36,946 nucleotides of DNA from Chloroflexota bacterium (GTDB lineage Bacteria; Chloroflexota; Dehalococcoidia; SM23-28-2; HRBIN24). This document shows, in pieces, positions 1 to 36,946 of this stretch. Positions within the stretch are counted from its first letter, which is position 1, and each line of letters opens with the position of its first letter. Below the pieces are notes generated by a model. The model was not told the origin of the DNA and made no database searches. It was given only the letters and a program-made list of their open reading frames with translations. Made by a program: the position numbers and the translations under genes. The stretch is from contig JAUQPQ010000004.1 in assembly GCA_030550295.1 (NCBI GenBank), positions 1 through 36,946 on the forward strand, written 5' to 3'.

Positions 1-500
1 GGAGTTTCCACCTCGATAAATCCTTTGGCCGAAAGGAACTGGCGGATGAACTGGGCTACCTGGTGACGAAAAACGATGCGTTGGTGCATCCCTTGGCGCC
101 TCAAGTCCAAATAGCGGAATTTAAGGCGTAACAGCTCTTCCACTTCTGTGTCCTCGTTGACGTAGAAAGGAGGCGTTCGGGAAGGGTTTAGGATAGAGGC
201 CTTGTGGGCTCTAACCTCTACCTCGCCGGTGGGTAGAGCCGGGTTTTCGGTACCTTCTGGGCGACGGGCAACTATCCCCTCCACCTGGATAACATATTCG
301 TTGCGCACAGCCTCGGCCACTGCAAAGGCCTCTGGTCCCTCCTGCGGGTGGAAAACCACCTGGACGATGCCATGGTGGTCACGAAGGTCCAGAAAGATGA
401 GGCTTCCATGGTCACGGCGCCGATGGACCCATCCAGCGAGGACTACTTTTTGGCCCACATGCTGAGCCCTTATGCTGCCACAGCTGTGGCTTTTAAGCAT
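1..500 (-). CDS. aspS: Aspartyl-tRNA synthetase, N-terminal part (runs off the window start)
   Basis: Reverse-strand translation from the ATG at 500-498 reads MLKSHSCGSIRAQHVGQKVVLAGWVHRRRDHGSLIFLDLRDHHGIVQVV...KYRYLDLRR, the class IIb AspRS OB-fold and 'RYLDLRR' signature. Open to the left edge. Confidence 0.93.
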   Translation of the reverse strand, partial: MLKSHSCGSIRAQHVGQKVVLAGWVHRRRDHGSLIFLDLRDHHGIVQVVFHPQEGPEAFAVAEAVRNEYVIQVEGIVARRPEGTENPALPTGEVEVRAHKASILNPSRTPPFYVNEDTEVEELLRLKFRYLDLRRQGMHQRIVFRHQVAQFIRQFLSAKGFIEVET

Positions 501-590
501 GGCCAAGACTCAATATAACTCACCATCTATCTCGGCAACAGATAGGCCCCCCTTGACCTTTTCTAGCGAAGCGACCAGCATGGAGGTGCC

Positions 591-1790
591 ATGACCGATG
601 CCGTTTCCCTCTATGTCCACATCCCTTTCTGCGAGCAGAGGTGCCCCTACTGCAACTTCAACACCTTTGCAGGCCTCAACCACCTGATGGCCCCCTATGT
701 GGAGGCGCTGGAGACGGAGCTGGCCCTGTGGTCAGAGGTGTTGGGCAAGATAGAGGTGGTGACCCTTTACTTTGGTGGGGGTACCCCTAGCCTTCTGCCG
801 ATAGGTCTTCTGGCGATGGTGCTGGAGGCCGTATACCGATTCTTTCACGTCCATGGCCTAGAGGAGATCTCCCTGGAGGCCAATCCAGGCACCCTAGATT
901 TGCATTACCTGCGGGGGCTGCGGGATCTCGGTATCAATCGCCTGAGCTTAGGCATCCAGAGCCTGGACGATGGGGAGCTCAAAGCTTTAGGGCGTCTTCA
1001 CTCCCGCCGAGAGGCATTAGAGGCCTACAGATGGGCCAGGGAGGCGGGATTTGACAACGTCAACCTAGACTTCATTTATGGCCTTCCCGGTCAAGAGCTG
1101 CCTGCCTGGCAAAAGACCCTTCAGGAGGCGATATCTCTCCAGCCTGACCACCTCTCCCTTTACGCCTTAACGGTGGAGGAAGGGACAAAGCTGGCACGAG
1201 CCATAGCTTTAGGGCTGCTCCCCGCGCCAGACCCCGACGTGCAAGCTGAGATGTTCCAATGGGCTGAAGGCGCCTTAGGGGAGGCAGGCTACCAGCATTA
1301 CGAGATCTCCAATTGGGCAAGGCCAGGGCATCAGTGCCTGCACAATCTGGCGTATTGGAGGCTAAGGCCTTACCTTGGCGTAGGGGCGGGGGCACACTCC
1401 TGCCTATGGGAGGGGAGCCGCTACTATCGCTTCTGGAACATCTCCTCGCCGCGGCGCTATATAACACGGCTTAAAAATGGCCCAACAACCCTTAAAGCTG
1501 CCGCTAGCTCGCTAAAAGATGTTCTAGGGCAAATGCCCCAGCTGGCAGGTGTGGAGGAAGGAGGGCCTAGTGAGGCTGTTCAGGAGGCACTTATGATGGG
1601 CCTGCGTCTTCTGGAGGGAGTCGACGTGAAGGAATTGGAGGAGCGATTCGGTGAGAGCCTTCTTGAGTGGCGCCTTCCTCAGGTGGAGGAGCTGTCTGAG
1701 CTGGGGCTACTAGAGTTAAGGGGCCGGCGGCTTCGCCTTACCGCTTCGGGGCTTCTTTTGGCCAACGAAGTGTTGGTGCGTCTGCTTTAG
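591..1790 (+). CDS. hemW: Radical SAM coproporphyrinogen III oxidase-like protein / heme chaperone HemW
   Basis: 399 aa. N-terminal YVHIPFCEQRCPYCNFNTF radical-SAM motif; GGGTPSLL, EANPGTL, SLGIQSLDD, YGLPGQ, YEISNWARPGHQCLHNLAYW. Confidence 0.92.
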   Translation: MTDAVSLYVHIPFCEQRCPYCNFNTFAGLNHLMAPYVEALETELALWSEVLGKIEVVTLYFGGGTPSLLPIGLLAMVLEAVYRFFHVHGLEEISLEANPGTLDLHYLRGLRDLGINRLSLGIQSLDDGELKALGRLHSRREALEAYRWAREAGFDNVNLDFIYGLPGQELPAWQKTLQEAISLQPDHLSLYALTVEEGTKLARAIALGLLPAPDPDVQAEMFQWAEGALGEAGYQHYEISNWARPGHQCLHNLAYWRLRPYLGVGAGAHSCLWEGSRYYRFWNISSPRRYITRLKNGPTTLKAAASSLKDVLGQMPQLAGVEEGGPSEAVQEALMMGLRLLEGVDVKELEERFGESLLEWRLPQVEELSELGLLELRGRRLRLTASGLLLANEVLVRLL

Positions 1791-1803
1791 GGGAAACGCA
1801 GGC

Positions 1804-2835
1804 CTAAAGGCCGTGCGTGCGCTTAATCGCCCCCAGCACCACCTCTATATCTGGGCCTGGGACGGCCGGGCTCTCCCCTAGGGGATCAGGGGTGAAGGGT
1901 AGCCCCAGCATCGCCTCCAAGCATGCCTGGACCGACCACGACAAGGCGGTAAGGTCATATCCTCCCTCTAAGGCGAAAATGATACGGCCCCCACACAGCT
2001 CCTCCGCGGCTCTTACTAGAAGCGACGCCAGCTGATAGTAGCCTCTAGTGGACATAAGCATATTGGCCAGGGGATCGGCGAAGTGAGCGTCAAAGCCAGC
2101 GGAGACGAGGATTAAGTCTGGCTGGAAGCGGTAGAGGGCAGGTAGACATACCTCTTCGTAGACCCTCAAGTATTCTTGGGTGCGGCAGCCTCGGGGCAGG
2201 GGTACGTTGATGGTAGTGCCCCTACCCTCACCTTCCCCAATCTCGGCCCAGTAGCCGGTGCCAGGGTAGAAGGGGTACTGATGGGTGGAGAAGAAAAGTA
2301 CTTGAGGGTCTGAGTAGAACGTCTCCTGGGTGCCGTTGCCGTGGTGGACGTCGAAGTCTACAATTGCTACCTTGTTTACTCCCCACTCGCTGAGGGCTAC
2401 CTTAGCGGTGATGGCTACGTTGTTGAACATGCAAAATCCCATCGCCTTGTTTGGAGTAGCGTGGTGGCCTGGAGGCCGAATGAGACAGAAGGCCTTCTTT
2501 ATCTGCCCGGTCATCGTTCCTTCCAGGGCAGCTAGGCAGCCTCCTACTGCCCTGAGGGCCACCGCAAAGGAGGTTGACCCGACGTACGTGTCAGGGTCTA
2601 GCCAGCCACCTCCCTCATCGGCCTTGGCCCTTATCTGGGCCACCAGCTCCCATGAATGCACCATCTCTAAATGGGCCGAAGTGGCATCCTTAGGCGGTAC
2701 CGAGACTAAGGCCTCTAGGAGCCCTGAGCTTATGAGGCGCTCCATGATGGCCTCCAGCCGCTCAGGGCTTTCAGGGTGGCCCAGGCTCCTGTGCTCCAGG
2801 TACAAGGGATCGTAAACGTAGCCAACTTCGTTCAT
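1804..2835 (-). CDS. Histone deacetylase family protein (HDAC / acetylpolyamine amidohydrolase superfamily)
   Basis: 343 aa with HPESPERL, IRPPGHHA, GFCMFNNVAI, VDFDVHHGNGTQ, SAGFDAH and LEGGYD motifs. Confidence 0.93.
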   Translation of the reverse strand: MNEVGYVYDPLYLEHRSLGHPESPERLEAIMERLISSGLLEALVSVPPKDATSAHLEMVHSWELVAQIRAKADEGGGWLDPDTYVGSTSFAVALRAVGGCLAALEGTMTGQIKKAFCLIRPPGHHATPNKAMGFCMFNNVAITAKVALSEWGVNKVAIVDFDVHHGNGTQETFYSDPQVLFFSTHQYPFYPGTGYWAEIGEGEGRGTTINVPLPRGCRTQEYLRVYEEVCLPALYRFQPDLILVSAGFDAHFADPLANMLMSTRGYYQLASLLVRAAEELCGGRIIFALEGGYDLTALSWSVQACLEAMLGLPFTPDPLGESPAVPGPDIEVVLGAIKRTHGL

Positions 2836-2873
2836 GTCGTTCGCACTGGTGAGCTTATGTTATCACACGTTAA

Positions 2874-2949
2874 ATCCATTGAGAATTAAAGTCGTCCCTA
2901 GCGTTGTCCTGCCCCCTTGAAAACGGTGGGCTATGGGCTCTCAATGGAT
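2874..2949. repeat. 76-bp element bounded by an 11-bp perfect inverted repeat (ATCCATTGAGA / TCTCAATGGAT)
   Basis: Direct reading: arms at 2874-2884 and 2939-2949. A possible inner hairpin GCCC(2911-2914)/GGGC(2928-2931). Lies in the divergent HDAC/selB intergenic gap. Confidence 0.6.
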
Positions 2950-2999
2950 GATGAGCCTGTATGCGGCTTTCGTAAATGCTCAAAAGGTGGGAACGGACG

Positions 3000-4877
3000 A
3001 TGACCATGTACACTATCTGCACTGCCGGCCACGTGGACCATGGCAAGTCCTCCCTTGTAAAGGCCCTTACCGGCATCGATCCTGACCGTCTGCCCGAGGA
3101 GAAGGCGCGGGAGATGACCATAGACCTGGGGTTTGCCTGGCTTCGCTTGCCATCGGGCAGGGAAGTCAGTATCGTGGACGTCCCCGGGCACGAGCGGTTT
3201 ATCCACAACATGTTGGCCGGCCTAGGGGGGATAGACCTGGCCCTTCTGGTCGTAGCTGCCGATGAGGGGGTGATGCCCCAGACTAGGGAGCACCTGGCCA
3301 TCTTAGACCTCCTTGGGGTGGAGCATGGGGTGGTGGCCATCACTAAGAAGGACCTGGTGGAGGAGGAATTCTTGGAGCTCGTGGTCCTTGAGATACACGA
3401 GCTTTTGGACGGCACATCCCTTGCTAATATGCCAGTGGTGGCATGCTCAGCTATCACAGGAGAGGGCCTGGAAGAGTTGGTGGCTGCCCTAGACTCTCAA
3501 TTGGCTCAAACTGCCCCCAAGAGGGATATAGGTCGTCCCCGCCTCCCTATAGATAGGGTCTTTAGCCTGCCAGGGCTGGGCACTATCGTCACTGGCACCC
3601 TGGTAGACGGGTGCTTGGAGGTAGGCCAAGAGGTGGAGATCCTCCCTATTGGGGCTAGGGCCCGCATTCGCAGCATGGAGAGCCATCGTCGCCCGGTGAA
3701 CAAGGCTTTGCCGGGCGGAAGGTTGGCGCTGAACCTGCCAGGCCTTGGGGCATCTGACCTTGAAAGGGGCATGGTGGTGACCATACCTGGCTGGCTGGAA
3801 GGGGTGAAAACGTTGGACGTGAGGCTAAAGGTGGTCCCTTATTTGCGCCGCCCCGTCCGCCACAACATGGAGGTGTTCTTCCATACCGGCTCTGCCCGTG
3901 AGACGGGACGCCTTATCCTCCTCGACCGTGATGAGCTGGAGGCTGGCGAGGAGGGCTGGGCCCAGATAAGGCTACAGAACCCTGTAGCGTTGATTCGTGG
4001 AGACCGCTTTATCGTTCGCGATCCCAATGATACCCTTGGCGGAGGCGTAGTGGTGGACGTGAACGTCCCCCGCCATAGACGCTTCCACGGGGCCACCCTC
4101 AGCCGATTGGCGAGCCTTTCCAGCGCCGATCCTCGTCAGCAGATCCTTGCTTTGGTAGAACAAAAGGGGCACGTAACTTGGCGTTACCTCCTTTTCCATC
4201 TGCCTGCATCAGCCCAAGAATTGCTCAAAACTTGTGAGCTGCTCATATCGCAAGGTCTGCTGGTATCTCTTCCTCCTGATGTTATCGCTGAAGATACGGT
4301 GTTAGCTGCTGCCCAGGCGGTAGAGGCTTGGCGCAAAGAGGCAAAGGCAGCCTTAGGGGCTTACCATCGGCAGTGGCCCCTGCGCAAGGGAATGCCTAGG
4401 GAAGGGCTCCGGGTGCACTTGGGCTTGCCACCTAAAGCATTTTCAGCGCTGGTAACCCGCTGGCAGGAGGAAGGACTCCTTAAGGGGGAAGGGGACTGGT
4501 TGGCGCTGGCTACTCATGTGCCCACCCTATCTGCCCAGCAGGAGGAGGAGGCCCAAAAGGTGCTGCAGATCCTTGGCGAGCATCCCTACAATCCCCCCTC
4601 CATCTCTGACCTGGATGGGGAGGTAATAGCCTATTTAGAGGAGACAGGCCAGATAGTGCGGGTGAGCCAGGACATCGCCTTTATTTCAGAGGCGTATAAC
4701 CGCATGGTAGAACAGGTGGTAGAGGCCATATGCAAAGAAGGCCCTATAACCTTGGCTCGTGTCCGCGACATTTTGGGCACTAGCCGCAGGTGCGCCCAGG
4801 CCCTCCTGGAGCACCTAGACCAGCGACGTATCACTGTCCGCATAGGTGATGTGCGTGTGCTTAGGCAAAGGGCCTAA
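3000..4877 (+). CDS. selB: Selenocysteine-specific translation elongation factor SelB
   Basis: MTMYTICTAGHVDHGKSSLVKALTGIDPDRLPEEKAREMTIDLGFAW...DVPGHERFIHNMLAG...; C-terminal winged-helix repeats. The start at 3000 has AAAGGTGGG upstream; the ORF-track start at 2976 is an alternative. Confidence 0.93.
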   Translation: MTMYTICTAGHVDHGKSSLVKALTGIDPDRLPEEKAREMTIDLGFAWLRLPSGREVSIVDVPGHERFIHNMLAGLGGIDLALLVVAADEGVMPQTREHLAILDLLGVEHGVVAITKKDLVEEEFLELVVLEIHELLDGTSLANMPVVACSAITGEGLEELVAALDSQLAQTAPKRDIGRPRLPIDRVFSLPGLGTIVTGTLVDGCLEVGQEVEILPIGARARIRSMESHRRPVNKALPGGRLALNLPGLGASDLERGMVVTIPGWLEGVKTLDVRLKVVPYLRRPVRHNMEVFFHTGSARETGRLILLDRDELEAGEEGWAQIRLQNPVALIRGDRFIVRDPNDTLGGGVVVDVNVPRHRRFHGATLSRLASLSSADPRQQILALVEQKGHVTWRYLLFHLPASAQELLKTCELLISQGLLVSLPPDVIAEDTVLAAAQAVEAWRKEAKAALGAYHRQWPLRKGMPREGLRVHLGLPPKAFSALVTRWQEEGLLKGEGDWLALATHVPTLSAQQEEEAQKVLQILGEHPYNPPSISDLDGEVIAYLEETGQIVRVSQDIAFISEAYNRMVEQVVEAICKEGPITLARVRDILGTSRRCAQALLEHLDQRRITVRIGDVRVLRQRA

Positions 4878-7342
4878 GCGCGTGCCTCTACTGGCCGCCT
4901 GGGGAAGATGCGTTGCCAGATGCGTGCCAGGTCTCCTTCGTGCCACGCCACCACCACTTGAGTGGCCACAAAGATGGAGCTGTAGGTGCCCGTGATAGTC
5001 CCCAGCAAAATCACTACCAGCAGGGGCCTTATGGTGGCACCGCTAAGAAGGAGGAGAGATACGGCAGTGATGATCAACGTCAAGGAAGTATTGAGAGAGC
5101 GGGGCAGCGTCTCCGTAAGGCTGGCATTGGCTACCTCGGGCAGAGGGACATCGGGATGGAGACGGGCATTCTCGCGCATCTTGTCGAACACCACGATGGT
5201 GTCGTGCACGGAAAAGCCTAAGGCGGTCAACAGGCCGGTGATGAACATGGTGCTTACTTCCATGCCTGCCACTTTCCCCAAGATGGAAAATGACCCCACC
5301 ACAAAGAGGGCGTCGTGGAGTAGGGCTACCACTGCCGCAATCCCGTAGCGGTGGGCCCTGGGGAGCTGCCTAAACGCCCACGAGATGTAAAGCAGTATCG
5401 CAATGCTGGCTACCCCCACAGCCACCGCCGAGCTACGCCCTATCGCCCTGGAGACCACCTCTGATACCGTCTCGAAGTTGATGGTTTGGAAGGGGCCCAA
5501 CTGCTCCCTAAGCTCTCGCTCTATGGCATCCCTTTCAGAGGGAGGGGTGGGGCCTACGGGAGGAGCGTTAGCGGCCCCTTTCAGCTCGCTGGTCCTTATG
5601 ATGATGTCCCCTTCCTGGCTCACCTGGACACGGGCATTAGGATGGCCCAAGTGGGCCAAGACAGAGCGCACTGCCTCTGGGTCTGCTGGCTCTGCGAAAC
5701 GCAACGTGAAGGTGGTGCCGTTGGTGAACTCTATGCCAGGCTTGAGGGCAGGAGGAATAGCTAGGGAGATGAGGCCTGGCAAGAGGACCAGCAGGGAGAA
5801 GGCAAAAAACCACCATCTCCTTCTGGCGAAGTCCAAGGGGGGCTGCTTGGTGGCCGCTATCTTTGGCTTCCATCCCCACAAGGCGATCCTTCGTGCTGCC
5901 GGTATGGAGGCCAACAAGTGCATGTAGGCCCTGGTCACCACCATGGCAGTGAACATGCTCACCAGGACACCGATAGCCAAGGTGAGGGCGAACCCCTTGA
6001 TGAGGGAGGCATTGAACTGGTCACCAAACCACCAGAGGATCCCAGTGGTGATAAGGGTAGAAACATTGCTATCACGGATGCTAGGCCAGGCCCGGTCGAG
6101 GGCGAGATTAGTAGCCACGGCCAAGGATCGGCCGGCCCTTAGCTCCTCCCTTAGGCGCTCAGCAATGAGGATGTTTGCATCTACGGCCATACCCACTGAA
6201 AGGACGAAGGCGGCCAAACCGGCCAAGGTAAGGGTCACGGGCCACATCTTAAAGATGAACAGGACGATGGCGGCGTAGGTGGTGAGGGAAAGGGCGGCTA
6301 TCACCCCTTGCGCCCGGTAGTACGCCACCATGAAGAACAACACGGCCCCAATGCCAATAAGGGCAGCCTGGGCAGCGTGACGCACGGTGGTGTCCCCTAA
6401 GGTGGCATCCACCTGGGTCTCCTGGATCACCTTCATGGGGACGGGTAAGGCTCCCGAGTTGAGGAGAACGCTCAACTGTTTCGCCTCGTCCAGTTGCAGG
6501 GGGGAGATGATGGCGTTGCTGGAGAGCTGCTGCTGTACAACAGGGGCAGATATCACCTTCCCATCTAAGGCGATGGCTAGGGGGAAGCCAACTAAGCGGC
6601 GAGTGACATCGCTAAAGATGGTGGCGCCCCTATCGGTAAACTCAAGGGTTACCGCAAAGGCGCCACCTTCAGGGGCCTGCTCTACGCGGGAGTTGGGCTT
6701 AAGGAAGGCCCCAGTTAGGGGGATGCCCCGGAGATCGGCCGGACATCCTTCTCGGCAGACGGCAGGGTTGAGGATCATCTGCCCCGTCTCCCCTCCCGGG
6801 CCCAAGCAGCGGACGACCCCTGCCTCACGGTCTAAGAAGTAATTTCCGGAGATGGACGGGGTGGCAAAGATCGCCCCTTCTGGACTGGTGCAGATGAAGT
6901 TGCCTTCCTCTTGTAGCGGCTCTAAGAACTCGAGGCGGGCCGTCTGGCCGATGAGCTGGCGTGCTACCTCAGGCGAGACGCCAGGTATCTGGACAGCCAG
7001 GCGGTATCGCCCCTGGCGCTGGATCTCTGTCTCCGCTACGCCGAAGGCGTTGACTCTCCGTTCGATGATCTGGCGCGCTCCCTCCAGGGCCGAGTCTATG
7101 TCGACGCCTTGGGGGACGCGGGCGACGTCGGCCTCCAAAAGGATGAACGTCCCTCCCCTAAGGTCTAGGCCTAGTCGCATAGCTCGGCGGTCGAAGTCCC
7201 CAATCTTCAGGCCACGGCCTTTAGGCCAGGGGATAGAATCGGGCAGGTAGCGTTTGGGGGCACCTGGCCACACCACCACCACTGCCAAAGCGGTGATGGC
7301 CACCGTGAAGGCTACTATGGCTAAGGCTTGCCAGCGGGGCAT
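4874..7342 (-). CDS. secDF: Fused protein translocase subunits SecD-SecF
   Basis: 822 aa. SecD half (LGLDLRGGTFILLEADV, RRVNAFGVAETEIQRQG, VGMAVDANILIAERLREE) is continuous with a SecF half (PGIEFTNGTTFTLRF, TALGFSVHDTIVVFDKMREN, SLTETLPRSLNTSLT). Confidence 0.95.
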   Translation of the reverse strand: MPRWQALAIVAFTVAITALAVVVVWPGAPKRYLPDSIPWPKGRGLKIGDFDRRAMRLGLDLRGGTFILLEADVARVPQGVDIDSALEGARQIIERRVNAFGVAETEIQRQGRYRLAVQIPGVSPEVARQLIGQTARLEFLEPLQEEGNFICTSPEGAIFATPSISGNYFLDREAGVVRCLGPGGETGQMILNPAVCREGCPADLRGIPLTGAFLKPNSRVEQAPEGGAFAVTLEFTDRGATIFSDVTRRLVGFPLAIALDGKVISAPVVQQQLSSNAIISPLQLDEAKQLSVLLNSGALPVPMKVIQETQVDATLGDTTVRHAAQAALIGIGAVLFFMVAYYRAQGVIAALSLTTYAAIVLFIFKMWPVTLTLAGLAAFVLSVGMAVDANILIAERLREELRAGRSLAVATNLALDRAWPSIRDSNVSTLITTGILWWFGDQFNASLIKGFALTLAIGVLVSMFTAMVVTRAYMHLLASIPAARRIALWGWKPKIAATKQPPLDFARRRWWFFAFSLLVLLPGLISLAIPPALKPGIEFTNGTTFTLRFAEPADPEAVRSVLAHLGHPNARVQVSQEGDIIIRTSELKGAANAPPVGPTPPSERDAIERELREQLGPFQTINFETVSEVVSRAIGRSSAVAVGVASIAILLYISWAFRQLPRAHRYGIAAVVALLHDALFVVGSFSILGKVAGMEVSTMFITGLLTALGFSVHDTIVVFDKMRENARLHPDVPLPEVANASLTETLPRSLNTSLTLIITAVSLLLLSGATIRPLLVVILLGTITGTYSSIFVATQVVVAWHEGDLARIWQRIFPRRPVEARA

Positions 7343-7346
7343 CCCC

Positions 7347-7658
7347 CTATTCCTCCTGTGACGGTGTTCGGTGAGTAGAGTTGGCCCCCAGGCGCTCTAC
7401 GATGGCGGTAGCCAAGGCACGCACCTCTATGCCCGGGCCCAGCTCTAACACCACTTCGGCAGGCCCACCTTCGACTGCCTCTACCTCCTTTACGGTACCG
7501 ATAAGCCCGCCTTGAGTCACCACCCTGTCCCCCATGCGCAGCTCTGATATGGTTTTCCTCCAGCGGTTCCTCTCCCTCTGGATAGGCCGGTAGAAGGCGA
7601 AGTAGAAGATGAGGGCGATGGCTATAGGATATGCCAGGGCGAAGATTAAGAGATCCAT
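7347..7658 (-). CDS. yajC: Preprotein translocase subunit YajC
   Basis: 103 aa. N-terminal TM helix then FYRPIQRERNRWRKTISELRMGDRVVTQGGLIGTV. Adjacent to secDF. Confidence 0.92.
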   Translation of the reverse strand: MDLLIFALAYPIAIALIFYFAFYRPIQRERNRWRKTISELRMGDRVVTQGGLIGTVKEVEAVEGGPAEVVLELGPGIEVRALATAIVERLGANSTHRTPSQEE

Positions 7659-7660
7659 CC

Positions 7661-9148
7661 TTATGTCCTCCCGCTGGGGGCAGAAAGTTGGGCAGCAGCC
7701 AAACGTCTGGCCAGGGCAAGAGCTTCTTCTCGGGTGCGCACCTCCCCGACGGCCTGGGCCTCTTGGACTACCCTAAGGATATGCCCTACTAGGGGGCCCT
7801 GGGGGATCCCTAGGGCCTCCATAACATCGTGGCCGGTGATGAGTTTGGGGGGGCTTGCTAGCTCTTCCCTTTGGCCCTCAAGGATGATGTAGCGTACCAG
7901 CTCAATGTGCCGCCTCCAGTGGTGAAGGTCTACCTGGGGGCCTACGGTGGCCAAGTGGTCGGCTAGGCTCAAGAGCAAGACAGCTTGGGCGGCCTCCCCA
8001 CACCCTCTGAAAAAGCGGAAGATGGCTCTTGCCGTAGGCAGGCCTTGTTGCGACATGTGCATAGGGCGCAGGTGGGCCTCCACCATGATGGCCACGAAAT
8101 CACTTTGGCGCCGGGAGAAGCACAACCGAGACATGATTTGTTTTGCGACTTCCGCCCCTCGTTTTTCATGCCCCAAGAAGCGCCTCCTTCCCTTATCGTC
8201 CACCGTGGAGGTATGGGGCTTGGCCACGTCATGAAGGAGCCCACCTAACTTGATCAGCGCCCGACGGGGGACATCAGGGCCCATCTCCTCGTCCAGGTAT
8301 GCTCGCAGGCCATCGGCCGGGGGGCCGAGTGTGTCCCAGAGCATTTGCCGCAGGCTTTCATGCTCCATGGGCACATGGGGGGCAAGGATAGAGTCCAAAA
8401 AGGATACGGTAGCCAAAAGGTGCCCCAGGACGTCCCAATAGTGTTTAGGGGGCTGAGGGAAACCACGGGCAGGGCCCAACTCAGGTAAGAGGGTGGCAAG
8501 AAGCCCGAGTTCGTCCATGAGTTTTAACGCTTGGCCGGCCCGGTCAGTAGCTAAAATTCGTACTAGTTCGTCCCGTTGGCGTTCAGGGGCTGTTTGGGTC
8601 AGCAGGTGGTGATGGCGGGCGATGGCCTGGGCAGTGGCATCGTCCAGGTGAAAGTCTAGCTCAGTGGCTAGCCTGATGCCTCGGAGGAGACGGATGGGGT
8701 CTTCCTGGAAGGCGCCCTTACTAACGAGGCGCACTTTCCTATGTGCTAGGTCTAGTAGCCCTCCCGTAGGGTCCAATATGTCGTCCTTGCGCCACGCTAG
8801 TGCAAGGGGGACGGCCATAGCATCTATGGTGAAGTCGCGATGGAGGAGGTCTTCTTCAAGGGTGGTGGTGAGGTGGTGCAGGTCTATCTGGGCGTTGTGG
8901 CCTTGGTATGGGATTACTACCCGTCCCATATTGGGGGCCAGGGGCACATATTTGCCTTGTAGGCCCTGGGCGATCCTGGGGCCTAGGAGAGAGGGTGGGA
9001 CAGGTAGTACCAGGTCCAGGTCCTTTATGGGTCGTCCTAGCAGGAGGTCGCGGAGGGTGCCCCCCACGATATAGGCAGGTGTCTCGGCCACGAGGGGCAG
9101 AAGGCGCTTTACCAGGTGGCGCAAGGGAGGGGGCAAACGTAGGTTCAT
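7661..9148 (-). CDS. cca: tRNA nucleotidyltransferase / poly(A) polymerase family protein with HD domain
   Basis: 495 aa. VGGTLRDLLLGRPIKDLDLVL, LLHRDFTIDAMAV, DPTGGLLDLAHRKVRLV, DPIRLLRGIRLA; HD-type GGLLHDVAKPHT. Confidence 0.88.
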   Translation of the reverse strand: MNLRLPPPLRHLVKRLLPLVAETPAYIVGGTLRDLLLGRPIKDLDLVLPVPPSLLGPRIAQGLQGKYVPLAPNMGRVVIPYQGHNAQIDLHHLTTTLEEDLLHRDFTIDAMAVPLALAWRKDDILDPTGGLLDLAHRKVRLVSKGAFQEDPIRLLRGIRLATELDFHLDDATAQAIARHHHLLTQTAPERQRDELVRILATDRAGQALKLMDELGLLATLLPELGPARGFPQPPKHYWDVLGHLLATVSFLDSILAPHVPMEHESLRQMLWDTLGPPADGLRAYLDEEMGPDVPRRALIKLGGLLHDVAKPHTSTVDDKGRRRFLGHEKRGAEVAKQIMSRLCFSRRQSDFVAIMVEAHLRPMHMSQQGLPTARAIFRFFRGCGEAAQAVLLLSLADHLATVGPQVDLHHWRRHIELVRYIILEGQREELASPPKLITGHDVMEALGIPQGPLVGHILRVVQEAQAVGEVRTREEALALARRLAAAQLSAPSGRT

Positions 9149-9645
9149 TCTACCTCTCTCACCTTCACTAAGCGGTCTAACGAGTCTAGATGGTCGATGT
9201 ACAAGATGCCGTTAATGTGGTCTACCTCGTGTTCCAGGGCCTGAGCTAAAAGGGCCTCTTTTTCATCGCCTCTCTTAGCGGAGGCCTTTATGCGCCTTAA
9301 TTTACCATCTAAGGTGAGGCCACGGGCTACCACCGTAACCGAGCGGGGAACCTTTGCCCGGTAGCCTGGGATGGAAAGACACCCCTCGTCCACCATTCGG
9401 CGCCCCTCTTTCTTGACGATCTCGGGGTTTATAAGGGCGAAGGGCTCTTCATCGGGCAGGCCGATGACGATGACCCGCAGGGGGACGCCTATTTGGGGGG
9501 CAGCGAGCCCTACGCCGTGAGCGGCGTACATGCTATCTATCATGTCCGCTACCAGCCGGCGTATGGACTCGTCGATCTTGGTCACCTTGTGGGCCTTCAT
9601 GCGCAGAACAGGGTCTCCCAGCAGCCTTATGGGATGTGCGGCCAA
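9145..9645 (-). CDS. def: Peptide deformylase
   Basis: 166 aa. GVGLAAPQIG, EGCLSIPG and (Q)ALEHEVDHINGILY metal-site motifs. Confidence 0.95.
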   Translation of the reverse strand: MAAHPIRLLGDPVLRMKAHKVTKIDESIRRLVADMIDSMYAAHGVGLAAPQIGVPLRVIVIGLPDEEPFALINPEIVKKEGRRMVDEGCLSIPGYRAKVPRSVTVVARGLTLDGKLRRIKASAKRGDEKEALLAQALEHEVDHINGILYIDHLDSLDRLVKVREVE

Positions 9646-9715
9646 GGCTCACCTCCTGCGGGACTCGTTCCCATTCTATGTCCTTCGTCCATCTTGGGGA
9701 AATGGTGGACTTCGT

Positions 9716-12124
9716 TCAGCTAAGGGGGTCTACATCTACTGACCACCAGGCTGAAAGCTCGATTCGCCCAAGTATACTGGTCACCTCTTCGCCTTTAATG
9801 AGGACGTGCCAGCGGTATCGGCCCCGCAGGCGCAGAGGATAGGCAGGGATGGGGCCCAATACGTAGATGGGGCGACTCAAGGCTAGGCGTCGCAGGCGGG
9901 AAACAAGGGCTGCAGCTTGGGCCTTAGCTTGGTGCTGATCGGGATGGGCAATGGTGAGGCGTGCCAGCTCTCCAAACGGGGGATAGAGGAGGGGTTGCCT
10001 TACAGAGATCTCTTTGAGGTAGAGGGCGTTATAGTCGTGCTTAACTAAGGCTTGCAAGGCTGGATGGGCCGGATTGTACGTTTGGACGATGACGCGGCCT
10101 CCTCTAGGGCCGCGACCGGCCCTCCCTGCCACCTGCTCTAGTACCTGATATCCCCTTTCGGCGCTACGGAAGTCGGGAGCGTGGATCCCTATATCGGCCA
10201 TCACTATCCCTGTCACGGTGACCCAGGGAAGATCTAGGCCTTTGGCCAACATCTGAGTGCCCACTAACACTTGAGCTTCTTTTCGCATGAACGCCTCTAA
10301 GATACGCAGGTGGTCACCCCAGTGGCGAGTAACGTCCCTGTCCCATCGGAGGGTGCTTACGCCTGTAAAGAGCCTTTTCACTTCTTCTTCTACTCGCTGG
10401 GTGCCTATGCCTATGGCCCTGAGAGGCCCGTTACCACAGGTAGGACACGATTGTGGTATCCGTCGCGTCCTGCTGCAATAGTGGCATACCAACCTTTCCT
10501 CCAGCTGATGGACAGTGTAGGGGACTCGGCATCCTGAGCACACTACTGCCTGCCCACAGGCCTGACATTGAAGGGCAGCAGCCGATCCCCTACGGTTGAG
10601 GAAGAGAATTACTTGTTCTCCTGCTTGTAGGGCGGCCTGCATGGCATCTTGCAGGCGTTGGCTGAAGATGCTCGTGTTGCCCTTTTGCAGCTCTTGGCGC
10701 ATGTCTATTACCTCTACTTCAGGGAGGGGGCTTAGGATGACGGTCCCGTTTTCGGCGGGGCGCAGGCGATGGGGCAGCTCTAGCAAGGTGTAATGGCCTT
10801 GCCGGGCCTTATGATAGCTCTCTATGGAGGGGGTGGCGCTCCCCAACACCAGCACGGCTCCTGTGATGCGGGAGAGTTCTTCGGCCACCCGTCGCGCGTG
10901 GTATCTGGGGGGAGGGTCCTGTTGCTTGTAGGCCCATTCGTGCTCCTCGTCCATGATTATGAGGCCAAGGTGGGCTATGGGCAGGAATAGGGCGCTACGT
11001 GTCCCTATCACTATCCTGCGTTCCCCTTTACGCACCGTTTGCCATACGTCGTACTGCTCCCCTAGGGTTAGCCCACTGTGGAAGATGGTAACCTGCCCAG
11101 GGAACCTGCTGGCGAAGCGGCGCACCGTTTGGGGGGTTAGGGAGATCTCGGGTACTAGGACTAGCGCCCTCTTCCCCATCTCTAAAGCTTCCTTGATGGC
11201 TGCCAGATAGACCTCCGTCTTACCGCTGCCAGTTACCCCATGGACTAGGAAAGTCTGATGCTCCCCTGACCGTAGGGCCCCAACAATGGCCTCTACTGCC
11301 TTCTGTTGGTGGGCAGTTAGCTGAGGAGGCTTAGAAGGCTCCACCTCTAGGCGCCAGAGGGGGTCACGAGGCTGAGGCACCTCCTCCAATGTCAATATGC
11401 CTTTCCCTATTAATGGGGCTAATTGACGGCGGGTGACTCCCCAGCGGGATCGGGCCTCTGTCAGGGGTATGCGGCCACCCTCTTTTAAGTAGTCAAGGAG
11501 CCCTTGCAGCCTTCTGGCCTTTTCCAGCTGCGGGCCAATGACCTGAGAAATAGGGGGAGGGGTGGACAGGACGATGTAGGTCACAATTCTGGGACGCCCT
11601 TTAGGGCGGGACAGCTCCAGACTTCTTGCTAGTAGGCCCTTGCGCACGAGAGAGGCCGCTATGGAAGTAGTGCCCTTCATACGCAGGGCCCGTGTCAGCT
11701 CCCTCACCTCTACTCTGCCCCGTGCCTGGACGAATTCCCATAAGCGCCGCTGATTAAGGGTGAGGGGGGGGAAGTCTTCCTTGGCAAGGGCCACATAGTA
11801 CGTAAGGGGCCGCTGCTGGCTTCCGGGAGGCATCATAAGAGACAAGCAAGAAAAGAGGGGAGCAAGGTAGAAGCGAGAAAGCCAACGGGCCAGGGCCAGC
11901 TGATGGGGAAGTAGAGAGATGCCCCATACGACGCCCTGCACGGCCTTGACCTCGGGGTAAGAGGGCTGCTCTGTCACCTCCATGACCACACTCTGTAAGA
12001 TGCGCGGCCCAAAGGGGACGTAGACCACGTCTCCAGGCCTTACATCCATCCCCTGGGGCACGAGGTAAGAGAAGGTCTGGAAGGTGGGAAAGGGGGAATT
12101 GACAGCTACCTCAACGTATGCCAT
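9716..12124 (-). CDS. priA: Primosomal protein N' (replication restart helicase PriA)
   Basis: 802 aa. VHGVTGSGKTEVYL, IIMDEEHEWAYKQ, LGSATPS, Zn-binding CQACGQAVVCSGC...CHYC...CPTCGNGPL, GTQRVEEE, VAGRAGRG. Confidence 0.95.
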   Translation of the reverse strand: MAYVEVAVNSPFPTFQTFSYLVPQGMDVRPGDVVYVPFGPRILQSVVMEVTEQPSYPEVKAVQGVVWGISLLPHQLALARWLSRFYLAPLFSCLSLMMPPGSQQRPLTYYVALAKEDFPPLTLNQRRLWEFVQARGRVEVRELTRALRMKGTTSIAASLVRKGLLARSLELSRPKGRPRIVTYIVLSTPPPISQVIGPQLEKARRLQGLLDYLKEGGRIPLTEARSRWGVTRRQLAPLIGKGILTLEEVPQPRDPLWRLEVEPSKPPQLTAHQQKAVEAIVGALRSGEHQTFLVHGVTGSGKTEVYLAAIKEALEMGKRALVLVPEISLTPQTVRRFASRFPGQVTIFHSGLTLGEQYDVWQTVRKGERRIVIGTRSALFLPIAHLGLIIMDEEHEWAYKQQDPPPRYHARRVAEELSRITGAVLVLGSATPSIESYHKARQGHYTLLELPHRLRPAENGTVILSPLPEVEVIDMRQELQKGNTSIFSQRLQDAMQAALQAGEQVILFLNRRGSAAALQCQACGQAVVCSGCRVPYTVHQLEERLVCHYCSRTRRIPQSCPTCGNGPLRAIGIGTQRVEEEVKRLFTGVSTLRWDRDVTRHWGDHLRILEAFMRKEAQVLVGTQMLAKGLDLPWVTVTGIVMADIGIHAPDFRSAERGYQVLEQVAGRAGRGPRGGRVIVQTYNPAHPALQALVKHDYNALYLKEISVRQPLLYPPFGELARLTIAHPDQHQAKAQAAALVSRLRRLALSRPIYVLGPIPAYPLRLRGRYRWHVLIKGEEVTSILGRIELSAWWSVDVDPLS

Positions 12125-12151
12125 GGCAATAGCCAGGGCAGGGTTTTGGGC

Positions 12152-12523
12152 CTAGCCCTGGGAAGGGGTCTTGCCAGTAGGTCGTCTCTCCTTCACCCGT
12201 GCTGCCCGCCCGATGCGGTTCCTGAGATAGTACAGGCGGCCCCGCCTCACCATACCCTGCCTCACCACCTCTACCTTCTCTAGAAGGGGAGAATAAAGGG
12301 GGAAGATAAGCTCCACCCCTACCCCGTGCGAGATCTTCCTTATGGTGAAGGTGGAATTAAGGGCCCCACCACGTTTGCGGATCACCACCCCCTCCAATAT
12401 CTGCACCCGCTCCCTATCTCCTTCCCTCAGCCGGAAGTGGACGCGGACGGTATCGCCAGGGCGGAAGGGGGCGATGTTAGGGTTCTCCTTCACATCCAAT
12501 AAGGGACGGGCATCTACGTCCAT
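12152..12523 (-). CDS. rplS: 50S ribosomal protein L19
   Basis: [94 protein letters not shown]. Confidence 0.97.
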
Positions 12524-12536
12524 GGCAAACTAAAGT

Positions 12537-13271
12537 TTAATCCTGGCACAGGTAGCGGGCAACCCAAGCCCTCTCCGCAGGCGTGAGGTTGGCCTTGGCC
12601 AGAAGGTCAGGGCGGCGCAGGGCGGTGAGGAGGATGCTCTGACGTCTTCGCCAGCGGGCCACCTCCTGGTGATGGCCTGAAAGGAGGATCTGCGGTACCT
12701 TCCAGCCCCGGAACTCGGCAGGTCTGGTGTAGGGGGGATATTCCAGGAGGCCTTCCACGAAGGACTCCCGTCGGGCAGACTCAGGGTCGCCTAGTGCTCC
12801 GGGCAAGAGGCGTACCACGGCATCTATCACCACCATGGCCGCCAGCTCACCCCCTGAAAGGATGTAGTCGCCTATGCTGATCTCATCGGTGACCAGGTGC
12901 TGATGGACGCGGGCGTCTACACCCTCGTAGTGGCCGCAGAGGAGGATTAGGCGCTCTTTCTGGGCCAGCTCGTTGGCCACCTCCTGGGAGAAGGTACGGC
13001 CGATAGGCGTAAGAAGGATGATGGGGCCCCGACGCTCGTCCATTCTTGCGACTGCCTCAGTGGCGGCGAAGATAGGTTCTGGCTTAAGGACCATCCCGGG
13101 GCCACCCCCATAGGGATAATCGTCCACAGTGCGGTGCTTATCGGTAGCCCAATCGCGGATATTGTGTACGTATATCTCCACTATCCCCCTCTCGCGGGCC
13201 CTCTTTATGATGGACTCGTCTAAGGGGCCGCGAAAGGCCCCAGGAAATATAGTGAGGATGTCAATGCGCAT
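12537..13271 (-). CDS. trmD: tRNA (guanine-N1)-methyltransferase
   Basis: [13 protein letters not shown]..., [60 protein letters not shown]. Confidence 0.97.
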
Positions 13272-13301
13272 CTCTCTCCATCATCCCCCACTCTTCCCCA
13301 C

Positions 13302-13796
13302 TCAGCGGAGCTGATGGGGTGATGCCTCTCCTCGTAGCAACTCCAGGAGGTGGGGCAGAACGGGGACGAGCACTTGCAGGGCCTCCCTTACCCCTTTGGG
13401 GCTACCAGGCAGGTTGACGATAAGGGTCTTGCCACGAGCACCAGCCACGCCCCGGCTAAGCATGGCTAAGGGCGTATTTTTAAGGCCTTCTACCGTTATG
13501 GCCACCATGAGACCTGGTGCCTCCCTATCTAATACTGCCCGCGTGGCCTCTGGGGTGACGTCCCTGGGACCAAATCCCGTCCCGCCGGTGGTCACTATCA
13601 GGTCCACCCCCACATCGTCAGCCCACTGGCGTAATCGGGCCTCTATCACTTCCTGCTCGTCGGGCACCACCTCATACCGCTCTATCTCGATGCCGCAAGA
13701 AGACAAGACCTCCTTTATGACCTCTCCGCTCTCGTCACGCCTAAGGCCTTTGGAGCCGGCATCAGATACCGTAAGAACCCCTGCCCGAAACGCCAC
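13302..13796 (-). CDS. Molybdenum cofactor biosynthesis MogA/MoaB family protein
   Basis: 164 aa, apparent GTG start. GVLTVSDAGSKG, TTGGTGFGPRDVTPEAT, LIVNLPGSPKGVREAL. Confidence 0.9.
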   Translation of the reverse strand: MAFRAGVLTVSDAGSKGLRRDESGEVIKEVLSSCGIEIERYEVVPDEQEVIEARLRQWADDVGVDLIVTTGGTGFGPRDVTPEATRAVLDREAPGLMVAITVEGLKNTPLAMLSRGVAGARGKTLIVNLPGSPKGVREALQVLVPVLPHLLELLRGEASPHQLR

Positions 13797-13805
13797 CTTT
13801 ACGCA

Positions 13806-13828
13806 CCTGTGGAAATGGTGTGGATAAA
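13806..13828. promoter_or_regulatory. Bipartite DnaA-box-like element CCTGTGGAAATGGTGTGGATAAA
   Basis: TGTGGATAA (13819-13827) is the reverse complement of the perfect DnaA box TTATCCACA. TGTGGAAAT (13808-13816) is an 8/9 match to TTWTNCACA. 19/23 identical to 29915-29937. Confidence 0.5.
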
Positions 13829-13863
13829 CCCTGTCACGCCTTCCTTTGCCCGGAATATGCTAA

Positions 13864-13898
13864 TGGTATGATGTGGGAGAAAGTGGGGAAGGGTGGTA
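13864..13898 (+). promoter_or_regulatory. MraZ operator: four TGGnn repeats at 10-bp spacing, overlapping a TATGAT -10 element (13867-13872)
   Basis: TGGTA(13864) n5 TGGGA(13874) n5 TGGGG(13884) n5 TGGTA(13894), just upstream of mraZ. Known MraZ sites are TGGGN repeats with 5-nt spacers. Confidence 0.75.
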
Positions 13899-13951
13899 GC
13901 GCCACCCATCCTCGCCTCCCCGCGGGGCCAATATATCACAAGGCGGCTGCG

Positions 13952-14395
13952 ATGGGGATGGGCGGGAGGAAGACGGTGTTTAGGGGGACGTATGAATACT
14001 CCATGGACGATAGGGGGCGGTTACCTATCCCGGCGCGTTACCGTCACCTGTTCACCGGGGGGGTCAAGCTCACCCTCAGCCCCGATGGCTGTGTGGAGGT
14101 ATGGACCAACGAGGGGTTCGAGAAAATGGAGGCGAAAGTGATGCTGGAGCCGCCTACTACCCTCAAGGGAAGGCGCCTGCGCCGGGGGTTTTCGGTGCGC
14201 TCCTGGGATGCAGAGCTAGATAGGCAGGGACGCCTACTCATCCCCCAGTACCTACGGGAGAAGGCGGCATTAGATGGGAACGTCATCGTGGCTGGACGCA
14301 TCGAGTGCCTAGAGATATGGAACCCCAAGCGATGGGAGGAGGAGATGGCCCAGGTGGAGGCCACTTATAAGGAGGAACTGGAATCACTGCGGTAG
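13952..14395 (+). CDS. mraZ: Transcriptional regulator / cell division protein MraZ
   Basis: FRGTYEYSMDDRGRLPIPARYR...LTLSPDGCVEVWTNEGFEKMEAKV...ELDRQGRLLIPQYLREKAAL (two AbrB-like repeats). Start 13952 or 13958, downstream of the MraZ boxes; the track start at 13820 is too early. Confidence 0.93.
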   Translation: MGMGGRKTVFRGTYEYSMDDRGRLPIPARYRHLFTGGVKLTLSPDGCVEVWTNEGFEKMEAKVMLEPPTTLKGRRLRRGFSVRSWDAELDRQGRLLIPQYLREKAALDGNVIVAGRIECLEIWNPKRWEEEMAQVEATYKEELESLR

Positions 14396-14409
14396 GGAGG
14401 TGAAGAGGG

Positions 14410-15360
14410 ATGGTGGTCCAGGTGAAAGGGGTGACCCAAGGCAGGAGCCTTCACATACCGGTAATGGTGGAGGAGGTGGTGGGGGCGTTAGCGGTTTTAC
14501 CTGGTGGAAGGTACGTAGACTGTACCGTGGGCACAGGCGGCCATGCCGAGGCAATACTGGAGGCGGCCTCCCCCGGAGGGCTTTTGCTCGGCCTAGATGT
14601 AGACGCCCAGGCCCTGGCGGTGGCAGAGCAGAGATTGGCCCCCTTCAAGCCTGACGTGCGCCTAGTGGAGGCCAACTTTCGCGACCTGGCAGCCGTTTGT
14701 CGGGCCTATAACTTCGTGCCCGTCCATGGAGTGCTGTTTGACCTGGGCCTTTCCTCCTTTCAGCTGGCTCATGAGGAGAGGGGCTTCAGTTTTCAGGTAG
14801 AAGGGCCCTTGGACATGCGCTTCGATCTCTCTCAGGAGTTGACTGCTAATGACGTGGTCAATCACTTCTCTGAGCGGGAGCTGGCGCACATCATATGGCA
14901 CTACGGGGAAGAGCCTCAAGCCCGACAGATCGCCCGGGCCATTGTAAGGTCCCGTCCCATAAGGACGACGATGGAGTTGGCGGAGGTGGTGGCCAGGGCG
15001 GTGGGGACTGCCGGAGGCCGTATCCATCCTGCCACGCGCACCTTTCAGGCCATACGCATCGCCGTCAACCGGGAGTTGGAAAACCTGGAGATAGGCCTTT
15101 TGCAGGCCCTCCAGGTGCTAGGGAAAGGGGGGCGGCTCGTAGTTATCTCCTATCACTCCCTTGAGGACAGGCTGGTTAAGCAGTTCATAGCCAGGGAGGC
15201 TAAAGACTGCATCTGCCCACCTGAAAGCCCCCTCTGCCGGTGTGGGCACAAGGCGACGCTGAGGCCTGTACTGCCGGGCCCCCTGCGCCCCACCCTAGAG
15301 GAGATAAAGCGCAATCCGCGGGCCAGAAGTGCCCGCCTTCGCGTGGCCGAAAAGGTCTAA
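14410..15360 (+). CDS. rsmH: 16S rRNA (cytosine1402-N4)-methyltransferase RsmH
   Basis: HIPVMVEEVV, YVDCTVGTGGHAEAIL, GVLFDLGLSSFQL, RGFSFQVEGPLDMRFD, SYHSLEDRLVKQF. Confidence 0.96.
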   Translation: MVVQVKGVTQGRSLHIPVMVEEVVGALAVLPGGRYVDCTVGTGGHAEAILEAASPGGLLLGLDVDAQALAVAEQRLAPFKPDVRLVEANFRDLAAVCRAYNFVPVHGVLFDLGLSSFQLAHEERGFSFQVEGPLDMRFDLSQELTANDVVNHFSERELAHIIWHYGEEPQARQIARAIVRSRPIRTTMELAEVVARAVGTAGGRIHPATRTFQAIRIAVNRELENLEIGLLQALQVLGKGGRLVVISYHSLEDRLVKQFIAREAKDCICPPESPLCRCGHKATLRPVLPGPLRPTLEEIKRNPRARSARLRVAEKV

Positions 15361-15801
15361 GTGGCCATGGCTACGACCAGAGCAGGTACACGCCCTTACC
15401 GCCTCTGGAAGGCCATACCTTGGGGTGGCCTACCGACAGCTATAGGCCTTGCTGCCCTGGTAATAGGTGCTGCCTCCCTGTTCCCTCTATCTGGTCTAGT
15501 GAAGTCTCTCGTCTCTGAGAGCCACGCTGCCCAGCTCCAGCGGGAGCTGCTAGAGTGGGAGACGAAGCTGAAAGAGCTAGAGGCCCATCTAGCCTATCTT
15601 GCCTCCCTCCAGCGGATAGAGAAGGAAGCGGAGGAGCGCCTCCATATGGCCCCACCCCAGGAGACCATCTATGTGCGCGTGGACGTTCCTCCCTTCTCAA
15701 TCCCAACTCTGCCCTCTCGCTACCTGCCCCCGGCAACAGAAGTAGAAGAGAAGAGTACCCCTTGGTGGCGAAAGCTTATAAATAGCCTGCCCTTCTGGTG
15801 A
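15361..15801 (+). CDS. Small bitopic division protein, FtsL/DivIC-like (function by position and topology)
   Basis: About 145 aa, one TM helix followed by a coiled coil (QLQRELLEWETKLKELEAHLAYL), between rsmH and ftsI where ftsL normally lies. An ATG at 15367 is also possible. Confidence 0.65.
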   Translation: MAMATTRAGTRPYRLWKAIPWGGLPTAIGLAALVIGAASLFPLSGLVKSLVSESHAAQLQRELLEWETKLKELEAHLAYLASLQRIEKEAEERLHMAPPQETIYVRVDVPPFSIPTLPSRYLPPATEVEEKSTPWWRKLINSLPFW

Positions 15802-15808
15802 TTGAAGC

Positions 15809-17443
15809 TTGGATAGAGCCATGCGGGGAGGCCATTGGCGAGTGAAGCTCGTTGCCCTTGCAGTGGGGCTGGCCTTCGCAGCGGTGGTGGCAAGGCTAAT
15901 CCAGCTCCAGGCCTTGGAGCACCAGGGGCAGAGTGGTAAGGGCGTAACTGCCCCTTCTCGCCCCAAGCCCTATTTGCGGGGCTCCATCCTGGATGCCAAT
16001 GGGAACCCCTTGGTCATGACTGTCCCCGCCTTTAAGGTACTAGTGGAGAAAAGGGCATGGCAGGACCCCCAAAGGGCCCTTGCCGATGCCTCCCTTCTAG
16101 GGCAGGTAGTGGGCCGTGATCCTCTGGAGATGATCCACGAGACCCTCGCCAGCCCCGCTTTCGAACACACCGTGGCTTGGGGCCTCTCATGGCAGAAGGC
16201 GCAAGAAGTAGAGGCCCTGCGCCTAAAAGGTGTACGCCTGGTACCCGATAGCGTCCGCTTCTATCCTGAGGGGAACCTAGCGTCGCAGGTGTTAGGCATA
16301 GTGGGTAGGGACGGTAATGGGCTCAGCGGCATAGAGCGGCGTCTAGAAGACGTCTTGGCCAACGGAGGAGATGTCATCCTAACCATAGATCGACACCTCC
16401 AGAGGGTGGCAGAGGAGGCGCTAGACAAGGCGATTCGTCAGCATGGGGCCAAGGGGGGAAGTGTGATGGTCATGAACCCCAAGACCGGGGAGATACTGGC
16501 TATGGCCTCTCGCCCCACCTTTGACTTGCGGTCACCCCCTCTGGATGATCCCTCATCTTTAAGCCTCTTCCGTAACCCACTGGTAACGGATATGTACGAG
16601 CCAGGATCTGTCCTCAAGCTTGCCACAGTGGCTGCTGCCATAGATCAGGGGTTGGTGTCGCCGCATACACCCTGGTATGACAGAGGCGTTGTGATGGTAG
16701 GGGGGTGGCCTATATACAATTGGGACTACTCGGCCCATGGCTCCCGCACCGTCACCGATATCTTGGTCCAGAGCCTTAATACTGGTGCTGTATGGCTGGC
16801 CCAGCTCTTGGGCCCAGAACACTTCTATGAGTATCTGCGGCGCTTCGGCTTCGGTAAACTTTCCGGGATTGAATTGGACGGTGAGGCGCCGGGGCAAGTC
16901 CGCTGGCCCGATGACCCCCATTGGTCTCCTGTGGACTTGGCCACCAATTCCTTTGGGCATGGCCTGGCCGCCACCCCTGTACAGGTCACCACTATGTTGG
17001 CAGCCATCGCCAACGATGGCCTCCTGGTGCGGCCCCACCTGGTGAAGGGAATAGTGACACCTCAGGGCGTCAGGTGGACTTCCCCTGAGCCAGGGGAACG
17101 AGTTATCTCCCCCGAAACGGCTAAGGCAGTAAGAGAGATGATGGCCCGCGTCCAGCCCCCACCTCCTGCCAATACCCTCTTATCTGGCTACCGCGTCGGT
17201 GGGAAGACGGGTACAGCTAACGTTGTTGAGGGGTACGCCTACAAGCCCAACGCTTATATCGCTTCTTTTGCTGGGATCGCCCCCTTAGAGGACCCTAAGG
17301 TGGTAATATTAGTGAAGATTGACGAACCCACTACGGTTCCTTGGGGTACAGTGGTGGCAGGGCCTGCTTTTGCCGAGATTGCGGCTCATGCCCTCTCTTA
17401 CTTTGGGGTCACACGAGAAGGAAAACTGGTCTCAGGTCGCTGA
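15809..17443 (+). CDS. ftsI: Peptidoglycan D,D-transpeptidase FtsI / penicillin-binding protein
   Basis: RGSILDANGNPLVMT, YEPGSVLKLATVAAAID (SxxK), SLNTGAVWLAQ (SxN), GGKTGTANV (KTG). TTG start at 15809 or ATG at 15821. Confidence 0.94.
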   Translation: MDRAMRGGHWRVKLVALAVGLAFAAVVARLIQLQALEHQGQSGKGVTAPSRPKPYLRGSILDANGNPLVMTVPAFKVLVEKRAWQDPQRALADASLLGQVVGRDPLEMIHETLASPAFEHTVAWGLSWQKAQEVEALRLKGVRLVPDSVRFYPEGNLASQVLGIVGRDGNGLSGIERRLEDVLANGGDVILTIDRHLQRVAEEALDKAIRQHGAKGGSVMVMNPKTGEILAMASRPTFDLRSPPLDDPSSLSLFRNPLVTDMYEPGSVLKLATVAAAIDQGLVSPHTPWYDRGVVMVGGWPIYNWDYSAHGSRTVTDILVQSLNTGAVWLAQLLGPEHFYEYLRRFGFGKLSGIELDGEAPGQVRWPDDPHWSPVDLATNSFGHGLAATPVQVTTMLAAIANDGLLVRPHLVKGIVTPQGVRWTSPEPGERVISPETAKAVREMMARVQPPPPANTLLSGYRVGGKTGTANVVEGYAYKPNAYIASFAGIAPLEDPKVVILVKIDEPTTVPWGTVVAGPAFAEIAAHALSYFGVTREGKLVSGR

Positions 17444-18810
17444 TGGCTGACATCTCCTTCGCCGAGGTATTGGGGGCCTTGGGACCTTTGCTTGTGGACA
17501 TAAAGGGCGAAGGGCCTTCCTGCTTCCATGGTGTAACGGTGGACTCTCGGAAGGTGGGTCCTGGTTCTCTTTTTATCGCCTTGAGGGGCGAACGCCACGA
17601 CGGCCACCAGTTCGTTGCTGAGGCAGTAGCCCGCGGCGCCAAGGGGGTGATCGTTTCCCAGCCTTTGTCTGACATTCAGGGGGTAGCGCTGTTCCACGTA
17701 ACTGACACCCTCTTGGCCCTGCATGCCATGGCGACACAGAGGCGCCGTCGCCACCCGTCGCTACGGGTGATAGGGATTACTGGTAGCGTAGGCAAGACCA
17801 CCACCAAAGAGCTGACAGCGGCGGTGCTAGGCACCCGGTTCCGGGTCCTTAAAAGCCCAGGCAACCTCAATACGGATATAGGGCTTCCCCTTTCGCTGCT
17901 GGAGCTACAGCCAGAACATGAAGTGGCCGTCTTGGAAATGGGCATGTTCCAGATAGGCGATATAGCCCTTCTTTGCCAGATAGCAAGTCCTCATATAGGC
18001 GTGATCACCAACGTGGGGCCGGTCCATCTGGAGCGTTTGACGTCCATTGAGGCCATCGCTTCAGCCAAGGGGGAGCTGTTAGAGGCCTTGCCCCCTAGCG
18101 GTACAGCGGTTACCAATGGGGACTGCCCCTGGACCCAAAGCCTTCGCAGCAAAACCCGGGCCTCATGGGTCACCTTCGGTCTGGGGGAGGGGTGTGAGGT
18201 TAGGGGCATGGACCTGGAGGGGTACGGTCTCTCCGGCTTCTCCTTTCGTCTGGTGACGAAGGAGGGGGAGGTAGAGGTCCCCTCCCCCATGCCTGGCAAG
18301 CACAACGTATATGCTGCTTTGGCAGCATCGGCGGTGGGTCTTACTTTGGGCATGTCCTTAGAAGAGATATCTTTTGGATTATCCTCGGCCCGCACCGATT
18401 TGAGGCTACGAGTGGTTCCCGGCCCCAGAGGTAGCACCATTATCGACGACTCCTATAATGCTAGCCCCCCTTCTGTAACTGCGGCCCTAGATCTTTTGGC
18501 CGAACTGGAGGGCAGGCGAATCGCCCTGCTGGGGGACATGCTCGAGCTGGGCCCCATCGAGGAGGAAGCCCACATATCGGTGGGGCGTTATGCGGGGCAG
18601 ACGGTTGACCTGCTGGTTTTGGTGGGCGCCAAAGCGCCAATAATGGCTGAGGCAGCTCGCCAGGCTGGGTTGGAGCAGGTAATTGTGGCCGATAGCAAAG
18701 AGGAGGCGGTGCGCCTTCTCAAGGACGAGCTAAGAAGGGGAGATTACCTCCTAGTCAAGGGGTCCCGAGCCCTGGCCTTGGAGAAGGTGGTAGAGGCATT
18801 AACGTCATGA
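17443..18810 (+). CDS. murF: UDP-N-acetylmuramoyl-tripeptide-D-alanyl-D-alanine ligase
   Basis: VTVDSRKVGPGSLFIALRGERHDGHQF, GITGSVGKTTTKELTAAVL, NLNTDIGLP, DDSYNASPPSV, LGDMLELG. Start MADISF at 17443 (TGATG overlap with ftsI). Confidence 0.95.
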   Translation: MADISFAEVLGALGPLLVDIKGEGPSCFHGVTVDSRKVGPGSLFIALRGERHDGHQFVAEAVARGAKGVIVSQPLSDIQGVALFHVTDTLLALHAMATQRRRRHPSLRVIGITGSVGKTTTKELTAAVLGTRFRVLKSPGNLNTDIGLPLSLLELQPEHEVAVLEMGMFQIGDIALLCQIASPHIGVITNVGPVHLERLTSIEAIASAKGELLEALPPSGTAVTNGDCPWTQSLRSKTRASWVTFGLGEGCEVRGMDLEGYGLSGFSFRLVTKEGEVEVPSPMPGKHNVYAALAASAVGLTLGMSLEEISFGLSSARTDLRLRVVPGPRGSTIIDDSYNASPPSVTAALDLLAELEGRRIALLGDMLELGPIEEEAHISVGRYAGQTVDLLVLVGAKAPIMAEAARQAGLEQVIVADSKEEAVRLLKDELRRGDYLLVKGSRALALEKVVEALTS

Positions 18811-19766
18811 CCCACGCGTTGGCTGCTGGCATGGCAGGTCTATTTGCAGCTTTGGCCTTAGGCCGGCCGATGACGTCCCTCTTGCGCCGCTGGAAGGTAG
18901 GAAAGTTGGTTAGCCCTTGGGGGCCAGTTTCCCATCGGGCCAAGGAAGGAACGCCTACCATGGGGGGCATAGTGATATGGGTGCCTTCCCTAGTGGTGGC
19001 AAGCCTAGAGGCATGGCGGGAGCCTGCTCTGGCCTTAGCCGGGGCAGCTGTGGGGGCCCTTGCCCTCTTAGGCCTGCTGGACGACTTGGGTTCCCTGGTG
19101 GGGCGTAAACAGTGGGCCCTCAATAAAAGGGTCAAGTTTTTGGCCCTAGCTAGCGTAGGCCTAGGGATAGGCTCTGGGCTCTATAGGTGGCAGGGAATGG
19201 ACATGGTATATGTACCTGGGGTTGGCCAGTATAACCTTGGTGGTTGGATGGTGCCTGTGGCGGCGGCTGTTTTGGTCCTCACATCGGGAGGGGTAGCCGT
19301 GGCCGACGGGCTCGATGGCCTGGCGGCCGGGCTTTCCACCCTGGCCCTCTTCGCCTATGGGGCCGTTGCTATAAGTCAGGGCCAAGTGGAGGTGGCGGCA
19401 TTCGCCCTAGCCACAGGTGGGGCGTGCATGGGCTTCCTTTACTACAATGCTTATCCTGCCCAGCTATTCATGGGCGATACGGGCGCCTTGTCTCTGGGCG
19501 GGGCGTTAGCCTTAACGGCCCTGCTCACGGGCCAGTGGCTAGCCCTACCTCTGGTAGGTATAGTGTTCGTTCTGGAAGGGGCATCGGTCTACCTCCAGGT
19601 TGTCTACTTCCGCCTCACTAAGGGGAAGCGAATTTTGCGCATGGCCCCCCTTCACCACCATCTGGAGGAGTTAGGGTGGGAAGAGCCGAAGGTGGTTCAG
19701 CGATTATGGGTGCTGGGGGTTTTAGGAGCCTTGGCTGGGGTGACCTTTGCCCTGGAGGCGCGATGA
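18807..19766 (+). CDS. mraY: Phospho-N-acetylmuramoyl-pentapeptide-transferase
   Basis: KEGTPTMGGIVIW, LGLLDDLGSL, ADGLDGLAAGL, NAYPAQLFMGDTGALSLGG, APLHHHLEELGWEEPKVVQRLW. Confidence 0.96.
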   Translation: MTHALAAGMAGLFAALALGRPMTSLLRRWKVGKLVSPWGPVSHRAKEGTPTMGGIVIWVPSLVVASLEAWREPALALAGAAVGALALLGLLDDLGSLVGRKQWALNKRVKFLALASVGLGIGSGLYRWQGMDMVYVPGVGQYNLGGWMVPVAAAVLVLTSGGVAVADGLDGLAAGLSTLALFAYGAVAISQGQVEVAAFALATGGACMGFLYYNAYPAQLFMGDTGALSLGGALALTALLTGQWLALPLVGIVFVLEGASVYLQVVYFRLTKGKRILRMAPLHHHLEELGWEEPKVVQRLWVLGVLGALAGVTFALEAR

Positions 19767-21157
19767 TGGACTACCGCGGGCGGAAGGTTACGGTGGTGGG
19801 CTTGGGCATTGAGGGCATAGACGGGGTCCACTTTTTTGTGGGCCAGGGGGCCATCGTAACGGTAAGCGATGCTAAGCCTCCTGAGAAGCTTAGGCGGCAG
19901 CTTGCTCAGATAGAGGGTCTCCCCGTCAAGCTGTCCCTAGGGGCCAATGATCCAAAGGTGCTCCAGGATGCCGATTACCTCTACGTATCCCAAAGCGTGC
20001 CCCTTGACCTCCCAGGCATAGTCATGGCCCGGGCCCAAGGCGTCCCCATCTTGTCTATGTTATCCGTCTATATGGATCTATGCCCTGGCCCTATAGTGGG
20101 GATCACAGGCTCCAGCGGCAAGACCACTACAACTGCCCTGGTGGGCAAGATGCTGGAAGCGGAAGGGCTGCCGCATCTAGTGGGCGGCAATATAGGGGTA
20201 GGCCTCCTCACAAGGCTTTCCGAAGTCCGACCCTATACCTGGTCAGTCCTAGAGGTGAGCCATACTCAGCTCCAGTTCCTTTCCTCGCGGGGGCCCTACG
20301 TGGGGGCTGTGCTTAATATAACCCCTAATCATTTGGACCGTTTCAGCTGGGAAGAGTACAGGGCCCTTAAGGCTCGTCTAGTGGAGGCCCAGGGCCCTGG
20401 CGACTGGGCGGTCCTGGGGTATGATGACCCAGAAGCCAGAGGGCTAGCTACGAGATTAAAGGGAGAAGTCTGCTTCTTCTCCCTGGGTGAAAGGGTAGAC
20501 AGGGGGGTGACAGTCATAAATGGGAAGGCGGTCTGGATGGAGGGCAGAAAATGCCTTTCCCTCTTCCCCCTGAGCATCGTCAGGCTGCGTGGACGACATA
20601 ACCTCCTCAACGTCTTAGCGGCGGCGGCTACTGCGTACATATGCGGTGTCTGCCCTGATTCGATGGCGTGCGCGGTGGCATCGTTCTCGGGGGTGCCTCA
20701 TCGTCTGGAGTTGGTGGCGTGCGCTGGTGGCGTGTGCTATTACAACGATAGCATTGCCACTACTCCCACTCGGACCATTGCTGCCTTGCGCTCCTTTGAA
20801 GAGCCCATGGTGCTCCTATTGGGGGGAAGGGATAAGCATTTGCCCTTAGAGGAGTTGGCAGAGGAGGTGCTCAGGAGGTGTAGGGCCGTAGTTCTCTTTG
20901 GGGAGTCGGGCCCCAAGCTGGAAGGGGCGCTAAGGCAGGCCCAGGCCTCTAAGCCTGCCAGTCGGGCCATTCCAGTGGTCCGAGTGGGCCGGCTAGAAGA
21001 GGCGGTGGAGGTGGCCAGATGCCTAGCCCAGCCGGGAGATGTGGTCCTTCTCTCGCCCGCCTGCACCAGCTACGACGCCTACGATAACTTTCAGGAGAGG
21101 GGTGACCACTTCCGCTCTCTCGTTTTGAGTTTTGCCAGGGATGAGGTGCCTGCCTGA
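19763..21157 (+). CDS. murD: UDP-N-acetylmuramoylalanine-D-glutamate ligase
   Basis: KVTVVGLGIEG, GITGSSGKTTTTALVGKML, GGNIGVGLL, NITPNHLDR, NDSIATTPTRTIAALRSF, LLLGGRDKHLPLEEL. Start MMDYRG at 19763. Confidence 0.94.
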   Translation: MMDYRGRKVTVVGLGIEGIDGVHFFVGQGAIVTVSDAKPPEKLRRQLAQIEGLPVKLSLGANDPKVLQDADYLYVSQSVPLDLPGIVMARAQGVPILSMLSVYMDLCPGPIVGITGSSGKTTTTALVGKMLEAEGLPHLVGGNIGVGLLTRLSEVRPYTWSVLEVSHTQLQFLSSRGPYVGAVLNITPNHLDRFSWEEYRALKARLVEAQGPGDWAVLGYDDPEARGLATRLKGEVCFFSLGERVDRGVTVINGKAVWMEGRKCLSLFPLSIVRLRGRHNLLNVLAAAATAYICGVCPDSMACAVASFSGVPHRLELVACAGGVCYYNDSIATTPTRTIAALRSFEEPMVLLLGGRDKHLPLEELAEEVLRRCRAVVLFGESGPKLEGALRQAQASKPASRAIPVVRVGRLEEAVEVARCLAQPGDVVLLSPACTSYDAYDNFQERGDHFRSLVLSFARDEVPA

Positions 21158-22317
21158 TGGCTCGGCACCACTTCTTATATCCTTCCACTTATGGTCTTTT
21201 GATCTCCCTTGTAGTAGCACTGGTAATTTTCGGCCTTTTGGTCACCTACAGTGCCAGCTTCCCTGTGGGGGAGATGTTCCATGGCAATCCCCACTATTAC
21301 ATAGTTCGTCAGTCTATCTATGCCGGTTTGGGCCTTTTGGCTATGGCTGGCGTGGTGATGGTGGGGTATAGGCGTCTGCGGCGCCTCAGCTTTGTCATCA
21401 CTTTGGCGTGTGTCGCCTCTTTGGCTGCTGTCCTCGTACCTGGAGTGGGAGAGATGCGAAATGGGGCGACCCGCTGGCTTTCTATTGGGCCTTTAGAGTT
21501 CCAGCCTGGTGAAATAGCCAAGGTGGGGCTGGTCCTTTATATGTCGGCCTGGCTGGCTGGACGGCGGAATGAGATTAAAGAGGTAGGGTCGGGGCTTTTG
21601 CCTTTTGCCCTTGTAGTGGGGCTTGTGGCTGGGCTCATCGTCGCCGAGCCTGATATGGGTACGGCTATCGTGGTAGGGGCAGTAGCTGTAGCCATGTTTT
21701 TCGCTGCCCAAGCCCCCTGGACCCATCTCATGGCGGTGCTGATGGCAGGTGGCCTTGCCAGTTTTTTGCTTGTCTTGGCACAGGACTACCGGTTAAGCCG
21801 CATCCACACCTTTCTATGGCCAGATAGAGACCCCCTTGGGGAGGGATACCAATTGGCCCAGCTCTTAACGGCCTTCAGGCTGGGAGGGCTTACAGGCCAG
21901 GGATGGGGAGCAGGCCAACAGAAGCTGGGCCTTTTGCCCAATGCCCACACCGATGGCGTCTTCGCTGTGGTAGGGGAAGAGCTGGGGCTGGTAGGGGCGG
22001 TGGCCCTTCTGGCCCTTATCCTCATTTTGGCGGCATTGGGCCTAAAGATAGCTTTAGAGTCCCCTGACAGTATGGGGCGTTTCTTGGCTGTGGGGGTTTC
22101 GTCATGGCTGGCAATCCAGACCATCGCCAATGTGGGAGGGGTAACTGGCTTACTACCCCTCACCGGGGTCCCTTTGCCCTTCTTCAGCTATGGGGGCTCG
22201 GCCTTGGTCTCCATATTGTTGGGTATAGGCCTGCTGCTGAGCGTGGCGAGGGAGGCATCCAAAGCCCCAACTTTAGTGGGAGGAGCTATTGAAGTTAGGT
22301 GGGGAGGTAAGGTATGA
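21157..22317 (+). CDS. ftsW: Lipid II polymerase / SEDS protein FtsW
   Basis: Multi-TM; NGATRWLSIGPLEFQPGEIAKVGLVLYMSAWLA, AEPDMGTAIVV, GEGYQLAQLLTAF, ANVGGVTGLLPLTGVPLPFFSYGGSALV. Confidence 0.95.
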   Translation: MARHHFLYPSTYGLLISLVVALVIFGLLVTYSASFPVGEMFHGNPHYYIVRQSIYAGLGLLAMAGVVMVGYRRLRRLSFVITLACVASLAAVLVPGVGEMRNGATRWLSIGPLEFQPGEIAKVGLVLYMSAWLAGRRNEIKEVGSGLLPFALVVGLVAGLIVAEPDMGTAIVVGAVAVAMFFAAQAPWTHLMAVLMAGGLASFLLVLAQDYRLSRIHTFLWPDRDPLGEGYQLAQLLTAFRLGGLTGQGWGAGQQKLGLLPNAHTDGVFAVVGEELGLVGAVALLALILILAALGLKIALESPDSMGRFLAVGVSSWLAIQTIANVGGVTGLLPLTGVPLPFFSYGGSALVSILLGIGLLLSVAREASKAPTLVGGAIEVRWGGKV

Positions 22318-23417
22318 GGGTCGTCCTTTGCGGTGGGGGAACTGGGGGCCATATCTATCCGGCACTGAGTGTCCTTGCTGCCCTCAAGGAAGACCTAGAG
22401 GTGGCCAATGTGGAGGCCCTCTACCTAGGGCAGGGGGGAGGGATGGAGGAGACGTTGGTGAAGAGGGAAGGGGTGCCTTTCTGCCCCATACCTTCGGGCC
22501 CTGTGAGGGGATGCTGGCCCTGGGAGATGGCCGCTAATTTCGCCAAGATAGCAGTAGGAATATGGCAGGCTAGAAAGCAGCTACGCCTCTTCAGCGCCCA
22601 AGTAGTACTTTCTACGGGTGGCTACGCCAGCATACCCATCGCCCTGGCTGCCTGGAGTATGGACATCCCCCTCGTGGTGTTCCAGCCCGATCTGTTGCCT
22701 GGCTGGGCGATACGCCTCATGGGCCATCTGGCCACTAAGATAGCTATCCCCACCCCTGAAGCCTCTGCCAAGTGGCGCAATGGCAAAGTTACGGTAACCG
22801 GATACCCAGTACGGCCCTTCTTTTGGATGGTCGATAAGGAGGAAGGTAGGCGCCGCCTGGGCCTAGAGATGGACGAAGGGGTTTTATTGGTGATGGGCGC
22901 TTCCCAGGGGGCCAAGTCCATCAACGAGGCAGTGGCCCACTGGCTGCCAGAATTGCTAGAGCTGTGCCAAGTGGTCCACATTAGTGGCCCCGCCCACTTC
23001 GACTGGCTCCGAGAGCGCAGCAGGTCATTATCTGCCCAGCTGCAGCTGCGCTATCACCTATATCCTTATATGCATGAGGAGCTACCTTGGGCGATGGCCG
23101 CTGCCGATTTAGCCATAACCAGGGCTGGGGCCTCGGTTTTAGGAGAGTTGCCGGCGGTAGGGTTGCCTGCCATCCTCGTCCCCTATCCTTACGCTGGAGG
23201 CCATCAGTGGCATAACGCCCACTACCTGGAGGCCGAGGGGGCAGCGATCGTCGTCGCCGACAAGGACCTGAAAAGGAAGCTATTGCCCTTGGTGGGCATC
23301 CTCTTGAGCGATGTGGCCAAAAGGGCCAAGATGGCCATGGCTATGCGTCGCCTAGCTAGGCCCCACGCTGCCCAGCATCTGGCCTCCCTTTTGCTAGAGG
23401 TGGTGGGACAGAGATGA
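22314..23417 (+). CDS. murG: Undecaprenyl-PP-MurNAc-pentapeptide GlcNAc transferase
   Basis: CGGGTGGHIYPALSVLAAL, STGGYASIPIALAAW, VTGYPVRPFF, LLVMGASQGAKSINEAV, AITRAGASVLGELPAVGLPAILVPYPYAGGHQWHNAHYLE. Confidence 0.96.
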   Translation: MRVVLCGGGTGGHIYPALSVLAALKEDLEVANVEALYLGQGGGMEETLVKREGVPFCPIPSGPVRGCWPWEMAANFAKIAVGIWQARKQLRLFSAQVVLSTGGYASIPIALAAWSMDIPLVVFQPDLLPGWAIRLMGHLATKIAIPTPEASAKWRNGKVTVTGYPVRPFFWMVDKEEGRRRLGLEMDEGVLLVMGASQGAKSINEAVAHWLPELLELCQVVHISGPAHFDWLRERSRSLSAQLQLRYHLYPYMHEELPWAMAAADLAITRAGASVLGELPAVGLPAILVPYPYAGGHQWHNAHYLEAEGAAIVVADKDLKRKLLPLVGILLSDVAKRAKMAMAMRRLARPHAAQHLASLLLEVVGQR

Positions 23418-24763
23418 CTGGGCAACATTATCACCTTATGGGCGTAGGCGGAGTACACATGTCAGCTATAGCTTGCCTTCTTCTGGCCCGGGGAGCAAAG
23501 GTAAGCGGATGCGACCTCAGCCCTCCCCCTTATTTGCAGCCGCTACAACAAGAGGGTCTAGTCGTCTTAAGGGGGCATAGTCCTGAGCATCTAGAGGGCG
23601 TAGACGTGCTAGTTTATACGGCTGCCATAAGGGCAGACAATCCCGAGCTGCAGGAAGGGAAGCGTAAGGGAATCCCCGTCCTCAAACGTGCAGATATGGT
23701 CGCTCAACTTTCTGAAGGTCGGCGGATGATAGCGGTGGCAGGAAGTCACGGCAAGACAACCACTACGTCCCTAGTGGCCTTTATGCTCGAGAGGGCAGGG
23801 CTAGCACCCACCTTCCTCTTAGGAGGGTTTATGCTAGGCGAGGATACGAACGTGGGAATGGGCGAGGGCCCTTATATGGTGGTGGAGGCAGACGAGTTCG
23901 ATGCTGCCTTTCTAGCCTACAGACCATGGGTGGCCGTAGTCACCAACGTGGAGCCAGACCATCTGGACTTTTATGGCGACTTTCAGTCTCTGAAAAGGGC
24001 TTTCGCCTCGTTTTTGGCCCAGGTGGAGCCCCAGGGGGCGATTATCGCCTGCGGAGACGATGGCGAACTTGTCCACCTTTTGCCTTGGGATAGGCAGGTG
24101 TTACTTTACGGGCTGAGGCCATCGCTAGATCTTGTGGCCACGGAGGTCAATTTCCAGTGTCATGGGAGCTCCTTCGTTGTGTGCCACCGGGGTCGTGAGC
24201 TGGGGGCGTTCGTCACCCATCTATGGGGCGAACACAATGTCCGCAACTGCCTAGCTGCCATAGGGGTAGGGCTCATGTTGGGCGTCCCCGTAGAGCAAAT
24301 CCAGGAAGCGGTGGCCCAATTCCCAGGGGTGAAGCGGCGTTTCCAGGTGCTGGGAGAGGCCTCAGGGGTCACAGTGGTGGACGACTATGCCCACCACCCT
24401 ACCGAGATAAGGGCCATCCTTTCGGTGGCCCGTCTACGCTTCCCAGGGCGGCGTCTTGTGTGCCTCTTTCAGCCCCACACCTATAGCCGTACCCGTTACC
24501 TCTTGGAAGGGTTCTTGAGCTGCTTCCAAGGGGCCGACTTACTTCTGATTGCCCATACCTATGCGGCCCGGGAAACCCCTGCCCAGGGGATGGATGCCTC
24601 TTCCTTGGCTGCTAGGTTGGGGGCCCAGTATGTGGGGGGCCTAGACGAGGCCGTCCCTACCGTCCTTTCGCTTCTGCGGCCTGGGGACGTGTTCATGACT
24701 ATAGGGGCGGGCGATGTAGATAAGGTGGCGGGCCAAGTCTTGGAGGCGTTGAGGGGGCAATGA
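23414..24763 (+). CDS. murC: UDP-N-acetylmuramate-L-alanine ligase
   Basis: YHLMGVGGVHMSAIACLLL, VAGSHGKTTTTSLVAFML, VVEADEFDAAFL, NVEPDHLDFYGDF, DDYAHHPTEIRAIL, FQPHTYSRTRYL. Confidence 0.96.
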   Translation: MTGQHYHLMGVGGVHMSAIACLLLARGAKVSGCDLSPPPYLQPLQQEGLVVLRGHSPEHLEGVDVLVYTAAIRADNPELQEGKRKGIPVLKRADMVAQLSEGRRMIAVAGSHGKTTTTSLVAFMLERAGLAPTFLLGGFMLGEDTNVGMGEGPYMVVEADEFDAAFLAYRPWVAVVTNVEPDHLDFYGDFQSLKRAFASFLAQVEPQGAIIACGDDGELVHLLPWDRQVLLYGLRPSLDLVATEVNFQCHGSSFVVCHRGRELGAFVTHLWGEHNVRNCLAAIGVGLMLGVPVEQIQEAVAQFPGVKRRFQVLGEASGVTVVDDYAHHPTEIRAILSVARLRFPGRRLVCLFQPHTYSRTRYLLEGFLSCFQGADLLLIAHTYAARETPAQGMDASSLAARLGAQYVGGLDEAVPTVLSLLRPGDVFMTIGAGDVDKVAGQVLEALRGQ

Positions 24764-25683
24764 TCAACCGGCGTTTCCTTGAAGGGTTGCGAAAGGTGGG
24801 GCCCATAAAATTCATGGAGCCCCTCTCTCACCACACCACATGGGGAGTTGGGGGATTCGCCGACGTTTTCATGATCGCTAGAAGCGAAGAGCAGCTGCGA
24901 TGGGCCTTTGTTTTGGCCCAGGAATATGGCGTGCCGTGCCTCGTCCTGGGGGCTGGCTCTAACATCTTGGTGGGCGACGAGGGGTTCCGGGGGCTAGTGA
25001 TAGAGAACAGGGCGGCCAAGGTGGTGGGCCCTTATCAAGATGGGAAGATCTGGGTGGTGAGGGCAGCAAGTGGAGCCCGTCTGGCTTCTTTGGCCAGGGG
25101 TTTGGCACGGTCTGGTTTTCAGGGGCTGGAGTGGGCCTGTGGCATTCCAGGCACCGTTGGCGGGGCAGTGGTCTACAACGCGGGGGCATACGGAGGGTGT
25201 CTGGCCGATGTCTTGACCAGGGCTTGGCTGGCCTCTGGCGATGGCCGGGTGTTAGAGTTAGGGGGAAAAGAGCTGTCCTTGGGGTACAGGGGCAGCGCCT
25301 TTACTAGGGGCGCAATCGCTGGGATGGCCATTCAGGCAGTAGAGGTGCAAGTATGGCCAGCCGAGGCCCCCGCCCTTGAGGCCAAGATCAAACAACTAGA
25401 GGCCCAGCGTCGTCAGGCCCAGCCGCGGGGACGCAACGCTGGCTCTGTCTTTAAGAACCCCCCAGATAGGCCAGCCTGGTGGTACGTTGAACAGGTGGGC
25501 CTAAAGGGATGGCGTATCGGTAACGCCTACATCTCCCAAAAGCACGCCAACTTCATCATCAACCTGGGAGGAGCCAAGGCTAGAGATATAAAGGCCCTCA
25601 TCGATTTGGCCCGCGAAAGGGTCAGGCGACAGTTCGGGTTAGAGCTAGAGCTGGAGGTGGCCTTGGTAGGGGAGGGGTTCTGA
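24760..25683 (+). CDS. murB: UDP-N-acetylenolpyruvoylglucosamine reductase
   Basis: HTTWGVGGFADVF, LGAGSNILVGDEGFRGLVI, GLEWACGIPGTVGGAVVYNAGAYG, YRGSAFTR, NAGSVFKNP, ISQKHANFIINLGGAKARDI. Confidence 0.96.
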   Translation: MINRRFLEGLRKVGPIKFMEPLSHHTTWGVGGFADVFMIARSEEQLRWAFVLAQEYGVPCLVLGAGSNILVGDEGFRGLVIENRAAKVVGPYQDGKIWVVRAASGARLASLARGLARSGFQGLEWACGIPGTVGGAVVYNAGAYGGCLADVLTRAWLASGDGRVLELGGKELSLGYRGSAFTRGAIAGMAIQAVEVQVWPAEAPALEAKIKQLEAQRRQAQPRGRNAGSVFKNPPDRPAWWYVEQVGLKGWRIGNAYISQKHANFIINLGGAKARDIKALIDLARERVRRQFGLELELEVALVGEGF

Positions 25684-26759
25684 TGATGGGGAGGCTTAGG
25701 GTGGCAGTGATCTTCGGTGGGCGCTCGGCCGAACATGAGGTCTCGGTGGTCTCAGCCCAAGGGGTAATGGAAGCCATGGACCGCTCCCGCTTCGCTCCTG
25801 TGCCCTTCGGCATAGCCAGGGAGGGGATCTGGTTGACGCCTGAGGAGACGCAGGAGGCCATGAGTTCTATACCCTATGCCACCTACCGGCCCTTACCTAG
25901 CCCCTCTTCGGAGCTGCCTCCTGTGCGTCCGGAGGTGTTGGAGGCGCTCCTCTCGTGCCAGGTGGCCTTCCCACTGGTGCACGGGCCCCATGGGGAGGAC
26001 GGGACCTTGCAGGGAATGTTGGAGCTTTTAGGCCTCCCCTATGTGGGGGCGGGAGTTGCTGCCAGCGCTGTGGGGATGGACAAGGCCCTTATGAAGGCCC
26101 TTTTCCGTCAGGCGGGCCTCCCTACTACCCGTTTCCTCGTCGTCACCAAGGCCAAGTGGCGGGAGGGCCCTTCTGAAGTAGCGGCTAAGGTTAGAAAGGA
26201 GGTGGGCCTTCCCTGTTTCGTTAAGCCCTCTGGCCTGGGCTCCAGCGTGGGGGTAAGCAAGGTGAAGGAATGGGCATCCTTGGCCCCGGCTCTAGAAGAG
26301 GCGCTCCTGTACGACGATAAGGCCCTAGTGGAGGAGGCAGTAGAGGGAAGGGAGATAGAGGTGGCAATTCTAGGCAACCACCAGCTGAGGGCCTCTCTAC
26401 CAGGAGAGATAATCCCCCATCGCGAGTTTTACGATTACGCGGCCAAATACCTGGAGGAGGGGACGAAACTTATAACGCCAGTGGCCCTACCTCCCCACAT
26501 AGAGGCCAAGGCCCAGGAGATGGCCATGGCTGCCTTCCGGGCCATAGACTGTGCGGGGATGGCCAGGGTCGACTTCTTCCTGGTGGGAGAGGAGCTCATC
26601 ATCAACGAAATAAATACTATACCTGGCTTCACCCCCATCAGCATGTACCCCAAATTGTGGGAGGCCTCTGGGCTCCCATACAGGGATCTCATTACCGAGC
26701 TTATTGACCTGGCCCTCCAGAGACATGAGGAGAAGAAAAGGCGGCGGTGGACGCCCTGA
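25683..26759 (+). CDS. ddl: D-alanine-D-alanine ligase
   Basis: VAVIFGGRSAEHEVSVVSAQGV, PLVHGPHGEDGTLQGMLELLGLPYVG, GMDKALMKALFRQAGLPT, KPSGLGSSVGVSKV, INEINTIPGFTPISMYPKLWEASGL. Confidence 0.96.
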   Translation: MMGRLRVAVIFGGRSAEHEVSVVSAQGVMEAMDRSRFAPVPFGIAREGIWLTPEETQEAMSSIPYATYRPLPSPSSELPPVRPEVLEALLSCQVAFPLVHGPHGEDGTLQGMLELLGLPYVGAGVAASAVGMDKALMKALFRQAGLPTTRFLVVTKAKWREGPSEVAAKVRKEVGLPCFVKPSGLGSSVGVSKVKEWASLAPALEEALLYDDKALVEEAVEGREIEVAILGNHQLRASLPGEIIPHREFYDYAAKYLEEGTKLITPVALPPHIEAKAQEMAMAAFRAIDCAGMARVDFFLVGEELIINEINTIPGFTPISMYPKLWEASGLPYRDLITELIDLALQRHEEKKRRRWTP

Positions 26760-27525
26760 CCCTTATTATTCCCCTGTAGAGGCCTACGTTCTTTTGCCAG
26801 AGGGAAGTATTACTGGCAAAAGACGGTTTTGGCTCTGGGTACTGCCCCTTGCTTTCCTTGCCATCTTCCTGGCCCTCTTCTTCTCCCCTCTGTTCCGCGT
26901 CCAAAGGATAAAAGTGGTAGGTGCCCAATCCCTCAGCCCTGACGAGGTCGCTGCCCTTGTAGGGATGGAGGGCCACACCATTATATTGCTGCCCCTCAAG
27001 GAGGCTGACGCTCGCCTTCGGTTGCTTCCCATGGTTCGGGACGTCACCATCCGTCTGCAGTGGCCCAACACCCTTCTCGTCAGGGTGGAGGAAAGGGAAC
27101 CTTGGGGATACTGGGTGAATGGGGGCCAGTCCTACGTGATAGACGAAGAGGGGGTAGTGCTTGAAGGAAAGGTGCCTTCCCTTGGCGCCCCAAGTATAAT
27201 TGACACAAGCCCTCCCCTCACCTTTCGACCTGGGGATCGTGTAGACTCCGATGCGGTGGTGATAGCCCATGTCGTTTTGGGTTGGGCACCGGTCAACGTG
27301 GGGGCCAAGGTCGTGGCTATCAAGTACAATGTGGCCCAGGGCCTTTCCCTTACCACCGACCAAGGCCTACAAGTAGTAATAGGCGATAGCAAGGGCCTGG
27401 ACTTTAAGTTAGAGGTGTGGCGATCTTTGGCCGAAGAGCTAGGAAACAAGGGGTTAGCAGGCAAAGTCTTGGACTTGCGCTTTGGGGCTCGTCCAGCCTT
27501 GCGTTATCATGAGGGCAAACAGTAG
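26704..27525 (+). CDS. ftsQ: Cell division protein FtsQ (POTRA domain)
   Basis: N-terminal TM helix then FRVQRIKVVGAQSLSPDEVAALVGMEGHTIILLPLKEADARLRLLPMVRDVTIRLQWPNTLLVRVEEREPWGYW. Overlaps the ddl 3' end; the real start may be 26725. Confidence 0.9.
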   Translation: MTWPSRDMRRRKGGGGRPDPYYSPVEAYVLLPEGSITGKRRFWLWVLPLAFLAIFLALFFSPLFRVQRIKVVGAQSLSPDEVAALVGMEGHTIILLPLKEADARLRLLPMVRDVTIRLQWPNTLLVRVEEREPWGYWVNGGQSYVIDEEGVVLEGKVPSLGAPSIIDTSPPLTFRPGDRVDSDAVVIAHVVLGWAPVNVGAKVVAIKYNVAQGLSLTTDQGLQVVIGDSKGLDFKLEVWRSLAEELGNKGLAGKVLDLRFGARPALRYHEGKQ

Positions 27526-27534
27526 GACAGGGCT

Positions 27535-28764
27535 ATGGCACGGGCGGAAGTAATAGGGGGCATAGACATAGGCAGTCACAAGATATGCACCCTCCTTGCC
27601 GAGGCCACACCGGAAGGGCACTTGCGTATCCTGGGCGTGGGAGTGGAACCGGCTCGAGGCATCCGCAAAGGCCTCATCGATAACATCCAGCAGGCTACCG
27701 AAGCGATATCGGCCTCGGTGGAGAAGGCAGAACGGGCCAGTGGCAACCGTATGCCCCCAGCAGTGGTGAACGTGAGCGGTCAGCATCTCTCCTCCCTGAA
27801 CCACAAGGGGGTGGCCACTCTCACAGGAGGACAGCATCTCATTCAGCCTCAGGATGTGCAAAGGGCCATGGAGGATGCCCGCTCGGTGAGCATCCCCTCA
27901 GACCGAGAGCTTTTACATGTTATCCCCCGGGGGTTCCTTCTGGACGGGCAGAACCCAGTCTCAGATCCTGTGGGCATGTATGGCCAGAGGCTAGATGTGG
28001 AGGCCCACTTGGTCACTGCCAATGCTACGGCCGTGCAGAACTTGGCGCGCTGCTTAGATAAGGCAGGAGTACGCGTAGTCGCCCTAGTCGCCGCCCCCTT
28101 AGCCTCTGCTGAAGCAGTATTGGAGGACGAAGAGAAAAGGCAAGGGGTAGTGGTGGTAGACATAGGAGGTGGTACAACCGATGTGGCCGTGTTCTTGGAC
28201 GGCAGCCCCTACTACACCGCCTCTTTGCCAGTGGGCGGCTACAACTTCACCCACGACCTAGTCTACGGACTGCGCGTCCCCTTTTCTGTGGCCGAGGAGC
28301 TCAAGGTCTCCCATGGGGCAGCCTTGGTGAGCCGGGTCAACCAAGATGACGCAGTAGAGGTGGAGTCCTTTGGTGGGCACCGACGCAAGTTGATACCGCG
28401 GAAGGAGATAGTGAGGATCCTTCAGGCCAGGGCGGAAGAGGTGCTGGAGATGGTCTATTCAGAGGTGAAGCGGGCCCAGTTCGACGTGATGCTAGCGGCG
28501 GGCCTCGTCCTTACTGGAGGTGTGGCCAGCTTACCCGGCCTTGACGAGCTAGCAGAACAACTACTAGGGATCCCAGTGCGGGTGGGGTTCCCTAAAGGAG
28601 TACATGGGATGGCCGATGTGGTGGGCACTCCGGCCTTTGCTACAGGGGTAGGGCTTCTGCGTTGGGGTCTTACCCTAGAGGGCTTACGTTACCGCCCTAT
28701 TCGCCAGGGCTCCTCTATCTGGGGCCGCATCACGAACTGGTTGAAGCTTCTTATTCCGCAATAG
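27535..28764 (+). CDS. ftsA: Cell division protein FtsA
   Basis: IGGIDIGSHKICTLLAEA, VNVSGQHLSSLNHKG, VVVVDIGGGTTDVAVF, GGYNFTHDL, LTGGVASLPGLDELAEQLLG; C-terminal amphipathic ITNWLKLLIP. Confidence 0.95.
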   Translation: MARAEVIGGIDIGSHKICTLLAEATPEGHLRILGVGVEPARGIRKGLIDNIQQATEAISASVEKAERASGNRMPPAVVNVSGQHLSSLNHKGVATLTGGQHLIQPQDVQRAMEDARSVSIPSDRELLHVIPRGFLLDGQNPVSDPVGMYGQRLDVEAHLVTANATAVQNLARCLDKAGVRVVALVAAPLASAEAVLEDEEKRQGVVVVDIGGGTTDVAVFLDGSPYYTASLPVGGYNFTHDLVYGLRVPFSVAEELKVSHGAALVSRVNQDDAVEVESFGGHRRKLIPRKEIVRILQARAEEVLEMVYSEVKRAQFDVMLAAGLVLTGGVASLPGLDELAEQLLGIPVRVGFPKGVHGMADVVGTPAFATGVGLLRWGLTLEGLRYRPIRQGSSIWGRITNWLKLLIPQ

Positions 28765-28773
28765 GAGGGGGCC

Positions 28774-29859
28774 ATGACCAGGAGTGGCATGCAGAAGGTA
28801 GAAATGGACGGCCTGCCGTCCATTAAAGTTGTAGGGGTGGGAGGGGGAGGATGCAACACCCTCAATCGCATGATCCGCGTAGGAGTAAAGGGCGCTGAGT
28901 TTATCGCTATCAACACCGATGCCCAGGCCCTTGCCCACTGTGAGGCATCCATCAAGCTGCGCATAGGGGACCGCCTCACTAAGGGCCTTGGGGTGGGAGG
29001 CGATCCTGAGAAGGGACGCCAGGCGGCGGAGGAGTCCCTGGAGGAAGTGAAGGAAGTCCTAAAAGGGGCCGACATGGTCTTCATCACCGCTGGCATGGGG
29101 GGTGGGACAGGGACTGGGGCTTCCCCCCTCATCGCCCAGGTGGCCAAGAATCTGGGGGCACTTACCGTGGCTGTGGTCACCCGTCCCTTCTCCTTCGAGG
29201 GGATGCGGCGGCGGCGCAACGCCGATATGGGCATCTCTCAACTCCAGGAAGAGGTGGACACCCTTATCGTAATACCCAACGACCGCCTATTGGCAGTCTG
29301 CGACCCCAAGACCACCGTGAGGGAAGCCTTTTTAATGGCCGATGAGATTTTGCGTCAGGGGATCCAAGGGATCGTCGACCTCATCGTAGTCCCTGGGGAG
29401 ATCAACCTCGACTTCGCCGATGTGAGGCGCATAATGGCCAACACCGGTACTGCCCTTATGTCCATAGGCTATGGGCGTGGCGACAACCGGGCAGTGGAGG
29501 CAGCGAAAGCCGCTATCCATAGCCCCCTTCTAGACGTAAGCGTTCACGGGGCTAAGGGGATCCTCTACAATATGGCCTCCTCAGGTGATCTGTCCATAGA
29601 AGAGCTGAACATGGCAGGGCAAGTCATCGCCGAGGTGGCCGACCCAGAGGCCGAAATCATCTTTGGCAACTCTATCGACCCCACCTTAGAAGATCAGGTC
29701 CGCATCACCCTTATCGCTGTCGGCTTCCCTTCTGGGCCGGCACATAACAGGGAGGCCTTGCCCCAAAGAGACCTGCAGCACCTCCCCCAAGAAGGCCAGG
29801 GGGAGCTATGGGATACTGACCTCCCATCCTTCCTGCGCCGCCATACCCAACTCCGGTAA
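28774..29859 (+). CDS. ftsZ: Cell division GTPase FtsZ
   Basis: IKVVGVGGGGCNTLNRMI, ITAGMGGGTGTGASPLIAQ, NLDFADVRRIMANTGTALMSIG; C-terminal peptide DLPSFLRR. RBS AGGAGGGGG upstream. Confidence 0.98.
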   Translation: MTRSGMQKVEMDGLPSIKVVGVGGGGCNTLNRMIRVGVKGAEFIAINTDAQALAHCEASIKLRIGDRLTKGLGVGGDPEKGRQAAEESLEEVKEVLKGADMVFITAGMGGGTGTGASPLIAQVAKNLGALTVAVVTRPFSFEGMRRRRNADMGISQLQEEVDTLIVIPNDRLLAVCDPKTTVREAFLMADEILRQGIQGIVDLIVVPGEINLDFADVRRIMANTGTALMSIGYGRGDNRAVEAAKAAIHSPLLDVSVHGAKGILYNMASSGDLSIEELNMAGQVIAEVADPEAEIIFGNSIDPTLEDQVRITLIAVGFPSGPAHNREALPQRDLQHLPQEGQGELWDTDLPSFLRRHTQLR

Positions 29860-29914
29860 CCTACCCTACCCCATCGCCCCCAAAAAGAGGGCCACTAACC
29901 CCCCTTTCCACATC

Positions 29915-29937
29915 CCTGTGGACAAGGTGTGGATATG
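29915..29937. promoter_or_regulatory. Bipartite DnaA-box-like element CCTGTGGACAAGGTGTGGATATG, with a third box-like site CTTTCCACA at 29904-29912
   Basis: TGTGGACAA (29917-29925), TGTGGATAT (29928-29936) and CTTTCCACA are each 8/9 to TTWTNCACA. Near-duplicate of 13806-13828. Confidence 0.45.
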
Positions 29938-29984
29938 CCACAAGATATTGGGTTTGGGGGGTTGACAAGGTCAAGATATTGTGG
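29938..29984. promoter_or_regulatory. Tandem NrdR boxes: CCACAAGATATTGGGT (29938-29953) and GGTCAAGATATTGTGG (29969-29984)
   Basis: Both contain CAAGATATTG, matching the NrdR-box core acaCwAtATaTwGtgt. Exactly 31 bp centre to centre, the classical NrdR spacing, directly upstream of nrdR. Confidence 0.9.
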
Positions 29985-29990
29985 TAGAGT
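29962..29990 (+). promoter_or_regulatory. Sigma70-type promoter of nrdR: TTGACA(29962-29967)-N17-TAGAGT(29985-29990)
   Basis: Perfect -35 hexamer, 17-bp spacer, 4/6 -10 hexamer. NrdR box 2 lies in the spacer. Confidence 0.75.
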
Positions 29991-30003
29991 TTTTACGTCT
30001 GGG

Positions 30004-30573
30004 ATGGAGTGTCCGTTCTGTGGGCATGGGGAATCGCGGGTAGTGGACTCGCGGCCGACGGTTGGTGGGGTGAGGAGGCGTCGCGAGTGTGTGGGGTGTG
30101 GTCGTCGTTTCACCACCATGGAGAGGGTAGAGCTAGAGGATGTCATGGTGGTGAAGAAGGATGGTCGGCGGGAGCCGTTCTCGCGGGAGAAGATCCTTGC
30201 TGGGGTTCGCAAGGCATGTGAGAAGCGTCCCATACCTACCGGCGCTCTGGAAGAGCTGGTGGAGCGGGTAGAACGGGAAGTCTACTCCTTGGGCAAGGCC
30301 GAGGTGCCGACGAGCTACATAGGTGATTTGGTGATGGATGGGCTTAGACAGCTGGACCGCATCGCTTATATCAGGTTCGCTAGTGTGTACCGGGCCTTCG
30401 CCGATGTGGACGAGTTGGAGCGTGAGTTAGAGGCCCTCAAGGCTGGTTGGCCTCGGCCTGATGTGCCCCCGGGACAGCTGGTGTTACTGCCTGAGGTAAA
30501 GGCCGCCTCAAGGTTGTCGGGACGTGGTGCGGCATCTTCGTGGAGCAGGCGGCGACGGGTTAGTAGGGGCTAA
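30004..30573 (+). CDS. nrdR: Transcriptional repressor NrdR
   Basis: MECPFCGHGESRVVDSRPTVGGVRRRRECVGCGRRFTTMERVE zinc ribbon plus ATP-cone (VVKKDGRREPFSREKILAGVRKACEKRPI...YIRFASVYRAF). Canonical MECPFC start at 30004, not the track start at 29929. Confidence 0.96.
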   Translation: MECPFCGHGESRVVDSRPTVGGVRRRRECVGCGRRFTTMERVELEDVMVVKKDGRREPFSREKILAGVRKACEKRPIPTGALEELVERVEREVYSLGKAEVPTSYIGDLVMDGLRQLDRIAYIRFASVYRAFADVDELERELEALKAGWPRPDVPPGQLVLLPEVKAASRLSGRGAASSWSRRRRVSRG

Positions 30574-30642
30574 GGGGCCATGGCGTTGGGACGGGGCCTT
30601 TTTTCAGCTTCAGGCTGAACTTCTTGTTGGGGGAGGTCTAAG

Positions 30643-33366
30643 ATGATAGAGGTAAGCTCAGACCAGTCGCTTCGCATCTCTCGCTTCTTCACGCGGCCAG
30701 GGGTAGACCCTTTCCAGGAGGTAGAGTGGGAGGAGCGTAACGCCGTCATTGAGGGCCCCGATGGCAAGCCCGTATTCCAGCAAGAAGGGGTGGAGTTTCC
30801 GGCCTTTTGGAGCCAACATGCTACCAACGTTGTCGCCTCTAAGTACTTCCGTGGCCAGCTAGGTACGCCCCAAAGGGAACGCTCGGTACGTCAGCTCATC
30901 TCGAGGGTGGTGGATACCATTACTTGCTGGGGCAGAGATGGAGGATATTTCGCCACTGAGGAGGAGGCGGAGACCTTCCGCCAGGAGCTTAAGTACCTTC
31001 TTTTGCACCAAATGGCTGCCTTCAACTCCCCTGTTTACTTCAACGTGGGTATAGAAGAGAGGCCCCAGTGCTCGGCCTGTTTCATCCTCTCGGTAGAAGA
31101 CAATATGGAGTCCATACTGGATTGGTACAAGACAGAGGGGAAGATTTTCAAAGGCGGCTCGGGATCTGGGATCAACCTCTCCTCCCTTAGGTCATCCAAG
31201 GAACCCCTCTCCTCTGGGGGCATGGCCTCTGGGCCTGTCTCCTTTATGCGGGGCGCCGATGCCATCGCTGGCACCATCAAGTCAGGTGGGAAGACGCGCC
31301 GGGCGGCCAAGATGGTAATCCTCAACGTGGACCACCCTGACATTGAGGAGTTCATCTGGTGCAAGGCGAAGGAGGAGCGCAAGGCGCGTGCCCTAGCCCA
31401 GGCCGGCTGGGATTCCTCTTTAGACTCTGACCTTTGGATATCCATCCAGTACCAGAACGCCAATAACTCGGTGCGCGTGACCGATGATTTCATGCGCGCT
31501 GTCATAGAAGACCGGGAGTGGCATACGCGCTATGTCACTACGGGCCAAATATGCTCCACCTACAGGGCACGCGACCTTTTGCGACAGATGGCACAGGCCG
31601 CTTGGGAGTGCGCTGACCCAGGCATCCAGTACGACACCACCATCAACGACTGGCATACATGTCCTAACTCGGGGCGCATCAATGCTAGCAACCCCTGCTC
31701 CGAATACATGCACTTGGACGACTCGGCCTGTAACCTGGCCTCCCTCAACCTCCTCAAGTTCCTGCGGGAAGACTATACCTTTGACGTTGAGGCCTTCAAG
31801 CGGGCAGTGGAGGTAATGATCACCGCCCAAGAGATCATCGTGGACAATGCCTCCTATCCTACCGATAAGATTGCGCGCAATGCCCACAACTATCGCCAGT
31901 TGGGGCTGGGCTACACCAACTTGGGGGCCTTGCTCATGACCCTCGGCTTGCCTTACGACTCAGAACAGGGGCGAGCGTATGGGGCGGCCGTAACTGCCCT
32001 CATGAGTGGCTATGCCTACGCCGTCTCGGCCCGCATCGCTGCCCGCCTGGGCCCCTTCCCAGGGTATGAGGCCAACCGGGAGCCCATGTTGAGAGTGATA
32101 AGCAAGCACCGAGAACACGCCTACCGTATCTATGAGCTGGGCCGCTACGGTCGCCTGGCCTCGGAGCCCGAACTTGGGGAGCCGGAATGGGCAGCCCAAG
32201 TACCGGGCCTTTTGGAGCTAGTGGCCGCTGCCCGCCAAAGCTGGGACGAAGCTCTTGCCCTAGGTAAGGCTCACGGCTACCGCAATGCCCAGGTGACCGT
32301 AATCGCCCCCACGGGGACGATCAGCTTCATGATGGACTGCGATACCACTGGCATTGAGCCCGAGCTGGCCCTGGTGAAATACAAGCTCCTGGTAGGGGGA
32401 GGGATGATGCGGCTGGTGAACCGGGCCGTTCCCAGGGCCCTGCAGCGGCTAGGCTACTCGCGCGACCAAATAGAGGCGATAGTGGCCTACGTAGAGGCCC
32501 ACGGCACCATGGAGGGTGCTCCTCACTTGCGAGAGGAACACTTGCCTGTCTTCGACTGCGCCTTCAAGGCGCCAGAGGGCCAACGTTTCGTCCACTGGAT
32601 GGGCCACATTCGCATGATGGGCGCCGTCCAGCCCTTTATCTCTGGCGCCATCTCCAAGACGGTCAACTTGCCCGAAGATGCCACGGTGGAGGATGTGGAG
32701 CAGGCCTTCGTTGAGGGATGGCGACATGGGCTAAAGGCCCTCTCCATCTACCGCAACGGTAGCAAGACCACCCAGGTGTTGGTGACCGAGCTCCAGGAGG
32801 AGAGGCCAAAGCCAGTGCGCCGTCGCCTGCCTGATACCCGTCAGTCCCTCACCCATAAGTTTGCGGTGGGAGGTCACGAGGGCTACATCACCGTAGGCCT
32901 GTATGAGGACGGCTTCCCTGGTGAGATCTTCATCACCATGGCCAAGGAGGGCTCCACCCTCTCCGGCATGGCCGATGCCTTTGCAACGGCCATCTCCTTG
33001 GCCCTCCAGTATGGGGTGCCCTTGCGCGACCTGGTCTACAAGTTCAGCCACATGCGCTTCGAGCCTTCTGGGCCCACTGGCAACCCAGAGATCCCCATAG
33101 CCCAGAGCATAGTAGACTATATCTTCCGGTGGCTCGGTTCCCAGTTCCTCTCGGACGAGGAGAAAGCAGAGCTGGGCATCGTCACCCCAGAGGTTCGAGA
33201 GAAGCTTGCCCGCCTCCAGCCTAAGCAGCTCCCCTTGCTGGAGGTAGCAAGGAATGGCCCCGCCCGTGACGATGCCCCACCCTGCCCCAGCTGTGGCTGT
33301 ATCATGGTGCGCCGGGGCGCCTGCTACTGCTGCGATAACTGTGGCACCACCACCGGCTGCAGCTAG
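30643..33366 (+). CDS. nrdJ: Vitamin B12-dependent (class II) ribonucleotide reductase, type with NPCSEY motif
   Basis: 907 aa. NSPVYFNVG, CSACFILSVEDN, NPCSEYMHLDDSACNLASLNLL, APTGTISFMMDCDTTGIEPELAL, KTVNLPEDAT; C-terminal [21 protein letters not shown] module and CPSCG...CCDNCG. RBS GGGGGAGG. Confidence 0.95.
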   Translation: MIEVSSDQSLRISRFFTRPGVDPFQEVEWEERNAVIEGPDGKPVFQQEGVEFPAFWSQHATNVVASKYFRGQLGTPQRERSVRQLISRVVDTITCWGRDGGYFATEEEAETFRQELKYLLLHQMAAFNSPVYFNVGIEERPQCSACFILSVEDNMESILDWYKTEGKIFKGGSGSGINLSSLRSSKEPLSSGGMASGPVSFMRGADAIAGTIKSGGKTRRAAKMVILNVDHPDIEEFIWCKAKEERKARALAQAGWDSSLDSDLWISIQYQNANNSVRVTDDFMRAVIEDREWHTRYVTTGQICSTYRARDLLRQMAQAAWECADPGIQYDTTINDWHTCPNSGRINASNPCSEYMHLDDSACNLASLNLLKFLREDYTFDVEAFKRAVEVMITAQEIIVDNASYPTDKIARNAHNYRQLGLGYTNLGALLMTLGLPYDSEQGRAYGAAVTALMSGYAYAVSARIAARLGPFPGYEANREPMLRVISKHREHAYRIYELGRYGRLASEPELGEPEWAAQVPGLLELVAAARQSWDEALALGKAHGYRNAQVTVIAPTGTISFMMDCDTTGIEPELALVKYKLLVGGGMMRLVNRAVPRALQRLGYSRDQIEAIVAYVEAHGTMEGAPHLREEHLPVFDCAFKAPEGQRFVHWMGHIRMMGAVQPFISGAISKTVNLPEDATVEDVEQAFVEGWRHGLKALSIYRNGSKTTQVLVTELQEERPKPVRRRLPDTRQSLTHKFAVGGHEGYITVGLYEDGFPGEIFITMAKEGSTLSGMADAFATAISLALQYGVPLRDLVYKFSHMRFEPSGPTGNPEIPIAQSIVDYIFRWLGSQFLSDEEKAELGIVTPEVREKLARLQPKQLPLLEVARNGPARDDAPPCPSCGCIMVRRGACYCCDNCGTTTGCS

Positions 33367-33463
33367 GCCGCACCTTTGGCCACTGCAGCCCACCTAGGCC
33401 CAGTCCGGGGGTTGGGGATGATGAGGTAGGGCAGAACCTACCGACGTCTGCGTCCCCGCCCCT

Positions 33464-33487
33464 GCCATGTTTAACATTGAACATGGC
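33464..33487. promoter_or_regulatory. 8-bp-arm inverted repeat GCCATGTT-taacattg-AACATGGC (operator, parS-like site or hairpin)
   Basis: Perfect arms read directly, in the nrdJ(1)-DUF488 intergenic region. The inner 16-mer TGTTTAACATTGAACA is 12/16 to the canonical parS TGTTTCACGTGAAACA. Confidence 0.45.
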
Positions 33488-33555
33488 CCTAGGGACGTTT
33501 TTCATTTTCCCCTCCCTTTATCACACCGCGCATACGGTGTCAAACTTCATCCTCC

Positions 33556-33584
33556 TTGATGGTGCAGCAGGGGAAGCATACAAT
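33556..33584 (+). promoter_or_regulatory. Sigma70-type promoter TTGATG-N17-TACAAT upstream of the DUF488 gene
   Basis: Hexamers at 33556-33561 and 33579-33584 with a 17-bp spacer. The ATG at 33593 is only 8 nt beyond the -10. Confidence 0.7.
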
Positions 33585-33592
33585 TTTGGCAA

Positions 33593-33958
33593 ATGGTGAA
33601 ACTTAAACGGGCCTATGAGCCCCCTTGTGCTGACGACGGTGAGCGCTTCCTGGTGGATCGACTTTGGCCTCGGGGGCTGAGGCGAGGGGAGCTCTCCCTT
33701 GCCGGCTGGCTAAAAGATCTAGCTCCAAGCGATGAGCTCCGCCGATGGTTCGGACATGACTCCACCAAGTGGCCCCAATTCTGTGAGCGCTACCGCCAGG
33801 AGCTGCAAATGCCAGAGAAGCAGGCCCTGCTGCGCATCCTGGCCCAGAAGGCTCAAGAGGGGACCGTTACCCTGGTCTACGCAGCTCAGGACAAGGAACA
33901 CAACAACGCTGTGGTTCTGAAACAACTCATAGACGAGATGATAGGGAGGGGGTCATGA
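33593..33958 (+). CDS. DUF488 family protein (YeaO-like)
   Basis: 121 aa. VKLKRAYEPPCADDGERFLVDRLWPRGLRRGELSLAGWLKDLAPSDELRRWFGHDSTKWPQFCERYRQEL...GTVTLVYAAQDKEHNNAVVLKQLI. Confidence 0.92.
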   Translation: MVKLKRAYEPPCADDGERFLVDRLWPRGLRRGELSLAGWLKDLAPSDELRRWFGHDSTKWPQFCERYRQELQMPEKQALLRILAQKAQEGTVTLVYAAQDKEHNNAVVLKQLIDEMIGRGS

Positions 33959-34407
33959 GCTGGCCTTATAGCGAGGCCGAGCTGTGCACGTTAGTAATAA
34001 GAGAAGCTGCCCATGCCATAATAGTCGCTGATAGAGAGGGGGTCATAAGGCTCTGGAACCGTGGTGCCGAGGAGCTCTTCGCCTATTCGGCCGAGGAAGC
34101 TTTGGGCCAGAGCCTTAACCTCATCATCCCCGAGAGGCACCGCCAGGCCCATTGGGAAGGTTACTACCGGGCGATGGCCAAAGGGCAGACCAAGTATGCC
34201 CGGGGCCAGCTCCTGTCTGTACCCGCCCTGCGAAGGGACGGCTCCCGCATCTCCGTTGAGTTCACTGTCGCCCTCTTGAAAGACGTTAACGGTGAGGTCC
34301 AGGGCATCGCTGCCGTTATGGCCGATGTCACCGAGAGATGGCAACGCGAGAAGGCTTTGCGGGAGCAGCTAGCCCAACTGGAGCGGCGCCTAGGGGAGAC
34401 GATGTGA
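33955..34407 (+). CDS. Stand-alone PAS-domain sensor protein (no recognisable output domain)
   Basis: 150 aa. AAHAIIVADREGVIRLWNRGAEELFAYSAEEALGQSLNLIIPERHRQAHWEGYYRAMAKG...VPALRRDGSRISVEFTVALLKDVNGEVQGIAAVMADVTERWQREKALREQLAQLERRL. ATGA overlap with DUF488. Confidence 0.9.
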   Translation: MSWPYSEAELCTLVIREAAHAIIVADREGVIRLWNRGAEELFAYSAEEALGQSLNLIIPERHRQAHWEGYYRAMAKGQTKYARGQLLSVPALRRDGSRISVEFTVALLKDVNGEVQGIAAVMADVTERWQREKALREQLAQLERRLGETM

Positions 34408-34459
34408 TAAGCCTCTGCCCCCCTGAGGCTGTTGGAGCTGAAAACTGCTAACGCAGTGC

Positions 34460-34465
34460 TATACT
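34460..34465 (+). promoter_or_regulatory. Extended -10 promoter element TGCTATACT for nrdJ(2), preceded by dyad ACTGC-taac-GCAGT (34444-34457)
   Basis: TG-n-TATACT, with a weak -35 (CTGAAA, 16 bp upstream). SD GAGAGGA precedes the ATG at 34487. Confidence 0.5.
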
Positions 34466-34486
34466 GGGACGGGGTGAGAGGAATAT

Positions 34487-36790
34487 ATGGCAGAGATAGC
34501 TCTGAGCGATAACGCCCGCATCGTTCTAGAGCGGCGGTATTTGGCCAAGGACGAAAGAGGGCGCCCCACAGAGACTCCGGAGGAGATGTTCCGGCGGGTG
34601 GCCCACAACGTGGCCCAGGCCGAGCTCCTCTATCAGCCTTTGGAAGATCATGCCCGTGCTGCCTATTGGGAGGAGGAATTCTATCGCCTTATGACTTCTC
34701 TGGAATTCCTCCCCAACTCCCCCACCCTCATGAACGCTGGCCGTGAGCTGCAGCAGCTGGCTGCGTGCTTCGTTTTGCCCGTGGAGGACTCCATAGAGGG
34801 GATATTTGAGACGATTAAGGAGACGGCCATCATTCACAAGACGGGCGGAGGCACGGGCTTCTCCTTTTCGCGCCTGCGGCCGGAAGGGGACAGGGTGCGT
34901 ACTACTATGGGCATAGCATCGGGCCCCGTCTCCTTCATCAAGGTCTTCGATGCCGCCACTGAGGCGATAAAGCAGGGGGGGACCCGGCGTGGTGCCAACA
35001 TGGGCATTCTTCACATCTCCCATCCCGATATAGAGAAGTTCATAACCCTTAAGGTAGACGGGCGCACTCTGCCCAACTTCAACATATCCGTAGCAGTGAC
35101 CGATGAGTTCATGGAGGCGGTGGAGGTGGGCAAGGATTTCCCGTTGGTGAACCCCCGCACGGGAGAGGTAGTGGCCCAAAGGCCAGCCCGACACCTGTTC
35201 GACCTCATAGTGGACAGCGCCTGGCAGTGTGGCGACCCTGGCCTGGTGTTCATCGACCGCATCAACGCTGCCAACCCTACTCCTCATCTGGGAAAGATAG
35301 AGGCCACAAACCCCTGTGGCGAGCAGCCCCTCTTGCCGTACGAGTCCTGCACCCTGGGCTCTATCAACTTAGGGAAGTTCGTCAAGGAGGAGGGGCAAAA
35401 GAGGCGCGTCTATTGGGAGAAGTTGGCCCAAGTGATACCCGTATGTGTCCGCTTCTTGGACGACGTTATCGACGTCAACCGTTATCCTACCCCCCGCATC
35501 GCTGAGGCCACCAAGAAGACGCGCAAGATAGGGCTAGGGGTAATGGGCTGGCACGATTTGCTCCTACGCCTGGGCATCCCCTACGACTCGGAAGAGGCCT
35601 TGGCCTTGGCCGAGGAGGTGATGGGTTTCATCCAGGACAAGGCCAACGAAGCCTCCCTAGCTCTGGCCGAGGAGAGGGGCACGTATCCGGCGTGGGAGGG
35701 CTCTCGTCACTATCCCCATTACCCCTATCGCAACGCCACCCGCACCACCATCGCCCCTACGGGTACTATCTCCATCATTGCTGGCTGCTCCTCAGGCATT
35801 GAACCTCTCTTCTCCCTCGCCTTCTACAGGCATCATTACCTAGACCCTGAAGATCCCAGCCGGATAACCCGCCTAAAGGAGGTGAACCCTTACTTCGTGG
35901 AGGTAGCCCAGAGGGAGGGATTTTACTCCGAGGAGCTGGTGGAGTTTTTGGCCCAGGGCGGCAAGTTGAGGGAGCGTCCTGAGGTGCCCGATTGGGCCAA
36001 GCGCCTCTTTGTGACTGCCTTGGACATAAGCCCCGAGGGGCATGTGCGGATGCAGGCTGCCTTCCAACGCCATACCGACAACGCTGTCTCTAAGACTATC
36101 AATTTGCCCAAGGACGCCACTAGGGAGGATGTGGCAGGGGCCTTCTGGCTGGCCTACCGAGAGGGGGTCAAAGGTATCACCGTCTTTCGCGAGGGGTCCA
36201 AGTTTATGGCCGTCCTATCCCACGCTACGGCCAATCTACCGGGGCCAGAACAAGAAGCTGGGCCGGTGGCTAAGGAATTAGGATCGCAGGTGCGCCGTCC
36301 CCTTCCCTACAGGGAGCGCCTGCCCGATGAGCGGCGCTCTATCACCCACAAGTTCCGGGTAGGGGAGCAGGAAGGCTACATAACGGTAGGGCTATATGAT
36401 GATGGGCGTCCTGGGGAGATATTCATAAAGATAGCCAAAGAGGGCTCTACCGTATCTGGGCTTATGGATGCCGTTGCCCTCCTCACCTCGGTGGCCCTGC
36501 AGTATGGCGTCCCGGCAGAAGAGTTGGCCCGCAAGCTGAAAAATACCCGTTTTGAGCCTTATGGCCCCACCAATAACCCTCGCATACCCTGGGCTACCTC
36601 GATAGTAGACTACATATTCCGGTGGCTGGAGATGAAGTTCTCGCAGCCGGGTGGGCCAGCAGAGCCGCTGGATCCTGCCATGCGCCCTGGAGAGCAGACG
36701 GGCATGACCTGCCCTGAGTGTGGTGCCCTTCTGATCTACCAGGAGGGCTGTCTTGTGTGCCGAAGCTGCGGCTATAACAAGTGCGGATGA
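34487..36790 (+). CDS. nrdJ: Adenosylcobalamin-dependent (class II) ribonucleotide reductase, type with [14 protein letters not shown] motif
   Basis: 767 aa. [105 protein letters not shown]-terminal [21 protein letters not shown] and CPECG...[10 protein letters not shown]. Confidence 0.95.
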
Positions 36791-36946
36791 GTAAAGCCTC
36801 ATCGGCACCGATCAAGTATGAGTTTGTCCGTCTACGGGCCTTGGGCGATCTTTTATCCTTCGGCTGGTGTTTGCTATGGGGGAGGCGACGCTCCTTCGCC
36901 CGTGACGGCAAGCGGTTGATAGAGGTGAACCCTTTCCCGCGACGCA
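36787..36946 (+). CDS. Unknown protein, N-terminal fragment running off the window end
   Basis: ATG at 36787 overlaps the nrdJ(2) stop (ATGA). Open frame to the edge: [52 protein letters not shown]... Confidence 0.6.
   Translation, partial: MSKASSAPIKYEFVRLRALGDLLSFGWCLLWGRRRSFARDGKRLIEVNPFPRR

Follow-up and report, generated by a model that had tools for sequence, protein, structure and literature searches.

A predicted double DnaA box at the nrdR, mraZ and xerD promoters of one family of Dehalococcoidia

Studies of the replication initiator DnaA in several bacteria have revealed roles in transcription as well as at the origin. In Escherichia coli, ChIP-seq located in vivo binding mainly at pairs of DnaA boxes that lie 2 or 3 bp apart, and the targets of these double boxes include nrdA, nrdD, purH, polA, dnaA and oriC (Stringer et al. 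2024, PMC11317965). At purH, mutation of either box, or insertion of a single base pair between the two, greatly reduces binding (PMC11317965). The effect on transcription can go both ways: DnaA activates and represses E. coli nrdAB, depending on its level and on the bound nucleotide (PMC8203912). Division genes are also involved, with DnaA linked to ftsL in B. subtilis and to ftsZ in Caulobacter (reviewed in PMC8203912). For the phylum Chloroflexota, our searches of the open-access literature found nothing on regulation by DnaA, and nothing that places DnaA at an mraZ or xerD promoter. Here, we describe a paired element in a Chloroflexota genome that closely resembles the E. coli double box, and consider what it might do.

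The source genome (G000; 1.58 Mb in 127 contigs) belongs to a small family of uncultured bacteria (class Dehalococcoidia, order SM23-28-2, family HRBIN24), and the window is the whole 36,946-nucleotide stretch of it that was analyzed. Two 23-mers could be read directly from this sequence, CCTGTGGAAATGGTGTGGATAAA at 13806-13828 on the mraZ side and CCTGTGGACAAGGTGTGGATATG at 29915-29937 on the nrdR side. They are identical at 19 of 23 positions, and in both the distance from one unit to the next is exactly 11 bp. Measured from start to start, the element precedes the -10 hexamer by 70 nt at nrdR (29915 to TAGAGT at 29985) and by 61 nt at mraZ (13806 to TATGAT at 13867). An earlier, sequence-only reading of this DNA had reported the same positions, match, spacing and distances, all of which proved accurate, and had proposed that a single replication-linked regulator, plausibly DnaA-ATP, coordinates the two operons.

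Each copy resolves into two 9-mers on the forward strand, separated by 2 bp. At mraZ, the units of the predicted double DnaA box are TGTGGAAAT (13808-13816) and TGTGGATAA (13819-13827); at nrdR, they are TGTGGACAA (29917-29925) and TGTGGATAT (29928-29936). The 11-bp period is thus simply the sum of a 9-mer and the 2-bp gap that divides it from the next. The unit is best described from 11 nrdR, mraZ and xerD sites, of which those at nrdR and mraZ were located gene-first and those at xerD were chosen partly by pattern. Across these 11 sites the unit reads TGTGGAnAw (reversed, wTnTCCACA) and matches the DnaA box TTnTCCACA, with TGTGGATAA, the second unit at mraZ, being a perfect copy of the E. 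coli consensus TTATCCACA. Positions 2-6 and 8 are invariant in both units, position 7 is variable and position 9 is mainly A or T, while the two gap bases and the majority of flanking columns are close to random.

The likeness to the E. coli double box (PMC11317965) therefore extends to several features: two TTATCCACA-type 9-mers in identical orientation, a gap within the 2-or-3-bp definition, and an association with ribonucleotide reductase (RNR) genes (nrdA and nrdD in E. coli). The differences are that the present element occurs in another phylum, stands before nrdR, mraZ and xerD, uses the 2-bp gap only, and is predicted from sequence. Double DnaA boxes as a kind of element, and DnaA at RNR genes as established in E. 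coli, are already known; what is new is the lineage in which the pair occurs here, its presence at mraZ and xerD promoters, and its apparent gain within one family.

How specific is the element? The paired element was searched for as TGTGGAnAnnnTGTGGAnA, in the form TGTGGANANNNTGTGGANA for the whole-genome run, with the reversed pattern as control. In the window the consensus gave two matches, the nrdR and mraZ sites, and none in 100 shuffles. The whole genome gave four rows that correspond to three distinct sites, upstream of nrdR, mraZ and xerD, since the fourth row is the xerD site counted again on the overlapping ends of contigs C43 and C119; the reversed pattern gave none. The sequence-only reading had suggested a genome scan as a check, with many copies inside genes counting against it, and few such copies were found. 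The family comparison covered four genomes (G000, G001, G002 and G003), the source genome included, and yielded 10 distinct exact sites versus none for the controls; with up to two mismatches allowed, the totals were 52 matches versus 17 for the reversed pattern. When the same four genomes were scanned for tandem pairs at every spacing between 9 and 39 bp, 10 of 12 distinct pairs had the 11-bp spacing, and the other two pairs, at 36 and 30 bp, were set aside as lying within coding genes. The gap between units is accordingly always 2 bp, and none of the other spacings from 9 to 39 bp occurs outside coding genes.

The proposed conservation of both sites was likewise borne out among orthologous promoters of the family, where the nrdR site is present in all three genomes with nrdR and the mraZ site in all four; the remaining family assembly yielded no nrdR. 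Distances to the promoter do not change: 25 nt separate the second box from TTGACA in 3/3 nrdR promoters, and 39 nt separate it from TATGAT in 4/4 mraZ promoters. The surrounding DNA has diverged considerably. Between family genomes, the stretch from box to promoter is 52-64% identical at nrdR and 38-62% at mraZ, and the 30 nt upstream of the element are 23-53% identical, while the element itself is 80-95% identical. A different picture emerges from 21 genomes of other (sister) families in the order. There, the double box is absent from nrdR and mraZ, while the NrdR-box-like repeats with TTGACA and the MraZ-type repeats are retained. No exact pair was found anywhere in 20 of these 21 genomes, and the only one, in G004, lies at neither nrdR nor mraZ. 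The pair was apparently gained at nrdR and mraZ in one family.

The core promoters beneath the two boxes look autorepressed. At nrdR, two probable NrdR box cores, CAAGATATTG at 29941-29950 and again at 29972-29981, start 31 bp apart on the forward strand and are conserved across the order. They flank the -35 hexamer TTGACA (29962-29967), which is followed by the -10 hexamer TAGAGT (29985-29990), and the two boxes overlap the RNA polymerase site. Described NrdR boxes are 16 bp long with a 15-bp spacer (PMC12176259), and the CAAGATATTG repeats next to the double box share the expected 31-bp period around the -35. The double box itself, in contrast, is not an NrdR box, and the sister families keep the CAAGATATTG repeats without it. 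The nrdR gene (30004-30573, forward strand; TIGR00244 above cut-off) is followed on the same strand by a class II (B12-dependent) ribonucleotide reductase (30643-33366) and a second class II enzyme (34487-36790), both assigned by protein-family match. In one relative (G002:C31:34655-34673, forward strand), a second, inverted double box with one mismatch lies about 100 bp upstream of the one at nrdR.

The mraZ promoter has a comparable arrangement. Its likely -10, TATGAT (13867-13872, forward strand), was missed by the consensus scan and recognized from the sequence and the relatives; the -35 is weak in the source genome and reads TTGACG in two relatives. Directly after the -10 come three GTGGG-type direct repeats with a 10-bp period, GTGGG-N5-GTGGG-N5-GTGG (13873-13896, forward strand), which are conserved in the order and probably form the MraZ operator. 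The E. coli MraZ site has the form TGGGN. MraZ sites in mollicutes are also direct repeats (PMC8475190), and those at 13873-13896 resemble them. The gene itself (13982-14395, forward strand) scores 83.5 bits against a curated NCBIfam cut-off of 98.35, so that its assignment is below threshold, yet MraZ is still the best family and the gene is in the right place, as the first of a dcw cluster that reaches ftsZ (gene names inside the cluster were read from the translations). In each case the double box is thus added upstream of a core promoter that appears to be autorepressed. Compared with the ftsL and ftsZ systems (PMC8203912), the common feature is a tie between DnaA and a division-gene promoter, here by predicted boxes; the difference is that the pair stands at mraZ, where the entire dcw cluster begins, at a fixed distance from the promoter. 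The double box on the mraZ side lies about 10 bp from the start of a divergent gene with a MoCF_biosynth domain (13302-13796, reverse strand) and may affect this gene too. In other families (for example L040, L044, L055 and L057), a conserved AATATTGCATAAGC-like stretch lies right before the -35 of mraZ and the double box is absent.

The third exact site of the source genome lies between pcm and xerD and is directed toward xerD (XerD by NCBIfam TIGR02225; PCMT by Pfam). Its coordinates are G000:C119:8851-8869 (reverse strand of C119), equivalent to C43:28-46. With up to two mismatches allowed, the pcm-xerD gap contains a site in all four family genomes, two of the copies being one base off; in the relatives it is found at G003:C3:110542, G001:C22:6647 and G002:C18:101883, with three units in a row in G002. 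A weaker double box, recognized with up to two mismatches, lies in the stretch that separates an ECF-sigma gene from a small MarR-like gene, again in 4/4 family genomes (G000:C42:11304-11322, with its orthologues in G001:C8, G002:C30 and G003:C18). This is the most degenerate copy, its second unit being degenerate, and toward the ECF-sigma gene it is followed after 39-40 nt by a conserved ATGCTAGAA. For both gaps, tblastn confirmed synteny and the orthology of the genes on either side. One candidate site each was also found at pyrG (G000) and thyX (G003). A further candidate, in the transketolase/amidohydrolase region (G000:C93 and G003:C19), was rejected: it sits at the beginning of the reading frame for the amidohydrolase (DFHVHIFPTW), and coding constraint accounts for the resemblance.

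In the class, 393 genomes were searched, four of them those of the family; outside the family, exact 11-bp pairs proved rare, with 14 sites, one per genome. Several of those that lie outside coding genes are where DnaA would be expected to act: at the dnaA promoter in two genomes (L226 and L227), in the dnaA-obg gap (L219), upstream of dnaB (L220) and of rplI (L223), and upstream of a class II RNR gene that has three consecutive boxes (L216). None of these sites played a part in the choice of the pattern. Matches in recA (L218) and in reading frames of L221, L224 and L225 were judged to be chance. The 11-bp spacing is not dominant at the class level, its 14 pairs comparing with 19 pairs spaced 12 bp, another 19 spaced 9 bp and 16 spaced 15 bp, and the class-wide argument therefore rests on the genes that are hit and not on the spacing. 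Targets concerned with replication or nucleotide synthesis are accordingly found in both sets, nrdR-nrdJ here and dnaA, dnaB and class II RNR in the class relatives. Separately, one class genome (G106) has an identical TGTGGAGAGTTGTGGATA at eight places, probably as part of a repeated element.

What protein recognizes the element? The source genome encodes a DnaA (G000:C16) that matches PF00308 and TIGR00362 and aligns over nearly its full length with solved DnaA structures. Its RDHSTV DNA-binding signature is intact, and the same signature is common to the 23 DnaA loci where this region was read. Together with the 9-mer units, the 2-bp gap and the dnaA, dnaB and RNR pairs of the relatives, this makes DnaA the best candidate, as the sequence-only reading had supposed, and we infer that DnaA binds the element. 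The broader proposal of one replication-linked regulator for both operons is also well supported, given family-wide conservation at both promoters, a fixed distance where the DNA has otherwise diverged, and another strong site before xerD. We consider it very probable that the element is a double DnaA box, which two DnaA molecules would occupy cooperatively at a fixed distance upstream of nrdR(-nrdJ), mraZ(-dcw) and xerD.

The most serious competitor is a response regulator of the OmpR/PhoB family (WalR-, MtrA- or CtrA-like), a cell-cycle or wall regulator whose winged-helix dimer would bind head to tail on 11-bp direct repeats. An 11-bp period is typical of several such regulators, including PhoB, WalR and CtrA, and so the period, strict as it is in this family, does not separate DnaA from OmpR/PhoB. 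Most members of that group do bind direct repeats in head-to-tail fashion (PMC3960148), in mycobacteria the regulation of division and wall genes is reported for MtrA (PMC6265350), and the present element resembles OmpR/PhoB operators in being a direct repeat of about one helical turn. Where it departs from those operators is in the unit, which equals the DnaA consensus and is conserved out to position 8 each time; moreover, the class relatives bear the pair at dnaA, dnaB and RNR genes. On balance, we regard an OmpR/PhoB operator as unlikely.

Another lineage-specific regulator, such as a MarR-like protein, could be suggested by the weaker copy in the ECF-sigma/MarR-like gap of all four family genomes. 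That copy is the most degenerate of all and precedes a promoter on the ECF-sigma side, not obviously the MarR-like gene, and beyond the family the relatives carry the pair where DnaA would be expected; this explanation seems very improbable. In favor of resemblance by chance, or of inherited sequence without function, one can note that there are few sites and that sister families lack the pair at these promoters. Against it stand reversed-pattern controls with no exact match, an element far better preserved than its flanks, and promoter distances that stay unchanged. Chance or a repeat artefact is ruled out by these controls together with the orthologous positions and the fixed spacing in diverged DNA, and we give the explanation hardly any weight.

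If the element is indeed a double DnaA box, DnaA would occupy the paired 9-mers as two cooperating molecules and act on transcription from upstream of the -35. Since the pair lies upstream of the -35 and the NrdR-box-like or MraZ-type repeats lie over the core promoter or start region, the simplest view is that DnaA would set how strongly the promoter works, in addition to the repression that depends on dNTPs or on MraZ. Transcription would then presumably respond to how much DnaA is present or to its bound nucleotide, and the amount or ATP state of the protein would be coupled to dNTP supply, division and dimer resolution. Given the dual action of DnaA on E. coli nrdAB, position does not predict the sign, and binding may activate or repress. 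A more ambitious proposal is that DnaA serves as a compact master cell-cycle transcription factor in this family, its boxes having been gained, at a fixed distance, in older promoters that NrdR and MraZ already autoregulated, as well as upstream of xerD, and perhaps at pyrG, thyX and the ECF-sigma/MarR gap; the case for and against this seems to us about evenly balanced. In either form, the start of DNA replication may directly tune dNTP supply, cell division and chromosome-dimer resolution, with a handful of sites linking the supply of dNTPs to the entire dcw cluster and to XerD. The result is a short list of candidate promoters for testing, and the promoters of the sister families, otherwise alike but without the pair, provide a natural comparison of with and without.

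The search for the origin of replication counts against the DnaA reading, as do the degenerate second unit at the ECF-sigma/MarR gap and the class-wide spacing. No DnaA-box cluster that might mark oriC was found in the family, whether by single boxes in the source genome, by tandem pairs in the family, or in the dnaA flanks, where boxes are scattered or degenerate. Single boxes are scarce in the source genome, with 26 matches to TGTGGANAA versus 40 to the reversed pattern. In L009, the dnaA-coaX gap (3600-3700) has one TTTTCCACA and the dnaA-obg gap (2110-2215) holds a few TTCCACA/TTTCCACA boxes; each is a possible but weak candidate for an origin.
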